From the NCBI RefSeq assembly GCF_014647155.1, contig NZ_BMOQ01000002.1:62001-126000 (forward strand): DNA of 64,000 nt, given 5' to 3'. This stretch comes from Halarchaeum nitratireducens (GTDB lineage Archaea; Halobacteriota; Halobacteria; Halobacteriales; Halobacteriaceae). Of this stretch, positions 1-64,000 are shown in pieces. The position numbers were made by a program, and so were the translations under genes. Below the pieces are notes generated by a model that was given only the letters and a program-made list of their open reading frames with translations, did no database searches and was not told where the DNA came from. The stretch's first letter is position 1. The number at the start of each line of letters is the position of its first letter.

Positions 1-54
1 GCTGGAGGCGACCGCGGAGAGCGAGAGCGCGTAGAGCCAGCGATCCGAGGGCAT
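1..54 (-). CDS. N-terminus of a membrane protein, cut by the left window edge
   Basis: An ATG on the minus strand at 54 opens an 18-codon reading frame that runs off the left end. It starts MPSDRWLYALSLS, like the beginning of a first membrane segment. A TATA-like AT-rich stretch (aaacgttta, about 80-88) lies some 28 nt upstream, as expected for a leaderless haloarchaeal gene, and the gene would be divergent from the hydrolase at 172. Too little is visible to name a family. Confidence 0.4.
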   Translation of the reverse strand, partial: MPSDRWLYALSLSAVASS

Positions 55-171
55 GAGCGTGGCGTCGCGCGGCGGCGTCTAAACGTTTCTCACACGACAC
101 CGCCGACGGCCCTCCCGATCCGCCGTTCTCCTCCACCCGAACTTTTGTCGCTCGCGGGCCAACGCTCACCC

Positions 172-1104
172 ATGCGACTCTTCCGAACCATCGGCGTGGC
201 GGCGGGCGCGGTCGGTCTCGCGGCCGTCGCGGACCGCGCGCTCGGCGCGTACGCCGGCGACCTCGAACCGCCGCTCGACGGCCGCCGCGGGACGTTCCGC
301 TGGCGCGGGATGGACGTGGCGTACACCGAGGCCGGCGACGCCTCGGACCCGACTGTCGTCTGCCTCCACGGCGTGAACGCCGCGGGATCGAGCGGCGAAT
401 ACCGGGCGGTCTGGGACGCGCTCGCCGAGGAGTACCACGTCGTCGCGCCCGACTTCCCGGGCTTTGGCTGCTCGGATCGGCCGCCGATCGACTACGACGG
501 CGACCTCTACACGGCGTTCGTCGCGGCGTTCCTCGAACGGTACGACGAGCCGGCGGTGATCGCGGCCTCGCTCGCGGGCGGCTACGTGGCGAACGCGCTC
601 GCGCGCGACGAGATCGATCCGCGGGCGCTCGTCCTCGTCTGCCCCTCCTCGGGCGCGATGCCCGGTCCGAACCCGTGGGCTCGCGGGGTCGTCCGCGCGC
701 CGCTGCTCGGCGACCTCCTCGTCGATCTCGCCACCTCGCGCTACTCGATCCGGCGCTCGAACGCCGACCACGGCTACTACGACGTCGAGGCGGCCGACGA
801 CGCGTGGCTCGACTACCAGTGGCGGAGCGCCCACCAGCGCGGCGCGAAACACGCCGTCGCGGCGTTCGTCGGCGGCTATCTGAACGTCGACGTGGACCTC
901 GAAGCCGCGCTCGCGGACGCCGACGGCCCGGTCACGCTCGTCTGGGGGTCGGCCGCGGAGACGACGACGCCCGCGGAGGGGCGCGCGCTCGCCGACGCCG
1001 CGGGAGCCGACTTCGTCGAGCTCGACCGGACGGCCCTCGTCCCGCACGCGGAGCGGCCCGCGGCGTTCCTCGACGTGATCGCCGGGCGCCTCGTTCCCCT
1101 CTGA
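172..1104 (+). CDS. alpha/beta-hydrolase fold protein
   Basis: This 310-residue protein has a short hydrophobic N-terminal stretch (residues 5-20) that may act as an anchor or signal. An alpha/beta-hydrolase domain follows: the oxyanion-side motif LHGVNAAG at 65-72, the strand motif APDFPGFGCSDRP at about 92-104, and a nucleophile elbow around Ser133. The elbow reads AASLAGG rather than GxSxG, so both flanking glycines are altered. The C-terminal PHAERP supplies the catalytic His. The ATG at 172 was chosen because a TATA-like element (aacttttgtc) lies about 28 nt upstream. It probably hydrolyses an ester or similar bond; the substrate is unknown. A TetR-type regulator follows on the same strand. 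Confidence 0.75.
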   Translation: MRLFRTIGVAAGAVGLAAVADRALGAYAGDLEPPLDGRRGTFRWRGMDVAYTEAGDASDPTVVCLHGVNAAGSSGEYRAVWDALAEEYHVVAPDFPGFGCSDRPPIDYDGDLYTAFVAAFLERYDEPAVIAASLAGGYVANALARDEIDPRALVLVCPSSGAMPGPNPWARGVVRAPLLGDLLVDLATSRYSIRRSNADHGYYDVEAADDAWLDYQWRSAHQRGAKHAVAAFVGGYLNVDVDLEAALADADGPVTLVWGSAAETTTPAEGRALADAAGADFVELDRTALVPHAERPAAFLDVIAGRLVPL

Positions 1105-1195
1105 CTCGCCCGCGACGCGGCTCGACTCACCCGTGACCGCCGCCGTCGGGCGCCGAATCGACGCATCCAAACCCCCACGCACCCACGTACTACCA

Positions 1196-1801
1196 ATGGC
1201 CGACACGCCGACGGATCGGGAGTCCACGGACGTCGAGGTGGCCATCATGGAAGCGACCTACCGCGCGCTCCGCGAACACGGGTACGCGGACCTCACGATG
1301 CGCGCCATCGCCGAGGAGTACGGGAAGACGACGGCGGCCATCCACTACCACTACGACACGAAGGACGACCTCCTCGTCGCGTTCCTCGAATACCTCCTCG
1401 ATAAGTTCCTCGATCACGTCCATGACGCCCGCGAGGCGGAGGCGGAGCCGGAGCGTCACCTCGGCGACCTCCTCGACGGTCTCCTGATCGACCGCGAGGG
1501 CGACTACGATCTCGTCTGCGCGCTCCTCGAGATGCGCGCACAGGCGCCCTACCACGACGCCATCCGCGAGCAGCTCGTCCGGAACGACGAGTACATCCGC
1601 GACGTCTTCGCCACCGTCATCGCCGACGGCGTCGAGCGCGGCGTCTTCCGCGACGACGTCGACCCCGACGCCGCCGCCTCGGCCCTCATCACGATCGTGA
1701 AGGGCGCGCGCACTCGGTTCGTCGTCCTCGCCGACCCGTCCGTCCTCCACGTGGCGCGCGACGTCGCCGGCACGTACGTCGCGGACGTTCTCGAAGTCTG
1801 A
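1196..1801 (+). CDS. TetR/AcrR-family transcriptional regulator
   Basis: This 201-residue protein has the standard TetR layout. An N-terminal helix-turn-helix at about 15-60 contains TMRAIAEEYGKTTAAIHYHYDTKDDLL, shown here as TMRAIAEEYG then KTTAAIHYHY. A helical ligand-binding and dimerisation domain makes up the rest. The ATG at 1196 is preferred over an in-frame start at 1133 because the extra residues are not conserved-looking. It lies 91 bp after the alpha/beta hydrolase on the same strand, so it may control that gene. The ligand cannot be predicted from sequence. Confidence 0.8.
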   Translation: MADTPTDRESTDVEVAIMEATYRALREHGYADLTMRAIAEEYGKTTAAIHYHYDTKDDLLVAFLEYLLDKFLDHVHDAREAEAEPERHLGDLLDGLLIDREGDYDLVCALLEMRAQAPYHDAIREQLVRNDEYIRDVFATVIADGVERGVFRDDVDPDAAASALITIVKGARTRFVVLADPSVLHVARDVAGTYVADVLEV

Positions 1802-1911
1802 GGCGCGTCCTCGGAGCGCTCGCGTCGTTCGGTGTTCGCCGCGTCTGTCTCACTTCGTTCGAGCTACCTGCTCGCGGGCCGCCGTGCTCCTCGCTCGCTG
1901 TTCCGCGGTCG

Positions 1912-2014
1912 CTCCGCGATCACGTTGACGCGAACGGCGACGCCGTAAGCAACGCGGTCGCTTCGCGACCGCGTTCAGGCAAACGGTGGAGCCGTGAGCA
2001 ACGTGATCGCGGAG
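1912..2014. repeat. intergenic cluster of inverted and direct repeats
   Basis: Three nested elements fill the space between the convergent TetR and thi4 genes. A 15-nt inverted repeat pairs 1912-1926 with 2000-2014. An 11-bp perfect stem with a 3-nt loop lies at 1951-1975. Two related 29-nt direct copies lie at 1933-1961 and 1982-2010, with 23 of 29 positions identical. The block could be a bidirectional termination structure or a dispersed haloarchaeal repeat; no coding potential is seen. Confidence 0.6.
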
Positions 2015-2022
2015 GGATCACG

Positions 2023-2946
2023 CTAGTCGTCCGCAGGCGAGGGTGTCGCCCCCGGCACGTCGACGCTCGGCGCGTCGACGCCGAGTTCGTCGAGCGCGAC
2101 GTCCGCGGCGCGCTTGCCGGAGAGCAGCATCGCGCCGAACGTCGGCCCCATGCGCGTGAGGCCGTGCGTCGTCGCCGTCGAGAGCCCGCAGGTGAGGAGG
2201 CCGTCGTGGATCTTGCCCGTGTACTCGACGACCTTGTCCTCGGAGTCCGCGATCCACATGGAGTCGTGACCGGGCGAGTCGTGACCGGGCGCGCCGTACT
2301 CGCCCTCCTCGGTGGTGTCCATCCCCGTCGCTTCCGTCTCGTCGATGCCGGGCGCGTCGACGACGCCGCGCTCCTGGAGCTTGGAGACGACGACGGCGTC
2401 GTGACCCGTCGCGTCGATGACGAGGTCCGACTCGACGGCGACGGGGTCGACGCACGTCAGCTCGCGCGGGAGCGCGTGGACGGGCGACCAGTTCATCACG
2501 ATGCCCGACACCTCGTGGTCCTCGCGGACGACGACGTCGGTGAACTCGGTCATGTTCTGTACCTTCGCGCCGGCGTCGCAGGCCGCGTGGATGAGCGCCG
2601 AGCAGGCGTGCGGGCCGTCCGCGAGCTGGAGGCCGTCGGCCTCCTCCGCCTCCTCGTAGGGGACGCCGAGTTCGTCGAGCACGCGCTGGGCGGGCTCGCG
2701 CACGGTGAGCTTGTTCATGAGGAAGCCGCCGAGCCAGAACCCGCCGCCGAGGTAGTTGTTCTTCTCGACGACCATCACGTCCACGTCGCGCTCGGCGAGC
2801 TCCTTCGCCGCGACCAGTCCCGAGGGGCCGCCGCCGACGACGATGACGTCGGTGTCGGTGTAGTCGAGGAACTCGTCGCCCCACGAGCGGGCGATCGCGT
2901 TCGTGACCTGTGCCTCCGTCGCGTCGCTGAAGCCGCTGAACGACAT
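2023..2946 (-). CDS. thi4: thiamine thiazole synthase, Cys-type (Thi4)
   Basis: This 307-residue FAD/NAD-fold protein makes the thiazole phosphate half of thiamine from NAD and glycine. The Rossmann motif [15 protein letters not shown] is at 36-50. The key residue is Cys165 in LTCVDP, aligned with the sulfur-donating Cys of yeast Thi4 and, as I recall, of the Haloferax volcanii enzyme. The enzyme therefore probably gives up its own sulfur (suicide type), unlike the His-type methanogen enzymes that use sulfide. The C-terminal motif [17 protein letters not shown] is also Thi4-like. The start at 2946 is leaderless, with a TATA box at 2969-2977. Confidence 0.92.
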
Positions 2947-2968
2947 ACCACCTAGTGATACAACTGGG

Positions 2969-2977
2969 TATTTAACC
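2969..2977 (-). promoter_or_regulatory. thi4 TATA box
   Basis: The element tatttaacc (plus strand) reads ggttaaata on the coding strand, centred about 28 nt before the thi4 ATG. This spacing fits a leaderless transcript. Confidence 0.55.
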
Positions 2978-3065
2978 GTGGCGGTGCGGGGGCGACTGAC
3001 GGACGCGTCGCTGGCCGGGATCACCGAGTGATCGGAAGAAACGAGAGTGAACGGAGCGTGGGGTG

Positions 3066-4058
3066 TTACGCGTAGCGGCTCCGTCCGGCGCTGCCGGCGA
3101 GCTCGGCGAGATCCGCGTGGACGTCGGCGATCCGCTCGCGGATGTCGCGGCCGGCGACGCGCGGGTCGAAGACGTCCTTGTTCGGCGACCAGTCCGCGTC
3201 CTCGAAGAAGGTGTCACGGCTGTCCGGGACGCCCTCCGGCGGGACGAGCTCGTCCGTGTGCGCCCGGTAGAGGTCGAAGGCGGTCCGCGTGTACTCGTAC
3301 TGATAGCGGGTGTCCTTGTTCATCTTGCAGATGCCGTACTGCATCATCTCCTCGACCTGCGAGGGCTGGAGGCCGGAGGAACCGTGGAGGACGAGCGGCG
3401 TGTCGAGGCCGTGATCGCGCAACGCGTCCTCGATGTCGCGCGCGAGGTCCGGCCGGAGTTCGAGGTCCTTGCCCTTCGCCACGCCGTGCTGGGTGCCGAC
3501 CGAGATGGCGAGCAGGTCACAGCCCGTTCGCTCGACGAACTCGACGGCCTGCTCGGGGTCGGTGTAGTAAGCCTCGTCGGCCTCGATCTCGTCCTCGACG
3601 CCCTTGATCCGGCCGAGCTCGGCCTCGACGAGGACGTCCGAGCCCTTCTCCTCGGCCATCTCGACGACGCGCTTCGAGCGCGCGACGTTCTCCTCGAACT
3701 CCTCGTGGCTCGCGTCGATCATGATCGAGGAGGGGATGTCGAGGTCCATCTGCGCCTCGATGAACTCCATGTCCGTCTGGTGGTCCATGTTGAGGAAGAC
3801 GCCGATGTCCCGCTGCTCGGCCATCACCTCGATGTAGTTACCCATCGCCTTCAGGCCCGCCACCTCGTCCCCGTCGCCCGCGAAGCGACAGGCTCCAGCG
3901 CTCATCTGGACGAGGAGGTCCGAGTCGACGCGCTCGGCGCCCTCCAGCAGTCCCAACAGCACGTTCGGTTCCGCGACGTTGCTCGCGACGAGGCCGAAGC
4001 CGTCCTCCAGCCCGTCTGCGTACACCTTCGAGAGTTCGTCGCCGCCGTAGAAGCCCAT
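3066..4058 (-). CDS. fba: class II fructose-bisphosphate aldolase
   Basis: This 330-residue zinc aldolase cleaves fructose-1,6-bisphosphate to dihydroxyacetone phosphate and glyceraldehyde-3-phosphate. Family signatures visible are the metal-binding NMDHQTD (about residue 89), the strand [12 protein letters not shown], and VLHGSSGLQ near 223. It is the last gene of the fructose locus and acts on the product of PfkB. It has its own TATA-like element (4092-4099), and a T-rich stop signal lies between it and ptfB, so it can be transcribed alone. The order glpR-pfkB-ptfC-ptfA-ptsH-ptsI-ptfB-fba matches Haloferax volcanii as I recall it. Confidence 0.92.
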
Positions 4059-4090
4059 TGTATTACCTCGTCCGGGTGATCCCCCGCCAC

Positions 4091-4101
4091 CCGTATAACT
4101 G
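4091..4101 (-). promoter_or_regulatory. fba promoter TATA element
   Basis: The plus-strand stretch ccgtataactg reads cagttatacgg on the coding strand, centred about 38 nt before the fba ATG. This predicts a short 5' leader of about 10 nt and a promoter separate from the upstream PTS genes. Confidence 0.45.
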
Positions 4102-4107
4102 ACACGG

Positions 4108-4137
4108 AAAAACGCAGACCCGCGCAGAAACGAAAAA
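4108..4137 (-). terminator. T-rich terminator after ptfB
   Basis: Two runs of five A on the plus strand (4108-4112 and 4133-4137) are T5 tracts in the direction of transcription. They lie just after the ptfB stop and before the fba TATA element. Oligo-T tracts are the usual archaeal intrinsic stop signal. Confidence 0.45.
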
Positions 4138-4149
4138 CTCCGATTCGAG

Positions 4150-4668
4150 TTAGCCGCTGAGCCACCGGCGAAGCCGGCGGAAGATCCCCTTCTCCGGGTC
4201 GCCGCCGCGCTTTACCGGCTCGTCTCCGTCTTCGTCGTCTGCCGCCGCGTCGCCGTCTTCTCGCCTCTCGTCCGTCTCCGTGGACTCGACCGTCCCGGAC
4301 CCGGATTCGGATTCGGACTCGGACTCGGGGGCGTCGCCCTCGTCGATGATGCCGGATTTGCCCGCGTTGGCCGCCTCGACGGCGCGTTCGACCATCTCGT
4401 CCGCGCGGTTGACGCCCGCCTTCACGGGTCCCCGCACGACCGGCTTCCCCTCGAAGCGGTCCGTCTTGACGGCCGTGTCGGCCGTGATGATGACCGCGTC
4501 CGCCGCCGCGATGTCCTCGGCGGTGAGTTCGTTCTCCGCCCCCATGGCGCCCTGGACCTCGACTTTGATGTCGTGGCCCATTCCCTCGGCCGTCGTTTCG
4601 AGGTTCTCGGCCGCCATCTGGCTGTGTGCGATGCCCGTCGGACAACTCGTGATTGCGACTAGTTTCAT
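4150..4668 (-). CDS. ptfB: fructose PTS enzyme IIB component
   Basis: This 172-residue protein carries the IIB-fructose domain in residues 1 to about 105. The phospho-acceptor Cys9 lies in [11 protein letters not shown]. It takes phosphate from IIA (PtfA) and passes it to fructose as PtfC transports it. An acidic Ser/Glu linker of about 50 residues follows, then a basic, amphipathic C-terminus ([12 protein letters not shown]). That tail is longer than a minimal IIB domain and might bind the membrane or PtfC. It starts 2 bp after the ptsI stop and is the last gene before the terminator. Confidence 0.92.
4303..4326. repeat. hexanucleotide tandem repeat inside ptfB
   Basis: Four 6-nt units (ggattc twice, then ggactc twice) encode the alternating Ser/Glu linker of PtfB. 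Slippage by a unit would change linker length without breaking the frame. Confidence 0.7.
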
Positions 4669-4670
4669 GG

Positions 4671-6359
4671 TTACGGTAGGAGGTCGATCACTTCGTCTCT
4701 GCTGGCGGCGGCGAGCGCGCGTTCCGCCAGCGCCGTCGCCGCCGCCGTGTCGATCTCCGAGACGCGCTCTTTCACCGCCGGCACCGTCACCGCGCTCATC
4801 GAGAGCTCGGTCAGCCCGAGTCCGACGAGCAGTTCGGTCAGCGCCGGATCGCCCGCCATCTCGCCGCACATCCCGACCCAGACGTCTGTTCCTTCGGCGG
4901 CGGTCGTCGTCGCGTCGATCGCACGCAACACCGCCGGCTGACGGAAGTCGCCGAGGTCCGCGACGGCGTCGTTGCCGCGTTCGGCCGCCATCACGTACTG
5001 CGCGAGGTCGTTCGTCCCGATGCTGAAGAAATCGACGTGCGAGACGAATTCGTCAGCCATGAACGCCGCGGCGGGCGTCTCGATCATCACGCCGAATTCG
5101 GGGCGTTCGGCCTCGATACCCTCGGAGCGGAGGTCCTCGACGACCCGATCGAGGACGGTCTCGGCCGCCGCGATCTCCTCGACGGTCGTGACGAGCGGGA
5201 GCATCACGGCGAGGCTCCCGACGTCCGTGTCCGCGTCCGCACGGAGGAGCGCACGCAGTTGCGTCTCGAAGAGGTCTGCGTCCGGGCCGAGCGAACGCCG
5301 GATGCCGCGTTCGCCGAGGAAGGGGTTCTCCTCGTCGGGCAGATCGAGGTACGGAACGGGCTTGTCGCCCCCGACGTCGAGCGTCCGGACGACGACGCGG
5401 CCCTCGGGGAACGTCTCGATCGCCCGCTTGTAGGTCTCGTACTGCTCTGCCTCGTCGGGCGCGTCGTCGCGGTCGAGGAAGAGGAACTCGGTGCGAAAGA
5501 GGCCGATGCCGTCCGCGCCGCGGTCCGCCGCGGGACCGAGTTCCGCCGGCGTGCCGACGTTCGCCGCGACCTCGATCTCCCGGCCGTCGGCGGTCTCGAC
5601 GCGCTCCTCGCGGACGCGGGCCTCCGTGCCCTCGCTCGCGGCCGCGACGGTGTCGTCGCTCGGATCGACGACCACCTCGCCCGTCGTGCCGTCGATGACG
5701 ACCGTCTCGCCGTCCGCGACCGACGTCAGCGCGTCACCGACGCCGACGACTGCGGGGATGGCGAGCGAGCGCGCGAAGATGGCCGCGTGGCTCGTCCGTC
5801 CGCCCGTGACCGTCGCGAATCCGGCGACGCGCTCGGGGTCGAGTTGCGCCGTGTCGCTCGGCGTGAGCCGCTCCGCGAGCACCACCGATCCATCCGGGAG
5901 CGCGGAGAGATCGACCCGCTCGCCGTCCGTGAGGAGCCGGAGGAGCCGGTCCCGAACGTCGCGGAGGTCGTCCGCGCGCTCGGCCATCTTCCCGTCCATC
6001 GCGGCGAACCGCTCGACGAACTCGTCGAAGGTCTCCGCGACGGCGTGGGCCGCCGGGAGGCCGTCGTCGATGCGCTCGGCGACGCCGTCGGCGATCTGCG
6101 GGTCGGTGAGGAACTGCACGTGCGCGTCGAAGACGGCGGCTTCGTCCTCGCCGACGCGCTCGGCCGTGCGCTCGCGCTCGGCGTCGAGCTCGGCTTCGGC
6201 CTCGTCACGCGCGTCCTCGAACGCCGCCAACTCCGCCTCGCCGTCGACCTCCGCCGGCGCCGGCCGCTCCGGGAGGTCGGCGTCCGGCCGGTACCAGACG
6301 GCGGTGCCGACGCCCGTGAGCGGCGTGACGTCGACCCCCGAGAGTCGTCGTTCGCTCAT
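4671..6359 (-). CDS. ptsI: PTS enzyme I (phosphoenolpyruvate-protein phosphotransferase)
   Basis: This 562-residue cytoplasmic enzyme starts the phosphate relay by moving phosphate from phosphoenolpyruvate to HPr. The N-terminal swivelling domain has the phospho-His in GGRTSHAAIFARS (His191). The C-terminal PEP-binding barrel shows SIGTNDLAQYVMAAERGN and the general-acid Cys in GMCGEMAGDP. Length matches bacterial enzyme I (about 570). It begins 2 bp after the ptsH stop and sits between HPr and IIB genes, so one transcript is likely. Confidence 0.95.
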   Translation of the reverse strand: MSERRLSGVDVTPLTGVGTAVWYRPDADLPERPAPAEVDGEAELAAFEDARDEAEAELDAERERTAERVGEDEAAVFDAHVQFLTDPQIADGVAERIDDGLPAAHAVAETFDEFVERFAAMDGKMAERADDLRDVRDRLLRLLTDGERVDLSALPDGSVVLAERLTPSDTAQLDPERVAGFATVTGGRTSHAAIFARSLAIPAVVGVGDALTSVADGETVVIDGTTGEVVVDPSDDTVAAASEGTEARVREERVETADGREIEVAANVGTPAELGPAADRGADGIGLFRTEFLFLDRDDAPDEAEQYETYKRAIETFPEGRVVVRTLDVGGDKPVPYLDLPDEENPFLGERGIRRSLGPDADLFETQLRALLRADADTDVGSLAVMLPLVTTVEEIAAAETVLDRVVEDLRSEGIEAERPEFGVMIETPAAAFMADEFVSHVDFFSIGTNDLAQYVMAAERGNDAVADLGDFRQPAVLRAIDATTTAAEGTDVWVGMCGEMAGDPALTELLVGLGLTELSMSAVTVPAVKERVSEIDTAAATALAERALAAASRDEVIDLLP

Positions 6360-6361
6360 CC

Positions 6362-6640
6362 CTACAGTTCGTCCTCCGGCGTCGAGAGCAGCTCTTCGAG
6401 GGCGTCGAGGGCGGCCACGGCGTCCGCTCCCTCGGCGACGATGCGCAGCTTTTCGCCACCGGCGACGCCGAGGCCGGTGACGGCGAGCATCGACGACGCG
6501 CTCACGAGGTCGTCGTCGGCCGCGCCCTCGGGGCCGACCGACACCTCGGCGTCGTACTCGTTCGCGGTCTCGACGAACAGCGACGCCGGGCGGGCGTGGA
6601 GGCCCTCCTCGGGAACGACTTCGACGACACGCTCGGGCAT
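6362..6640 (-). CDS. ptsH: PTS phosphocarrier protein HPr
   Basis: This 92-residue carrier passes phosphate from enzyme I to PtfA. The active-site His15 is in GLHARPAS. The region VSASSMLAV resembles the Ser46 regulatory region of Gram-positive HPr, but no HPr kinase is seen here. The gene is packed between ptfA and ptsI with gaps of 1-2 bp. Confidence 0.93.
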   Translation of the reverse strand: MPERVVEVVPEEGLHARPASLFVETANEYDAEVSVGPEGAADDDLVSASSMLAVTGLGVAGGEKLRIVAEGADAVAALDALEELLSTPEDEL

Positions 6641-6641
6641 C

Positions 6642-7106
6642 TCAGGCCACCTCCTCGATGATGATCTCCTGCACTCGCTCGGCCGTCTCCGCCGTGTGGA
6701 GCTTCTCGCGGGTCTCCTCGTGGACGAGCGAGCGCGAGAGGCTGGAGAGGATCTGGAGGTGGTCGTCGCTCGACGCCTCGGGGACGAGGATCATGAAGAA
6801 GAGCGTCGCGGGCTCGTCGTCCATCGCGCCGAAGTCGACGCCCTCGCTGGAGCGCGTGAACGCGAGCGTCGGCTCCGCGACGCCCGCCGTCTTCGCGTGC
6901 GGGATGCCGATGCCCATACCCACGCCCGTCGTCGACTCCTCCTCGCGCGCGAGGAGGTCGGCGAGCGCCTGCTCGTGGTCCGAGACGCGCCCGGCCTCGA
7001 CGGCGAGATCGAGGAGGTGCTCGATCACCGCCTCCTTCTCGGCCGGCGGTTCGTCGAGGGAGATCAGATCGACGTCGATCAGTTCCTTCAGTTCAGTTTC
7101 GTTCAT
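6642..7106 (-). CDS. ptfA: fructose PTS enzyme IIA component
   Basis: This 154-residue IIA domain of the fructose/mannitol type accepts phosphate from HPr on His70 in GIGIPHAKT. The later VDFGAMDDEPATLFFMILVP and the LSSLSR stretch are typical of the family. It stands alone as a single-domain protein, whereas many bacteria fuse IIA to IIB and IIC. It lies 52 bp after ptfC and 1 bp before ptsH. Confidence 0.94.
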   Translation of the reverse strand: MNETELKELIDVDLISLDEPPAEKEAVIEHLLDLAVEAGRVSDHEQALADLLAREEESTTGVGMGIGIPHAKTAGVAEPTLAFTRSSEGVDFGAMDDEPATLFFMILVPEASSDDHLQILSSLSRSLVHEETREKLHTAETAERVQEIIIEEVA

Positions 7107-7158
7107 CGTTTGTGAGTGGTGTTGCGCGGGGTGTAAGCGTTCCGCACTCGCTCGGCCG

Positions 7159-8268
7159 CTACGCGTTCCCGACGCGCTCGTCGTACGCCGGCGTGATGGC
7201 GTACTCGATGACCGCCGTGACGACGGCGCCGAGCGCGAGACAGCCGAGGAAGAGGAGCGGCTTGTTCGAGAGCGGGATCACGAAGATGCCGCCGTGCGGG
7301 GCCGGCATCGTGACGTTCAGTCCCATCGCCGCGGCGCCCGCGACGGCCGAACCGGCGACGATGCCCGGGATGACGCGACCGGGGTCGGAGGCGCCGTAGG
7401 GGATCGCGCCCTCGGTGATGAACGAGAGGCCGAGCGGGATGGCGTTCTTCGCGTTCTCGTACATCTCCGCCGGGTACTTCTCGGGGGCGACGAGGTTGGC
7501 GATCGCCATGCCGAGCGGCGGCGTCATGCCGGCGATCATCACGGCGGCCATCGGCCCGTAGATCTGCTCGCCGATGAGGCCGACGCTGAAGACGTACGCG
7601 ACCTTGTTGACGGGCCCCCCCATGTCGAAGGCCATCATGCCGCCGAGGATGGCGCCGACGAGGACCGCCTGACTGCCCTGCATCCCGGTGAGCCAGGCAG
7701 TGAGCGCGGCGTTCGCGATGGAGACGGGGACGCCGACGACGAACAGCATCACGGGGAGGAGCACGAGCGTCGTCACCACCGGGATGATGAGCACGGGCAT
7801 CATCGGCTCGATGAACCCGGGGACGTCGCGGCGCTTGAACCACAGCGCGACGTAGCCGGTGATCAGGCCGGCGACGAGCGCGCCGAGGTAGCCGGCGCCC
7901 GCGGCGCCGCCCTGGATCCCGATGATCGTCCCCGCCTCCTGCAGGACGTTCCCCTGCTGGATGAGGTAGGAGAGGACGAAGCCGGGCGCCAGTCCCGGTC
8001 TGTCGGCGATCGCGTACGAGATGTACGCGCCGAGGATCGGCACCATGATCGTGAGGCCGATGTTTCCGACCTGCGCGAAGAACCACCCCAGGGTCCCCGT
8101 CGCCTCGAAGACGTTCGTGACGTCACCGAAGACGCTCGCGGACGCGTAGCCGAGCGCGAGGAAGATCCCGCCGATGGTGACGAACGGGATCATGTGCGAC
8201 ACCCCCGTCATCAGGTCGTCCTTGATCGAGGTCAGGTACTCCCGATACGTCGTGGTCAGATCTGCCAT
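7159..8268 (-). CDS. ptfC: fructose PTS membrane permease, IIC component
   Basis: This 369-residue integral membrane protein has eight or more hydrophobic segments and is the fructose channel of the PTS. Fructose-family IIC features are GGPVNKVAYVF, ITEGAIPYGASDPGRVIPG (the conserved substrate-side GITEGAIP motif) and PAPHGGIFV. It works with PtfB to release fructose-1-phosphate. It has its own TATA box at 8297-8303, so ptfC-ptfA-ptsH-ptsI-ptfB can be expressed separately from glpR-pfkB. Confidence 0.94.
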   Translation of the reverse strand: MADLTTTYREYLTSIKDDLMTGVSHMIPFVTIGGIFLALGYASASVFGDVTNVFEATGTLGWFFAQVGNIGLTIMVPILGAYISYAIADRPGLAPGFVLSYLIQQGNVLQEAGTIIGIQGGAAGAGYLGALVAGLITGYVALWFKRRDVPGFIEPMMPVLIIPVVTTLVLLPVMLFVVGVPVSIANAALTAWLTGMQGSQAVLVGAILGGMMAFDMGGPVNKVAYVFSVGLIGEQIYGPMAAVMIAGMTPPLGMAIANLVAPEKYPAEMYENAKNAIPLGLSFITEGAIPYGASDPGRVIPGIVAGSAVAGAAAMGLNVTMPAPHGGIFVIPLSNKPLLFLGCLALGAVVTAVIEYAITPAYDERVGNA

Positions 8269-8296
8269 AGTCTGTCACGATAGTTGTGAGAGAGTG

Positions 8297-8303
8297 TTTA
8301 AAA
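8297..8303 (-). promoter_or_regulatory. ptfC promoter TATA box
   Basis: The element tttaaaa in the 75-bp gap between pfkB and ptfC is centred about 32 nt before the ptfC ATG. It marks a second promoter within the fructose locus. Confidence 0.6.
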
Positions 8304-8343
8304 CCGTTCGGGTTTGCGTCTTTCTGCTCGGTTCTGCGCGAGA

Positions 8344-9252
8344 TCAGTGCCGCCGGACGCGTACGTCGTCGCGGACGGCCGCGATCTCGTCCAGATCGGG
8401 GACGCTCGTCCCCGCGACGCCGACGACCCGGGAGGAGACGGCGACGCCCTGTGCGAGCGCCGTCGCGTCGTCCGCGCCGTCGTCGTACGCCGCGAGCACG
8501 CCAGCGAGGAGGGAGTCGCCGGCGCCCACGGTATCGACGACGTCAACGTCGAGCGCGTCCGCGACGAACGCTCCCCTCGGTCCGACGAGCACCGCGCCGT
8601 CGCCCCCGAGCGAGGCGATCACGCGTTCGTACCCCGTCTCGCGCAGCGCTTCCGCCGCCGCGATGCAGTCGTCGACGCTCGCGGTCGCCATCCCCGTCGC
8701 CGCCGCGAGTTCCTCGCGGTTCGGCTTGCAGAGGGCGTACTCGCTCTCCAGCTCGGCCAGCATCTCGCCGCCGACGTCGACGGTCGTCGCCCAGTCGCCG
8801 GCCGCCGCGAGCCGGTCGACGTCCGCGGCGCGCACGCCCGGCGGGAGGCTTCCACCGACGACGAGCGACGGCGGCGCGAGTTCTCGCACGCGCGCGAGCA
8901 GGTCCTCGACGGCGCGCTCGGAGACGCGCGGGCCGTCCTGATTGATCTTGTACTCGCCGTCGGGCGCGAGGATCGTCTGATTCAGCCGAGTGGACTCATC
9001 AACGGTGACGAACGCCGTTTCGAGGCCCGCGTCGTCGAGCTCGTCCGCGAGCACTCGCCCGAACGGATCGCCCAGAAAGCCGCTGGCGGCCGTTTCGGAG
9101 CCGAGCGCACGGAGGTACTGCGAGACGTTGATCCCCTTCCCGCCCGCATCGACGCGCGCACCGCTCGTCCGGACGACGGCCCCGGAGTCGAGCGGTTCGT
9201 CGAGCGCGACCGTGTAGTCGAGTGCGGGGTTCGGCGTGACGGTGAGGATCAC
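8344..9252 (-). CDS. pfkB: 1-phosphofructokinase (PfkB family)
   Basis: This 302-residue sugar kinase phosphorylates fructose-1-phosphate made by the PTS to fructose-1,6-bisphosphate. PfkB-family features are the N-terminal TVTPNPALDYTV, the substrate-side GGKGINVSQYL, and the catalytic DTVGAGDSLLAG near residue 243. The GTG start at 9252 overlaps the glpR stop by 4 nt (GTGA), so it is translationally coupled to its likely repressor. The aldolase for its product is in the same locus. Confidence 0.93.
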   Translation of the reverse strand: MILTVTPNPALDYTVALDEPLDSGAVVRTSGARVDAGGKGINVSQYLRALGSETAASGFLGDPFGRVLADELDDAGLETAFVTVDESTRLNQTILAPDGEYKINQDGPRVSERAVEDLLARVRELAPPSLVVGGSLPPGVRAADVDRLAAAGDWATTVDVGGEMLAELESEYALCKPNREELAAATGMATASVDDCIAAAEALRETGYERVIASLGGDGAVLVGPRGAFVADALDVDVVDTVGAGDSLLAGVLAAYDDGADDATALAQGVAVSSRVVGVAGTSVPDLDEIAAVRDDVRVRRH

Positions 9253-10010
9253 GCCGTGTCCTCCTCGGTGACGCGGACGCCCGCGGCGTCGAGCGTCTCC
9301 GCGAGGCGCTTCGGGAGCGCGGCGTCCGTGATGAGGTGATCCACGTCGTCCAACTCCGCGAACTGCACGAAACTGCGCTCGCCCACCTTCGAGCCGTCAC
9401 AGACGAGCACGACCCGGTTCGCCTTCTCCACCATCAGCTCCTTCATCCGCGCCTCGTTCTCGTTCGGCGTCGTCAACCCCGCCTCGACGTCCAGCCCGTT
9501 CGTCCCGAGGAAGAGGAGGTCGAAGTTCGTCCGCTCCATGAACGACTCCGCGGTCGGGCCGACGAGCGCGCGCGTACGACTCCGGAGCGTCCCGCCGGTG
9601 AGCTTCACCTCCTCGACGCGCTCCCCGAGTTCGACGGCGAGCTGCGGCGAGTTCGTCACCGCGAGGAGGTCGCTCGGGACGCGGCGGGCCACCTCCGTCG
9701 TGGTCGTCCCCGCGTCGAAGAAGACAACTTCGGTGTCCGCGATCTCCTCGACGGCGCGCGCCGCGATGGCGCGTTTCGCCTCCAGGTTCTTGACCTCGCG
9801 CTCGCCGTAGGACCGCTCGCTGGCGACCGACGTGGCGGGGAGCGCCCCGCCGTGGCTGCGCTCGATCAGTCCCTCCTCCGCCAGCGCCCGCAGGTCGCGC
9901 CGGATCGTCGCCTTCGAGTAGTCGAGTTCGTCGGCGAGCTCCGAGACGGACTGGCCGTCGTGCGTCGACACCAGCTCCACGATCTTCCGTTTTCTCGCTT
10001 CCGGTAGCAT
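9249..10010 (-). CDS. glpR: DeoR-family transcriptional repressor GlpR
   Basis: This 253-residue regulator has an N-terminal winged helix-turn-helix with SVSELADELDYSKATIRRDL (residues about 18-37). A DeoR sensor domain follows, with the phosphosugar-binding type motifs VFFDAGTTTTEVA and FLGTNGLD. In Haloferax volcanii the homologue represses fructose and glucose catabolic genes. It is the first gene of the operon with pfkB, and a candidate operator lies upstream at 10082-10098. Confidence 0.92.
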   Translation of the reverse strand: MLPEARKRKIVELVSTHDGQSVSELADELDYSKATIRRDLRALAEEGLIERSHGGALPATSVASERSYGEREVKNLEAKRAIAARAVEEIADTEVVFFDAGTTTTEVARRVPSDLLAVTNSPQLAVELGERVEEVKLTGGTLRSRTRALVGPTAESFMERTNFDLLFLGTNGLDVEAGLTTPNENEARMKELMVEKANRVVLVCDGSKVGERSFVQFAELDDVDHLITDAALPKRLAETLDAAGVRVTEEDTA

Positions 10011-10050
10011 TGCCAGAGGTAGTCTCTACCGGGAGATAGCGCGCACCGCC

Positions 10051-10065
10051 TATAACTATTTATTT
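10051..10065 (-). promoter_or_regulatory. glpR-pfkB promoter TATA region
   Basis: This AT-rich stretch (tataactatttattt on the plus strand) is about 47 nt before the glpR ATG. It would place the transcript start near 10030 with a leader of about 20 nt. Confidence 0.55.
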
Positions 10066-10081
10066 CCGATCGTGCTCGTTT

Positions 10082-10098
10082 CCGATCGAAACGATCGG
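10082..10098. promoter_or_regulatory. candidate GlpR operator, inverted repeat
   Basis: A perfect 7-bp inverted repeat (ccgatcg / cgatcgg) with a 3-nt centre lies just upstream of the glpR TATA region and before the eIF1A promoter. A related half site, tttccgatcg, is repeated at 10063-10072 and 10079-10088. The position suits autoregulation, but binding is inferred. Confidence 0.4.
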
Positions 10099-10173
10099 GC
10101 GGTCTCACCGCCGCCTCGAACGCTTCGGTCACGAAGGGGAATTGTTTAACCGTGTCGCAGGCCTACCGCCTCT

Positions 10174-10458
10174 ATGAGCGACAATCAGGGCCGTCGGAAC
10201 CTCCGGATGCCCGACGACAACCAGGTCTTCGCGGTCGTCACCGAGATGCTCGGCGGCAGCCGCGTCCAGCTTCGCTGTGCGGACGGCAAAGAACGCATGG
10301 GCCGCATCCCCGGACGAATGAAGTTTCGGACGTGGATCCAGGAGGGCGACGTCGTCATCGCCGAACCGTGGGACTGGCAGGACGAGAAGGCGAACGTCGA
10401 GTGGCGCTACGACGACGACGCCGCCGAGCAGCTGCGCCAAGAAGGCCACATCCAGTAA
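10174..10458 (+). CDS. eif1A: translation initiation factor 1A (aIF1A)
   Basis: This 94-residue protein is the archaeal homologue of eukaryotic eIF1A and bacterial IF1. It binds the small ribosomal subunit A site during initiation. The OB-fold core runs from about 14 to 80 and contains [24 protein letters not shown] and the conserved [16 protein letters not shown]-like ttgtttaac (about 10142-10150) sits 28 nt upstream, giving a leaderless transcript. It is divergent from glpR and unrelated to the fructose genes. Confidence 0.95.
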
Positions 10459-10527
10459 GCGACCACCGCTCGGGTCCGTACGCGTTCGGCCCCGACGCTT
10501 TTCCTCGCGCCGTCCCACGCCTTGAGC

Positions 10528-11316
10528 GTGGACCCTCGACACAACGCACTCCGTCGAACGCTCGACGCTGACACCCCCGCGTTCGGCGTCCTCGACAACA
10601 CGTACAGCCCCGCGGCCGTCGAAGTCGTCGGGGAGCTCGGCTTCGACTTCGTCTGGATCGACCTCGAACACGGCGGGCCGAGCCCGTGGGACGCCGACGC
10701 GCTCGAAGACCTCCTGCGCGCGGCCGAGCTGACCGACACCGAACTCCTCGTGCGGATCCCCGAGGCGAACCCGGCGATGATCCGCAAGGCCCTCGACGCG
10801 GGCGTCCGCAACGTCTTCCTCTCGCGCGTCGAGAGCGCCGACGAGGTCCGGATCGCCGTCGAGGCCGCGAACTTCGAGTACGCCGGATCGCCCGGTCGAC
10901 GCGGTCTCGGGGGTCCGCGATCGGCGCGCTACGGGCTCGCGGACGACTACGTCGGAACCGAGGACGCGGAGATCCTCCTCGGCGTGACGATCGAGACCGC
11001 CGAGGCGGTCGAGAACATCGACGAGATCCTCTCCGTCCCCGAACTCGGGTTCGCCTTCCTCGGCCCGAACGACTTCTCCGTCGCCTACGGCGCGCCCGGC
11101 GACCTCGCCGATCCGGAGGTCCAAGCGGCGGTCGAGGCGGTGCACGACGCCGCGCTCGCGCACGACGTGACGCTCGGCGGGCTCACCTTCGGGATGGAGG
11201 ACGCCGTCGAGAAGGTCGAGAGCGGCTATCGGCTCCTCCACGTCGGCAGCACCCTCGGCGCGCTCACGAAGACGTTCGACGGCTGGCACGACCGGTACGA
11301 GGACGCGACGCGGTAG
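10528..11316 (+). CDS. HpcH/HpaI-family aldolase
   Basis: This 262-residue protein belongs to the class II pyruvate aldolase family (2-keto-3-deoxy sugar acid or 4-hydroxy-2-oxo-heptanedioate aldolases). Visible motifs are FVWIDLEHGGPSPWD with the catalytic His, LVRIPEANP with the pyruvate-binding Arg, TIETAEAVEN with the metal-binding Glu, and GPNDFSVAYG with the metal-binding Asp. The Gln that usually precedes the Glu by two residues appears to be Thr. The start is a GTG at 10528; a TTG six bases earlier is possible. It probably cleaves a 2-oxo acid to pyruvate and an aldehyde. No partner genes are adjacent. Confidence 0.85.
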   Translation: MDPRHNALRRTLDADTPAFGVLDNTYSPAAVEVVGELGFDFVWIDLEHGGPSPWDADALEDLLRAAELTDTELLVRIPEANPAMIRKALDAGVRNVFLSRVESADEVRIAVEAANFEYAGSPGRRGLGGPRSARYGLADDYVGTEDAEILLGVTIETAEAVENIDEILSVPELGFAFLGPNDFSVAYGAPGDLADPEVQAAVEAVHDAALAHDVTLGGLTFGMEDAVEKVESGYRLLHVGSTLGALTKTFDGWHDRYEDATR

Positions 11317-11333
11317 CGCGACGCGCTCTCGGT

Positions 11334-12566
11334 TCACCCCGCCGCGCCGTCGTCGGGCACCTGCGTCTGGACGACGAGCGCGGCGAGCGCGGAGAGGGCG
11401 GCGGTGACGACGAACGGGGCGGTGAAGCCGTAAGCCGTGAGGGGACCGGCGACGACGGGACCGATGCCGGCGCCGAGGCCGAACGCCATCGTCAGCACGG
11501 AGAGCGTGGCGGCGTCGTTGCCGCCGGACGCGTAGTCGCCGGCGAGGGCGAGCGCGGGTCCGAACGCCATCGCGGCCCCGACGCCTTGGAGCGCGCGGAG
11601 GACGCCGAGGCCCCACGGGCCGGCGACGAACCCCTGCAGGAGCAGCGCCGGGGCGGCGACGAGGAGGCCGGCGACGACGAAGCGCTTGCGCCCGTAGCGA
11701 TCGGAGAGCCGTCCGGCGATCGGTTGCGTGCAGACGAAGGTGGTGACGAACGCGGCGAACTGCGCGCCGAAGGCCGCGGCGCTCTGATCGAGGCGCGCGT
11801 TGATCGCGGGCTCGATGGCCGCGAAGAAGGCGATGCCGAGCGCGAGGACGAGCGTGGCGACGCCGAGCGCGAACACCGGATCGAGTCCACCGGTGCCGTC
11901 CGTCACGGCGAAGCCGAGGTCCTTCGCCGCCGCGGCGCTCGTGCTCACGGGGTCGCGGACGAGCGCGAGGACGACGACGAGTCCGAGCGCGGCCGCGGCG
12001 GCGGCGACGTCGAAGGAGAGTGCGAACCCGCCGATCGCGTGCCCGAGCAGGTCGTAGGGTCCGCGCGCGACGAGGAGGCCGGCGACGACGGGACCGAGCC
12101 CGAAGCCGACGAGGCGGAGGGCGTTGAAGACGCCGAAGTGCATCCCGCGGGTGTCCGGCGTGCTGTACTCGTTGATGAGCGCGACGCTCGCGGTGACGGT
12201 GCAGCCGACGCCGAGGCCTTGGACGGCGCGGGCGGCGAACAGGCCGAGGTAGCTGTCGGTGGCGAGGAAGGCGAGGTCGGTGACGCAGAGGACGACGAGG
12301 CCCGCGAGGACGAACGCGCGCCGGCGGCCGAGCCGATCGGAGAGCCGCCCGGCGACCGGCTGGATCACGGCGTCGAAGACGCCGAAGGCGGCGAGGACGA
12401 CGCCGGCGAGGACGGCGACGGAGAGGCCGAGCGTTCGGCCGCCGACGCGGTCGCTGGCGACGTAGAGCGGAAGGGCGACGATGAGGAGGGCGTTCCCGAA
12501 CGAGTCGGCGAGGCGGGCGATCCCGAGCGCGACGACGCGACGGTCGGGGCCGCTCACGCGGACCAC
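11334..12566 (-). CDS. MFS transporter (paralogue of 14584-15888)
   Basis: This 410-residue protein has about 12 membrane segments in two halves, and both loop 2-3 signatures of the major facilitator superfamily (RLSDRLGRRRAFVLAG and RLSDRYGRKRFVVAG). It closely resembles the transporter at 14584-15888, for example in LSVLTMAFGLG near the C-terminus. It is likely a proton-driven exporter, perhaps of drugs or metabolites. GTG codons at 12566 and 12557 are both possible starts. No substrate clue is seen. Confidence 0.85.
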   Translation of the reverse strand: MVRVSGPDRRVVALGIARLADSFGNALLIVALPLYVASDRVGGRTLGLSVAVLAGVVLAAFGVFDAVIQPVAGRLSDRLGRRRAFVLAGLVVLCVTDLAFLATDSYLGLFAARAVQGLGVGCTVTASVALINEYSTPDTRGMHFGVFNALRLVGFGLGPVVAGLLVARGPYDLLGHAIGGFALSFDVAAAAAALGLVVVLALVRDPVSTSAAAAKDLGFAVTDGTGGLDPVFALGVATLVLALGIAFFAAIEPAINARLDQSAAAFGAQFAAFVTTFVCTQPIAGRLSDRYGRKRFVVAGLLVAAPALLLQGFVAGPWGLGVLRALQGVGAAMAFGPALALAGDYASGGNDAATLSVLTMAFGLGAGIGPVVAGPLTAYGFTAPFVVTAALSALAALVVQTQVPDDGAAG

Positions 12567-12690
12567 CGCTCGCGGGTCGTGCGAGCCAGTCGGATTTCGG
12601 TCCCGGTGACGTTCGCGCGCCCCCCGAGACCCCTCTCAGTGTGCATGCACGACCGTTATCGGCTGGCCCACAAATCCCCCTCGGACCCAC

Positions 12691-13629
12691 TCACGCCGGT
12701 CGGACGGTCGTCCCGGCGTCGCCGTCGAGCGCGGCGACGAGCGACTCGGGATCGGTGACGATCGCCCGGCCGCCGGTCTCGTCGACGAAGCGCGCACACG
12801 CGCTCACTTTCGGTCGCATGCTGCCGGCGGGGAGCTCGTCGGTCTCGCGGAGCGCGCGGAGTTCGCTCGGCGTCGTCTCGCGGATCGGCGTCGGGTCGTC
12901 GGTGTCGTAATCCCGGTACACCGCGTCGACGTCCGTGAGCATGACGACCGTCTCGGCGTCGACGACGTCCGCGACGAGACGCGTCGTGTGGTCCTTGTCG
13001 ACGACCCCGGGGACGCCCTCGTAGTCGCCCGGCGTCGACCCCACGTCGTCGCTCGGAACGACCGGGACGCCACCGCCGCCCCCGCAGACGACGGGACCGG
13101 CCCCGTTCTCGACGAGCGCGGCGAGGTGGTCGGCTTCGAGGATCTCGACCGGGTCGGGCGAGGCGACGACGCGTCGGTATCGCGTGCCGTCGCCTCCGCC
13201 GCCGTGGATCGCGGTGGTCTCGAAGGGCTTTTCGGCGGCCTCGGACGCGGTGTAGTACGGCCCGACGGGCTTCGCGGGGTCGTCGAAGCCGGGGTCGTCG
13301 GGGTCGACGCGGACGCGCGTGACGACCGGGGCCGGCGGCCCGCCGAAGGCGTCGCCGAAGCCGCTCTGGAGGAGGTAGCCCACCTGCGCCTGCGTCTCGG
13401 CGACGAGGACGTCGAGTGGTTCGGCGCCGCCCTCGGACTCCTCCTCGGCGAGGAGTCGATTGCCGACCTGCGGGCCGTTGCCGTGCGTGAAGACGAGGTC
13501 GTGGCCGCGCTCGTGGAGCGGTTCGAGGGCGTCGCGCGTCTCGGCGATGCGCGCGCGCTGCTCGGCGACGCTCCCCTCGCCCGACCGGAGGAGCGCGTTC
13601 CCGCCGAGCGCGACGACGAAGCGACTCAT
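12691..13629 (-). CDS. arcC: carbamate kinase
   Basis: This 312-residue amino acid kinase-fold enzyme interconverts carbamoyl phosphate plus ADP with carbamate plus ATP. It begins VVALGGNALLRSGEGS, and shows FTHGNGPQVGN (about 48-58), ETQAQVGYLLQSGF and GVVDKDHTTRLVADVV, all typical of ArcC. In arginine fermentation it acts with arginine deiminase and ornithine carbamoyltransferase, but neither is adjacent. It may make ATP from carbamoyl phosphate produced elsewhere. The ATG at 13629 is the only sensible start. Confidence 0.92.
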   Translation of the reverse strand: MSRFVVALGGNALLRSGEGSVAEQRARIAETRDALEPLHERGHDLVFTHGNGPQVGNRLLAEEESEGGAEPLDVLVAETQAQVGYLLQSGFGDAFGGPPAPVVTRVRVDPDDPGFDDPAKPVGPYYTASEAAEKPFETTAIHGGGGDGTRYRRVVASPDPVEILEADHLAALVENGAGPVVCGGGGGVPVVPSDDVGSTPGDYEGVPGVVDKDHTTRLVADVVDAETVVMLTDVDAVYRDYDTDDPTPIRETTPSELRALRETDELPAGSMRPKVSACARFVDETGGRAIVTDPESLVAALDGDAGTTVRPA

Positions 13630-13727
13630 ACGCGTAGCGCGGGGGGCGTGGAGAAGGGCGTTACGGCCGGGGCGGACGCCGCGCGCCGACCCCAGATTTA
13701 TCGCCGTCGCCCGAAAACGGACCTGCC

Positions 13728-14078
13728 GTGCCCGCCCTCCACCGTTCGCCCCCGATCGTCGGCGTCGCCGCGGCCGTCCTCGTCGGCGGCGTCGTCCACT
13801 ACTGGTTCGCGGACCCGGCGCTGAGCGTCGCCGTCGGCCTGCTCTACTTCGCGATCGGCTACTTCCGGGTGCGATACGGCCGCATCGATACGAGCCTGCG
13901 CGGGCTCGGCCGGCGGGCGACGGTCGTGGGCTTCCTCGGCCTCCTCGGCGTGTCGCTCGTGCTCGTGGAGAGCGGCCGCCAGTTCGGCCTCGGCGATCTC
14001 GAGACCTACCTGTTCGTTCTCGTCTTGGTCGGTGCGAGCGTCTTCTTCGCGACGGTCGCGGCGGTACAGGACGCCTGA
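13728..14078 (+). CDS. small four-helix membrane protein, unknown function
   Basis: This 116-residue protein has about four hydrophobic segments (residues about 8-28, 31-49, 65-82 and 91-113) joined by short loops with several Arg. The GTG start at 13728 is supported by a TATA-like agatttatcg (13694-13703) 28-30 nt upstream. The C-terminal half resembles a generic haloarchaeal membrane protein; I do not recognise a named family. It lies between arcC (divergent) and dsbB (convergent). Confidence 0.65.
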   Translation: MPALHRSPPIVGVAAAVLVGGVVHYWFADPALSVAVGLLYFAIGYFRVRYGRIDTSLRGLGRRATVVGFLGLLGVSLVLVESGRQFGLGDLETYLFVLVLVGASVFFATVAAVQDA

Positions 14079-14131
14079 GACACCACCGCGTCCGCAGCTT
14101 TCACCCCGTCCTGTCCGCAGAAATCCCTCCC

Positions 14132-14536
14132 TCAGGCACGACGCCCGCGGACGGCGAGCACGACCATGCCGAGGGCGATCAGGCAGAACGCGACGAGCGA
14201 CTGGTTCGGGATCGTGACGGGACGGACGTGGATCGCGGCACAGCCCCCGAGAGTGCAGGTGCCGCCGGCGACGCGTTGGAGGTACGACTGGTAGGCCGCG
14301 AGGGCGATCCCGCCGGCACAGAAGGGGAGCACGAGTCGATAGACCCCGTAGTCCTCGGTGTACCACGCGTACGCGAGGACGCCGACGAGCGGGTACATGA
14401 GGATGCGCTGGTACCAGCAGAGTTCGCAGGGCGGGTAGCCGAGGACGAGGCTGTACGTGAGGCTCCCGGTTGTGGCGACGGCCGCGACGAGCGTCGCGGC
14501 GGCCAGGAGGGAACGCGGGCGTCGACGTGCGGGCAC
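14132..14536 (-). CDS. dsbB: DsbB-family disulfide-bond oxidoreductase
   Basis: This 134-residue membrane protein has four predicted transmembrane helices and two cysteine pairs on the outer face. The first is the CxxC in PPCELCWYQRILMYPL, the hallmark of DsbB. The second is CTLGGC in the second external loop. Such proteins pass electrons from secreted thiol oxidases to quinones. The GTG at 14536 is preferred; a TATA-like ataagg (about 14558-14563, coding strand) lies about 25 nt upstream. No DsbA-like partner is in the window. Confidence 0.88.
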   Translation of the reverse strand: MPARRRPRSLLAAATLVAAVATTGSLTYSLVLGYPPCELCWYQRILMYPLVGVLAYAWYTEDYGVYRLVLPFCAGGIALAAYQSYLQRVAGGTCTLGGCAAIHVRPVTIPNQSLVAFCLIALGMVVLAVRGRRA

Positions 14537-14583
14537 ATCGGGCGTTCGACGCGCACCCCTTATCGGCTTTCGGTCGCCCCGAT

Positions 14584-15888
14584 TCAGTCCGCGGCCGCGG
14601 GCTCGGCCTCGGAACGCTCGCCCGATCGCCCGCGGTGGACGGTCTCGTCGACCTGCGAGTAGACGAGCAGGAACCCGAGGAGCGCGAGCACGGCGCCGAA
14701 GACGAACGGCGCGGCGTACGACGTCCCGAACGGGAGGCTGAAGCCGGCGAGGTAGCCGGCGGAGAGCGGTCCGATGGCGACGCCGAGGCCGAACGCCATC
14801 GTCAGGACGGAGAGCGTCGTCCCGGAACTCCGCCCCTTGGCGATGTCGCCGGCGAGCGCCATCGCGGGCGCGAAGACGGCCGCGCCGGCGACGCCTTGGA
14901 GGAAGCGCGCGACGACCATGCCCGCGGGTGTGGTGACGAATCCCTGCGCGAGCGTCGTGGGGACGAGTAACAGGAGGCCGGCGAGGATGAACGGTTTGCG
15001 GCCGTACTCGTCGCTCCACGCGCCGATGGGGGCCTGGAAGAGGACCTGCGCGAGGACGAACGCGGCGAACTCGATGCCGAACCACGTCGCGTTCTGTCCG
15101 AGCGTGGCGTTGATGTGGGTCGCCAGCGGTTCGAGGAGGGCGATCCCCACGGCCATGAAGACCGAGGCGACGCCGAGCGTGAAGACGGGATCGAGGAGCT
15201 TCCCCTCGCGCTCGCGGTCGAGGATCGCGATGCTGAGGTCCTCACCGGCCTCCTCGCCGAGCTCCTCCGGCTCGGGGTCGGAGACGAGTACGTGGACGAG
15301 GACGGCGCCGACGAGCGAGGAAACCGTGGCGACGTAGAACGCGGACTCGAAGCCGGTGATCGACGCTCCGAGGAACTCGTAGGGGCCGCCGGCGACGACG
15401 CCGCCGGCGACGACGGGGCCGAGTCCGAAGCCGACCATCCGGAAGGTGTTGAAGATCCCCATCGCGCTGCCGCGGTCGGCGTCCGCGGAGAGTTCGTTCA
15501 CGAGCGCGACGGTCGCGGGGACGGTGAGCGCGACGCCGACGCCCTGCGCGACGCGGATGAGCAGGACGGCCGCGTAGCTTCCGACGACCGTGTACGTGAA
15601 GTTCGCCACCGTCAGGAGGAGCAACCCGGCGATGACGAAGATCTTCCGTCTGCCGCTGCGATCGGAGAGGTTGCCGGCGAAGGGCTGGATGGCGCTGTTG
15701 AAGAAGCCGAACATGGAGAGGATGATCCCCGTGATGAGCGCGGGCGCGAGCCCGAACGTCCCGCCGGAGACGACGCCGCTGGCGATGTAGAGGGGTAAGA
15801 CGATGATGAGGAAGGAGTTCCCCATCGCGTCGGCCATCCGCGCGAACGCGAGCGCGAGTATTCGTCTGTCGATGTCTCGGATACCCAT
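14584..15888 (-). CDS. MFS transporter (paralogue of 11334-12566)
   Basis: This 434-residue protein has about 12 transmembrane segments. Motif NLSDRSGRRKIFVIAG is in the first half and WSDEYGRKPFILAG in the second, where Trp-Ser replaces the usual Arg-Leu-Ser. Its N-terminus (ALAFARMADAMGNSFLIIVLPLYIAS) and C-terminal half align well by eye with the transporter at 11334-12566, so the two look like a local duplication. The ATG at 15888 overlaps the stop of a 13-codon ORF (TAATG). A charged linker near residue 205-235 joins the two halves. The substrate is unknown. Confidence 0.85.
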   Translation of the reverse strand: MGIRDIDRRILALAFARMADAMGNSFLIIVLPLYIASGVVSGGTFGLAPALITGIILSMFGFFNSAIQPFAGNLSDRSGRRKIFVIAGLLLLTVANFTYTVVGSYAAVLLIRVAQGVGVALTVPATVALVNELSADADRGSAMGIFNTFRMVGFGLGPVVAGGVVAGGPYEFLGASITGFESAFYVATVSSLVGAVLVHVLVSDPEPEELGEEAGEDLSIAILDREREGKLLDPVFTLGVASVFMAVGIALLEPLATHINATLGQNATWFGIEFAAFVLAQVLFQAPIGAWSDEYGRKPFILAGLLLLVPTTLAQGFVTTPAGMVVARFLQGVAGAAVFAPAMALAGDIAKGRSSGTTLSVLTMAFGLGVAIGPLSAGYLAGFSLPFGTSYAAPFVFGAVLALLGFLLVYSQVDETVHRGRSGERSEAEPAAAD

Positions 15889-16064
15889 TATCGGGGCACC
15901 TCGCTCGTTCCGGTGTGTCTCTCGTGCATGGTAGATAGTAACTGAACGGTTAGTCAGCTGTATCGGAAACGTCGTCGCCGTCGGACATAAGGGTTGCGTC
16001 GGGTGCGTACTCCGCCGCCACCGCTACCGACACCGTCACTATCGCTACCCCGCGACACGGGCGA

Positions 16065-17021
16065 ATGGACGGATACAAACCGCCCTGCTCCGTCCGAACC
16101 GACGTGACCGCGAGACGCGACGTCGCGCTGTACCTCGGATTGGCCGCCTCGTGGGGGACGGCGTTCGTCGCCACGGACGCCGCCCTCGACACGGTACCCC
16201 CCGTGTTGCTGGCCGCCGTCCGCTTCGACATCGCCGCGCTCGCGCTGTTCGCCGTCGCCGCCGCGGCGGGACGCTCCCTCCGACCGCGCGGCCGCGGCGA
16301 CTGGGCACCGATCCTGCTCGGCGGCGTCTGTAACATCGGCCTCCACCACGCGCTCCTCTTCGCCGGCCAGCGGACCGTCCCGCCGGCCGTCGCCGCGACG
16401 CTCCTCGGCCTCGTGCCGGTGTTGACCCCCGCGGTGGCGCGCGTGGCACGCGCCGACGACCGTCTCGCCCCGCGCGGTATCGCCGGCGTCCTCGTGGGCT
16501 TCGCGGGCGTCGCGCTCATCGCGCATCCCGACCCCTCGAACCTCTCCGCGAGCGTCGGCGTCGCGCTCGTCCTCGCGTCCGCGGCCGTCTGGACCGTCGG
16601 TGCGGTGCTCGTCGACGAGGACGACGCCGAACTCGGGGGTCTCGCCCTCCAGGCGTGGACGCTCCTCGTCGGCGCGCTCGCGCTCGATGCGGCCGCCGTC
16701 GTCCTCCCCGGACAGTCGCTCGCCGCGGCGACTTTCCCCCTCGCGACGGTCGGTTGGGTGCTCTACCTCGCGCTCGTGCCCGGCGCCGTCGGCTTCCTCG
16801 TCTACTTCCGTCTGCTCGACCGTCTCGGACCGATCGAGATGGGGCTCATCGAGTACGTCATCCCGCCGTTCGCGGCGCTGTTCGGCTGGGTGCTCCTCGG
16901 CGACGTGATCGACGCGGCGACGGTCGGCGGTTTCGTCGCCGTCCTCGCGGGCTTCTGTCTCCTCAAGGGTGACGCCCTCCGGCGGCGCCTCCGCGGCTGG
17001 GCCGACGCCGTGCGCGCGTAG
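16065..17021 (+). CDS. EamA-family (DMT superfamily) transporter
   Basis: This protein of up to 318 residues has about ten transmembrane helices arranged as two EamA repeats, roughly residues 15-150 and 165-305. Typical patterns are LAASWGTAFVATDAAL at the start and GPIEMGLIEYVIPPFAALFGWVLLGD near the end. Such proteins move metabolites such as amino acids, nucleosides or drugs. Two starts are possible: ATG at 16065 with a weak TATA about 27 nt before it, or GTG at 16104 with gatacaaa (about 16072-16079) at the right distance. The shorter form begins right at the first helix. Confidence 0.85.
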   Translation: MDGYKPPCSVRTDVTARRDVALYLGLAASWGTAFVATDAALDTVPPVLLAAVRFDIAALALFAVAAAAGRSLRPRGRGDWAPILLGGVCNIGLHHALLFAGQRTVPPAVAATLLGLVPVLTPAVARVARADDRLAPRGIAGVLVGFAGVALIAHPDPSNLSASVGVALVLASAAVWTVGAVLVDEDDAELGGLALQAWTLLVGALALDAAAVVLPGQSLAAATFPLATVGWVLYLALVPGAVGFLVYFRLLDRLGPIEMGLIEYVIPPFAALFGWVLLGDVIDAATVGGFVAVLAGFCLLKGDALRRRLRGWADAVRA

Positions 17022-17112
17022 CCCGGACCGCCCGGCGGACGGCGACGCGCTTCGCGCTCGATTCCGGCCGGTGTCGGAACGGTTATGCGGCGGCCGACTC
17101 ACACCACGGGAC

Positions 17113-17676
17113 ATGAGCGACGACCTCTCGGAGACCGCAGCGGACCTCGCCACCGATCTCGTCCGCGAGGACCTCGTGGTCCTCTCGCGTCCGGACGTCA
17201 ACCACCGGCTGAAGACCCGCCTCGACATCTCGAAGATCGACCACGACCGCGTGACGGAGGCGTTCGCCGACGAGGGCTGGGAGTACAGCCGACACCTCTA
17301 CTACCACCCGCAGGGGCTGCGCGACGCGACGACGGCCCTCGCGGACGACCTGCGCGGCGACGGCCGCCTGCTCGTCACCCACGACGAGGTCTGCGACGCC
17401 CTCGCGCGAGAGAGCGAGGAGGAGGAGCCGGTCCGCGACCACGTCACCGGATGGACGCAGGGCGGGTTCGACGAGCTCGTTCGCGGGGCGCTCGAGGAGG
17501 CGGGCTGGCGCCACGAGACGGTCGAGCGCCGCGGACACGAACTGCGCGTCTACCTCCGGCCGCTGTACGCCGTCTTCGAGGAGAGCTACCCCAGCGGGAA
17601 GTCGCCGCTCACGACCAACGAGCTGTTCTCGCACTACCTCTCCTCCTCGATGGCGGACGCGCTCGAAGACCGCTGA
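17113..17676 (+). CDS. conserved-looking haloarchaeal protein of unknown function
   Basis: This 187-residue acidic, soluble protein has no membrane segment and no metal-binding motif that I recognise. It begins MSDDLSETAADLATDLV and holds short basic segments (NHRLKTRLD, WRHETVERRGHELRVYLRPLY) spaced by acidic helices, which could suggest nucleic acid or protein binding. A TATA-like cggttatgc lies about 28 nt upstream, supporting the ATG at 17113. It precedes the formate dehydrogenase operon but has a gap of over 200 bp to it. Confidence 0.65.
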   Translation: MSDDLSETAADLATDLVREDLVVLSRPDVNHRLKTRLDISKIDHDRVTEAFADEGWEYSRHLYYHPQGLRDATTALADDLRGDGRLLVTHDEVCDALARESEEEEPVRDHVTGWTQGGFDELVRGALEEAGWRHETVERRGHELRVYLRPLYAVFEESYPSGKSPLTTNELFSHYLSSSMADALEDR

Positions 17677-17752
17677 GCGCCCTCGACCGCGACTACTTGA
17701 ACCCGGGCCGCGGCGTCCGCGGCGTCGCCTCGGCGACTCGATTTTGGCGCCC

Positions 17753-17854
17753 CTAAATATTCCGCCGCCGTCGGGCGCTTTCACGGGTCACGGACTCGCG
17801 GACGCCACCGTGCGGAAGAAGGGGCGGAACGGTACGAAGCGGGTAACTATTTTT
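17753..17854 (+). promoter_or_regulatory. two TATA-like elements before the formate dehydrogenase operon
   Basis: An AT-rich element ctaaatatt lies at 17753-17761 and a second, taactattttt, at 17844-17854. The second would start transcription near 17877-17880, at the ATG of a six-codon ORF just before the first operon gene. The rest of the gap from 17677 to 17892 shows nothing else. Confidence 0.5.
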
Positions 17855-17879
17855 GCCTGGGGCGAGAACGGTCTGACGA

Positions 17880-17900
17880 ATGGTGACACGTAGTGACTGA
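17880..17900 (+). CDS. six-codon leader micro-ORF overlapping the NuoF-like gene
   Basis: ATG at 17880 opens a six-codon frame (MVTRSD) that stops with TGA at 17898-17900. The stop overlaps the first codons of the next gene, whose GTG is at 17893. The ATG lies at the predicted transcript start. It may serve translational coupling or start-site choice; expression is inferred. Confidence 0.3.
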   Translation: MVTRSD

Positions 17901-19353
17901 TCCATCCGAACGAACGACCGCGCTCCGCGTCGCCGGAGCGGACGCCGCTGGCTTGGCCGCCAGCGCGGAACGCGACGGCGTTCCCGTCGTCGCCGTCGGC
18001 TCGACCGGAGCCCGGGCGCTCGAACCGCTCGTCGTTGCGACCCACGAAGGCACCTCGGCGTTCGTGCCGAACGCGGACGCGGACGACGTCGCGGCCGCCG
18101 TCGACGCGCTCGCGGACGGGACGCTCCCCGACGCCGATGCGCGAGTCGACCACGACGAGGTGCAGGCGTCGCTCCCGATCCCCTCGATCGAGGGCTTCGC
18201 GGGCGAGCGGAGCGTCCTCGCGCGCTGCGGGTGGACCGACCCGCGCGACCCCGACGATTACGCGAACGCGGTCGGTTTCAGCGACGCGGACGCCGACGCC
18301 GTCCTCGACGCCGCCGAGGGCCTCCGCGGTCGCGGTTGGGGCGACTGGTGCGCCGACGAACCGTACGCCGACCTCTGGGCGGGCGTCCGCGAGCGCGACG
18401 GACCGACCTCCGTCGTCGTGAACGCCCACGGAAACCCCGGGGACGCCCTCCTCTTGGAGAGCGACCCCTTCGCCGTCCTCGACGGGGCGAGCGCCGCCGC
18501 GCGCGCCGTCGACGCCGACTATCTCTATCTCTATGCGAGCGAGGCCGACGAGGCCGCCCTCGAACGGGCGCGAGACGCCGCCGCGGCCCGCGACTACGGC
18601 GTTCCGGTCGAAGTCGTCGCCGGCCCCGACGTCTATCGCGCCGCGGAGCCGACGATGGCGATCGAGGCCATCGAGGGCAACCACCGTCTGGAGGCGCGCC
18701 TGCGTCCCCCGGGCCCCGAGGTCGAGGGGATCTACGGCAACCCGACGGTCGTCCACACCGCGCGTACGTACGCGCACCTCGCGGGCGCGATCCACGGCGA
18801 CGCTCCCGAGACGCGCGTCGTCTCCGTGACGGGCGACGTGGCCGACGCGACGACCGTCGAACTCGCCGAGTCGGACACCGTCGCGAGCGCGACGGCCGCC
18901 GCGGGCGTCGACGACTTCACGGCCGCCTGCGTCGGCGGAAAGTTCGGCGGGATCACGACCGATCTCGACGTCGGCCTCGCCCCCGAGGACCTCGACGAGG
19001 CGGACCTCGGCACCGAGGGCGTCGTCGAGGTCCTCGGCGAGGACCGCTGTCCGGTCGCGTTCGTCGGCCAGCGGACTAATGTCGCCTCGGAGACGAACTG
19101 CGGGCGCTGCGTGCCCTGTCGCGAGGGGACGACGCAGCTCACGGAGAAGCTCCGCGACGTCTACGACGGCACGTACGACGAGGGCGGGATGACGGAGCTG
19201 ATGGGCGTGATGGAGTCGACGAGTATCTGCGCGTTCGGGCGCGACGTTCCCCGCACGGTGCGGACGGCGATGCGGGAGTTCGACGACGCGTTCGAGGCGC
19301 ACGCCGACGGGGACTGCCCGAGCGGCACGTGTGCGGTCGGAGGGACACAGTAG
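17893..19353 (+). CDS. NuoF-like subunit of formate dehydrogenase
   Basis: This 486-residue protein resembles the NADH-binding 51-kDa subunit of complex I and of NAD-linked formate dehydrogenases. The end of the family is clear: AEPTMAIEAIEG (251-262), GIYGNPTVVHTARTYAHL (about 279-296) and the 4Fe-4S ligands C403, C406 and C409 in NCGRCVPCREGT with C446 in TSICAFG. The flavin and NADH loops are altered: the glycine-rich GRGGAGF reads GRGWGDW at 146-152, and the usual NADEGEPG reads NAHGNPGD. FMN or NADH binding is therefore doubtful. It starts with GTG at 17893 and abuts the ferredoxin-like gene. It probably routes electrons from formate oxidation. Confidence 0.8.
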   Translation: MTDPSERTTALRVAGADAAGLAASAERDGVPVVAVGSTGARALEPLVVATHEGTSAFVPNADADDVAAAVDALADGTLPDADARVDHDEVQASLPIPSIEGFAGERSVLARCGWTDPRDPDDYANAVGFSDADADAVLDAAEGLRGRGWGDWCADEPYADLWAGVRERDGPTSVVVNAHGNPGDALLLESDPFAVLDGASAAARAVDADYLYLYASEADEAALERARDAAAARDYGVPVEVVAGPDVYRAAEPTMAIEAIEGNHRLEARLRPPGPEVEGIYGNPTVVHTARTYAHLAGAIHGDAPETRVVSVTGDVADATTVELAESDTVASATAAAGVDDFTAACVGGKFGGITTDLDVGLAPEDLDEADLGTEGVVEVLGEDRCPVAFVGQRTNVASETNCGRCVPCREGTTQLTEKLRDVYDGTYDEGGMTELMGVMESTSICAFGRDVPRTVRTAMREFDDAFEAHADGDCPSGTCAVGGTQ

Positions 19354-20286
19354 ATGAGTTCGGAACACGCAGACAGAGCAGACGCACCGCCACTGACCGA
19401 GACGATCGCGCCGGGGACGGCGACGGACCCCGACGTGAAGAGCGCCGAGGAGGCGACCGTGACGGTCGACGGGCAGGACATCGTCGTCCCGGAGGGCTCG
19501 ACGATCATCGAGGCCATCGAGGCCGCGGAGACGGCGGGCGAGGTCCCCGCGCTCTGCTACTACGATCGGGACAGCCCCGAGGCGGAGAAGATCGGCCCGC
19601 GCAGCGAGTGTCGGACCTGCATGGTCGAGACCGACGAGCACGGGATGGTGCCGTCGTGTAGCTTCCCCGCCGAAGACGGCCTCACGATTTCGACGGACGA
19701 CGAGGCGGCCACGGAGGCCCGCGACGTCAACCTCGACCTCGTCCTCTCCGATCACAACCTCCGCTGTACGACCTGCGGGAAGAACGGCCGCTGCGAACTG
19801 CAGGACGCGGCGATCGACAACGACGTCGAGGAGCCCCGATACGGCGTCTTCGACGACCGGGAGGCGTACGAGCCCCTCGACGATTCGAGCGACTTCATCC
19901 AGATCGACCGCAACAAGTGCATCCTCTGTAACCGCTGCGTGGAGGCCTGTAACGACGTGCAGGTCGAGGGCGTCCTGCGGATGGAGGGCCACGGCGCGGA
20001 CACCCGAATCGGCTTCCAGAACGGCTCGGAGACGATGGAGGACTCGACGTGCGTCTCCTGCGGGCACTGCGTGACGGTCTGCCCGACGGGGAGCCTCGTC
20101 GAGCAGGGGATCACGGACGCGGCGACGATCCCGCTGCCCGGCTTCAGTCAGAAGAACTCGATCGGGAAGTCCCTGGAGAGCACGGGCAAGGAGAAGAAGG
20201 GACCGATGACGCGGATGAAGCGCGACGAACCGAAGGACCTCACGAGCGAGGCGCGAACGGACGAGAACCCCGGTGACTGGCTATGA
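19354..20286 (+). CDS. ferredoxin-like electron-transfer subunit (NuoG/FdhA N-terminal type)
   Basis: This 310-residue protein carries four cluster sites in the order of the NuoG/HymB/FdhA N-terminus. A 2Fe-2S set uses C68, C86, C89 and C102. A His-Cys3 4Fe-4S set uses the His of SDHNLRC with C138, C141 and C147. Two ferredoxin 4Fe-4S sets use C189/C192/C195/C199 and C233/C236/C239/C243. In bacteria these domains are usually fused to the molybdopterin subunit; here they are a separate gene. Its stop overlaps the next start by 4 nt (ATGA). It would carry electrons between the catalytic and NuoF-like subunits. Confidence 0.85.
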   Translation: MSSEHADRADAPPLTETIAPGTATDPDVKSAEEATVTVDGQDIVVPEGSTIIEAIEAAETAGEVPALCYYDRDSPEAEKIGPRSECRTCMVETDEHGMVPSCSFPAEDGLTISTDDEAATEARDVNLDLVLSDHNLRCTTCGKNGRCELQDAAIDNDVEEPRYGVFDDREAYEPLDDSSDFIQIDRNKCILCNRCVEACNDVQVEGVLRMEGHGADTRIGFQNGSETMEDSTCVSCGHCVTVCPTGSLVEQGITDAATIPLPGFSQKNSIGKSLESTGKEKKGPMTRMKRDEPKDLTSEARTDENPGDWL

Positions 20287-22562
20287 GTAGTAACAACGAG
20301 CGAAAGGAGGGCGTCGCTGGATTCATGCAGCGCGCCAAGGAACAGGCGAACAGGAACGTCGAGCACTTCGCGGAGGGGATGGCCGCCGGTTCGATGCCGG
20401 AGGGCAAGCTCTTCGACATCGCCCAGCAGATCAGCGACAAGCGACTGGGCGAACTCACGGTCGACAGCACGACGTGTGGCTACTGCGCCGTCGGCTGTCG
20501 CTTCGACGTCTACACGGACGGCGAGGAGGTGCTGGCGACGCGCGCGGCCGACCCCGAGGAGTCCCCCGTCAACGACATCTCGACGTGCGTGAAGGGGAAG
20601 TTCTCCTACAACTTCGCCAACTCCGATCAGCGCCTCACCGACCCGCTCGTCCGCGACGAGAACGGCGAGTGGCGCGAGGCGACCTGGGAGGAAGCCCTCT
20701 CGCGGACCGTCGAGGGGTTCCGGGACATCATCGACGAGTACGGCAACGAGGCGATGAGCGTCATCGCGTCCTCGAAGGCGACGAACGAGGAGAACTACCT
20801 GATGGGCAAGTTCGCCCGCCAGGTCCTCGGCACGAACACCGTCGACAACTGCAACCGCCTCTGTCACTCCTCGACGGTCGCCGGCCTCGCCAAGACGTAC
20901 GGCTACGGCGCGGCGTCGATCAGCGTGAAGGACTTCGAGGAGGCGGACCTGATCTTCCTCACCGGATCGAACACGACCGAGGCCCACCCCGTGCTCGGCA
21001 CGCGCGTCAAGCAGCACGTCAAGGAGGGCGGCGACCTGATCGTCTTCGACCCGCGCGAGACGCAGATCGCCGAGTACGCCGATCAGTACACCTCGATCCG
21101 CCCGGGCTACGACACCGTCTGGGTCAACGGTCTCACGCGCTACATCATCGAGAACGACCTCTACGACGAGGAGTTCGTCGCGGAGCGCACCGAGGGCTTC
21201 GAGGAGGTCAAGGAGGCCGTCGACGAGTTCACCCTCGACTACGTCGAGGAGGTCACGGGCGCCTCTCCCGAGGAGATCGTCTCCGCCGCGGAGGCCATCG
21301 CCGAGGCCGACCGCACCGTCTTCGGCTGGACGCTCGGCATCACCGAGCACTCGCACGGGACGGACAACGTCGCGTCGCTCGCCAACCTCGCCGCGATCAC
21401 CGGGAACGTCGGGAAGCCCGGCACCGGCGTCTCGCCGTTCCGCGGTCAGAACAACGTGCAGGGCGGCGGTGGCGACATGGGACCCCTGCCGGACAACTTC
21501 CCCGGCTACCAGAAGGTCGCGGACGACGAGATCCGCGCGAAGTTCGAGGAGGCGTGGGACTGCGAGATCCCGGCCGAGCGGGGCTACTACACGACGGAGA
21601 TGTTCAACGCCTTCGACGACGGCGAGCTCCGCGGGATGTTCTGTATCGGCGAGAACCCCTCGCTCTCCGAGCCCGGCAAGAAGCACGCCGACGAAGTGCT
21701 CGAGGAGATGGAGTTCCTCGTCGTGCAGGACCTCTTCATGAACGAGACCGCGAAGTACGCCGACGTCGTCCTGCCCGCCGTCTCCTTCCTCGAAAAGGAG
21801 GGGACGTTCGCCAACACGGACCGCCGCGTCCAGAAGGTCAATCAGGTCCTCGAAAAGAAGGGCAACGCGAAGGCCGACTGGGAGATCCTCCAGGAGCTCG
21901 CAAACCGCATGGGCCGCGAGTGGGACTACGCGGACACCAACGAGATCAACGAGGAGATGCGCTCGCTCACGCCCATCTACGGCGGGATCAGCCACGAGCG
22001 TATCGAGGAGGAGGGCGGCATCCAGTGGCCGTGCTGGGACGAAGACCACCCCGGGACCGAGCGCCTCTACACGGAGGAGTTCAACACGGAGAGCGGCAAG
22101 GCGAACCTCACGCCGGTCGGCTACGCGGAGCCGATGGCGCCGCAGACCGAGGAGCTCCCGCTCACGCTCACCACGGGGCGCGTCCTCTACCAGTACCACA
22201 CGGGAACGATGACGCACCCCGAGGAGGGGATCATGAAGTACAACGACCGGGACTTCGTCGAGATCAACCCCGACACCGCCGCCGCCTACGGTATCGAGAA
22301 CGGCGACCCGGTCCGCATCGAGTCCGACAAGGGCGAGATCGTCGTCACCGCGCAGGTGACCGAGCGCATCGGCGAGGACACCGTCTTCGCCCCGATCCAC
22401 TTCGCGGAGACGGCGGTCAACACGCTCACCGACTCCGAGCGCCTCGACCCCGAGGCGAAGACGCCGGAGTTCAAGGCGACCGCCGTTCGCATCAGCCCCG
22501 TCGAGGGTCAGCAGTCGACGAGCCGACCCGGGAGCGTCGAACCCGCCCGGGGTGACGACTGA
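20283..22562 (+). CDS. fdhA: formate dehydrogenase catalytic subunit, Cys type
   Basis: This 759-residue molybdopterin enzyme oxidises formate to CO2. The N-terminal 4Fe-4S cluster uses C65, C68, C72 and C102 (TTCGYCAVGC). The catalytic pair C194-H195 in NRLCHSSTVAGL takes the place of the Sec-His or Cys-His pair of known formate dehydrogenases. RGQNNVQGGGDMG near 390 and the C-terminal molydopterin-dinucleotide domain (from about 625, LTTGRVLYQYHTG) also fit. The first 60 residues are an extra helical extension. It overlaps the ferredoxin-like gene by 4 nt and the DUF1641 gene by 1 nt, so the operon is tightly packed. Confidence 0.9.
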   Translation: MSSNNERKEGVAGFMQRAKEQANRNVEHFAEGMAAGSMPEGKLFDIAQQISDKRLGELTVDSTTCGYCAVGCRFDVYTDGEEVLATRAADPEESPVNDISTCVKGKFSYNFANSDQRLTDPLVRDENGEWREATWEEALSRTVEGFRDIIDEYGNEAMSVIASSKATNEENYLMGKFARQVLGTNTVDNCNRLCHSSTVAGLAKTYGYGAASISVKDFEEADLIFLTGSNTTEAHPVLGTRVKQHVKEGGDLIVFDPRETQIAEYADQYTSIRPGYDTVWVNGLTRYIIENDLYDEEFVAERTEGFEEVKEAVDEFTLDYVEEVTGASPEEIVSAAEAIAEADRTVFGWTLGITEHSHGTDNVASLANLAAITGNVGKPGTGVSPFRGQNNVQGGGGDMGPLPDNFPGYQKVADDEIRAKFEEAWDCEIPAERGYYTTEMFNAFDDGELRGMFCIGENPSLSEPGKKHADEVLEEMEFLVVQDLFMNETAKYADVVLPAVSFLEKEGTFANTDRRVQKVNQVLEKKGNAKADWEILQELANRMGREWDYADTNEINEEMRSLTPIYGGISHERIEEEGGIQWPCWDEDHPGTERLYTEEFNTESGKANLTPVGYAEPMAPQTEELPLTLTTGRVLYQYHTGTMTHPEEGIMKYNDRDFVEINPDTAAAYGIENGDPVRIESDKGEIVVTAQVTERIGEDTVFAPIHFAETAVNTLTDSERLDPEAKTPEFKATAVRISPVEGQQSTSRPGSVEPARGDD

Positions 22563-23287
22563 TGGCCCAACCGGTCCGCGAGGTTCCGGAGAGCGCGACG
22601 AACACGGAGCCCGAACGACCGCAGGAGGGCCGCGACGCCCTCGAATCGGTCCTCGAGGAGTACGGCGGCGATTACGCGGACGCCGCGGAGTACACGGACG
22701 AACTGGAGAACGTCCTCGAAACCGCGATTCTCGTCATCTCCAGCGCGGACGACGCGGAGGTCGACTACGTCACCGACTCGATGGTGACGCTCGTGAAGGC
22801 GGGCGACGCCATCAGCACCGAGGGGACCGTCGCGCTCGCCGAGTCGTTCGGTGATAACTCCGAGGGATTCGCCGAGGTCGTCGACGACGTGGTGCGCCTC
22901 CAGCAGGAGGGCCACCTCACGATGTTCCTCGAACTCGCGGGGACGCTCGCGGAACCGCTCGACGAGGACGATGCCGAGCGACTCGCTAACACCGTCGGGG
23001 AGAACGCCGAGGAGCTCGCGGACGTCCTCGACGACCTGATGGCACTGAAGCAGACCGGTCAGCTCGACGCGCTCCTCGAACTCGCGGCGACGTTCTCCAC
23101 CCTCGACGCCGACGAGACGACCGCGAACGCCCTCAACGACGTCCTCGGTGCCGTCGGTGAGGCCGAGGAGGAGTCCGAGCCGATGGGTCTCTTCGGCGCG
23201 CTCGGCGCGTTGCGAAGCAGCGAGGCCCGCGCCGGTCTCGGATACGTCGTCGAGATACTGAAGGGTCTCGGCCGCCGTAACACCTAG
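22562..23287 (+). CDS. DUF1641 protein associated with formate dehydrogenase
   Basis: This 241-residue acidic, helix-rich protein ends with GLFGALGALRSSEARAGLGYVVEILKGLG, the conserved end of the DUF1641 family. Such proteins are encoded beside formate dehydrogenase in Bacillus and archaea (YrhD-like). Several short repeated helices (for example LADVLDDLMALKQTGQLDALLELA) suggest a helical bundle. The role is unknown; assembly or membrane docking of the enzyme is an inference. Its ATG overlaps the fdhA stop by 1 nt (TGATG). Confidence 0.8.
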   Translation: MAQPVREVPESATNTEPERPQEGRDALESVLEEYGGDYADAAEYTDELENVLETAILVISSADDAEVDYVTDSMVTLVKAGDAISTEGTVALAESFGDNSEGFAEVVDDVVRLQQEGHLTMFLELAGTLAEPLDEDDAERLANTVGENAEELADVLDDLMALKQTGQLDALLELAATFSTLDADETTANALNDVLGAVGEAEEESEPMGLFGALGALRSSEARAGLGYVVEILKGLGRRNT

Positions 23288-25213
23288 GTGATGCACGAGG
23301 CGGGCACGGACGACGCGAGCGACCGATCGGAGACCGCGGGAACGACCGTCTGCCCGCTCTGTGCGGTCGGCTGTCACCTCACGCCGGCCGACGGGGCGGG
23401 TGCGGGCGGCCGGGCGCGCGGCGTCGCCGGCCCCGCGAACCCGAACGGCCGGCTCTGCGCGAAGGGCGTCAACGCCTTCGAGAGCGTCGACGACCCCGAC
23501 CGACTCACCCGACCGCTCGTTCGTGAGGACGGTGCGCTCGTTCCGACGGACTGGACGACGGCGCTCGATCGCGCGGCCGACGGTCTCGCCGCCGTCGCGG
23601 ACGCGCGCGACCCCGACGCGCTCGCGTTCTTCGGCGCGCCACACTGCTCGAACGAGGAGAACTACCTCTTACAGAAGCTCGCGCGGACGGTCGGATCGAA
23701 CACCGTCGACAACCGTGCCCGCCTCTGTCACGACAACGCCGCCGAGGCGCTCGCCGATCGCTTCGGCTATCCGGCCTCGACGTTCGGCATGGACGAGCTC
23801 GTCGACAGCGACCTCGTCCTCGTCGTCGGCGCGAACCCGGCCGTCCAACAGCCCGTCGCGTTCAACGCGTTCGTTCGCGGCGGCGACGCCGACGTCGTTC
23901 ACGTCGACCCGCGGGCGAACGAGACGACGCGCGCGGCGGACGTCCACCTCGCGCCCCGACCCGGGACGGACGCGCTGTTCTTCCACGCGGTCGCCGCGGA
24001 ACTCATCGAGCGCGACGCCGTCGACGCGTCGTTCGTCGCCGAACGCACGACCGGGTTCGACGGCTACCGGGAGTCCCTCTCGGACGTCGACGCCGTGCGG
24101 GCCGCGGCGGCGACGGACGTCCCCGCGGGCGACGTGCGCGACCTCAGCGAGCGGATCGCCGCCGCCGACGGCGTCGCGGTCATCGCCGGCACGGGCGTCG
24201 AGGCGGACGGCGGCGCGACGGCGCGCGCGCTCTGCGATCTGCTCTGTCTCACGGGCGACGTCGGGCGAACCGGCGCGGGCTTCGCGCTCTTCCGCGGGCT
24301 GAACAACGAGCAGGGCGCGACCGACGTCGGCTGTCGGCCGGACGAACTCCCGGGTCACGCCGACCTCACGGATCCCGCGGCCCGCGAGCGCGTCGCCGAC
24401 GTCTGGGGCGCCGACGTCCCCGAGACCCCGGGACTGAACGAGAAGGAGGCGCTCGCCGCGTTCGGCGAGTCGATCCACGGGGCGCTCGTCGTCGGCGAGA
24501 ACCCCGCGATCTCGAAGCGCGATGCCGATTGGACGGCGGCGCGCCTCGACGCCCTCGACACGCTCGTCGTCGTCGACGTCTACGAGACGGAGACGACCGC
24601 GCACGCGGACGTCGTCCTCCCCGCCGCCGTCGGCGTGGAGAAGACGGGGACGGTCACGAACCTCGATCGCCGCGTGCAGGCGCTCGCCGCCGTAGCCGAC
24701 CCACCGGGCGACGCCCGACCGGACTTCGAGACGCTCTGCGCCCTCGGACGGCGCCTCATGGGCGACGGCTTCGAGTACGACGGCCCGCGCGAGGCCTTCG
24801 CCGAGCTCCGCGCGGTGAGCCCGATCCACGCCGACGTCACCGTCGGCGAGCGGTGGGGCGACGACTACCGCGAGCGCTTCGCCACGCCCGACGGCCGCGC
24901 CGCCTTCGCGCCCGTCGAGACGGACGTCGAGGTCGACGCGGATGGACTGGCGCTCGTCGTCGGCTCCCGCGCCGGCGGCTTCGGGGCGGCCGACGCGACC
25001 GCGGACGAACTGCTCCACCTCAACCCCGCGGACGCCGACGCGCTCGGCCTCGCCGACGGCGACGCCGTCGTCGTCCGCGGCGACGGCGCCAGCGTCGAGA
25101 CGGTACTCACCGTCGAGGACGGCGTCCGCCGCGGCGTCGCCTATCTCCACGCGGACGTCGCCGATCCCCTCGTGCGCGCCGGGACGGCGAGCGTCGAGGT
25201 GGCGGCCGCGTAA
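23288..25213 (+). CDS. second molybdopterin oxidoreductase, formate dehydrogenase-like
   Basis: This 641-residue paralogue of FdhA starts at the codon right after the DUF1641 stop (GTG at 23288; ATG at 23291 is the alternative). The 4Fe-4S ligands are C22, C25, C29 and C57. The catalytic-type pair C147-H148 lies in RARLCHDNAAEAL, and RGLNNEQGATDVG matches the RGQNN region of FdhA. It lacks the long N-terminal extension, and its C-terminal domain is shorter. A role as a second formate dehydrogenase or as an assimilatory-type reductase is possible. A tight operon position suggests shared expression and use of the same electron carriers. Confidence 0.8.
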   Translation: MMHEAGTDDASDRSETAGTTVCPLCAVGCHLTPADGAGAGGRARGVAGPANPNGRLCAKGVNAFESVDDPDRLTRPLVREDGALVPTDWTTALDRAADGLAAVADARDPDALAFFGAPHCSNEENYLLQKLARTVGSNTVDNRARLCHDNAAEALADRFGYPASTFGMDELVDSDLVLVVGANPAVQQPVAFNAFVRGGDADVVHVDPRANETTRAADVHLAPRPGTDALFFHAVAAELIERDAVDASFVAERTTGFDGYRESLSDVDAVRAAAATDVPAGDVRDLSERIAAADGVAVIAGTGVEADGGATARALCDLLCLTGDVGRTGAGFALFRGLNNEQGATDVGCRPDELPGHADLTDPAARERVADVWGADVPETPGLNEKEALAAFGESIHGALVVGENPAISKRDADWTAARLDALDTLVVVDVYETETTAHADVVLPAAVGVEKTGTVTNLDRRVQALAAVADPPGDARPDFETLCALGRRLMGDGFEYDGPREAFAELRAVSPIHADVTVGERWGDDYRERFATPDGRAAFAPVETDVEVDADGLALVVGSRAGGFGAADATADELLHLNPADADALGLADGDAVVVRGDGASVETVLTVEDGVRRGVAYLHADVADPLVRAGTASVEVAAA

Positions 25214-25262
25214 CGCCGCTCGGAGCGCCGACGTCTTGTGTCCGCGCCGTCTCCCTTCACGC

Positions 25263-25541
25263 ATGTCCCGCCTCGTCGAACGCGACGCGCACGGTCCCGT
25301 GAAACTCGACGCCGACGATGTCGATCCCGAGAAGGGCGATATCGCGGTCTGTCGCTGCGGCCTCTCCGACGAGCATCCCTTCTGTGACGGTTCGCATCGC
25401 GCGACGGCGGACGAGTCGCCCGACGAGACGTACTGCTACGACGCGGACGGTGAGCGCCGCGTCGTCGTCGACGTCGTCTGCGAGGCCGACGCCGACGCCG
25501 AGGAGCGGGACGGGGACGAGGACGCGAACGAGACCGGGTGA
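25263..25541 (+). CDS. CDGSH iron-sulfur domain protein
   Basis: This 92-residue protein has the 2Fe-2S signature CRCGLSDEHPFCDGSH, with likely ligands C30, C32, C41 and H45. This is the mitoNEET-type cluster with three Cys and one His. The rest is acidic. It starts 49 bp after the formate dehydrogenase operon on the same strand, so co-transcription is possible but not shown. Such proteins are small redox or cluster-transfer proteins; its partner is unknown. Confidence 0.88.
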   Translation: MSRLVERDAHGPVKLDADDVDPEKGDIAVCRCGLSDEHPFCDGSHRATADESPDETYCYDADGERRVVVDVVCEADADAEERDGDEDANETG

Positions 25542-25550
25542 CGGCCCCGA

Positions 25551-26225
25551 TCAGACCTGCGGTCCGAGCTCCTCGTAGGGCTGGACGACGACGAAGCCGG
25601 CGTCGCCCTCGAAGACGAGCTGATAGCGCTCGTCGGAGGAGCTCCCGACGAGGTCGCTGAGGCTCCGATTCGACTCGACGCTCGGGGAGAGGTCGCGGCT
25701 CCACGCGACGGTGGCGTCGGGGTCGGTGCGGACGGGCGGCGTGAGGACGAGCGGATCGCCGTGCGTGGTGATGGCGACCGTCCCCGGCCCGGAGAGGAAG
25801 ACGTTCGTCAACCCGGCGGCGGAGGCCCCGCCGAGGCTCCCGGTGACGCCGATCTCGTAGTCGACGCGGTCCTCGAAGGCGAGCACGTCCATCCCGTTCA
25901 CGGAGATGGCCTCGTCGGCGTCGAGTTCGAGCAGTTGGATCTCCTTGCCCTGATCGGCGACGTAGAGGTGGCCCTGTCCCGAGACCTCCATGACGGGCGT
26001 CCCCTCGCTCGTCGCCTTCTCCTTCAGGAAGCCCGTGACACCGCCCTCGGCGGAGGACTTTCCCGTGAAGGAGAGATCGCCGTCGAAGGCGACCATCGCA
26101 CCCGCCTTCGTGATCACGGTGCCGTCGACCGCGATATCGAGGAGCTTCCCGTTCTCCAGTTCGAACTGTTCGCCGCTCTCGTCCGGTTCGTTCGCGGTGA
26201 CGAACTCGTCGAGTTCCATGGACAT
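25551..26225 (-). CDS. AIM24 family protein
   Basis: This 224-residue protein belongs to the AIM24 (DUF124) beta-rich family. Typical features are KLLDIAVDGTVITKAGAMVAFDGDLSF near 26-52 and GPGTVAITTHGDPLVL near 148-163. The function is unknown; family members occur in most haloarchaea, and the mitochondrial namesake supports cristae structure. Two ATG codons (26225 and 26219) are possible starts. It converges on the CDGSH gene with a 9-bp gap. Confidence 0.85.
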   Translation of the reverse strand: MSMELDEFVTANEPDESGEQFELENGKLLDIAVDGTVITKAGAMVAFDGDLSFTGKSSAEGGVTGFLKEKATSEGTPVMEVSGQGHLYVADQGKEIQLLELDADEAISVNGMDVLAFEDRVDYEIGVTGSLGGASAAGLTNVFLSGPGTVAITTHGDPLVLTPPVRTDPDATVAWSRDLSPSVESNRSLSDLVGSSSDERYQLVFEGDAGFVVVQPYEELGPQV

Positions 26226-26375
26226 TGTCGGTATCCGAGCCGTGGAGGGCTCTCGTCGGGAGGGTCGCGGAGTGATCGGAAAAAGGTTTGCCGGGGACGT
26301 CGCGCGAACGCCGACGCGCCGCGCGGACGGCGATCGGGATCTAGGCGGTCTCGCGTCGGGAGTCGAGGAGGGCGA

Positions 26376-27995
26376 CTAGGGGTCCTGCTCGGCGTCCGTG
26401 ACCGTCCCGTCGGCCGCGTCGGCGGCCCGCGCGTCCGGGTCGCGCTTCGCGGGGTCGCCGTGACCGCCGCCGCCCGGCGTCCGGATCGAGACAGTCGTCC
26501 CCGCCGCGACGTCGCGCACGGTCTTCGCGGGCACCGACTCGCCGTCGATACGGTTCTCGCCGGTCGCGCCGTCCGCGCCGCCGGCGAGACCGCGCGGGGC
26601 GCGCCGCCGACGTTCGGTGAGGAGCGAGACGGTGGCGTCCGTCTCGACGGTGACGGTGCGGACGACGCCGAGTCCGCCGCGGTGTTCGCCGTCACCGCCG
26701 CTGTCGGGACGGAGCGCGTACTCCTCGACCCGGAGCGGGTACTCGTTTTCGAGGGCTTCGACGGGCGTGTTGAGCGTGTTCGTCATCCCGACCTGCACGC
26801 CGTCGAGGCCGTCGCCGGTCGGGCGCGCGCCGGCCCCGCCGCCGATGGTCTCGTAGTACGCGAAGCCGTCGCCGGTCCGATCGCCGATCGTGAGGTTGTT
26901 CATCGTTCCCTGCCCCCCCGCGGGGACGCGCTCGGGAACGGCGTCGGCGAGCGCGGCGAAGACGACGTCCGTGACGCGCTGGCTCGTCTCGACGTTGCCG
27001 CCGACGACGGCCGCGGGCGGGTCGGGATCGAGGACGGACCCCGAGGGGACCTCGACCGAGATCGGGTCGTAACACCCCTGATTGGGCGGGATCTCGGGAT
27101 CTGTGAGGCAGCGGAAGACGAAGTAGACGGCGGAGGTGGCGACCGCGAGCGGCGCGTTGACGTTCCCGTCGACCTGGTCCGCCGTGCCCGCGAAGTCGAC
27201 CGTGACCGCGTCGCCGTCGATCGTGACGGCCACTGCGATGGGGATCTCGTCGTCGGTGAGGCCGTCGCCTTCGAGCGCGTCCCGGGCGTGATACGTGCCG
27301 TCGGGGAGGTCGCGGAGTTCGGCGCGCACGCGGTCGCGCGAGTAGCCGATGACGGCGTCGAAGGCGGCGCGGATCTCGTCGCGGCCGTGGTCGGCGACGA
27401 GCTCGGCCAATCGCTCCTCGGCGCGGTCGTTCGCGGCGATCTGCGCACGGAAGTCCGCGCGGCGCTCGCCGGGGTTGCGCACGTTGGCGAGGAGCAGGTC
27501 CATCACGTCCTCGACGACCTCCCCGCCCTCGACGAGGCGGGTCGGCGGGAGGCGCAGGCCCTCCTGGAAGATCTCGCGCGCGCCGGCGGGCATGCTCCCG
27601 GGCGTCATCCCGCCGACGTCGGCGTGGTGGGCGCGGGAGACCGCGTATCCCATGACTTCGCCGCCGATCCCGATCGGGGAGACCATCGTGACGTCCGGGA
27701 GGTGGGTGCCGCCCTCGAAGGGGTCGTTGAGGACGTAGACGTCTCCGGGCGCGGGGTCGTAGTCGCGGACGGCCTCGACGGCCCGCGGCATCGCGCCGAG
27801 GTGGACGGGGATGTGCTCGGCCTGCGCGACGAGCCGCCCGTCGGCGTCGAAGAGCGCCGTCGAACAGTCCTCGCGCTCCTTGATGTTCGGCGAGTACGCG
27901 CCGCGGATGAGCACCTGCCCCATCTCCTCGGCGAGGCTCTCGAACTGATTGCGGACGACTTCGAGGGTGACGGGGTCCAGGTCGCGCTCGCTCAT
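26376..27995 (-). CDS. hyuB: hydantoinase B / 5-oxoprolinase B-type subunit
   Basis: This 539-residue protein matches the HyuB family: [20 protein letters not shown] at the start, the [19 protein letters not shown] region, [15 protein letters not shown], and [13 protein letters not shown] near the end. With HyuA it forms an ATP-dependent enzyme that opens a five-membered lactam or hydantoin ring (N-methylhydantoin, 5-oxoproline or related). Its ATG overlaps the hyuA stop by 4 nt. The true substrate cannot be read from sequence; an acetone- or acetophenone-carboxylase-like role is possible. Confidence 0.87.
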
Positions 27996-30004
27996 TCGCG
28001 CTCACCCCGTTCGAGGACGACGGTGCCGTCCGACGTCACGCGCCCCGTCCAGCCCGGCGGAACGACGACGGTGCTCTCGCGGCCGTCGAGGACCGCGGGC
28101 CCGCCGAACTCGGCCGCGGGGGTGAGCGCCGCGCGGTCGTACACCGTTGTCTCCCGGTAGTCGCCGTCGAAGAACGCCTCGCGAGTGCCGGTGACCGGAT
28201 CGCCAGCGCCGGCGTACGCGACGTCGAGCGGGTCGCCTTCGACGGTCGCGCTCGCGCGGAGCGTGACGACCTCGACGGGGTCGTCGAGCCGGTAACCGTG
28301 TGCGTCCTCGTGGGCCGCGTGGAATCGCTCGGCGACGGCCGCGGGGTCGAAGTCGGGCGCTGGAACGGTCTGCTCGAAGCTCTGCCCGGCGTAGCGGCAG
28401 TCGACGGCGCGCGTCACGGTCGCGGCCTCGGGGTCGGCGACGTCCGCGCGGACCTCCTCGACGAGGTCGTCGTACGCGGCTTCGACGGTCGCGGGATCGG
28501 CGTCGTCGAGCGCGACCTGGTGGGTGCGCGCGGCGTCGTGCTTCTCGTCGGCGGCGAGCAACCCGTACGCGGAGAGGACACCGCAGGCGCGCGGGACGAC
28601 GACCGTGTCGACGTCGAGGTCGGCGGCGAGCGCGCCGGCGTGCATCGGGCCGGCCCCGCCGAAGGCGACGAGCGCGAAGTTCCGGGGGTCGTGGCCGCGC
28701 TCGACGGTGACGCGGCGAATCGCGCGCGTCATGTTCGCGTTGGCGACGCGGTAGACGCCGCGGGCGGCCGCCCGCGGGCCGTCGAGGTCGGCGTCGTCTG
28801 CGAGGCGGGCGAGCGCGTCGCGTGCGGCGTCGACGTCGAGTTCGAGGTCGCCGCCGAGCGACGCGTCCGGGCCGATGTACCCGAGCACGACGTTCGCGTC
28901 CGTGACGGTGGGTTCGGTGCCCCCCTTGCCGTAGCAGGCGGGACCGGGTTCGGCACCGGCGGATTTCGGGCCGACGCGCAGCGCGCCGCCCTCGTCCACC
29001 CACGCGACGGACCCGCCGCCGGCACCGACGGTCGTCACGTCGACCATCGGGACGCCGATCGGGTGGCCGGCGATCTCGGCGTCCGTGGTGCGTTCGGCCT
29101 CGCCGTCGCGCACGAGCGAGACGTCGCTCGACGTCCCGCCCATGTCGAAGGTGACGAGTCCCGCGGTCTCCGTCACGTCCGTCGCGGTGTCGCTCGCACC
29201 GACGACGCCCGCGGCCGGCCCGGAGAGCGCCGTCGTGACAGCGTGATCGCGGACCGTCTCCGCGGCCGCGATACCGCCGTTCGACTGCATCACGCGCGGC
29301 GTCGGCACGCCGCGCTCCGCGACCTCGTCTTCGAGTCGACCGAGATAGGCGTCGATGGCGGGCGTGACGTAGGCGTCGACGGCCGTCGTCGAGGTGCGTT
29401 CGTACTCGCGGAACTCCGCGAGCACCTCGTGCGAGGCCGAGACGGGGACGTCGAGTTCCTCGCGGAGGATCGACGCGACGGTCCGCTCGTTCTCCGGATG
29501 CCGATAGGCGTGAAGGAGGGAGACAGCGACGCTCTCAGCGTCGCAGTCACGGATCCCGTCCGCGAGCGCGCGCACCTCCGATTCGTCGACGGGCGTCTCG
29601 ATGCCGTCGACGGTGACCCGTTCGTCGACCTCGAAGCGGCGGCGGCGCGGGACGAGTGGGTCGGGCTTCGACGCGTCGAGGTCGTAGAGGCTCGGTCGAT
29701 CCTGTCGGCGGAGTTCGAGGACGTCGCGGAAGCCCGCGGTCGTGACGAGTGCGCTCCGCGCGCCGTCGCCTTCGAGGAGCGCGTTCGTCGAGACGGTCAT
29801 CGCGTGCGCGAACGCCTCGACGTCAGCGGGGTCGACGCCGGCGCGCTCGCAGACTTCCTCGATCCCGCGAACGACGCCGACGCTCTGGTCGGCCGTGCTC
29901 GGGACCTTCGCCGTCACGAGGTCGCCGTCGGCGGTGTGGAGGACGACGTCCGTGAAGGTGCCGCCGACGTCGACGCCGACGCGCGTCGCGGGCGTCTCGA
30001 CCAT
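27992..30004 (-). CDS. hyuA: hydantoinase A / 5-oxoprolinase A-type subunit
   Basis: This 670-residue ATP-binding subunit starts with RVGVDVGGTFTDVVL, the phosphate-binding loop of the ASKHA-like HyuA family. FDMGGTSSDVSLV near 280 and AGGGSVAWVDEGGALRVGP near 318 follow, then VAFGGAGPMHAGALA near 440. It pairs with HyuB, which follows with a 4-nt overlap. It starts directly after the stop of the NRAMP-like transporter, so all three genes form one operon. Confidence 0.88.
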   Translation of the reverse strand: MVETPATRVGVDVGGTFTDVVLHTADGDLVTAKVPSTADQSVGVVRGIEEVCERAGVDPADVEAFAHAMTVSTNALLEGDGARSALVTTAGFRDVLELRRQDRPSLYDLDASKPDPLVPRRRRFEVDERVTVDGIETPVDESEVRALADGIRDCDAESVAVSLLHAYRHPENERTVASILREELDVPVSASHEVLAEFREYERTSTTAVDAYVTPAIDAYLGRLEDEVAERGVPTPRVMQSNGGIAAAETVRDHAVTTALSGPAAGVVGASDTATDVTETAGLVTFDMGGTSSDVSLVRDGEAERTTDAEIAGHPIGVPMVDVTTVGAGGGSVAWVDEGGALRVGPKSAGAEPGPACYGKGGTEPTVTDANVVLGYIGPDASLGGDLELDVDAARDALARLADDADLDGPRAAARGVYRVANANMTRAIRRVTVERGHDPRNFALVAFGGAGPMHAGALAADLDVDTVVVPRACGVLSAYGLLAADEKHDAARTHQVALDDADPATVEAAYDDLVEEVRADVADPEAATVTRAVDCRYAGQSFEQTVPAPDFDPAAVAERFHAAHEDAHGYRLDDPVEVVTLRASATVEGDPLDVAYAGAGDPVTGTREAFFDGDYRETTVYDRAALTPAAEFGGPAVLDGRESTVVVPPGWTGRVTSDGTVVLERGERE

Positions 30005-31213
30005 CTACAGCACCCCCGCGACGGAGAGGAGCGTTCGGACGCCGAGCCAGACGACGACGAGCGTGACGAGTCCGCCGACGACGTTTCCGGCCGTGCTGTT
30101 CGTGTAGTCGCCGAGGATGTCTCGATCGTTCACCGCGTAGATGAGGAAGAGAGCGACGATGGGCAGGAGGATACCGTTGACGACCTGTGCGAAGACGATG
30201 ACCTGCACGGGGCTCCCGCCGACGAGCGAGGCGACGATGCCGACGGCGATGATGGTGCCCCAGACGGCGCGAAAGCGCGGCGAGTCGATATCGGTCTCCC
30301 AGCCGAGCGCGCCCGCGGTGGCGTACGCGCCGGCGAGCGGTGCGGTGGTCGCGCTCGTGAACCCGGCGGCGAAGAGACCGACGCTGAAGAGGTATTTCGC
30401 CCACGGGCCGGCGAGCGGTTCGAGCTGCTGGGCCATCACGCCGACGTCCGAGATCGCGGTCCCGCGGGGGAACGCCGCGGCCGCGGTGACGAGGATCGCC
30501 ATCGTGATCAGGCCGCCGACGACGATGGAGAGGACGGTGTCCGCCCGGCAGTCCGGGAGGTCGCTCGGCCCGCTCCAGCGCTCTTGGACGTTGCTCGCGT
30601 GCAAGAAGAGGTTGTAGCCGACGACGGTCGTTCCGATGAGGCCCGTGGCGAGGACGAGCGAGTCCCCGGGAACGCGCGGGGCGAACCCCGCGACGAGCGC
30701 GCCGACGTCCGGCCCGATGAGGATGGCGTCGACGACGAACGCGACGGCCATCAGGGCGACGAGGCCGACGAGGACGCGCTCGATGAGTTCGTACCGACCC
30801 GTGAAGAGCAGCGCGCCGGCGACGAGCCCCATCACGGGGCCCCAGACGGTCGCGGGGATCCCGCTGAGGGTGGCGAGGCCGGCGGCGCCGCCCAATATGT
30901 TTCCAGCCTCGTAGGCCGCGGTGCCGATACCGATGGCGCTGACGACGAGCGCGACGCTGACGTAGGAGGGAACGGGGTTGTCGAACTGCCCGCGGAGGGC
31001 CTCGCCGAGCCCTTCGCGCGAGACGAGGCCGAGGCGCGCGCTCATCTCCTGAAGTACGATCGTCGCCGCGATCGAGAACGCGATGGTCCAGAGGAGCGCG
31101 TACCCGAAGCGCGCGCCCGTGACGCTCGCCGTCGTCACCGTCCCGGGACCGATGAACGCGGCGGCGACCATCGCTCCCGGTCCGACGGACCGTAGTCGTT
31201 CGATACCGTTCAT
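30005..31213 (-). CDS. NRAMP-fold transporter lacking the metal-site motifs
   Basis: This 402-residue protein has about 11 membrane segments and the NRAMP fold. In metal carriers the first helix has DPGN and the sixth has MPH. Here the first helix reads IGPGTVTTAS and the sixth reads VGYNLFLHASNVQ. The Asp, the Asn and the Met of the metal site are thus missing. An NRAMP-like gene is also found beside 5-oxoprolinase genes in Bacillus (ycsG). The operon with hyuA and hyuB suggests an organic substrate such as a lactam. The start at 31213 is preferred to an upstream in-frame ATG at 31234. Confidence 0.8.
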   Translation of the reverse strand: MNGIERLRSVGPGAMVAAAFIGPGTVTTASVTGARFGYALLWTIAFSIAATIVLQEMSARLGLVSREGLGEALRGQFDNPVPSYVSVALVVSAIGIGTAAYEAGNILGGAAGLATLSGIPATVWGPVMGLVAGALLFTGRYELIERVLVGLVALMAVAFVVDAILIGPDVGALVAGFAPRVPGDSLVLATGLIGTTVVGYNLFLHASNVQERWSGPSDLPDCRADTVLSIVVGGLITMAILVTAAAAFPRGTAISDVGVMAQQLEPLAGPWAKYLFSVGLFAAGFTSATTAPLAGAYATAGALGWETDIDSPRFRAVWGTIIAVGIVASLVGGSPVQVIVFAQVVNGILLPIVALFLIYAVNDRDILGDYTNSTAGNVVGGLVTLVVVWLGVRTLLSVAGVL

Positions 31214-31348
31214 GCGTGAGACATCACACCACACGAACGACCAGCGATGGGTATAGACCTTTGTAAGAACGGAGAATACGCCGACACCGGAGGCGCGCGT
31301 GCGTTCACGCGACGTATGACGCTGTATGAACGCGTGTGATCGATCGCG

Positions 31349-31903
31349 TCAGTCCTCGGCGTCGACGGCCGTGACGATCGCCTTCGAGACGCCCTCCTCG
31401 ACGTTGACGTCGAACGGGAGGTCGCGGACGCTGTGCGTGAGAAAGCGGAGCATGAACCACTTGATCGACGCCGTCGGGAAGACGACGTGGTAGGTCGGGC
31501 CGTCGGAGTCGCGGACGGTGAGGAAGCCACAGAAGTCGAGCCAGTGGAGGAGGTCGCCGAGCGTCGTGAACCGCTCGCCGTACTCGCGGGCGTGATACGC
31601 CGCGACCCGATCGATCGCGTCGAGGAACGCCGGGTCGGGGTCGCCGGACTCGCCCTCCACGTAGTCGAGGAAGCAGTGGAGGAAGTCGACGTCGAGCAGG
31701 ACGTGTTCGCCGGTCGAGAGCATCCGATGGTAGGCGTCGAGGCGGGCGTCGGCCGCCCCGTCGACCGCGTCGAAGTTCGCCGCGTAGAACGTCAGCGCTC
31801 GGCGGACGATCTCGCTCTGCGAGGTCTCCGCGCGGTCCGTGAGGTCCCCGAGCGCGTCGGCGGACTCCTCGTCGAGCGACACCGTGAGGCGATTCGAGGG
31901 CAC
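31349..31903 (-). CDS. ribbon-helix-helix regulator with C-terminal sensor-like domain
   Basis: This 184-residue protein begins like a CopG/Arc-type DNA-binding domain: RLTVSLDEESADALGDLTDRAETSQSEIVRRALTFY (residues 5-40). A longer helical domain follows, without a motif I recognise; it contains Cys and His residues (LHCFLDYV, LHWLDFCGF) that could bind metal. It starts with GTG at 31903 and is divergent from the winged-helix regulator at 32035, with 131 bp between them. A transcriptional regulator is likely; the target is unknown. Confidence 0.65.
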   Translation of the reverse strand: MPSNRLTVSLDEESADALGDLTDRAETSQSEIVRRALTFYAANFDAVDGAADARLDAYHRMLSTGEHVLLDVDFLHCFLDYVEGESGDPDPAFLDAIDRVAAYHAREYGERFTTLGDLLHWLDFCGFLTVRDSDGPTYHVVFPTASIKWFMLRFLTHSVRDLPFDVNVEEGVSKAIVTAVDAED

Positions 31904-31986
31904 GGTGTATCGTGGCGTGACGCGGAGTTAGCGCTTTTCACTCGTCGCCGCCCCCGGGTGCGAGACGCTAGCGATCGATAGGGGGT

Positions 31987-32012
31987 GTATCCAAACGTAT
32001 ATGCCCGGATAC
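31987..32012. promoter_or_regulatory. inverted repeat around the TATA box of the winged-helix gene
   Basis: A 6-bp inverted repeat (gtatcc at 31987-31992 and ggatac at 32007-32012) flanks the TATA-like acgtatatg. The position suggests autorepression by the product of the gene at 32035; this is an inference. Confidence 0.35.
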
Positions 32013-32034
32013 GCCCTACGGTCTGTAAGAATCG

Positions 32035-32556
32035 ATGGATTTGACTGACTCGCAGCAGGCGATTCTCACCGCGCTCATCGACGGCTATCAGTCTACTGAG
32101 TCCCCGATGACGGGGGAGGAGATCGCGGAGGCGGTCGATCGCCACCCCGGGACGATACGCAACCAGATGCAGACGCTGAAGGCCCTCGACCTCGTCGAGG
32201 GGATTCCCGGCCCGCGCGGGGGGTACAAGCCGACGACGAACGCCTACGAGGCGCTCGACCAGCAGGACCTCGACGAGGCCGACGCCGAGGCGCTCACGGT
32301 CGCGAGCGACTACGACCGCATCGCGGTCACCGTCGAGCGAATCGACTTCCTCGAAGTGAACCACCCCGACGAGTGCGCGGCCGAAATCGAGTTCACCGAG
32401 GCCGTCGACGTCGAGGTCGGCGATCCGATCGTCATCGGGCCCACGCCGAACACGGCCCTCGTCGTCGCCGGGCAGGTCACGGCCGTCGAGGACGACGGGC
32501 GGACGGTCCGGATCGACGTCACCAAACTCGAAGCACCGCTCGTCGCCGAACCGTAA
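32035..32556 (+). CDS. winged-helix regulator with C-terminal beta domain
   Basis: This 173-residue protein has an N-terminal winged helix (SPMTGEEIAEAVDRHPGTIRNQMQTLKALDLVEG, residues about 22-55) like NrpR-type or Rrf2-like regulators. The C-terminal part (about 100-173) is rich in beta strands and may bind a ligand; I do not recognise it. It precedes the photolyase gene by 41 bp on the same strand and may be co-transcribed with it. A TATA-like element lies at about 31995-32003. Confidence 0.65.
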   Translation: MDLTDSQQAILTALIDGYQSTESPMTGEEIAEAVDRHPGTIRNQMQTLKALDLVEGIPGPRGGYKPTTNAYEALDQQDLDEADAEALTVASDYDRIAVTVERIDFLEVNHPDECAAEIEFTEAVDVEVGDPIVIGPTPNTALVVAGQVTAVEDDGRTVRIDVTKLEAPLVAEP

Positions 32557-32597
32557 CGACCGTAACGGCCATCCGCGTCCCCCGCGACGACGCACTC

Positions 32598-34115
32598 GTG
32601 ACCGTCCTCGTTCTCGGCGATCAACTCACTCGCCGCGCCGGCCCGCTCGTCGCCCGTCCCGACGAACGCGTCCTCATGATCGAAGCGCGCGCGTTCGCCA
32701 CCCGCCACGCCTACCACCCGCACAAACGGACGCTCGTCGCCAGCGCGATGCGCCACTTCCGCGACGCGCTCCGCGACGACGGCCGCGACGTGGCGTATCA
32801 CGAGACCGAGACGTTCGGCGGCGGCCTCGACGCGCACTTCGACGCCCGTCCCGGCGACGCCCTCGTCGTGATGCGCCCGTCGAGTCACGGCGCGGCCGAC
32901 CGCCTCCGCGATCTCGTGACGGCCCGCGGCGGGACGCTGACCGTCGTCGAGAACGAGACGTTCTGCTGTTCGCCCGCCGACTTCGACGACTGGCACGAGG
33001 GCGGAACACTCCGCCACGAGGATTTCTACAGGCACATGCGCCGCGAGACCGGCGTGCTGATGGACGGCGACGACCCGGTCGGCGGGGAGTGGAACTACGA
33101 CGAGTCGAACCGCGAGACGCCGCCCGAGGACTACGAACCGCCCGACGTCCCGACGTTCGATCCGGACGCGACGACGCGGGCGGTGCAGGACGACTACGCG
33201 GACGCGAACGCCGAGTCGTGGGCGGACCCGGCGCCGTTCGGTTGGCCGGTGACGCGCGAGGGCGCGCTCGCGGCGCTCGACGACTTCGTTGCCCGTCGAC
33301 TCCCCGACTTCGGCCCGTACGAGGACGCGATGGTCGCGGGCGAACCGACGCTCGATCACGCGCTCCTCTCCGCGCCGCTGAACCTCGGACTCCTCGGCCC
33401 GCGCGAGGTCGTCGACGCCGCCGTCGAGGCCTACGAGGCCCGTGGCGACGTCCCGATCGAGAGCGTCGAGGGGTTCGTCCGCCAAGTCCTGGGGTGGCGC
33501 GAGTTCGTCCGCCACGCCTACCGGGTCGGGATGCCCGACCTCGCCGACGCGAACCGCCTCGACGCGACGCGCGATCTCCCGCCGGTCTACTGGGACGGCG
33601 ACACCGACATGGCGTGCGTGGCCGAGGCCGTCGCGGGCGTCCGCCGTCGCGGGTACGCACACCACATCCAGCGGCTGATGGTGCTCTCGAACTTCGCGTT
33701 GCTCTACGGCGTCGATCCGCACGCGCTCAATCGGTGGTTCCACGTCGCCTTCGTCGACGGCTATCACTGGGTGTCGACGCCGAACACGGTCGAGATGGGC
33801 CAGTACGCGGGCGACCTCTTCGCCACGAAGCCGTACGCGGCGTCGGCGAACTACCTGGACCGGATGGGGGATTACTGCGCGGGGTGTGCCTACGACCCGG
33901 ACGCGACGACCGGCGCGGACGCCTGTCCGTTCAACGCGCTCTACTGGGACTTCCTCGCCGAGAACGAGGACGACCTCCGATCGAACCACCGGATGGGGCT
34001 CGTCTACTCGCACCTCGACGACAAGCGCGACGCGGGCGACCTCGCGGCGATCCGGGAGCGCGCTGGGGAAGTACGCGCGGCGGTGAGCGCGAGCGACCCG
34101 TCGCGGACGGAGTGA
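32598..34115 (+). CDS. FeS-containing photolyase/cryptochrome (FeS-BCP, PhrB-like)
   Basis: This 505-residue protein is related to the bacterial (6-4) photolyases with an iron-sulfur cluster. C340, C427, C430 and C443 (DYCAGC and DACPF) are spaced as the four Cys of the PhrB cluster. The conserved YAHHIQRLMVLSNF carries the His pair of (6-4) photolyases. The N-terminal Rossmann part begins VTVLVLGDQL. It likely repairs UV lesions with light or acts as a photoreceptor. The GTG at 32598 is chosen because the sequence starts there like family members. It follows the winged-helix regulator by 41 bp. Confidence 0.85.
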   Translation: MTVLVLGDQLTRRAGPLVARPDERVLMIEARAFATRHAYHPHKRTLVASAMRHFRDALRDDGRDVAYHETETFGGGLDAHFDARPGDALVVMRPSSHGAADRLRDLVTARGGTLTVVENETFCCSPADFDDWHEGGTLRHEDFYRHMRRETGVLMDGDDPVGGEWNYDESNRETPPEDYEPPDVPTFDPDATTRAVQDDYADANAESWADPAPFGWPVTREGALAALDDFVARRLPDFGPYEDAMVAGEPTLDHALLSAPLNLGLLGPREVVDAAVEAYEARGDVPIESVEGFVRQVLGWREFVRHAYRVGMPDLADANRLDATRDLPPVYWDGDTDMACVAEAVAGVRRRGYAHHIQRLMVLSNFALLYGVDPHALNRWFHVAFVDGYHWVSTPNTVEMGQYAGDLFATKPYAASANYLDRMGDYCAGCAYDPDATTGADACPFNALYWDFLAENEDDLRSNHRMGLVYSHLDDKRDAGDLAAIRERAGEVRAAVSASDPSRTE

Positions 34116-34179
34116 GCGGTAGAATCCGCGAACCGCGCGGCGGCGAGCCTCAGCGACCCGCCGCGGGCTGAGTGAACGG
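34081..34179. repeat. direct repeat spanning the 3' end of the photolyase gene
   Basis: A 39-nt segment at 34081-34119 (the last codons and stop of the photolyase gene) recurs at 34141-34179, 60 bp later. By eye 31 of 39 positions match. The second copy is outside the gene, which suggests a partial duplication of the gene end. Confidence 0.6.
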
Positions 34180-34196
34180 CGAAGCCGTATGCCGCC

Positions 34197-34505
34197 TCAC
34201 CGCCTGCGGCGGCGACGGAACGGCCGTTCGAGGTCGTCGAGGAGGGCGCGCGTCCGTCGGTTGCTCCGCACGTACGACACCCACCCGGTCGCGAGGAACG
34301 CGACGCCGACGAGGACGAACGCGCCGCCGAGCGGGACCGCCGTGGATCGGTCGAAGAGGCCGAGGATCGCGGTGCCGAAGAGGAAGGAGGCGAACCCCGT
34401 CCGGATGTGCGCGAGCGTGGTTCGCTCGCGGGCGAGGCGCGTCCGCTCCGCCGCGAGTTGCGTTCGCTCGACGTCCGCGTCCCGGCCGCTGGGATCGTCG
34501 CTCAT
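34197..34505 (-). CDS. DUF202 family membrane protein
   Basis: This 102-residue protein has the DUF202 pattern: RTRLARERTTLAHIRTGFASFLFGTAIL with one helix, followed by a second helix (AVPLGGAFVLVGVAFLATGWV). The C-terminus is strongly basic (FRRRRRR). The family contains YidH-like proteins of unknown function. The start at 34505 is chosen because an upstream in-frame ATG adds residues unlike the family. It lies between the photolyase and the sensor kinase. Confidence 0.8.
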   Translation of the reverse strand: MSDDPSGRDADVERTQLAAERTRLARERTTLAHIRTGFASFLFGTAILGLFDRSTAVPLGGAFVLVGVAFLATGWVSYVRSNRRTRALLDDLERPFRRRRRR

Positions 34506-34596
34506 CGCTCGTCGATCGATCGGCCGACACCGTAGTGATTTCGCCGCGACCGCGCTCACACCCCGCGCGGCGCGTACCGGGTGCCCCGATTCGTCC

Positions 34597-37134
34597 TCAC
34601 TCGGTGGAGCGTGCGTCCGCGACCGTCTCCTCGGCGAGCGGGAAGACGAGATCGAAGACGGCGCCGCGCGCGTCGTCGCGCGCGTCGTTGTCGCGGACGC
34701 CGACCGAGCCGCCGTAGGCGTGCATCATCTCCTTCACGAGGTAGAGTCCGAACCCGTTCCCGGGATCGTTGAGCTCCGAGACGCCCTTCCGGACGACGCT
34801 CTCCTTCTTGTCGTCGGGGATGCCGGGGCCGTTGTCGGCGATGTGGACGGCGATCGCGGGGCGCTCGGTCTCCGTCACGTCCACGTCCGCGCGGCCGGCG
34901 TCGAAGTCCGGGAGGACCTCGCCCGTCTCGGCGTCGACCTGCGCCGAACACGTCGTTCGCGTCGTCCACACGTCGACCTCGGGCGTCTCGGCGTCGTTGT
35001 GGACGACGGCGTTCGAGAGGACGTTCTCGAACACCTCGCCGACGAGGTCGTCGCCGACGACGGTCGTCTCGGGGTCCGGGAGGTCGTGGGCCGTGAACAC
35101 CGCGTCCGGATGCGTGTCGCGCGCGAGTGCGAGCTTCTCGTCGAGGGCGTCCCGAAGCGACACCGGGTGGGTCTCGTGATCGCTCTGATTGACGACCGCG
35201 TCCATGAACGTCCGCATCGTGTCGATGACCGCCCCGAGGTCGTCGACGCGCTCGCGGATCGTTCGGAGGTGGTCGATCGCCGCGTCGTCCGTGACGTACT
35301 CGTCGGCGAGCAGACCGGCGCGGGCGTCGACGAGGTTCAGGCCGTTCAGGATGTTGTGCCGGATGATCCGGTTCATGAACTCCAGGCGCTCGCGTTCGTG
35401 TTCGAGGGCGCGCTCGCGCTCGCGTCGGTCGGTCATGTCCTCGACGATCTTCGTGTACCCCTGGAGGTCGCCGTCGGCGTCGCGCCGCGCGGCGATCGTC
35501 ACGTCCGCCCAGAAGCGCGTGCCGTCCTCGCGGACGCGCCATCCCTCGTGATGCGCGCGGCCCGTCTCGCGCGCCTCGGCGAGGAGCTCCCCGGGAAGGC
35601 CGTCCGCGACGTCCTCCTCCGGGTAGAAGATCGAGATGTGTTCGCCGAGGATCTCGTCCTCGTCGTACCCCTTGATCTGGGCGGCCCCCTCGTTCCACGA
35701 GACGACGCGTCCCTCGGCGTCGAGGGCGAAGATGGCGTAGTTGTCGACGTCCTCGACGACCTCCTCGAACTTCGACTCCTCCTCCCGGAGGCGCCGGCGT
35801 CGCTCCTCCAAGAGGGTCTTCCGATCGAGCTCGTAGCCGATCCAGTTGCCCATCAGCTCGACCATCGTCAGCTGCCAGTCGTCGAAGGGGTCGGCCTCCT
35901 CGCGGTCGAGGAAACACAGCGACCCGTAGAGCGTCTCGCCGACGTAGACCGGCGTCCGGACGTACGTTTCGAACCCCGCGTCAGTCCCGTAGTCCCGCTC
36001 GGGGACGTCGAACGGCCGGGCCTCGAACTGCACGGTCCGGCCCGCCTCGACGAGACGCTGGCAGTGCGTCTGGGCCAGCGGGACGACGTCGCCGGCCCCG
36101 ATGTCGGCGTCCTCGCACCGGACGGCCTCGATCCGATACTCGCCGGAGTCCGTGTCGATCCGCGCGAACGAGCCGTACTCGGCGTCGAAGAGGTCGCGTC
36201 CGATGTCCACGAGGGCCTCGACCTTCGCGTCGAAGTCACGTTCGGGATCGGAGATGACCTCGTACATCTCGCGCAGCGTCCGCTCTCGGGCGTTGAGTTC
36301 CTGCTCGCGGCGTTTCGTCGCCGTGATGTCCGTGTAGTGCTCGATGCGTCCCCCCTCGTAGCGTCCGCTCTCGATCGGTTTACTCCAGTGTTTCAGCCAC
36401 CGCTCCTCGCGGTCGGGGCCGGGAGTCATGTGGCACTCGAACTCGACGGTCTCGTCGTTGCGTTCGTACGCCTCGAAGAGGCGATCGCGGAAGCGCTCGG
36501 GGCGCTCGATGCGACCTGCGATCCGCTCGTCGATGAGCTCGCGCTTGTCGCGCCCGACGATGGCGGTACGATCGAGGCCGAAGTACTCCGCGGTCGCCTC
36601 GTTGATCCAGACGACGCGACAGTCGGTGTCGAGCACGAACGTGGCGACCTCCGAGGTGTCGAGCACGTCGTTCGTGAGCGTCCGGTACTCCTCGCGGCTC
36701 CGTTCGAGATCGACCTCGGTCCGGCGCCGTCGGGCGCTGTAGACGCCGGCACCGAACGCGGCGATGGAGCCGAAGAGGACGCCGTCGAGCGCGAGGATCC
36801 ACGGCTTGAGGCTGCCCATCGCCCACAGCTGGAGGCCGATGACGAGCCCGTAGAGGAGCGCGATGCCGGCCGCGACGCCGACGTTCCACTTCGTGACCAT
36901 CCAGACGTACTCCGGCTCCCACCCCGCTCGCCCGAGCCGGACGCCGCCGTAGACGAGCCCGAGCGAGAGGCAGATTAGCGGGGCGTTCTCGATCGCCGTC
37001 GTCGTGACGGCCCACGAGAGCGCCGTGGTGTCCTCCCACATGTCGTAGAGGGGCACGGACAGGAGCAGGAGGCCGAGCAGGGAGATCGGCACCCACGCCA
37101 GCCCGCGGGAGGACGACCCCGGCGATTCGTTCAT
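34597..37134 (-). CDS. membrane sensor histidine kinase (PAS-GAF-PAS)
   Basis: This 845-residue protein has four N-terminal membrane helices (about 12-33, 42-67, 78-106 and 110-134). A PAS domain (about 145-265), a GAF-like domain (about 285-440, with FARIDTDSGEYRIEAV) and a second PAS (about 460-575) follow. The phospho-acceptor H593 lies in RIIRHNILNGLN, the haloarchaeal type of H-box. The ATPase domain shows VFENVLSNAVVHN, DNGPGIP and GFGLYLVKEMM. It probably senses redox, light or a ligand and signals to a distant response regulator, as none is adjacent. A TATA-like element lies about 28 nt upstream. Confidence 0.9.
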   Translation of the reverse strand: MNESPGSSSRGLAWVPISLLGLLLLSVPLYDMWEDTTALSWAVTTTAIENAPLICLSLGLVYGGVRLGRAGWEPEYVWMVTKWNVGVAAGIALLYGLVIGLQLWAMGSLKPWILALDGVLFGSIAAFGAGVYSARRRRTEVDLERSREEYRTLTNDVLDTSEVATFVLDTDCRVVWINEATAEYFGLDRTAIVGRDKRELIDERIAGRIERPERFRDRLFEAYERNDETVEFECHMTPGPDREERWLKHWSKPIESGRYEGGRIEHYTDITATKRREQELNARERTLREMYEVISDPERDFDAKVEALVDIGRDLFDAEYGSFARIDTDSGEYRIEAVRCEDADIGAGDVVPLAQTHCQRLVEAGRTVQFEARPFDVPERDYGTDAGFETYVRTPVYVGETLYGSLCFLDREEADPFDDWQLTMVELMGNWIGYELDRKTLLEERRRRLREEESKFEEVVEDVDNYAIFALDAEGRVVSWNEGAAQIKGYDEDEILGEHISIFYPEEDVADGLPGELLAEARETGRAHHEGWRVREDGTRFWADVTIAARRDADGDLQGYTKIVEDMTDRRERERALEHERERLEFMNRIIRHNILNGLNLVDARAGLLADEYVTDDAAIDHLRTIRERVDDLGAVIDTMRTFMDAVVNQSDHETHPVSLRDALDEKLALARDTHPDAVFTAHDLPDPETTVVGDDLVGEVFENVLSNAVVHNDAETPEVDVWTTRTTCSAQVDAETGEVLPDFDAGRADVDVTETERPAIAVHIADNGPGIPDDKKESVVRKGVSELNDPGNGFGLYLVKEMMHAYGGSVGVRDNDARDDARGAVFDLVFPLAEETVADARSTE

Positions 37135-37267
37135 GCCAACACTTGCGAGCCCGGACGTTTGAATACCGTGGCCGATAGTCGCGGCGGCCCGCCCGGGATC
37201 GCCTCGGGGGCTCGATCGGCACCCGTCGATCCCGGGGATTTTATCCTCCGACGCCGTAGACGAGACA

Positions 37268-37759
37268 ATGGCAGAGATATCTGATTCGATTCGACTGTTG
37301 TTCGAGGCGGAAATCGAGACTGACGGGGACGACGGATACGCGGTGTCGATCCCGAAATCGCTCGTCGAGGACGGCTCGCTCTCGACCGACGAGCCGTACC
37401 GCGTTGCGCTCCTCGCGGCGGCCGGCGAGACGGCGGCGAACGCAGACGGGACCGACGAGGAATCGCGGGACGCGACGTCCGACTCGTCTTCCTCACGCTC
37501 TTCGCGCTCCTCGCGCTCGCGTACCGACGGCGATTCGAGCGGTCGACGGACCCAACAGCCCCCGGTCAGCGAGGGGGACATACGGACGGTGACGATCGAC
37601 ACCCTCGGCGATCAGGGCGACGGCATCGCCAAGGTCGAACGCGGCTTCATCGTCATCGTCCCGGGGACGGAGCCCGGCGATCAGCTCAACGTCGAGATCA
37701 CGGACGTGAAGGAGACGGTGGCGTTCGCGGAGCCGGTCGCGGCCGACGAGTCGCTCTAG
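37268..37759 (+). CDS. TRAM domain protein with a low-complexity linker
   Basis: This 163-residue protein ends with a TRAM domain (about 102-158): VTIDTLGDQGDGIAKVERGFIVIVPGTEPGD. TRAM domains bind RNA, and small archaeal versions act as cold-responsive RNA chaperones. The N-terminal part resembles a short beta domain (about 1-60), and a Ser/Arg-rich linker (SSSSRSSRSSRSR) joins them. A TATA element at about 37237-37246 supports a leaderless start at 37268. Confidence 0.85.
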   Translation: MAEISDSIRLLFEAEIETDGDDGYAVSIPKSLVEDGSLSTDEPYRVALLAAAGETAANADGTDEESRDATSDSSSSRSSRSSRSRTDGDSSGRRTQQPPVSEGDIRTVTIDTLGDQGDGIAKVERGFIVIVPGTEPGDQLNVEITDVKETVAFAEPVAADESL

Positions 37760-37789
37760 TTTAGGACCGATTCCCCTCTGACCGGGCCG

Positions 37790-38707
37790 CTAGGCGCGGT
37801 GGTGCGTCGCGCGGCCGCGGTCGGCGGACGCGCTCGCGTTTCTCGCGGCGCGTGCGAGTAGCGCGAAACAGCAGAACTGGACGACGAGCAGGACGTACGT
37901 CACCGCCTCGACGCGCGCGGTGACGAGGAAGAGGCCGGCGACGAGGTACGTGTTCGCGAGCGTCGCCACCGCGCCGACCGCGCCGTAGGCGGCGATGCTC
38001 GCTTCGCCGGCGTCGAGCGCCCAGAGGACGAGCGCGATCAGGACGGCGAGTCCGAGGATGCCGAAGAGGTGGTAGGCGGTCTGGACGCTCGGCCAGAAGG
38101 TGACGAACAGATCGCGGGCGAAGACCGCCTGGAGGACCGGGAGGGCGAGACCACCGAACGCGGCGTAGCGGAACCGCGTGGCGCTCGCGCCGCGCCCGCG
38201 TTCGGCGTCGATCCAGACGAGCGTGGCGACGAGCGCGACGAAGATCGCGAGCGCGGTCGTCAGGTGGACGAGCTGGGTCGGGGGCGCGTAGCCGCCGGGC
38301 ACGAGGCCGGCGACGGTGACGGTGAGCGCGCCGAAGGCCACCTGCACGGGGAGGAGGAACGTGGCGAGCCACGCGCTGCGGGAGGCGCGCGTACCGCGGT
38401 ACGCCCACCAGAGCAGGACGGCGTTCCCGACGATGACGTAGCCGACCCCCATGGCGACGAGGCGGTGGAACCACTCGATGAACTGCGGGATCGAGAGGCC
38501 GACGGGCGAGAACTGCCCGGCGCACCCGGGGTAGGTGTTGTTGCAGGTCGCGCCGGCACCGGCCGCGGCGGTGTATTCGCCGAGGAGCACGAGGAGGGAC
38601 GTGACGACGAGCGTGAGCGCGGCGAACCCGCGGACGTGGCGGACGAAGAAGCCCCCGACGCGCCGCGGGAGCGCGGCGAGCGAGCGTCCGGACGTCGACG
38701 TTTCCAT
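37790..38707 (-). CDS. ctaA: heme A synthase (CtaA/COX15 family)
   Basis: This 305-residue membrane protein has about eight helices. It oxidises the heme O methyl group to make heme A for cytochrome c oxidase. The first external loop has a Cys pair (TCNNTYPGC), typical of CtaA. His residues in WFHRLVAMG, QLVHLTTAL and QTAYHLFG are candidate heme ligands. The C-terminus is basic with two His. The start at 38707 follows a clear TATA (38731-38738). It is divergent from the cupredoxin gene, and both serve aerobic respiration. Confidence 0.88.
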   Translation of the reverse strand: METSTSGRSLAALPRRVGGFFVRHVRGFAALTLVVTSLLVLLGEYTAAAGAGATCNNTYPGCAGQFSPVGLSIPQFIEWFHRLVAMGVGYVIVGNAVLLWWAYRGTRASRSAWLATFLLPVQVAFGALTVTVAGLVPGGYAPPTQLVHLTTALAIFVALVATLVWIDAERGRGASATRFRYAAFGGLALPVLQAVFARDLFVTFWPSVQTAYHLFGILGLAVLIALVLWALDAGEASIAAYGAVGAVATLANTYLVAGLFLVTARVEAVTYVLLVVQFCCFALLARAARNASASADRGRATHHRA

Positions 38708-38730
38708 GGTCGGACGTAGGGACACGCGCC

Positions 38731-38738
38731 TATATATG
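38731..38738 (-). promoter_or_regulatory. ctaA TATA box
   Basis: The element tatatatg lies 28 nt before the ctaA ATG. It supports a leaderless transcript divergent from the cupredoxin gene at 38861, which has its own weak TATA (gagtattagt, 38827-38836). Confidence 0.6.
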
Positions 38739-38860
38739 CCTGTCAGGTTCGTCGTCGCGCCGCCGTCGCCCGCCCCGACTCGTCCCGCCTCGTTCTATCC
38801 CATCCCGCTGAAGACGGCGGACCGGGGAGTATTAGTCCGCCGTCGCCCCAACCATCGGGT

Positions 38861-39400
38861 ATGGATCGGCGCGCGTTCCTCGCAAGCGGCGCGGCAGTCG
38901 CCCTCGGCGCGACGACGGCCGGCTGTCTCGGCGGCACCGAGGGCGACTACGACGTGGCGATGACCTCCGACGCGTACGTCCCGCACTCGACGGCGACCGT
39001 CCCCGACGACGCACCGGACTGGGTTCCCAGCGACGTCCCGACGGTCGAAGTCGTCGCCGGCGACACCGTCGTCTGGGAGAACACGGGCGCACGCAACCAC
39101 ACGGTCACGGCCGCGACGTACGACCACGAGCGCGTCGAGGAGCTCCTCGGCGTCGGCGGCGACGCCGCGCACTCGCACGACCCGCGCCTCCCGGCCGGTG
39201 CCAGCTTCTTCTCCTCGGGGTCGTTCGACGGCGAGGTCGCCGCCACCCGGTCGTTCATCGACGAGGTCAACGGCGGCGGCGTCGTCCCGCCCGGCGAGCG
39301 CTACGAGCACCGCTTCGAGCGGCCCGGCTGGTACCACTACTACTGCATCCCTCACCTCCCGGCGGGCATGATGGGGAACGTCCACGTCCTCGACGCCTGA
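38861..39400 (+). CDS. halocyanin-like blue copper protein, lipoprotein
   Basis: This 179-residue protein starts with a signal and lipobox (MDRRAFLASG...TAGC), so Cys22 should be lipid-modified after export; the Arg pair and SGAA look like a Tat signal. The cupredoxin domain shows the four copper ligands: H80, then C162, H165 and M170 in YYCIPHLPAGM. It would carry electrons at the outer membrane face, perhaps to an oxidase. The location beside ctaA fits that role. Confidence 0.88.
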   Translation: MDRRAFLASGAAVALGATTAGCLGGTEGDYDVAMTSDAYVPHSTATVPDDAPDWVPSDVPTVEVVAGDTVVWENTGARNHTVTAATYDHERVEELLGVGGDAAHSHDPRLPAGASFFSSGSFDGEVAATRSFIDEVNGGGVVPPGERYEHRFERPGWYHYYCIPHLPAGMMGNVHVLDA

Positions 39401-39458
39401 CCCGTCGTCGCGCATCGGCGTCCTTTATGGGGCGCGCGACAGAACACCGCCGGTACCG

Positions 39459-39533
39459 ATGGTAGCGACGGCCGACACGGCGGCGCGACGGCGAAGCGCA
39501 CGACGACCGACGGCGACGGGGGCGGGGCGATGA
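39459..39533 (+). CDS. 24-codon leader ORF overlapping the hydroxyacid dehydrogenase start
   Basis: An ATG at 39459 opens a 24-residue basic frame that ends with TGA at 39531-39533. The stop overlaps the ATG of the next gene (ATGA). A TATA-like cctttatgg (39421-39429) lies the right distance upstream for a leaderless start at 39459. It could couple translation or regulate it; expression is inferred. Confidence 0.35.
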   Translation: MVATADTAARRRSARRPTATGAGR

Positions 39534-40468
39534 CGGACGTGGTCGTCCTGCGGCAGAAGATCCACGGGCTCGATCCGGCGGATTACGCCGAGGCGATCCG
39601 CGAGCGCCTCCCCGAGGCGGACGTCGCGCTCGCGGGCACGCCGAGCGAGGAGCGCGAGCTCCTGATGGAGGCGACGGTGGCGACCGGCTTCCGGATCGAC
39701 CCGGACGTCGTCGCGGCGTCCGACAGCCTCGACCTCTTCGTCTGCACGTTCGCCGGTACCGACCACCTCCCCCTCGACGCGCTGGAGGAGGCGGGCGTGA
39801 CGGTCGCGAACGCCTCGGGCGTGCACGGGCCGAACATCGCCGAGCAGGTGCTGGGGTACGTCCTCGCGGACGTCCGGAACCTCCGTCGGGGGTGGGCCCA
39901 ACACGAGCGCGGCGAGTGGAACCACTATCAGGGCGGCGAACTCGCGGGCTCGACCGCGACGGTCGTCGGGATGGGACCGATCGGCGAGACGATCATCGAC
40001 CGCTTCGGGGCCTTCGACGTCGAGACGATCGGCGTGCGCTACACGCCCGCGAAGGGCGGGAACGCCGACGACGTCATCGGTTTCGAGGAGACGGCGCTCC
40101 TCGACGCCTTCGCGCGCAGCGACTACCTCGTGCTCGCCTGTCCGCTCACCGACACCACGGCGGGGCTTGTGGACGAGGAGGCCTTCCTCACGCTCCCCAC
40201 GGACGCGATGGTCGTCAACGTCGCGCGCGGCCCCGTGATCGACACGGACGCGCTCGTGAGCGCGCTGCGCGGCAACGACATCCGGAGCGCCGCCCTCGAC
40301 GTCACCGACCCCGAACCGCTCCCCGCCGACCACCCGCTGTGGACGCTGGAGAACTGCCTCGTCACACCCCACAACGCCGGCCACACCCCCGAGTACTGGA
40401 ACCGCTGCGCCGACATCCTCCTCGACGCCGCCGACGACGCCGCGCTCGACTACGGCCAGTCGCGGTAG
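39530..40468 (+). CDS. D-2-hydroxyacid dehydrogenase
   Basis: This 312-residue NAD(P)-dependent enzyme reduces 2-oxo acids to D-2-hydroxy acids, or the reverse. The Rossmann motif is GSTATVVGMGPIGETIIDRFG (from about 139). The catalytic Arg is in VVNVARGPVID, the Glu in DVTDPEPLP, and the His in VTPHNAGHTPEYW. It resembles the haloarchaeal D2-HDH of Haloferax mediterranei. Its ATG overlaps the stop of a 24-codon ORF. The natural substrate is not clear. Confidence 0.88.
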   Translation: MTDVVVLRQKIHGLDPADYAEAIRERLPEADVALAGTPSEERELLMEATVATGFRIDPDVVAASDSLDLFVCTFAGTDHLPLDALEEAGVTVANASGVHGPNIAEQVLGYVLADVRNLRRGWAQHERGEWNHYQGGELAGSTATVVGMGPIGETIIDRFGAFDVETIGVRYTPAKGGNADDVIGFEETALLDAFARSDYLVLACPLTDTTAGLVDEEAFLTLPTDAMVVNVARGPVIDTDALVSALRGNDIRSAALDVTDPEPLPADHPLWTLENCLVTPHNAGHTPEYWNRCADILLDAADDAALDYGQSR

Positions 40469-40557
40469 CGGGCGTTCGGCGCTGACGGGCCGCCACGCCG
40501 GGCTGGCGGGACGTTACGGGCGAGCCGCCTGCAGTGCGCGTCTCGCTTTCGGCTGGC

Positions 40558-42078
40558 CTACGCGACGCCCGCCGCTGAAGCGCCCGCGGCCGCACACGTC
40601 CCCCGCCATCGAACCTCGTGCGTCACGGGCTCCGGCCCGTCGAGCCTCGCGTCTTGCACCGCGACCGCGACGGCTATCCGTTCGAGGTCGTCGGCGTGCG
40701 CGGCGTTCCAGCGCGTGCAGAGGTAGCCGGCGTACGCCCGCTGGACGCCCGCGAGATCGCGCTTGTGGGCGTTCCGGAGGAGCTTGCGCCAGCGCGCCGT
40801 CGGATACTGGCGCTCGAACGACGGCGGGGGTGCCCACGACACCGCTTCGCCCGTGATCGCGTCGACGCGCTCGCCGCCCGTCGTCTCGGCGGGCGCGACG
40901 TACCACACCTCGGTCGTGACGGGGTCGGGCGCGAACATGTTCCAGCCGTACTGGCCGGGGTCGACGCGCCCCTCGGTTCCGAGGTCGGCGTAGCCGAGCG
41001 ACGCGGCGTTCCACGCGCACATGGCGACGAGGAGGACGCAGACGACGACGGCGAGCCCGCGACGTGCGGCGCGCCTCGCCCCCGCGGGGAGGGCCGGCGC
41101 GACGGCGCGCGGCGTCGGGAGGCGATCGGCGAGCGCGCCGGTGACCGCCGGGAGCCGTGAGCGATCGAGACGCCGCTCCACGCCGTCCCACACGAACGAC
41201 GGGACGAAGGGGAGGAGCGCGACGAGATCGACGAGCGGGAAGATCCCGACGCCGATCGTACAGAGCAGGCCGACGTGTGCGAGGGCGAACGCGCCGACGA
41301 GCGCGGCGCGGATCCGCCCGGTCGTGAGGACGAGGAGCGGCGCGCACGTCAGGAGCGCGAGCCACGCGTCGTTCGCAACCGTGAGCGGGAGCGCGTGCCC
41401 GGCGAGCGCGGGTCCGAGGAAGACGGTGAACTCGCGGAGGTCGAAGACGTAGCGGACGGCGAGCCCGCGTCCCCAGAGCGTTCCGTGGTGTTTGAACAGC
41501 GCCGTGACGGCGTAGACGAGGACGACTTGGAGGAGAAGCACCGCCGACGCCGCCGTGGCGACGCGGGTCGGGCGGGCGTCGCGGACCCCCGCACGGACGC
41601 GCGCCAGCGCGTCGAGCGACCAGCGTGAACCGAGCGGGAGAAGGAGCCCCCAGAACGTCAGCCGGCGGAGGAGCGAGTCACCGCCGTTCAGCACGAGCGG
41701 GTTGCGCGCGTGGAGGGAGACGAGGAGGACGAACGAGCAGAGGAGGGCGAGGCGCGTGTGGTAGCCGAGGAGCACCGCGAGCGCGAACGCGGCCGCGAGC
41801 GCGAACAGCGCGACCTCGACCCACAGCGCCCCGGAGAGGGCGTGGATCGAGAGCCGCGACAGCGTCGGGTAGAGGGCGTGGAGCGTCCCGCGGGGGAGGA
41901 CGCCGGCGTCCGTGTAGAACGCGCGGAGGCTCCGCGCGCGCAGGAGCAGGTCGAGACAGAGGAGCGCGCCGAGCGCGAGACGGAAGGCGGCGAGTCCGCG
42001 CCGGTCGACGCCGAACCGCGCGTCGAATCCGGATCGGAGCCGGGCGACGAGGGCCGCCGTACGCTGTCGGAACCGCAC
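40558..42078 (-). CDS. HTTM domain membrane protein
   Basis: This 506-residue protein has about ten membrane segments in an HTTM domain, related to vitamin K-dependent gamma-carboxylase. Patterns such as LAAFRLALGALLCLDLLLR, the Arg/His-rich HARNPLVLNGGDSLLRRLTFW and VYAVTALFKHHGTLW are typical. A soluble C-terminal part (about 375-506) contains several Trp and Cys. Function in archaea is unknown. The ATG at 42078 is the only good start. Confidence 0.8.
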   Translation of the reverse strand: MRFRQRTAALVARLRSGFDARFGVDRRGLAAFRLALGALLCLDLLLRARSLRAFYTDAGVLPRGTLHALYPTLSRLSIHALSGALWVEVALFALAAAFALAVLLGYHTRLALLCSFVLLVSLHARNPLVLNGGDSLLRRLTFWGLLLPLGSRWSLDALARVRAGVRDARPTRVATAASAVLLLQVVLVYAVTALFKHHGTLWGRGLAVRYVFDLREFTVFLGPALAGHALPLTVANDAWLALLTCAPLLVLTTGRIRAALVGAFALAHVGLLCTIGVGIFPLVDLVALLPFVPSFVWDGVERRLDRSRLPAVTGALADRLPTPRAVAPALPAGARRAARRGLAVVVCVLLVAMCAWNAASLGYADLGTEGRVDPGQYGWNMFAPDPVTTEVWYVAPAETTGGERVDAITGEAVSWAPPPSFERQYPTARWRKLLRNAHKRDLAGVQRAYAGYLCTRWNAAHADDLERIAVAVAVQDARLDGPEPVTHEVRWRGTCAAAGASAAGVA

Positions 42079-42195
42079 ATCCGCGTTCCGCCGACGCGGC
42101 CGATAAAGCTTCGCATCGGGAGCGGGGCGCGGACGCCGGTCCGGGCGGACGACGCCGCGCTCGCCCGCGTCACGCTCGTCTCGTCGGGCGCGTGG

Positions 42196-43002
42196 TCAGT
42201 TCCAGGGCGCCCACTCGGGATCGATACAGCGTTCGCGGTCCTCGACGGCGTCGATGGCGTCGAGCTCGTCGTCGCTCAGATCGAGGGCTCGGGCGGCGAG
42301 GTTGTCGGCGATGTGCTCGCGGCCGGTCGCGCGCGGGACGGCCGCGACGTTCTCTTTCGAGAGGAGCCACGCGAGCGCCACCTGGTACGGACTGACGTCG
42401 TGCGCGTCGGCGGCGTCGACGACGGGATCGAGGTCCGCGACCCTCCCCTGTGCGAGCGGGGAGTACGCGACCGCCCAGTAGTCGTGTTCGCGGGCGTCCG
42501 CCCGGAGCTCTTCCTGCGGGAGCAGCGGGTGCATCTCGAACTGGTGGGCGGCGATGGGGGCGTCGAGGATCTCGCGCGCCTCCGCCAAGTGTTCGGGCGT
42601 GAAGTTCGAGACGCCGATGTTGTCGATCAACCCGTCGTCGTAGGCCTCCTGGTACGTCGTGAGGACCGACTCCGCGTCGTAGACGCCGACCGGCCAGTGG
42701 ACGTAACAGAGTTCGACGCTGTCGACGCCGAGGCGATCCAGACAGCCCTCGATGGCGTCCCGAACGAGGTCGGTCGATTCCGGGACGGTGTTGTGGACGG
42801 TCTTGGTGGCGAGGAAGACGTCGTCGCGTTCGACGGGCGAGTCCGCGATGGCGGCGCCGACGTACTCCTCGTTCTCGTAGACCTGCGCGGTGTCGACGTG
42901 GCGATAGCCGACGTCGAGTGCCGTCTTCACGGCGTCGTAGCGCCCCTCCTGATCGTCGTCGGTGTACGTTCCGAGCCCAAGTCGCGGCATCTCGATGGCC
43001 AT
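42196..43002 (-). CDS. aldo/keto reductase
   Basis: This 268-residue (beta/alpha)8 enzyme uses NADPH to reduce carbonyls. It begins MPRLGLGTYTDDDQ. The catalytic Asp is in VDTAQVYENEEYVG with Tyr, the Lys in FLATKTVHNT, and the His in YVHWPVG. SEDRSVP-type C-terminal binding is replaced by VPRATGREHIADN. The start at 43002 was chosen for its match to family N-termini. The substrate is unknown. Confidence 0.88.
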   Translation of the reverse strand: MAIEMPRLGLGTYTDDDQEGRYDAVKTALDVGYRHVDTAQVYENEEYVGAAIADSPVERDDVFLATKTVHNTVPESTDLVRDAIEGCLDRLGVDSVELCYVHWPVGVYDAESVLTTYQEAYDDGLIDNIGVSNFTPEHLAEAREILDAPIAAHQFEMHPLLPQEELRADAREHDYWAVAYSPLAQGRVADLDPVVDAADAHDVSPYQVALAWLLSKENVAAVPRATGREHIADNLAARALDLSDDELDAIDAVEDRERCIDPEWAPWN

Positions 43003-43255
43003 ACGCGCACTTCTCGGCCTGTCGCCTTCAAACGTCGTCACGCGGCCACGTCTACCCCTTCGCGTCGCCGTACCACGACCCCCGCCGCACCGCTTCCCCT
43101 CGCGCGGTTACTCTGCCACTCCGCCATCCCCCGTCCCGCCGCCGGCCTCCTCACCGATCGGGAGCGTCGTGACGCGACCGGTCGCCGGTCCGTCACGACG
43201 CCTCGGTGCTGGGGCGTTCCCCGAACGGGGACCCGGGCGACGGGGGCCCGCGCTA

Positions 43256-43515
43256 ATGCGCAGCGGGTCGTACTCCCTGCTGTTGCTCGTCGTCGGCTGT
43301 CTCGGGCCCTGTATCCGCGCGACGCGTTCCCCCGCGAACTCCTCGGTTCGCCGCTCGCTATCGCCACCGGCGCACGGACGATCAGCGGGGGCAACGCGCT
43401 CGCCGGGGCGATCGTCGTCGGCGCGAGCTCCGCGCTGATGGCGTTCGCCGCCGCCGTCTTCTACATCTCCCGGGGGAAACACCGGCGTCGGGAGCGCGTC
43501 CTCCGACGCTGGTGA
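43256..43515 (+). pseudogene. small membrane protein gene, possibly frameshifted
   Basis: An ATG at 43256 starts a frame with a clear membrane segment (SYSLLLLVVGCLG). About 50 nt on, another frame (one base back) continues with YPRDAFPRELLGSPLAI and a second membrane segment (VGASSALMAFAAAVFYI), ending at 43515. One missing base near 43302-43310 would join the two. The result would be a normal two-helix haloarchaeal protein of about 87 residues. It could be a true pseudogene or a sequencing error; the initial frame alone ends at 43438 with a low-complexity tail. Confidence 0.4.
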
Positions 43516-43560
43516 CTGGCGCCCCATCGACCCGGTCCGTTGCGTCACCGAAACACACGG

Positions 43561-43572
43561 CGGATTTATCCG
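43561..43572 (+). promoter_or_regulatory. TATA element within a palindrome, cetZ promoter
   Basis: The sequence cggatttatccg is a palindrome with a 2-nt centre and contains the TATA-like tttat. It is centred about 36 nt before the first cetZ ATG, so a short leader is expected. A regulator could compete with TBP there. Confidence 0.4.
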
Positions 43573-43602
43573 TCCGAGACGAGTCCGGGTAACACGATAG
43601 CT

Positions 43603-44781
43603 ATGAAGCTCGCTACGATCGGCGTCGGGAACGCCGGCAGCAAGATCGTGGACCGAATGCTGGAGTTCGAGTCCCGTACCGACCGGAACCTCTGTCGTCA
43701 CGTGCACGCGATCAACACGGCGCGCACGGACCTGGCGAAGCCAGACTACATCCCCGAGGAGCGCCGCGTCCTGATCGGCGACACGAACCAGAAGGCAAAG
43801 GGCCACGGCGTCGGCGGCGACGTCGAAATCGGCGCCGAAGTAGCGAAGGCGGACCTCGACGAGATCCGGCGGGCGTTCGACGACGTCGAGATCCACACGG
43901 TCGACGCGATCCTCGTCGTCGCGGGTCTCGGTGGCGGGTCGGGCAGCGGCGGCGGTCCCGTCGTCATCGACGCGCTCCAGGAGATGTACGACGAGCCGGT
44001 GTACGCACTCGGCGTCCTCCCCGGCGAGTACGAGGGCGGCCGCCCGGCGCTGAACGCCGCGCGCTCGCTCCAGTCGTTCGTCTCGAAGGTGGACAACTTC
44101 ATCGGCTTCGACAACGACGCGTGGCGGGCCCGCGAGCAGACCATCGAAGAGGGATACGAGCAGATGAACCGCGAGCTCGCGGCGCGCCTCGTCACCCTCC
44201 TCGCGGCCGGCGAGACGGACGACTCGGACGTCGCGGAGAACGCGATGGACTCGAGCGACATCATCCGCACGCTCGACACGGGTGGCGTCTCCTCGATCGG
44301 CTACGCCGCGACGCAGGTCGAGGACACCTCCGAGGGCCTCCTCGATCGCTGGAGCTCCGACTCCCAGCGCGTCAACCGCGACGACGGGAGCCAGGCGACG
44401 AAGATCAAGGGGCTCGTCCGGCGCGCCGTCAACTCCCGGCTGACCCTCCCCGGCGAGGTGTCGAGCGCGGACCGCGCGCTCGCCGTCATCTCCGGGCCGC
44501 CGAGCGAGTTCTCCCGGAAGGGCATCGAGAGCGCGCGCCAGTGGCTCGAACAGGAGGCCGATACGGTCGAGGTGCTCGTGGGCGACGACCCGCGCGAGAA
44601 CTCGCCGCGCCTCTCCGCCGCCGTCCTCCTCTCGAACGTCACGGAGGCGCCGCGGATCGACCAGATCCAGAACCAGGCGGTCGACGCCCAGGAGAAGATC
44701 GCCGAACAGGAGGCCGTACGCGAGGAGCAGATCAACGACCTGATCACGGACGACAACAACGACCTCGACCCCGTCGTCTAG
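43603..44781 (+). CDS. cetZ: CetZ-type tubulin-like protein
   Basis: This 392-residue protein belongs to the CetZ family of the FtsZ/tubulin superfamily. In Haloferax, CetZ proteins control cell shape and motility. GTP-binding features are GVGNAGSK at 7-14, and the tubulin signature GGGSGSGGG at 110-118, which holds the phosphates. The T7 catalytic loop NAMDSSD (213-219) keeps both acidic residues. The C-terminal tail is acidic with DDNNDLDPVV. A second cetZ follows 3 bp later, so they are probably co-expressed. Confidence 0.9.
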   Translation: MKLATIGVGNAGSKIVDRMLEFESRTDRNLCRHVHAINTARTDLAKPDYIPEERRVLIGDTNQKAKGHGVGGDVEIGAEVAKADLDEIRRAFDDVEIHTVDAILVVAGLGGGSGSGGGPVVIDALQEMYDEPVYALGVLPGEYEGGRPALNAARSLQSFVSKVDNFIGFDNDAWRAREQTIEEGYEQMNRELAARLVTLLAAGETDDSDVAENAMDSSDIIRTLDTGGVSSIGYAATQVEDTSEGLLDRWSSDSQRVNRDDGSQATKIKGLVRRAVNSRLTLPGEVSSADRALAVISGPPSEFSRKGIESARQWLEQEADTVEVLVGDDPRENSPRLSAAVLLSNVTEAPRIDQIQNQAVDAQEKIAEQEAVREEQINDLITDDNNDLDPVV

Positions 44782-44784
44782 TCG

Positions 44785-46056
44785 ATGAAGCTCGCACTCG
44801 TCGGCGTCGGCGCGGTCGGGAGTCGGATGGTCGATCGGATCCTCGAAGTCGAGGCTGACACCGGTCGGGCCTTCACCCGCGGGAACGCCCTCGTCTGCGA
44901 CATCGCCCGAACGCCCGCGGACGGGTTCGACGCCGTCCCCGAGGACCAGCGCGTCCTCCTCGGCGACACCCACGAGCGCGTCACCGCCGAGGGCGTCGAG
45001 GGCGACCTCGAACTCGCCGCCGACGTCGCGGGGGCCGATCTCCCCGAGTTCCGACGCGCGCTCGACTCGCTCGCCATCCACGAGTCGGACGGCGTGCTCC
45101 TCGTCGCGGACCTCGGGAGCGCGACCGGGAGCGGTGCCGGGTCGGTCCTCGTCGAGGAGCTACAGGGGCTGTACGACGAACCGCTCTACGTCCTCGGCGC
45201 GCTCCCGGCCGACGACGACGGCGGGACGGCGGCGCTGAACGCCGCGCGCGCGCTCCGCTCGGTCGTGCCGACCGCCGACAGCACGCTCGCCTTCGACCGC
45301 GAGACGTGGCCGGGCGATCCCGAGCGCGACGACGACCCGGAGATCCGCGCGCTGGCGACGCGCGTCGCCACGCTGTTCGCCGCCGGCGAACTCGACTCGC
45401 CGGTCGTCGCGGAGAACGCGATGGACTCGAGCGACCTCATCCGCACGCTCGAACCCGGTGGCGTCTCCTCGATCGGCTACGCCTCGACGGACGTCGAACC
45501 GGACGAGCGCGGCTTCCTCGGTCGCCTGTTGGCGTGGTTCAGTCGGAGCACCGACGACGACGAGGCGACGGACGCCGCGAAGGTGAAGTCGCTCGTCCAA
45601 CGCGCCGCGAACACGCGCCTCACGATCCCCTGTGAGGTGTCGAGCGCGGAGCGCGCGCTCGTCGTGCTCTCGGGGCCGCCGAGCGAACTCTCGCGGCGCG
45701 GCTTCGAGAGCGCGCGCCAGTGGCTCGAAGCCGAGGCCGACACCGTCGAGATCCTCGCCGGCGACGACCCGCGCCCGCGGTCCTCGACGCTCGAAGCCGT
45801 CGTCATCTTCTCGAACGTCACGGACGTGCCACGGATCGACACCCTCCAACGGCGCGCGCTCGACGTGCAGGCGGCACGCGAGGGCGAACCCGCATCGGAC
45901 GACGACGCGGACGATGCGCGCGCTGACGCCGCGAGCGAGACGCGCGACGCCGACGGGGTGGACGCCGCCGATTCGGACTCGGGGGCGGGCGACGCGAGCG
46001 ACGACGCGCCGCTGATCGAGGACGCGGAGGCGGTGGCGGACGACGCGAGCGAGTAG
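44785..46056 (+). CDS. divergent CetZ paralogue with altered GTP loop
   Basis: This 423-residue protein is clearly related to its upstream neighbour over its whole length (about half the core residues by eye). The glycine loop that should read GGGTGSG is LGSATGSGAG at 110-119, so the triple glycine is gone. The T1 loop is GVGAVGSR. The T7 loop NAMDSSD (211-217) is intact. A long Asp/Ala-rich C-terminal tail of about 60 residues replaces the neighbour's short tail. It may be a regulatory or non-hydrolysing partner of the first CetZ. It starts 3 bp after the first cetZ stop. Confidence 0.85.
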   Translation: MKLALVGVGAVGSRMVDRILEVEADTGRAFTRGNALVCDIARTPADGFDAVPEDQRVLLGDTHERVTAEGVEGDLELAADVAGADLPEFRRALDSLAIHESDGVLLVADLGSATGSGAGSVLVEELQGLYDEPLYVLGALPADDDGGTAALNAARALRSVVPTADSTLAFDRETWPGDPERDDDPEIRALATRVATLFAAGELDSPVVAENAMDSSDLIRTLEPGGVSSIGYASTDVEPDERGFLGRLLAWFSRSTDDDEATDAAKVKSLVQRAANTRLTIPCEVSSAERALVVLSGPPSELSRRGFESARQWLEAEADTVEILAGDDPRPRSSTLEAVVIFSNVTDVPRIDTLQRRALDVQAAREGEPASDDDADDARADAASETRDADGVDAADSDSGAGDASDDAPLIEDAEAVADDASE

Positions 46057-46087
46057 CGAGCGCGGTCCGCGCGCCGTGCGGCGCGGC

Positions 46088-46831
46088 CTATCGCCGCGGC
46101 CGTGACTGTTCCTGTGGCCGGACGACGTCGGCCAGTCGCACCAGCAGGCCGAGCGCCCATCCGACCGGGACGGCGAGCCCGAACCACATGCCGACGAACG
46201 CGAAGCCGGCGAGGTCGAAGCGCGCCCTGATCGTCGCCGCGAGTCCCGCGACGCCGAGGACGTTATCAAGGAGCCACGCGGCCAGCGACGTGCTCCCGGG
46301 GAGGACGACGGTCCCGAGCGTCGGCGAGAAGAGCGCGGCCGTCACGGGCGGGAGGAAGACGGCCGCGACGCCGAAGGGGTAGGCGAAGACGAGCGTCAGG
46401 GCTCGTGAGCGGTGGCTCGCGAACGCCCAGCAGAGCCCGACGGAGACGGTGGCGACGACGCTCGCGGCGAGGACGGCGCGGAACCCGGCGGTCGGTAGGC
46501 GGTCCCACGCGAGCGCGCTCAAGCCGCCCCAGACGAGCGCGACGACGCCGACGATCACGAGGACGCCCAGTCCGGCGACGATCCGGTCGAGTCGGTGTGC
46601 GACGTAGCGGATCCAGAACCCGAGGAGGACGAACGGATAGCTCGCGGCGATCAGGAGGACGCCCGCGGCGCTCCAACACCAGAAGGCGATCCGCTTCGCC
46701 GTGCCCTCGGGTCGCCACCCGCGGGCCGCGTACTCGTCCGTCGGACGATCGAAGACGAGATCGAGCCACGCCCCGAGCAGTCGCACGAGGTCGACTTTCA
46801 CCGCGGCGAGGAGGTCCGATGACGTTCCCAT
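46088..46831 (-). CDS. multi-pass membrane protein, unknown function
   Basis: This 247-residue protein has about six hydrophobic segments from about residue 45 onward, after a short soluble N-terminus with many charges (MGTSSDLLAAVKVDLVRLLG). I do not recognise a family. It converges with the cetZ pair, with 31 bp between the stops, and the Arg-rich tail (EQSRPRR) lies in the cytoplasm by the positive-inside rule. It may be linked to the next gene at 46893, on the same strand. Confidence 0.65.
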   Translation of the reverse strand: MGTSSDLLAAVKVDLVRLLGAWLDLVFDRPTDEYAARGWRPEGTAKRIAFWCWSAAGVLLIAASYPFVLLGFWIRYVAHRLDRIVAGLGVLVIVGVVALVWGGLSALAWDRLPTAGFRAVLAASVVATVSVGLCWAFASHRSRALTLVFAYPFGVAAVFLPPVTAALFSPTLGTVVLPGSTSLAAWLLDNVLGVAGLAATIRARFDLAGFAFVGMWFGLAVPVGWALGLLVRLADVVRPQEQSRPRR

Positions 46832-46892
46832 CGTCCGCAGGTATCGCTGGGGACGCCATTACTCTCCCGACTCCGACGCGACGTGAGTCGGC

Positions 46893-47450
46893 TCAGCCGA
46901 GCAGCGCGCGCAGGCAGAAGACGACGCCGAGGAGTCCGGTCGTGAGCGATCCGACGAGCAGCGCGCTCGCGTTGACCACGGGGGAGTCGCTCCGATAGAG
47001 GCCGGCCGCGACCGAGCGGTCCGAGACGGGCGCGAACGGCCGGAGGACGAATCGACCGTCGCCTTGCGCCCCGCCGTCGACGGCGATGTGGACGAGCCAC
47101 GACCCGCCGACCGTCCCGGCGACGCCGAGCGCGATCGTCCCCCACGTCGCCGCCCCGATCGCCGTGTCGACGACCGTTCGGACCTGCGTGCCCACGCCGA
47201 GGACGAGCAGGTAGCACACCGGTGCGAACGCGACGGGCGCGAGGACGCTGTGGAGGTAGCCGCGGCGCCGCGTCCCCGTGAGCGATTCGAGCGCGTTCGG
47301 GAGCGGCGCGCAACAGGCCCCGAGCGCGAGACAGCCGACGAGTGCCGCCCCGATGGTCAGCGTCGGCGCGATCAGGTCCGCCCCGAGGAGCACGATCCCC
47401 ACGCTGGCGATCACCGTCAATACGACACCGAGGTGTCCGCGCGTCTCCAT
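46893..47450 (-). CDS. membrane protein, possibly DUF457/YdjM-like
   Basis: This 185-residue protein has about five hydrophobic segments. The motif TRRRGYLHSVLAP (about 59-71) and the later SWLVHIAVD resemble the His-containing motifs of the DUF457 membrane-bound hydrolase family. The usual Asp residues before the first motif appear to be changed (LPNALESL). It might be a degenerate member. TATA-like acttaag lies about 30 nt upstream of the ATG at 47450. The assignment is uncertain. Confidence 0.55.
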   Translation of the reverse strand: METRGHLGVVLTVIASVGIVLLGADLIAPTLTIGAALVGCLALGACCAPLPNALESLTGTRRRGYLHSVLAPVAFAPVCYLLVLGVGTQVRTVVDTAIGAATWGTIALGVAGTVGGSWLVHIAVDGGAQGDGRFVLRPFAPVSDRSVAAGLYRSDSPVVNASALLVGSLTTGLLGVVFCLRALLG

Positions 47451-47459
47451 TCACCCCGA

Positions 47460-47852
47460 TTTCGACGTTCGAGGACTTAAGCGCCCGGGCATCGTCGGAC
47501 GCCCGTCTTGCCGTTCGACACTCGACCGGCCCGACGCGCTGCCAGTGGGAGCGACCACCCACCGTCGTCCGCTGTCGACCGTCCACCCGGTCCGATAACA
47601 GATACGCGAGTGAACTATTTCTACACCTAGTAGGAAAGTTGTGATATCCGATCGATCTTCACCGAGCGGCACTTAATCGGGTTCGGTGGTCGCGGCGATC
47701 GCGCCTTTGGTCGACCACGGCATGCATTGCGCGCCGAGAGGCCTTCTTTCGGGACGCCCCGTCTTACCGCGTGATCTAGTCGCGATCTGCGAACTCGGAC
47801 GCGGATCGAGATGCGGGTCTTATATCTCGAAATATATAGAGAACAGAATATA
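47460..47852. other. intergenic region before the aldehyde dehydrogenase
   Basis: The stretch between the divergent genes at 47450 and 47946 holds the promoter of the leftward gene and a long AT-rich segment (47640-47660 and 47815-47855). No open frame with coding character, tRNA or repeat unit was seen in it. Confidence 0.45.
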
Positions 47853-47877
47853 GTTTCGCATTACTCGTCTGCGAAAC
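47853..47877. promoter_or_regulatory. inverted repeat upstream of the aldehyde dehydrogenase promoter
   Basis: A perfect 8-bp inverted repeat (gtttcgca / tgcgaaac) with a 9-nt spacer lies about 35-55 nt upstream of the TATA element of the next gene (cctatatact, about 47911-47920). It has the shape of a dimeric regulator site, or of an upstream activator site. Confidence 0.4.
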
Positions 47878-47910
47878 CGCGGCCGAAACGTGTGCCCTTC
47901 GTTGACGCGA

Positions 47911-47920
47911 ACCTATATAC
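47911..47920 (+). promoter_or_regulatory. TATA box of the aldehyde dehydrogenase gene
   Basis: The AT-rich tatatact core lies about 28-30 nt before the ATG at 47946, so the transcript should be leaderless or nearly so. Confidence 0.6.
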
Positions 47921-47945
47921 TCGTGCTGACCGTATCGCCGTCGGC

Positions 47946-49433
47946 ATGGACCCAGCGATCTCGGAGCGCGAGTGGTCACGACAGTACATCGACGGGGAGT
48001 GGACGGCGGCGTCGGATGGCGGGACGCTCGCCGTCGAGAACCCCTCGACGCGAGAACACCTCTTCGACGTCCCCGCGTCGACGGAAGCGGACGTCGAGGC
48101 CGCGTACGAGGCGGCCGCGGCGGCGCAACCCGAGTGGGAGGCGGCGAGTCCCGGCCGCCGACAGCGCGTCGTCCTCGACGCGATGGACGCCCTCGAATCG
48201 TCGTTCGACGGCACCGTCGGTCTCCTCACGGCGGAAGGCGGGTCCTCGACCGCGAAGGCGAGCATCGAGACGGAGAACACGGTCGCGTCGCTGGGCGAGG
48301 CCGCGACGTTCCCGTCGCGAATGAAGGGCGAACACGCCGACTCGAACGTCCCGGCGAAGGAGAACATCGTCGAGCGGAAGCCCGAGGGGGTCGTCTCCGT
48401 CATCACGCCGTGGAACTTCCCGCTGGTGCTCACGACGCGCGCGGTCGCGCCCGCGATCGCCACGGGGAACGCCGTCGTACTCAAGCCCGCCTCCGAGACG
48501 CCGGTCACGGGCGGCCTGCTCGTCGCCGCGCTGTTCGAGGCCGCGGGTCTCCCCGACGGCGTCCTGAACGTCGTCACGGGGCGCGGCTCCGCCATCGGCG
48601 ACCGGATGGCGGGCCACCCGGACGCGGACGTCGTCGCGTTCACGGGGAGCACGGCGGTCGGCCGCGAGGTCGCGGCGACGGCGGGACGGAACCTCGCGCT
48701 CCCCGCGATGGAGCTCGGCGGGAACAACGCGCACATCGTCGCCGGGGACGCGGACGTCGACGACGCCGTCGAGGCCGGGGCGTTCGGTTCGTTCATCCAC
48801 TCCGGGCAGATCTGCATCTCGATCAACCGCCACGTGGTCGTCGACGACGTCTACGACGAGTACGTCGAGAAGCTCGCGGGGATGGCCGAGCACGTCCCCA
48901 CCGGGAGCGCCCACGACCCGGAGACGATCGTCGGCCCGATCGTCAACGAGTCCCAGCGCGACTCCGTCCTCGGCTTCGTCGAGGACACGATCGACGCGGG
49001 CGCGACCCTCGAAGCCGGCGGCGGCGTCCACGACCTCGACGACGTCGCGGACTCGCTCGTCGTCGAACCGACCGTGCTCTCCGGCGTGACGAACGACATG
49101 CCGGCGGCGTGTAACGAACACTTCGGTCCCATCGCTCCCGTCATCCGCGCGAGCGACGTCGACGAGGCGGTCGAGATCGCCAACGACACCGACTACGGCC
49201 TCTCCGGCAGCGTCTACGCGGGCGACACCGGACGCGGGCGCGAGATCGCCAAGCGCGTCGAGACGGGGATGATCCACGTCAACGACCAGCCGATCAACGA
49301 GGAGCCGCACATGCCCTTCGGCGGCGTCGGTGCCTCCGGGATCGGTCGGTTCAACGCCGACGAGGTCATCCACGAGTTCACGCAGACGAAGTGGATGAGC
49401 GTCCAGCACGAACAGCGCGACTACGGGTTCTGA
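47946..49433 (+). CDS. NAD(P)-dependent aldehyde dehydrogenase
   Basis: This 495-residue enzyme oxidises an aldehyde to an acid. The catalytic Asn157 (TPWNFPL), Glu256 (MELGGNNA) and Cys290 (SGQICISINRH) are all in place. The NAD(P) loop FTGSTAVGREV is at about 232-242. It resembles bacterial benzaldehyde/vanillin-type dehydrogenases by the MELGGNNA pattern. A TATA box and an inverted repeat lie upstream. It may start the catabolic island. Confidence 0.92.
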   Translation: MDPAISEREWSRQYIDGEWTAASDGGTLAVENPSTREHLFDVPASTEADVEAAYEAAAAAQPEWEAASPGRRQRVVLDAMDALESSFDGTVGLLTAEGGSSTAKASIETENTVASLGEAATFPSRMKGEHADSNVPAKENIVERKPEGVVSVITPWNFPLVLTTRAVAPAIATGNAVVLKPASETPVTGGLLVAALFEAAGLPDGVLNVVTGRGSAIGDRMAGHPDADVVAFTGSTAVGREVAATAGRNLALPAMELGGNNAHIVAGDADVDDAVEAGAFGSFIHSGQICISINRHVVVDDVYDEYVEKLAGMAEHVPTGSAHDPETIVGPIVNESQRDSVLGFVEDTIDAGATLEAGGGVHDLDDVADSLVVEPTVLSGVTNDMPAACNEHFGPIAPVIRASDVDEAVEIANDTDYGLSGSVYAGDTGRGREIAKRVETGMIHVNDQPINEEPHMPFGGVGASGIGRFNADEVIHEFTQTKWMSVQHEQRDYGF

Positions 49434-49523
49434 GGACCGCCCCCGCGCCCCGCTATCGAAGAACGAGTCGCGCGCCGCCCGACACGCACGAATATTTATT
49501 ACTAATTGTGCGGTAGTACTGCC

Positions 49524-50054
49524 GTGACCAGATCCACGTACACGCACGTCACGATCGCTATCGACGACCTCGACGAGGCGGTCGACTTCTACGGCGGCGT
49601 TTTCGGGATGGAACCCGTCCCGACGCCGGACTGGGACCTCCCGGTGCAGTGGCTCGACTGCGGCGGCCTCCAGTTGCACCTCGTCGAGACCGACGCCGAC
49701 GCGCCGGCCTTTCACCACTTCGGCGTCCACGTCGACGACCTCGAAGGGGTGTACGCGGCGGTCGAGGCGCACTCCGCGGCCGCGTTCGACGACCTCGGTG
49801 TCACCGGGGGCGGTGACTGGGCCGACGGCGACCCGCCGGTCTACTACCTGCCGACGATCCGGACCGCTCAACTGTACGTCCGCGACCCGGCCGGGAACCT
49901 GATCGAGGTCAACGCCCCCGACGTCGACGCCCTCGATCGAACGGTCGTGCCGAACGTCGTCGAGCGCACCGACCTCGACCCACCGGTACCCGGCTCGGAC
50001 GCGAATCTCTACGGGTCGTTCGGCGTGGACCCGACGCGGCCGTTCACGGATTGA
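49524..50054 (+). CDS. VOC superfamily (glyoxalase-like) protein
   Basis: This 176-residue protein has the two paired beta-alpha-beta-beta-beta modules of the vicinal oxygen chelate fold. The first is YTHVTIAIDDLDEAVDFYGGVFGMEP and the second contains FHHFGVHVDDLEGVY and DPAGNLIEVNAPD. His and Glu residues in these could bind a metal. The GTG at 49524 fits the TATA-like atatttatta about 28 nt upstream. Such proteins include glyoxalases, extradiol dioxygenases and epimerases; the reaction is unknown. Its end overlaps the convergent dehydrogenase gene by 11 bp. Confidence 0.8.
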   Translation: MTRSTYTHVTIAIDDLDEAVDFYGGVFGMEPVPTPDWDLPVQWLDCGGLQLHLVETDADAPAFHHFGVHVDDLEGVYAAVEAHSAAAFDDLGVTGGGDWADGDPPVYYLPTIRTAQLYVRDPAGNLIEVNAPDVDALDRTVVPNVVERTDLDPPVPGSDANLYGSFGVDPTRPFTD

Positions 50055-51099
50055 GGACGACTTTGACGCCCGCGCGTTCGGCTTCGGCCGCGAACCCCGC
50101 TTCGTAGTCGGCCATGTCGAAGGCGGGGCCGACGACGGGCGAGAGGTCGACGCTCTCCGACAGCGCGAGCGCGCGTCGCCAGTCGGACTGTCGGCGTCCG
50201 TTTACCGTCCGGATCGACACCTCGTCGTTGAGCAGCGCCGTGAGCGCGACGGAGACGCGATCGTCATGAAAGACGCCGACCTGCACGATTTCGCCGCCGG
50301 GTCGAGTGCTCGACTCCGCCAGCCGAAACGCCGACTCGTGCCCCGAGGCCTCGACGAACACGTCGACGGGTCGATCGAGTGCTCCCTCCGTCGCGTTCCG
50401 CGTCGCCGTCGCGCCCATCTCGGCGGCGATCGGGAGCCGCGTCCCCTCGTCGATATCGGCCCCGATCATCACGATCTCGCTCGCGCCCGCCGCACGGGCC
50501 GCGAGCAGCGCGCTCAACCCCGCGGATCCCGGTCCCGCGATCGCCACCCGATCGCCCATCTCGAACGACGACGCCTCGACGGCGTGGACGCCGATCGCGA
50601 GCAGTTCGAGGAAGACGCCCTCGTCGAACGTGACGCTCCCGGGAAGCTCGTAGAGGTTCCGCGCGGGGACGACGACGTATTCGGCGAGCGCGCCCGGCGC
50701 GTCGACGTCGATCCCGATCGCCCGCCGGCCGTGTGGCGAGAACCCCGGTTTCTCCGTGCAGAGGTTCTGTCGCCCCTCGCGGCAGTTCCGACAGCGCCCG
50801 CAGGAGACGCGCGGCTCGACCGCGACGCGCTCACCGCCGGTCCAATCGACGACGTCTGCGCCGACGGCGTCGACGACGCCCGCGAACTCGTGGCCGAACA
50901 CCTGCGGGAGGTGGGACTCGTAACGGTGGTAGTACTCGTCCCAGCGGTAGAGCGGGGCCTCGACGCCGCCGTCGATTCCGACCGACCGAACGGCGATCCG
51001 AACCTCGTCCGCCCCCGGAGTCGGTATCGGCCGCTCTGCGAGCTTCATCCCCGGTTCGGCCGCGCGTTTCTCCAACACGGTCATCGACGCGTCTGTCAT
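50044..51099 (-). CDS. zinc-dependent alcohol/polyol dehydrogenase (MDR family)
   Basis: This 351-residue enzyme has the structural zinc site C100, C103, C106, C114 (CGRCRNCREGRQNLC). The catalytic zinc site has H70-E71 in FGHEFAG, but the usual Cys of the first motif is Asp (D43 in VGIDGGVE), as in the glucose dehydrogenase of Haloferax mediterranei. The Rossmann motif is AIAGPGSAGLSALLAARAAG. A sugar or polyol alcohol is a plausible substrate. A TATA-like cgataatcg supports the start at 51099; a second in-frame ATG lies 15 nt on. Confidence 0.85.
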   Translation of the reverse strand: MTDASMTVLEKRAAEPGMKLAERPIPTPGADEVRIAVRSVGIDGGVEAPLYRWDEYYHRYESHLPQVFGHEFAGVVDAVGADVVDWTGGERVAVEPRVSCGRCRNCREGRQNLCTEKPGFSPHGRRAIGIDVDAPGALAEYVVVPARNLYELPGSVTFDEGVFLELLAIGVHAVEASSFEMGDRVAIAGPGSAGLSALLAARAAGASEIVMIGADIDEGTRLPIAAEMGATATRNATEGALDRPVDVFVEASGHESAFRLAESSTRPGGEIVQVGVFHDDRVSVALTALLNDEVSIRTVNGRRQSDWRRALALSESVDLSPVVGPAFDMADYEAGFAAEAERAGVKVVLNP

Positions 51100-51245
51100 C
51101 GGTGCCGCCACGTTTCGAACGAACGATAATCGTGTTTTCGGGTAGAGTTCACGCATCACGTTTGGATGCGGGTTCGCGGCGTCTCGGTCGGGTCCCGGCG
51201 GTACGTGGCTGAGCGCTGCGGTCCGCCGCGTGCACACTCAATGCA

Positions 51246-51257
51246 GTGTGTTCACAC
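51246..51257. promoter_or_regulatory. short palindrome before the second VOC gene
   Basis: The sequence gtgtgttcacac is a 5-bp inverted repeat with a 2-nt centre, just upstream of the TATA-like atcacaaac (about 51260-51268) of the VOC gene. It may be an operator; this is a weak inference. Confidence 0.3.
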
Positions 51258-51297
51258 GGATCACAAACTTCTTCGCGCCGGTCGCCGTAGCGGTCGT

Positions 51298-51654
51298 ATG
51301 GACGTGCTCCACGTCGCCGTCGACGTCACCGATATCGAGACGGCCAGCGGGTTCTACGAGGACGCGCTCGGTCTCCGCTTCACTCGGGCGTTCACCGTCG
51401 AGGGGACGCACAACTACTGCGTCGGGGGCGAGGGACCGGCCGAGATCCAGTTCCGCGAGGTCGACGACCCCGTCGTTCCCGCGGGCATCAACCACCTCTC
51501 CGTCGGCGTCGACGACCTCGACGCGACCGTCGAGACGGCCGTCAGTGGGTGGGACGCGACGCTCGAACGGGAGCCGTTCGACATCGACGACGAGACGCGC
51601 GCGGCCTTCGTCACCGACCCCGAGGGGTACACCGTCGAACTGATCGAGCAGTAA
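51298..51654 (+). CDS. small VOC-family protein
   Basis: This 118-residue protein contains one VOC-type fold: VLHVAVDVTDIETASGFYEDALGLRF, INHLSVGVDDLDATVETA, and the end FVTDPEGYTVELIEQ typical of glyoxalase I-like proteins. The His and Glu positions suit a metal site. The ATG at 51298 is leaderless, with a TATA about 30 nt before. It is divergent from the dehydrogenase at 51099 and probably shares control with it. Confidence 0.85.
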   Translation: MDVLHVAVDVTDIETASGFYEDALGLRFTRAFTVEGTHNYCVGGEGPAEIQFREVDDPVVPAGINHLSVGVDDLDATVETAVSGWDATLEREPFDIDDETRAAFVTDPEGYTVELIEQ

Positions 51655-51795
51655 CGCGTCCGCTACGGGCATCGGGTGCCCCTCGTTTCTCACCCCCACG
51701 CTCCCGCTTCGATCCGCGCGTCACGTCGTCGCCGACTCGGGGTCGCGTGCGCGTGCGGCGTTCGCCCCCGGTCCCGTCGCGCCCGCGCCGACCGC

Positions 51796-52947
51796 TCAGG
51801 CCTCCGATCGCTTGTAGACGATGTCGCGCTGGACTTCGTTGACGCCCTCGTAGATGAGCGGGAGGCGCGCGTCCCGGTAGAGCCGCGAGATCCGATGTTC
51901 GTCGAGGACGCCGCGACCGCCGTGGAGTCGCATCCCGGTCTCGGCGCACTCGACGGCGGTCTCCGTGGCCTTCGTCTTCGCCATCGCGCTCCAGTCGCTC
52001 GCCGCCTCGTCCGTCTCGACCCGCTCTGCCGCGCGCCACGTCAGCGCACGCGCGCTCTCGAACTCCGTGCGCATGTCCGCGAGGTCGTGCTGGACGGACT
52101 GGAACTCGCCGATCGGTCGCCCGAACTCCTCGCGGTCGTCGACGAACGCCCACGCCTCCTCGATGGCCGCGGCGGCGATTCCGAGCCCGTGACCGGCGGC
52201 GGAGATACGGCCGTGATCGAAGAACTCCGCGACCATGCGGAACCCCTCACCGCGCTCGCCGACGAGGTTCTCCGCCGGCACGCGACAGTCGTCGAAGACG
52301 ATGTGTGCCTGCTGGGAGGCGCGCATCCCGATCTTCTCCGGGATGTGCTCGGCCGCGTAGCCCGGCGCGTCGGTCGGGACGACGACGAGCGAGTGATTCG
52401 CGTGTCGATCGTCCGTCTCCTCCGTCTTGACGTACGTGAGAACCCAATCGGCGTCGATCCCGTTTCCGATCCAGTACTTCTCCCCGTCGATGACCCACTC
52501 GTCGCCCTCCCGCTCCGCCCGCGTCGTCATCCCGGCGAGGTCGCTCCCCGTCTCGGGCTCGGAGATCGCCATGCCGGTGAACGACTCGCCGCTCGGGATC
52601 CCCGGTAAGTAGCGCTCTTTTTGCTCGTCGGTGCCGTAGCGTTCGAGGACGTTCGTCCCGAAACTCCGCCCGCGGATCGCCATCCCGATCCCGGCGTCCG
52701 CGCGGAAGAGTTCCTCCGTGACGGCGAGGCTCTCTCGCAGCGACGCGCCCCGGCCGCCGTACGCCTCGGAGATCTCGATCCCCACGAGATCCGCCTCGAC
52801 CGCCGCCTCGACGACTTCCCGTGGATACGTCCCGTCCGCGAAGTGGCGCGCCGCGTTCGGCTCGACGTGCTCGCGGGCGAACGCCCGCGCGTCGCGTTTG
52901 GCCTCGCGGACCTCCGCCGGAACCGAGGATTCGTCTAAGAGCTCCAT
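51796..52947 (-). CDS. acyl-CoA dehydrogenase
   Basis: This 383-residue FAD enzyme makes the alpha-beta double bond of acyl-CoA. The N-terminal helices, ISEPETGSDLAGM (about 136-148), the WVIDGEKYWIGNG strand and the C-terminal LHGGRG followed by the catalytic Glu in YEGVNEVQRDIVYK fit the family. The substrate chain is not clear. It is followed upstream by the acyl-CoA synthetase, 66 bp away, and probably acts with it and the hydratase/dehydrogenase fusion. Confidence 0.9.
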   Translation of the reverse strand: MELLDESSVPAEVREAKRDARAFAREHVEPNAARHFADGTYPREVVEAAVEADLVGIEISEAYGGRGASLRESLAVTEELFRADAGIGMAIRGRSFGTNVLERYGTDEQKERYLPGIPSGESFTGMAISEPETGSDLAGMTTRAEREGDEWVIDGEKYWIGNGIDADWVLTYVKTEETDDRHANHSLVVVPTDAPGYAAEHIPEKIGMRASQQAHIVFDDCRVPAENLVGERGEGFRMVAEFFDHGRISAAGHGLGIAAAAIEEAWAFVDDREEFGRPIGEFQSVQHDLADMRTEFESARALTWRAAERVETDEAASDWSAMAKTKATETAVECAETGMRLHGGRGVLDEHRISRLYRDARLPLIYEGVNEVQRDIVYKRSEA

Positions 52948-53013
52948 GTCGGGACGGACGCGGAAGGCCAGCAAAGCCCTTTCGCCGCCGTCGACCGTCT
53001 CGTCACCGTCACG

Positions 53014-54696
53014 CTACGGCTCCTCGATGCCCTCCTCCTGGCGGAGCTCGGTCCGTCGGATCTTGCCCGTCGACGTCCGCGGGAGCGTGCGCACGAACGC
53101 CAGTTCGCGCGGGTACTCGTACTTCGCCAGGCGCTCTTTGACGTGCGCCTGGAGGTCGTCGCGTAAGTCGTCGGACGCCTCGTAGCCGTCCGCGAGGACG
53201 ACGAAGGCCTTCGGAATCTCGCCGCGCGTCTCGTGGGGGACGCCGATGACGCCGGCCTCGGAGACGGCGTCGTGGGTGACGAGCGCTTCCTCGATCTCGT
53301 TCGGCCCGAAGCGGTAGCCGGAGCTGATGATGAGGTCGTCGTCGCGGGCGTGGAATTGGAAGTAGCCGTCCTCGTCCCGAGAGACGAGGTCCTCGGAGAG
53401 AAGCCAGCCGTCCTGGACCTTCTCCGCGGTCGCCTCCGGCTTCCCGAGGTACTCGACGAACAGCATCGGATCGCCCTCGTACTTCACGGCGAGCTCGCCG
53501 ATCTCGCCGGGATCCGTCACCTCCTCGCGCGTGTCGGGGTCGAGGATCGCCACCTCGTGGCCGACCGAGGGGACGCCGAAGTAATCGATACGGTGATCGA
53601 TACCGAAGCCGGGGTCGTCGGAGATGAGGCCGCCGACCTCCGTGGATCCGTACCCCTCGACGAACGCGGCGTTCTCGAAGGTCGTCGTCGCCCAATCGAT
53701 GATGCTCTCGCCGGCGGACTCCCCGCCCGTCGAGAACGACTGGAGGCTCGTGAGGTCGTAGCGCTCGTCCGCGTCCTCGACCTGCATCATCATCCGGACG
53801 GCGGTCGGCGGGAGGTTCAACTGCGTCACCTCGAAGCGCTCGACGAGCTCGAACTCGGCCTCGGCGTCGAACTTCCCCTCGGGCCGGCCGACGACCGGGA
53901 TGCCGTAGAACAGCGGCGGGAGCACCATCTGATTCAGCGACATGATCCACGACCACTCCGAGATGGTCCGCACGACCTGCTCGTCGCCCGTCTCGTGGCC
54001 CTGGAGGCTGACGAACTGCGGGAGGAGGCCGAGCAGGTGGCGGTGGGCGTGGACCGCGCCCTTCGGTTGGCCCGTCGTCCCGCTCGTGTAGATGATGCAG
54101 GCCGGATCCGCCGGATCGGTCGCGCGCGTCTCGAACTCGGTGCTCCGCCCTTCGATCGCGTCCCAGAAACACGTCTCGTCCCCCCGGTCGAACCCCTCGC
54201 TCGTCACGACGAACGAGAGCGAGTCGAGGTCGTCACGGATCGGCCGGAACGTCTCGATCGCGCCCTCGTCGACGACGAACGCGACGGCGTCGGAGTCGTC
54301 GAGCCGGTAGCGGAGGCCGTCGGTCCCGAGGAGCACGCTGAGCGGGACGGTGACCGCCCCGAGCTTGAACGCCGCGAGGTGCGCGACGAGCGACTGGAGG
54401 CGCTGGGTCCCGTTGACGGCGATGCGATCGCCCGCCTCGACGCCGCGCTCGTCGAGGTAGTTCGCGAAGCGGTTCGCGTACCCGCGGAGCTGTCGGAAGG
54501 TGTACGTCCGCTCCTCGCCGTCGTCGATGTAGAGCGCGACGCCGTTCTTCTTCGCCGCCGCCCACCGGTCACAGACGTAGTGCGCGATGTTGAACGTCTC
54601 CGGGATCTCCCACTCGAACCACTCGCGGGCCTCCTCGATCGTGTCGAAGCCCTGCTCGTGGAAGTAGTAGTTCTCCAGCCGGTCTATTTCGTCCAT
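53014..54696 (-). CDS. acyl-CoA synthetase (AMP-binding family)
   Basis: This 560-residue enzyme activates a carboxylic acid to its CoA thioester. The P-loop is IIYTSGTTGQPKGAVH (about 206-221). EGYGSTEVGG, the hinge region with LVSRDEDGYFQFHARDDDLIISSGYRFGPNEIE and the catalytic Lys in TSTGKIRRTE are present. It is the medium-chain or benzoate type by its general layout; the acid cannot be told. A TATA-like aacgtttatt (about 54728, coding strand ttt) is 28 nt upstream. It would feed the acyl-CoA dehydrogenase gene that follows. Confidence 0.9.
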   Translation of the reverse strand: MDEIDRLENYYFHEQGFDTIEEAREWFEWEIPETFNIAHYVCDRWAAAKKNGVALYIDDGEERTYTFRQLRGYANRFANYLDERGVEAGDRIAVNGTQRLQSLVAHLAAFKLGAVTVPLSVLLGTDGLRYRLDDSDAVAFVVDEGAIETFRPIRDDLDSLSFVVTSEGFDRGDETCFWDAIEGRSTEFETRATDPADPACIIYTSGTTGQPKGAVHAHRHLLGLLPQFVSLQGHETGDEQVVRTISEWSWIMSLNQMVLPPLFYGIPVVGRPEGKFDAEAEFELVERFEVTQLNLPPTAVRMMMQVEDADERYDLTSLQSFSTGGESAGESIIDWATTTFENAAFVEGYGSTEVGGLISDDPGFGIDHRIDYFGVPSVGHEVAILDPDTREEVTDPGEIGELAVKYEGDPMLFVEYLGKPEATAEKVQDGWLLSEDLVSRDEDGYFQFHARDDDLIISSGYRFGPNEIEEALVTHDAVSEAGVIGVPHETRGEIPKAFVVLADGYEASDDLRDDLQAHVKERLAKYEYPRELAFVRTLPRTSTGKIRRTELRQEEGIEEP

Positions 54697-54765
54697 TCAG
54701 TTCCACCTGTTCCGGATACACTACAATAAACGTTATCTATGTCACGTAACACGAAATCCGGGGCC

Positions 54766-56706
54766 CTACTCGAAGTCGGGATCCCGGTCGTGGGTGAACG
54801 CCTCGACGCCCTCCAGCATGTCGTCGGTCGTCGACAACAGGCCGAACGCCTGACTCTCCATGGCGATGGCGGTCTTCAGGCTCGCGTCCTGCCCCTCGTT
54901 GATGACCTGCTTTGCGACCTTGAGCGCGGTCTGCGGACCGTTCGCGATGTCGGAGACGAACGCCTCGACGGTCTCCTCGAATTCGGACTCGGGGACGGCG
55001 CGATTCAGGATGCCCCAGTCGACGGCCTTCTCGGCGCTGATCTGTTCGCCGCGGAAGACGAGCTCCTTCGTGCGCGCCTCGCCGACGAGGCGCACGAGGC
55101 GCTGCGTGCCGCCGCCGCCGGGGATGAGGCCGAGGTTGATCTCGGGGCTCCCGAGTCGCGACCCCTCCGTGGCCAGCCGGATGTCGCAGGCCATCGTGAT
55201 CTCGAAACCGCCGCCGAGACAGAGGCCGTCGATCTTGGCGATCGTCGGGCGCTCGAAGTCGTAGATGGTCTCCACGGCGTCCTCGACCGCCATCAGGTCG
55301 GTCGCGTCCGCGGTCGTGAAGCCCGTGATGTCCGCGCCCGCGCTGAACGCGCGATCACCCGCGCCCTCGAAGGTGACGCAGGTGACCTCGTCGGTGTCGA
55401 CGGTCTTGAGCAGCCGGTCGATCTCGTTCAGCATGTCGTCCGAGAGCGCGTTCAGCCGCTCCTCGCGGTCGAAGACGACGCGGAGCACGCCGTCCTCGTC
55501 GATCTCGTGTCGGATGTAGTGGTACGGGCCGCCGTCGGAGTAGTCGTAGAAGCCCCGCCCGGCGTCCTCGCCGGTGTGCCCCGACTCGACGAGCTCGACC
55601 AGATAATCGGCGGGCTCGTACCGCGGTGCGCCCGTCTCCTCGTGGAGGGTTTCCAGCTTCTCCAGCACGCGACCGAGACCGAGCTTATCGCCGGTACGAC
55701 ACGTTCCCTCGGGGAGCCCGCCGCCGAGGCGCATGGCGATGTCGATGTCCTCGGGGTCCGCGACGTCCTGCCCGACGAGTCGCGCCGCCTCGTTGATCAT
55801 CCGGGCCTCGACGCGGAGCGTGTTGAAGCCCTCGCCGTCGCCCGGTTCGTAATCCACCCCGGGACCGTCCTCGTAGTCGTAGAAGCCCTCGCCGGTCTTT
55901 CGCCCGAGGTCGTCGCCGTCGACGAGCGATCGATAACACTCCGGCACCGGCTCGTTCCACTGCTCGCGGGTGTGGACGAAGATGTCGAGACCGCCGAAGT
56001 CGGCGAGTTCGAACGGGCCCATCGGGTAGCCGCGACGGTACACCATCGCCGCGTCGGCCTGTCTGACGTCGGCCTCGCCGGCATCACGCATCCAGCCGGG
56101 CTCCTCCATGAACGGGACGAGGACGTTGTTCACGACGAACTCCGGGATGTCCTTGCGGACGAGCACCGGCGTCTTATCGAGCGACTCCACGAACCCGTAG
56201 GCCGCGTCGACGACGTCGTCGTCCGTCTCCTCCCCGGAGACGACCTCGACGAGGTCCATCTTCACCGGCGGGTTGAAGAAGTGCATCCCGCAGACGCGCT
56301 CGGGGTGCTCCGTCTCCGCCGCGATGTCGGTCACGCGCAGGCTCGACGTGTTCGTCGCCAGGATCGTGTCCGCGGCCGTGGCCGCCTCGACGTCGGCGAA
56401 GAGGTCACGCTTCATCTCCAAGTCCTCGGGGATGGCCTCGACGACGAGGTCCGTGTCTCCGACGGCCGCCTCGAGGTCCGTCGTCGTCCGCACGCGATCG
56501 AGGACCGCGTCGGGGTCCTGATCGAGTTGCCCCTTCTCGGCCAGCTTTCCGACGCTCCACTCCAGTTGCTCGTACCCGTCTTCGACGTACGACTCCTCGA
56601 TGTCCCGGAGGGTGACGTCGTAGCCCGCGATCGCCGCGACCTCGGCGATCCCGTGGCCCATGCTTCCCGCTCCGAGCACTGCGACGGTGTCGATTTCGCG
56701 TCCCAT
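54766..56706 (-). CDS. 3-hydroxyacyl-CoA dehydrogenase / enoyl-CoA hydratase fusion
   Basis: This 646-residue protein joins two steps of beta-oxidation. Residues 1 to about 380 are the NAD-dependent dehydrogenase: VLGAGSMGHGIAEVAAIAG at 9-27, VCGMHFFNPPVKMDLVEVV with its catalytic His, and the C-terminal domain. The hydratase from about 400 on has RAFSAGADITGF, GGGFEITMACD and SPEINLGLIPGGGGTQ, which hold both catalytic Glu residues. The order is the reverse of bacterial FadB. The start is 56706 by its TATA spacing; 56718 is an in-frame alternative. Confidence 0.92.
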   Translation of the reverse strand: MGREIDTVAVLGAGSMGHGIAEVAAIAGYDVTLRDIEESYVEDGYEQLEWSVGKLAEKGQLDQDPDAVLDRVRTTTDLEAAVGDTDLVVEAIPEDLEMKRDLFADVEAATAADTILATNTSSLRVTDIAAETEHPERVCGMHFFNPPVKMDLVEVVSGEETDDDVVDAAYGFVESLDKTPVLVRKDIPEFVVNNVLVPFMEEPGWMRDAGEADVRQADAAMVYRRGYPMGPFELADFGGLDIFVHTREQWNEPVPECYRSLVDGDDLGRKTGEGFYDYEDGPGVDYEPGDGEGFNTLRVEARMINEAARLVGQDVADPEDIDIAMRLGGGLPEGTCRTGDKLGLGRVLEKLETLHEETGAPRYEPADYLVELVESGHTGEDAGRGFYDYSDGGPYHYIRHEIDEDGVLRVVFDREERLNALSDDMLNEIDRLLKTVDTDEVTCVTFEGAGDRAFSAGADITGFTTADATDLMAVEDAVETIYDFERPTIAKIDGLCLGGGFEITMACDIRLATEGSRLGSPEINLGLIPGGGGTQRLVRLVGEARTKELVFRGEQISAEKAVDWGILNRAVPESEFEETVEAFVSDIANGPQTALKVAKQVINEGQDASLKTAIAMESQAFGLLSTTDDMLEGVEAFTHDRDPDFE

Positions 56707-56748
56707 CGTGCCATCCATTCGCGCAACCGGTAATCAAGGTGACGGTGC

Positions 56749-57516
56749 CTATCGTCCGTACTGATACTTGATCGAGACGCGGTTGCGCGACTCCTTGAGC
56801 GCGCCGAGCAGTTCGTCCTGATACGACTCGTTCCGGATCCGCTCGGACGGGCAGGCGATGGCGAGGCTGGCGACGTGGTCGTCGTCGGGGTGGAGCGGGA
56901 CGGCGACCGTCCCCATTCCCACGACCTGCTGGTCGACGTCGACGGCGTGCCCGTCCTCACGGACGGTCGCCAGTCGCTTGCGGAGCCGATCGGGGTCGGT
57001 CACGGTCCGCTCGGTCACCCGTTCGAGGCCGCCGTCGAGGATCGCGTCGACGCGCTCCGCGGGCATGTGCGCGAGGATCGTCTTCCCCGACGCCGTCGTG
57101 TGTAGCGGGGTCCGCATCCCCGAGTACGTCCCGAGTTCGAGGGCGTTCGCCCCCGGGCGTTGGTGGAGGATGACCGCGCTCCCCGCCTCCTCGACGACGA
57201 GCGTCGGCAGCTCTTCGGTCTCGCGCGAGAGCCGAGAGATCTCCTCGCGTGCGGCCTGAAAGACCCGGTTTCGGTACTGGAGACGCGTCCCCATGTCGAG
57301 AAACCGGTAGCTCAGCTCGTACGTCCCGCCGTCGTTGACCGCGTAGCCGACGGCTTCGAGCGAGCGCAGGTACCCGTGCGCGGTGCTCCGATGGACGTCG
57401 AGGGCCTCGGCGACCGCCGCCGGCCCGGCGCCGTCCTCGCGCCAGAGCACCTCGACGACCTCGAAGACCCGCTCGACCGATTGCATCGTTGGCGTCGTCA
57501 TCGTCCCGTCGTTCAC
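56749..57516 (-). CDS. IclR-family transcriptional regulator
   Basis: This 255-residue regulator has an N-terminal winged helix-turn-helix (GPAAVAEALDVHRSTAHGYLRSLEAVGYAV) and an effector-binding C-terminal domain typical of IclR (SGMRTPLHTTASGKTILAHMP). It stands between the fatty-acid style operons on the minus strand and the thiolase operon on the plus strand, so both are candidate targets. GTG at 57516 is preferred because of the TATA-like gatatac 28 nt upstream; an ATG at 57501 is an alternative. A palindrome lies just upstream. Confidence 0.88.
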   Translation of the reverse strand: MNDGTMTTPTMQSVERVFEVVEVLWREDGAGPAAVAEALDVHRSTAHGYLRSLEAVGYAVNDGGTYELSYRFLDMGTRLQYRNRVFQAAREEISRLSRETEELPTLVVEEAGSAVILHQRPGANALELGTYSGMRTPLHTTASGKTILAHMPAERVDAILDGGLERVTERTVTDPDRLRKRLATVREDGHAVDVDQQVVGMGTVAVPLHPDDDHVASLAIACPSERIRNESYQDELLGALKESRNRVSIKYQYGR

Positions 57517-57524
57517 CGCGCACG

Positions 57525-57540
57525 CCCAAATTCGTTTGGG
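57525..57540. promoter_or_regulatory. candidate IclR operator
   Basis: A 16-nt palindrome (cccaaattcgtttggg, 6-bp arms with a 4-nt centre) lies between the TATA element (about 57541-57549) and the start of the iclR gene. The position suits autorepression; binding is inferred. Confidence 0.45.
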
Positions 57541-57549
57541 TATATCAGA

Positions 57550-57830
57550 CGAGACGCCGAGTCGTCGGCGCGGCCGTATCGCGTCGTCGCCGTCGAGTCG
57601 GCGGTAGCCGCTCCGCGATCGACGCGATGACCGAACGGATCGGATCAGGGGGTCTCCACCCGACCGCGACCGAATTACACCTGTATCTTCGTAAAGGAGT
57701 GCGTCGAAGCCGTCGCCCCACGAGCGTTCGTTTCCTATTACCAAACGAGTCTGCTGACGGTTCGCCGCCGATCGGCGTGCTGGCGACGGACGACGACGGG
57801 CCGACGGCGCGCGCCGGCGAACCGCCCACT
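57550..57830. other. gene-poor interval between iclR and the thiolase operon
   Basis: This stretch of about 280 bp has no frame with coding character and no tRNA or obvious repeat. It is followed by a TATA-like actataa at 57834-57840. Confidence 0.4.
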
Positions 57831-57866
57831 CAAACTATAACTACGTGGGCGCCGTCGACCGCGATA

Positions 57867-57950
57867 GTGTCGCGCTTACTCACGGTTACTCGCTCCGGTG
57901 CGACCGTCGACGCGCCCACGGACCGCAACATTGATTGTGATACTCCGTGA
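57867..57950 (+). CDS. putative leaderless 27-codon ORF before the thiolase operon
   Basis: GTG at 57867 starts a 27-residue frame that ends with TGA at 57948-57950. The TATA-like actataa at 57834-57840 is centred about 29 nt before it. It has no homology that I recognise. It may be a leader for the thiolase operon; the case rests only on promoter spacing. Confidence 0.2.
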   Translation: MSRLLTVTRSGATVDAPTDRNIDCDTP

Positions 57951-57961
57951 TGTAACGATTG

Positions 57962-58024
57962 ATGCAGAGTGATAACGAGCGGCACGCTGTGGTCGGTGAC
58001 GACGCACCGGAGGCCGCGCCGTGA
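57962..58024 (+). CDS. 20-codon leader ORF overlapping the thiolase start
   Basis: ATG at 57962 opens a 20-residue frame that ends with TGA at 58022-58024. The stop overlaps the GTG of the thiolase gene (GTGA), so the two can be translated in a coupled way. The frame is acidic and short, with no known homologue. Confidence 0.3.
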   Translation: MQSDNERHAVVGDDAPEAAP

Positions 58025-59214
58025 CGCGGAACGCCGCGATCGTCGGTGGCGGTCACACCGACTGGGGCGAGCGCGACGCGACGTGGAAGGACCTCGCGCA
58101 GGAGGCCGGGAAAGCGACGTTCGACGACGTACCGGACGTCGGCCCGCCGGACGTCGAAGGGCTGTTCGTCGGCGCCGTGCAGCCCGAGCGCTTCGCGTTC
58201 CAATCGCACGTCGCGCCGCTCGTCGCCGAACTCCTCGGCGTCGAGGCCGATTCGATGATCGCCCGGACGGAGCTCGCGTGCGCGAGCGGACAGGCCGCGC
58301 TCCGCTACGCGTGGCTCGCCATCGCCGCGGGCCAACTCGACACCGCGCTCGTCATCGGCGTTGAGAAGATGAACCTCCCCGACGGCCACGACGAGGAGAT
58401 GCAGACGAGCATGTCGAACGTCGTCGACCGCGAGTTCGACGGCGTCAACGGGCTCAACGCCCCGACGTACTTCTCGTTCCTCGGGCAGCGCCACATGCAC
58501 GAGTACGGGACGACCCAAGAGCAACTGGCGAAGGTCGCGGTGAAGAACAAGACGCACGCCGCGAACAACCCCTACGCGCAGTTCCGGATGGACATCGACG
58601 TCGACGACGTCCTCGACTCGTACCCGATCGCGCCGCCCCTGCACCTCTTCGACTGTAGCGGCGTCACGGATGGCGCGGCCGGCCTCATACTCATGAGCGA
58701 GGAGAAGGCCCGCGAGGTCACGGACGAGGCGACGTACATCACCGGGAGCGGCCAATCATGTATGGCGGGCAACTCGGTCAACAACGTCCCGTCGTTCTCC
58801 GCGTGGCCGCAGGCGACCGTCGCCGCCGAGCAGGCCTACGAGCAGGCCGGGATCGACGACCCCGTGAAGGAACTCGACGTCGCCGAGATCCACGACTGCT
58901 TCTCGATCAGCGAGATCATCGAGTACGAGGACCTCGGGTGGGTCGAGAAGGGCGAGGGCGGTCAGTTCATCGAGGACGGTCGCAGCGAACTCGACGGCGA
59001 CATCGCCGTCAATCCCCGCGGCGGGCTGCTCGGCTGTGGCCACCCGTTGGGCGCGACCGGCGTCTCGCAGGCCCTCGAAGTCCACAAGCAGTTCACGGGC
59101 CGCGTCGAGTCTGCCCGACAGGTCCCGGACGGTCCCGAGACGGGGCTCATCCACAACCTCAGCGGGAGCGCGTCGGTTCACAGCGTCATGACGCTCGGGA
59201 GGGATCCGCGATGA
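58021..59214 (+). CDS. thiolase (acetyl-CoA acetyltransferase-like, SCP2 type)
   Basis: This 397-residue enzyme belongs to the thiolase superfamily. The nucleophile is C87 in ELACASGQAAL. The second pair of catalytic residues lie in GCGHPLGATG near the end, and HDCFSISEI is the usual motif of archaeal and SCP2-type thiolases. The GTG start at 58021 overlaps the stop of a 20-codon leader. The paired DUF35 gene overlaps its stop by 4 nt, as in other archaea, where the two act as a complex. It likely cleaves 3-oxoacyl-CoA in the island or joins acetyl units. Confidence 0.9.
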   Translation: MTRNAAIVGGGHTDWGERDATWKDLAQEAGKATFDDVPDVGPPDVEGLFVGAVQPERFAFQSHVAPLVAELLGVEADSMIARTELACASGQAALRYAWLAIAAGQLDTALVIGVEKMNLPDGHDEEMQTSMSNVVDREFDGVNGLNAPTYFSFLGQRHMHEYGTTQEQLAKVAVKNKTHAANNPYAQFRMDIDVDDVLDSYPIAPPLHLFDCSGVTDGAAGLILMSEEKAREVTDEATYITGSGQSCMAGNSVNNVPSFSAWPQATVAAEQAYEQAGIDDPVKELDVAEIHDCFSISEIIEYEDLGWVEKGEGGQFIEDGRSELDGDIAVNPRGGLLGCGHPLGATGVSQALEVHKQFTGRVESARQVPDGPETGLIHNLSGSASVHSVMTLGRDPR

Positions 59215-59717
59215 GCGACGAGCCGCCCCGCGGGTCGACGAGCCTGCCGGACAGCGTGGACTTCCCGCGGCTCTTCGACTTCTACGAGATCCAAAGCGAG
59301 GACGAGACGCGCATCCACGAGTTCTACGCGAACCTCGACGACGGGTCGCTCACGACGACCGAGTGTGCCGATTGTGGCGAACTCCACTTCCCGCCGCGCG
59401 TCGTCTGCCCCGAGTGCACGAGCGATGACCTCTCGTACGCGTCGCTCCCGCACACCGGGACGCTCCACGCGTTCTCGGTGATGCGCGCCGGCGCGCCGAT
59501 CGGGAAAGTCGACGACCTCCCGTTCGTCGTCGGCATCGTCGATCTCGACGGCGTCGACGTCCGCCTCTCGGCGCGTATCGACGACGCCGAGTACGACGAC
59601 CTCACCATCGGTGATCCGGTGACGCTGAAGGTCGTCGACATCGAGGGTCCCGCCGACCTCGAACGCGTCTTCTACCGCTTCGTTCCGGCGGACGCGGACG
59701 CGGACGTGGACGCGTAG
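59211..59717 (+). CDS. DUF35 OB-fold zinc protein, partner of the thiolase
   Basis: This 168-residue protein has the rubredoxin-like zinc ribbon C52, C55, C66, C69 (ECADCGELHFPPRVVCPEC), followed by an OB-fold (LPHTGTLHAFSVM and later). Such proteins pair with SCP2-type thiolases in archaea, where they shuttle acyl-CoA between active sites, as shown for the archaeal HMG-CoA synthase-thiolase complex. It starts with a 4-nt overlap on the thiolase stop, so co-translation is expected. Confidence 0.88.
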   Translation: MSDEPPRGSTSLPDSVDFPRLFDFYEIQSEDETRIHEFYANLDDGSLTTTECADCGELHFPPRVVCPECTSDDLSYASLPHTGTLHAFSVMRAGAPIGKVDDLPFVVGIVDLDGVDVRLSARIDDAEYDDLTIGDPVTLKVVDIEGPADLERVFYRFVPADADADVDA

Positions 59718-59748
59718 GCGCTCCGCGAGCCGTCCCCCGGCTCCCACG

Positions 59749-60786
59749 CTACGGGCGCACGAGGACCTTCACCTCACCCGATCCGCCGTCCGCGAGCGCC
59801 TCGAAGCCCTCCGACTCGATATCCGTCAGGTCGATCCGCGACGTCACGAGCGACTCGGGGTCGAGGTTGCCCGCGGCGAACTTCCGGAGGACGGTCCCGA
59901 ACTCCTCGGCGGCCCGCGGGCCGGTCTGGTAGGCGGCGGACCCGCTCGCGCTCCGCTGGGCGCTCACGTACGCCATGACGTCCGCCTCGATCTCGTCCTC
60001 GAAGACGCCGACGAGCGTCGTATGCCCGCCCGGCCGGGCGGCCTCGATCGCGTCTGCGTAGCCGGACTCGGTCCCGGTGACGTCGAAGGAGACGTCGGCC
60101 CCGCCCCGGGTGTCTCCGCGGACGGTCTCGACGAAGTCGGTCTCGCGCGGGTCGACGACGACGTCGGCCCCGCCCTCCGCGGCGAGCGCGCGTCGTGCCT
60201 CGCGGTGGCCGGACGCGTACACCGACCCGGCGCCCATATCACGCGCTAACTGGACGGTCGCGAGCCCGATCGGCCCCATCCCGACGACGGCGACGTCGTC
60301 GCCCGATCGGATCGGTGACTGCAACAGGCCGTGGTAGGCGACCGTGAACGGTTCGGCGACGGCGGCGAGCTCCGGCGAGACGCCGTCGGGGAGCGGGACG
60401 ACGTTCGTCGCGGGCGCGCTCACCCGCTCCGCGTACGCGCCCGGACGCTGTGCGCCGACGACGGTGAGGTCCCGACAGAGGTTGTACATCCCGGCGTCGC
60501 AACACCAGCAGTCCTCGCAGGCGACGAGCGGGTTCACCACGACGTCCGTGCCGACGTCGACGTCCGCGTCGGCGCCCGCCTCGACGACGGTGCCGCCGAA
60601 CTCGTGGCCCATGACGTAGGGGAGCGACGCCTCGCCGGCGCGCGGGCCGTGGCTGTACTCGGCTAGGTCTGACCCGCAGATGCCGCAGGCCGCGACGTCG
60701 ACGACGACCTCGTCCGCCTCGGGTTCGGGCGCCGCGACGTCCTCCACGCGGACGTCGCGGTTGCCGTGGTATCTGGCTGCTCGCAT
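59749..60786 (-). CDS. zinc-dependent alcohol dehydrogenase (MDR family)
   Basis: This 345-residue enzyme has the catalytic zinc ligands C37 (GICGSD) and H61-E62 (MGHEFGG), and the structural zinc site C90, C93, C96, C104 (CEDCWCCDAGMYNLC). The coenzyme motif is VVGMGPIGLATVQLARD. It is related to sorbitol or threonine dehydrogenases. It could feed the aldehyde dehydrogenase encoded divergently at 61040. The TATA-like acataaatcg (60813-60822) supports the start at 60786; an upstream in-frame ATG at 60816 is less likely. Confidence 0.88.
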   Translation of the reverse strand: MRAARYHGNRDVRVEDVAAPEPEADEVVVDVAACGICGSDLAEYSHGPRAGEASLPYVMGHEFGGTVVEAGADADVDVGTDVVVNPLVACEDCWCCDAGMYNLCRDLTVVGAQRPGAYAERVSAPATNVVPLPDGVSPELAAVAEPFTVAYHGLLQSPIRSGDDVAVVGMGPIGLATVQLARDMGAGSVYASGHREARRALAAEGGADVVVDPRETDFVETVRGDTRGGADVSFDVTGTESGYADAIEAARPGGHTTLVGVFEDEIEADVMAYVSAQRSASGSAAYQTGPRAAEEFGTVLRKFAAGNLDPESLVTSRIDLTDIESEGFEALADGGSGEVKVLVRP

Positions 60787-60938
60787 GACGCTCGATACAC
60801 GCGCGTCTATGCACATAAATCGTCGTATATTGTTCCTGGGGGGATCCGGGTCGCGGATCGTCGGTCGCCCGTGGTCCATCGGGGGCGGTCGACCGCCGCA
60901 CTGTGGGGGACGCGCCGCCCGCGGCGTCGCCCGCCGAA

Positions 60939-60956
60939 CCATAAGGATCGTTATGG
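60939..60956. promoter_or_regulatory. inverted repeat before the second aldehyde dehydrogenase
   Basis: A 6-bp inverted repeat (ccataa / ttatgg) with a 6-nt centre lies just before the TATA-like gaactattt (60959-60967) that would serve the aldehyde dehydrogenase. It may be an operator or part of the promoter. Confidence 0.35.
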
Positions 60957-61039
60957 ATAGAACTATTTGGGTCGCGTCCGTACGCGGGGACAACAGCGGA
61001 CCCACCAGCGCGGAGACGGTCGGCCGTTGTCCACAAATC

Positions 61040-62482
61040 ATGTCACTTGCGACTAACGAGCGATACCGGATGTTCATCGGCGGCGAGCTCGTCGAATCGG
61101 CGGGCGGGGAGTACCGAGAGACGATTGACCCCGCGACGGAGGAACCCATCGCGGAGTTCGCGGCCGGGACGAGCGAGGACGTCGACCGCGCGGTCGCGGC
61201 CGCCCGCGACGCCCTGCCGGAGTGGCAGGCGAAGACCCCCACGGAGCGCGGCGAGGTCGTCGAGCGCCTCGCGGACGTCGTCCGCGAGAACGCGGAGACC
61301 CTCGCGGAGGTCGAGACGCGCGATCAGGGCAAACCCCTCTCCGACTCCCGCGGCGCCGTCGAGGGCCTCGCGCAGACCCTCGAATACTACGCGGGCGCGG
61401 CGGGCAAACTCGAAGGCAAGAGCATCCCGACGGGCGGCGAGGAGGTCGACTTCACCGTTCGGGAACCCTACGGCGTGAGCGCGCAGATCATCCCGTGGAA
61501 CGCCCCGCTGAACCTGATGGGGCAGGGGACCGCACCCGCGCTCGTCGCCGGCAACACGGTCGTCATCAAGCCCGCACCGACCACGCCGCTCTCGGCGATC
61601 CACCTCGCGGAGCTCTTCGAGGACGCCGGCGTGCCCGACGGCGTCATCAACGTCGTCACCGGCGGGGCGGAACCGGGTGCGGCGCTCTCCGGCCACGAGG
61701 ACGTCGACACCGTCTCCTTCACGGGGAGCGTCCAGACCGGCGCGGCCGTCATGGAGTCCGCCGCGGCGAACATCACGCCCGTCACGCTCGAACTCGGCGG
61801 CAAGAACCCCGCCGTCGTCCTCCCCGACGCGAACTTGGAGGAGGCCGCCGACGCCATCGCGCTCGGCATCTTCATGAACACCGGGCAGATCTGCGCCGCC
61901 GCGGACCGCGCCATCGTCCACGAGGACGTCTACGACGAGTTCCTCGACCTCGTCGTCGAGCGCGCCGACGCCTACGAGCTCGGCGACGGCATCGACGACC
62001 CCGACATGGGCCCCCTCAACTACGAGGCGCACTTCGAGAAGGTGATGGACTACATCGACCTCGGCGTCGAGGAGGGCGCGACCATCGAGACGGGCGGCGA
62101 GGCCCTCAACCGCGACGGCTACTTCGTCGAACCGACGGTCTTCTCGGACGTCGAGACGGACATGCGGATCGCCCAGGAGGAGATCTTCGGGCCGGTGCTC
62201 TGCGTCATCCCGTTCTCGGAGCGCCGCGAGGCCGTCGACATCGCCAACGACGTCGAGATGGGACTCACTGGCGGCGTCTTCTCCGACGACATCCGGGCCG
62301 CGCTCAACACCGCCGAGCAGATCGAGGCGGGGAGCGTCTACGTCAATCAGTGGTTCGGCGGCCCGATCGGCGCGCCGTTCGGCGGCTTCAAGAAGAGCGG
62401 CATCGGTCGCGAGATGGGGATGGAAGCCTTCGATTCCTATCTCCAGACGAAGAACATCTGCGTCAACCTCACCGAGCGCTGA
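61040..62482 (+). CDS. aldehyde dehydrogenase (second copy)
   Basis: This 480-residue enzyme is of the betaine aldehyde/succinate-semialdehyde type. Catalytic residues are N154 (IPWNAPL), E251 (TLELGGKNPAVV) and C285 (TGQICAAADR). The C-terminal FGGFKKSGIGREMG is strong for the betaine-type group. It is divergent from the alcohol dehydrogenase at 60786, which suggests coordinated oxidation of an alcohol through the aldehyde. A leader of about 50 nt follows the TATA-like element at 60959. The ATG at 61040 matches family N-termini (ERYRMFIGGELV). Confidence 0.92.
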   Translation: MSLATNERYRMFIGGELVESAGGEYRETIDPATEEPIAEFAAGTSEDVDRAVAAARDALPEWQAKTPTERGEVVERLADVVRENAETLAEVETRDQGKPLSDSRGAVEGLAQTLEYYAGAAGKLEGKSIPTGGEEVDFTVREPYGVSAQIIPWNAPLNLMGQGTAPALVAGNTVVIKPAPTTPLSAIHLAELFEDAGVPDGVINVVTGGAEPGAALSGHEDVDTVSFTGSVQTGAAVMESAAANITPVTLELGGKNPAVVLPDANLEEAADAIALGIFMNTGQICAAADRAIVHEDVYDEFLDLVVERADAYELGDGIDDPDMGPLNYEAHFEKVMDYIDLGVEEGATIETGGEALNRDGYFVEPTVFSDVETDMRIAQEEIFGPVLCVIPFSERREAVDIANDVEMGLTGGVFSDDIRAALNTAEQIEAGSVYVNQWFGGPIGAPFGGFKKSGIGREMGMEAFDSYLQTKNICVNLTER

Positions 62483-62559
62483 ACGCGGCTCCGGCCGCTC
62501 GGTCGACCCCGAACACCGCTTTTTCGCGCGCGACGCGTCGCCCGCCGAGCCCCGCCGAC

Positions 62560-63315
62560 TTACTGGTCCTGGAGGAACTCCGGCCACTCCTCCGGCGGCT
62601 TGCTCAGGTAGTCCGGGCGCTCGTTCAGGCTCCCGCCGCCGTCGAGTTCGATGGCGGTCGCGTTGACGTACTCGGAGAGGTCGGAGACGAGGAAGAGGAC
62701 GGTGTCGGCGACGTCCTCGGAGGTGACGCCGCGTTCGAGCGGGCCGTTCGGCGAGCCGCCGGGACAGACCGCGTTCACGCGGACGTCCGGCCCGAGGTCG
62801 CGGGCGGTGTGCTTCGAGAGGCCGATGAGCCCCCACTTCGCCGCGGTGTAACTCGGGTTCCCGTGGACGGTGACGTTCGTCCCCGCCATCGAGGAGATGT
62901 TGACGATGCGGCCGTTCCCGTGCTCCAGCATCTCCGCCGAGGCGGCCTTCGAGCAGTTGAACGGCCCCGAGAGGTTGAGCGAGATGCCGCTCTCCCACTC
63001 GTCGTAGTCGAGGTCAGTGAAGTGGTCGGTGCTGCTCCCGCCGGCGTTGTTGACGAGGATTTCGAGGCTCCCGAAGCGCTCGACCGTCGCCTCGACGAGC
63101 GCCTCCGCGGACGCCGGGTCGGTGACGTCGCACTCGACGACTTCGACGTCGACCCCGTCCGCGCGGAGGTCGTCCGCCGTCTCCTCCGCGAGCTCCACCT
63201 GGATGTCGGCGATCACGACGTCACACCCGGCCTCCCCGAGCCGTGTCGCGATCTCGCGGCCGAATCCCTGTGCGCCGCCGGTGACGATAGCCGTCTCTCC
63301 GTCGAGGTCTATCAT
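62560..63315 (-). CDS. short-chain dehydrogenase/reductase
   Basis: This 251-residue classical SDR has the coenzyme motif TGGAQGFGREI (from about 12) with Asp37 in VVIADIQVE, which favours NAD. The catalytic Ser is in ISSMAG, and Tyr156 and Lys160 lie in SYTAAKWGL. Its role is an oxidoreduction of an alcohol or a keto group. It ends beside the convergent aldehyde dehydrogenase and probably belongs to the island; the substrate is unknown. Confidence 0.88.
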   Translation of the reverse strand: MIDLDGETAIVTGGAQGFGREIATRLGEAGCDVVIADIQVELAEETADDLRADGVDVEVVECDVTDPASAEALVEATVERFGSLEILVNNAGGSSTDHFTDLDYDEWESGISLNLSGPFNCSKAASAEMLEHGNGRIVNISSMAGTNVTVHGNPSYTAAKWGLIGLSKHTARDLGPDVRVNAVCPGGSPNGPLERGVTSEDVADTVLFLVSDLSEYVNATAIELDGGGSLNERPDYLSKPPEEWPEFLQDQ

Positions 63316-63413
63316 ACCTCCCCGTCACCGCGAACCGGGTTAAAGATAACGAACGATTGCCGTGTTTACGCGTGCGCGGACGTCGCCCGTGGAGAGCGTA
63401 CCGACGCGTCGGT

Positions 63414-64000
63414 TCAGTCGTTCCGAACGAGGTCCGCGCCCCTCTCCGCGACGGCGATGGTGGGCGCGTTCGTGTTCCCGCTGGGGACGCGGGGCATCAC
63501 GGAGGCGTCGATGACGCGGAGGCCGTCGATGCCGTGGAGTCGGAGGTCGTCGTCGACGACGGCCATCTCGTCGTCGCCCATCTTGCACGTGCAGGTCGGG
63601 TGGTAGCCCGAGACGGCGTTGTTCCGGATGTACTCCGCGATCTCCTCGTCGCTCTGGGCGTCCTCGCCCGGATAGAGTTCGCGTTCGCGGTACTCCGTGA
63701 GCGCGTCCGTCTCGCCGATCCGACGCGCGCGGCGGATGCCCGTGACGAAGTCCTCGACGTCCTCCTCGTCCAGCATGTACTCGGGGTCCATCACCGGATC
63801 GTCGTGGGGGTCGGCGGACTGGAGCGTGACGCGCCCGCGCGCGCTCGGCCGTAACGGCAGCACCATGATCGAGAATCCGGCTTGCGGGTCGTTCTCCGCG
63901 CCAGGCGCGAGCCCGTACTGGAGGTCGGGCGCGGGGAGGTCCGGATCGGAGCGCTCGAAGGCGCCGACCATCGAGCGGTCGTAGCGGGTCCCTCGTTCCT
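63414..64000 (-). CDS. GMC-family (choline dehydrogenase-like) oxidoreductase, C-terminal part
   Basis: The frame is open through the right window end, so only the last 195 residues are seen. They include the GMC C-terminal catalytic region: GYHPTCTCKMGDDEMAVVDDDLRLHGIDGLRVIDASVMPRVPSGNTNAPTIAVAERGADLV, quoted here in pieces GYHPTCTCKMG and VPSGNTNAPTIAVAERG. The catalytic His and Asn are present. The middle part (RGRVTLQSADPHDDPVMDPEYM) is also typical. Such FAD enzymes oxidise choline or other alcohols. Choline to betaine aldehyde would suit the betaine-type dehydrogenase at 61040, but the substrate is not certain. Confidence 0.88.
   Translation of the reverse strand, partial: ERGTRYDRSMVGAFERSDPDLPAPDLQYGLAPGAENDPQAGFSIMVLPLRPSARGRVTLQSADPHDDPVMDPEYMLDEEDVEDFVTGIRRARRIGETDALTEYRERELYPGEDAQSDEEIAEYIRNNAVSGYHPTCTCKMGDDEMAVVDDDLRLHGIDGLRVIDASVMPRVPSGNTNAPTIAVAERGADLVRND

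Follow-up and report, generated by a model that had tools for sequence, protein, structure and literature searches.

Four minus-strand genes, in the order RHH, NRL, hyuA and hyuB, make up the unit studied here, which lies within the window (the whole 64,000-nucleotide stretch of Halarchaeum nitratireducens DNA that was analyzed). The first encodes a 184-residue RHH (CopG-type) regulator (31349–31903; Pfam RHH_1) with a conserved C-terminal region of ~140 residues, the fold of which is unknown. NRL (30005–31213, with its ATG at 31213) is an NRAMP-like transporter of the LeuT-fold family PF01566 that lacks the metal-site residues and for which we propose a role as a 5-oxoproline importer. The remaining two genes encode the ATP-binding (ASKHA) subunit of an ATP-dependent lactamase (hyuA, 27992–30004; Pfam Hydantoinase_A and Hydant_A_N) and its metal-dependent hydrolase subunit (hyuB, 26376–27995; Pfam Hydantoinase_B). 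The NRL stop codon adjoins the hyuA start and there is a 4-nt overlap between hyuA and hyuB, as the original prediction, made from the window alone, had described; its NRL-hyuA-hyuB operon is correct, but it missed the RHH gene upstream, which is part of the unit. The unit is flanked by an AIM24-family gene on the same strand, next after hyuB (25551–26225), and by a divergent winged-helix gene (32035–32556). Elsewhere in the window, two tandem molybdopterin oxidoreductase-like (formate-dehydrogenase-like) genes (20283–25213) are followed by a gene for a CDGSH iron-sulfur protein (25305–25541).

Between the RHH gene and NRL lies a candidate operator, a tandem TTCATAC-type repeat with a 10-bp period (31314–31331, minus strand). 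In 37 of 57 haloarchaeal loci this intergenic region contains a pair of near-matches to TTCATAC at a spacing of exactly 10 bp, compared with 0 matches at period 10 in shuffled sequences. Across the other periods tried (8–22), matches were found at period 20 (7/57), which corresponds to two units of the same 10-bp repeat, and at period 18 (2/57), with none at the rest. The tandem repeats could be the site bound by tandem RHH dimers.

HyuA and HyuB have the features of HyuAB/OplAB lactamases. The HyuA phosphate (DVGGTFTD, DMGGTSSD) and adenosine (GAEPGP) motifs are intact, and the D-H-D-H metal site of HyuB (D43/H98/D101/H123) aligns to D41/H99/D102/H124 of CapB. The nearest solved structures to HyuA are the N-methylhydantoinase 7hk5 and 6yra, deposited as a 5-oxoprolinase, which we take to be the caprolactamase CapAB of P. 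jessenii. Both share with HyuAB the two-subunit ATP-dependent architecture, the ATP motifs and the metal quartet, although in 7hk5 the last position of the quartet is a glutamine. Unlike CapB, HyuB has no vicinal cysteine pair (C410-C411 of CapB correspond to V402-G403), and the HyuA of the unit occupies a separate branch of the HyuA tree.

Family position and metal site of NRL

NRL is a full-length member of PF01566 (339 bits) and scores 110.7 bits against the NCBIfam equivalog NF037982, "Nramp family divalent metal transporter" (cut-off 50), so that automatic annotation would name it a metal transporter. An AlphaFold2 model built from 24 sequences (mean pLDDT 88.8) gave DraNramp and EleNRMT as best Foldseek matches (TM 0.85–0.87). 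NRL thus has the LeuT fold and the Pfam family of Slc11/NRAMP proteins, but it has neither DPGN nor MPH and lies outside the Slc11 clade, which forms its own group (100/100) in two trees. In TM1, DPGN is replaced by GPGTVTTAS (residues 22–30; 31124–31150, minus strand), and in TM6, A-TV-MPH by TTVVGYNLFLH (residues 195–205, of which VGYNLFLH is 198–205; 30599–30631, minus strand). A ligand-by-ligand alignment from DraNramp to NRL gives D56 to G22, N59 to T25, E134 to N105, A227 to T195, M230 to V198 and H232 to Y200; the sole retained DraNramp position is Q378 (Q343 in NRL). This agrees with the original prediction that the metal residues of helices 1 and 6 are replaced, and extends it to all side-chain ligands. 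G22, T25, T195, V198 and Y200 are invariant in 64 of 64 tabulated clade members, drawn from haloarchaeal, actinobacterial, Bacillota, gammaproteobacterial and Corynebacterium-type sequences, which marks a fixed state rather than decay. Elsewhere in the genome, on a different contig, there is a single canonical DPGN/MPH NRAMP.

The NRMT magnesium transporters were considered and rejected as a family for NRL. EleNRMT (7qia) resembles NRL in fold (TM 0.87), in Pfam family and in lacking the Slc11 metal residues; in contrast to NRL, however, NRMTs keep the aspartate within a D-x-G-G motif in TM1, have A-P-W in TM6, and form a separate clade (100/100). Two further haloarchaeal PF01566 paralogues (L081 5953–7215 and L082 5956–7257) have GSGS in TM1 and form a long branch without evident relatives; that in L081 lies amid metabolic genes of unknown role. 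A counterpart to NRL is the "orphan" outgroup of Slc11/Nramp in PF01566, for which substitutions to Y and N in helix 3, to V and Y in helix 6, and A228T have been described (PMC10606218). Compared by these named residues rather than the original sequences, NRL agrees at each (Y101, N105, V198, Y200 and T195), and hence most likely belongs to this outgroup. The accounts of the outgroup consulted (Cellier 2022, 2023) use it solely to root the tree, and name neither a function, nor the operon link, nor a substrate.

The original prediction also drew an analogy with ycsG, which lies near 5-oxoprolinase genes in Bacillus, and once PxpABC-linked relatives of NRL had surfaced we first assumed that NRL is a YcsG/PxpT orthologue. 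The YcsG/PxpT type was represented by three carriers from loci with PxpA (two shown directly beside it), in L. brevis (L284 5073–6275), Fusobacterium (L281 5774–6967) and Acinetobacter (L280 3701–4957, presumably MumT), and by a Foldseek comparison with the deposited YcsG model 9a52, together standing in for the exact PxpT and YcsG sequences. The three carriers are 44–47% identical among themselves and 24–27% identical to NRL, which is 23% identical to 9a52; they have GPGFLTQTA in TM1 and GGTVGGY in TM6, and form their own branch (100/100) apart from NRL. The YcsG/PxpT/MumT type is a further PF01566 subfamily without the metal ligands. Two PF01566 subfamilies therefore occupy the same kind of operon: this part of the analogy holds, and orthology is rejected. 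The structural model and subfamily comparison, both suggested with the original prediction, combine a DraNramp/EleNRMT-like fold with a position that, judged from motifs and trees, is neither that of an Slc11 metal carrier, nor of an NRMT, nor of a YcsG/PxpT/MumT orthologue.

Loss of the ligands bears on whether NRL is a divalent metal importer (of Mn, Zn or Mg) supplying HyuB or PxpA, in which case its link to their substrate would be indirect. Fold, family and the conserved metal quartet of HyuB are compatible with such a role, and the presumed MumT (L280) also lacks DPGN and MPH, implying that missing ligands do not by themselves exclude metal. Reports on YcsG-type carriers conflict: MumT deletion lowers (PMC5050338) and YcsG overexpression raises (PMC10448178) cellular Mn, whereas PxpT, a published 5-oxoproline carrier 50% identical to YcsG, is required for growth of C. 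glutamicum on 5-oxoproline (PMC13274462). The YcsG study also saw effects on 5-oxoproline use, for which its authors did not rule out a polar effect (PMC10448178); the C. glutamicum deletion, however, was complemented by pxpT alone (PMC13274462). Metal import by NRL is further opposed by the invariant replacement of every side-chain ligand, with G and Y in place of D and H, by the canonical NRAMP already present in the host, and by the association of the gene, described below, with 5-oxoproline enzymes of differing type rather than with metal enzymes generally. We consider it distinctly unlikely; that it is weakened and no more reflects the reported Mn effects of MumT and YcsG, which likewise lack the ligands.

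Conservation of the unit in haloarchaea

Across 196 genomes of the order the NRL clade is sharply delimited (52–100% identity, against ~35% or less for paralogues). In 55 of the 57 haloarchaeal genomes examined NRL is followed by hyuA, a pairing far beyond chance, and hyuB comes next after hyuA in every locus with enough flanking sequence; in 51 of the 57 loci an RHH gene precedes NRL on the same strand at a distance of at most 1.2 kb. The two exceptions without linked hyuAB are L056 and L058, the latter retaining the RHH gene. Among the plasmid records that carry the unit are those of Haloferax mediterranei and Haloarcula marismortui. The Halarchaeum sp. CBA1220 locus aligns with the window in its flanks and in hyuAB and has neither the RHH gene nor NRL (L270 6741–6957 versus window 29985–31989), which is consistent with these two genes forming an optional uptake module and with an enzyme able to work alone. 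This arrangement also bears on the reading that NRL is an exporter, a sensor, or a carrier of some product, for example glutamate. Transport direction is not readable from sequence; the optional uptake module suggested by CBA1220 and the behavior of PxpT-type neighbors, which act genetically as uptake systems, nevertheless make this reading very improbable.

A gene of the Asp/Glu-racemase/Amdase superfamily with two invariant cysteines follows hyuB (in L056, NRL) in 31 of 45 haloarchaeal loci, often overlapping hyuB by 4–8 nt (for example L033 10879–11652; loci L033–L072); it is absent from the window and from the Haloarcula and Haloferax loci examined. Its product could act on D-forms of the substrate or product, or could signal hydantoins. 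PxpABC is also encoded separately in the host genome, and mutual exclusion of PxpABC and NRL-hyuAB in haloarchaea was rejected, as NRL and PxpA co-occur (21/31, odds ratio 7.3, uncorrected for relatedness). A second island in the same genome (L084, L085) holds another hyuAB, PxpA, PxpB, PxpC and a biotin-carboxylase-like gene, together with dihydropyrimidinase-like and N-carbamoyl-amino-acid-hydrolase-like genes; a racemase-like ORF there (L084 6605–7426) continues into arginine-rich sequence, as though a frameshift had occurred.

Bacterial relatives and the enzymes beside them

A two-motif scan of 84,980 species returned 366 relatives, of which the best 80 were kept; phyla of unnamed bacterial loci were taken from named center genomes. 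Among these best 80 of 366, the best bacterial matches are gammaproteobacterial, with neither enzyme nearby. Other members have one or the other: NRL lies beside PxpA and PxpC (and PxpB) in Maledivibacter and Streptomyces, beside PxpA in a Clostridia MAG, and beside hyuA in a Rubrobacter MAG. Wider draws yielded nine Bacillota loci (46–63% identity to NRL) with PxpABC within 8 kb, and PxpABC accompanies NRL in 11 of 11 Clostridia-type Bacillota loci examined at 46–63% identity (on the short contig L160 only PxpA is visible). Several actinomycetotal NRLs (42–45%) are near PxpA, and seven further Actinomycetota loci (56–60%) have the order NRL-hyuA-hyuB, one contig ending after hyuA. In one PxpABC locus, NRL and pxpB are separated by an IS200/IS605-type TnpB-like ORF (L208 9525–10826), and the YcsI gene is seemingly truncated (10937–11380). 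The census of NRAMP-like genes beside hyuA, hyuB or pxpABC that had been suggested as a check thus bears out the association, bacterial members lying mostly with PxpABC or hyuAB. No recurring neighbor pointing to a substrate was found beside gammaproteobacterial NRLs in eleven loci, and gammaproteobacterial and Corynebacterium members have neither PxpABC nor HyuAB in the flanks examined. A search of Mycobacteriaceae and 242 genomes taken as Corynebacterium for C. glutamicum PxpT itself found NRL relatives (46–48%) with no adjoining pxpA.

Six of the seven actinobacterial NRL-hyuAB loci contain a gene of PF07286 (D-glutamate cyclase, YcsI family), which in most cases is on the same strand as NRL and immediately upstream of it. 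The family also occurs in nearly every NRL-PxpABC locus and in PxpABC loci of the YcsG type; it is absent from the haloarchaeal NRL operons. A mouse protein with a D-glutamate-cyclase domain converts D-glutamate to 5-oxo-D-proline, the stand-alone bacterial family being outside that study (PMC5339696). Since the marker is common to NRL-hyuAB and NRL-PxpABC loci, HyuAB and PxpABC are likely to do the same job in them. That two unrelated ATP-dependent hydrolases accompany a single carrier clade and a single marker gene would most simply mean one substrate, 5-oxoproline.

The trees of the two partners disagree. Haloarchaeal NRL groups with PxpABC-linked Bacillota NRLs (85/96 in a first tree, 96/96 in a second), and a single clade of all HyuAB-linked NRLs was rejected (AU p 0.0012), whereas haloarchaeal HyuA groups with five of six actinobacterial HyuAs (97/96, with few outgroups and long branches). 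From this disagreement, the NRL and HyuAB pairing was probably assembled more than once, or its partners were exchanged.

The HyuA tree also bears on whether NRL imports another cyclic amide (hydantoin, N-methylhydantoin, another lactam or D-enantiomers) that HyuAB would open to a product other than glutamate. Substrates of HyuAB enzymes include hydantoins, lactams and caprolactam, an N-methylhydantoinase is the closest solved structure, and the two-cysteine racemase-superfamily gene (which includes Asp/Glu/hydantoin racemases) follows hyuB in many haloarchaea; moreover, NRL in L056, which has no hyuAB, has such a gene as its neighbor and an M20-family hydrolase gene nearby. However, the N-methylhydantoinase pairs with the other hyuA copy of the host genome and not with that of the operon (98/84), the window operon contains no carbamoylase and no further catabolic gene, and the bacterial contexts of the clade point to 5-oxoproline. 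We regard another cyclic amide as unlikely. The original prediction, that a lactam, hydantoin or related compound is imported and opened with ATP by HyuAB, is strengthened in its organic-substrate core and narrowed to 5-oxoproline by the PxpABC operons and D-glutamate-cyclase neighbors; hydantoin becomes the less likely option, given the lack of a carbamoylase and the position of HyuA outside the N-methylhydantoinase branch.

A proposed 5-oxoproline operon and its implications

We therefore favor, as the probable explanation, a 5-oxoproline (pyroglutamate) scavenging operon. NRL would import 5-oxoproline or a very close lactam acid, HyuA would phosphorylate the lactam with ATP, and HyuB would hydrolyze the phosphorylated lactam at its metal site; the glutamate produced would enter central metabolism directly, so that no further catabolic gene would be needed, and the RHH protein would repress or induce NRL-hyuAB via the tandem 10-bp repeats. 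We infer the substrate from genomic context, and likewise infer transport direction, energy coupling, HyuAB activity and binding of the repeats by the RHH protein. Taken together, the PxpABC and NRL-hyuA-hyuB loci of the bacterial clade members, the shared PF07286 marker, the grouping of haloarchaeal NRL with PxpABC-linked Bacillota NRLs, the invariant ligand loss, the conserved RHH-NRL-hyuAB arrangement with its candidate operator, and the PxpT genetics support 5-oxoproline as the putative substrate. Against it stand the lack of a D-glutamate-cyclase gene in haloarchaeal operons, the racemase-superfamily gene, which also fits hydantoin, the PxpABC set of the host, the clade members with neither enzyme, and the Mn effects of YcsG and MumT.

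The arrangement resembles pxpTABC of C. glutamicum and pxpA-ycsG-ycsI-pxpBC of B. subtilis, in which a PF01566 carrier and an ATP-dependent ring-opening enzyme likewise share one operon, and bacterial NRL relatives share the pxpTABC-type operon including the YcsI gene. In contrast to the unit described here, pxpTABC has a carrier of the separate YcsG-type subfamily, and PxpABC instead of HyuAB. The carrier of A. baumannii mumTLUHC (YcsG-type; L280, presumed MumT) also lies in an operon, with LamB/YcsF and allophanate-hydrolase-type genes, but that system is interpreted as serving Mn import and urea use. Our results thus bear on a current disagreement about what PF01566 proteins in such operons move, 5-oxoproline or manganese: a second, distinct subfamily without the metal ligands in the same operons argues for an organic substrate.

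Under this proposal a HyuAB pair of model haloarchaea would gain a concrete substrate, and the name "Nramp family divalent metal transporter" is probably wrong for these proteins in haloarchaea and many bacteria. More broadly, we see as evenly balanced the case that the orphan branch consists of organic-acid (5-oxoproline) carriers, so that an organic substrate was the cargo of close relatives of the metal carriers and perhaps of their ancestor, and that archaea and some actinobacteria built a distinct 5-oxoproline operon from NRL and HyuAB, neither part being orthologous to pxpTABC. If true, this would assign a function to the branch known as "orphan" in Nramp studies, where it roots the metal-carrier tree, and the origin of metal transport, from an organic carrier first or a metal carrier first, would become testable.
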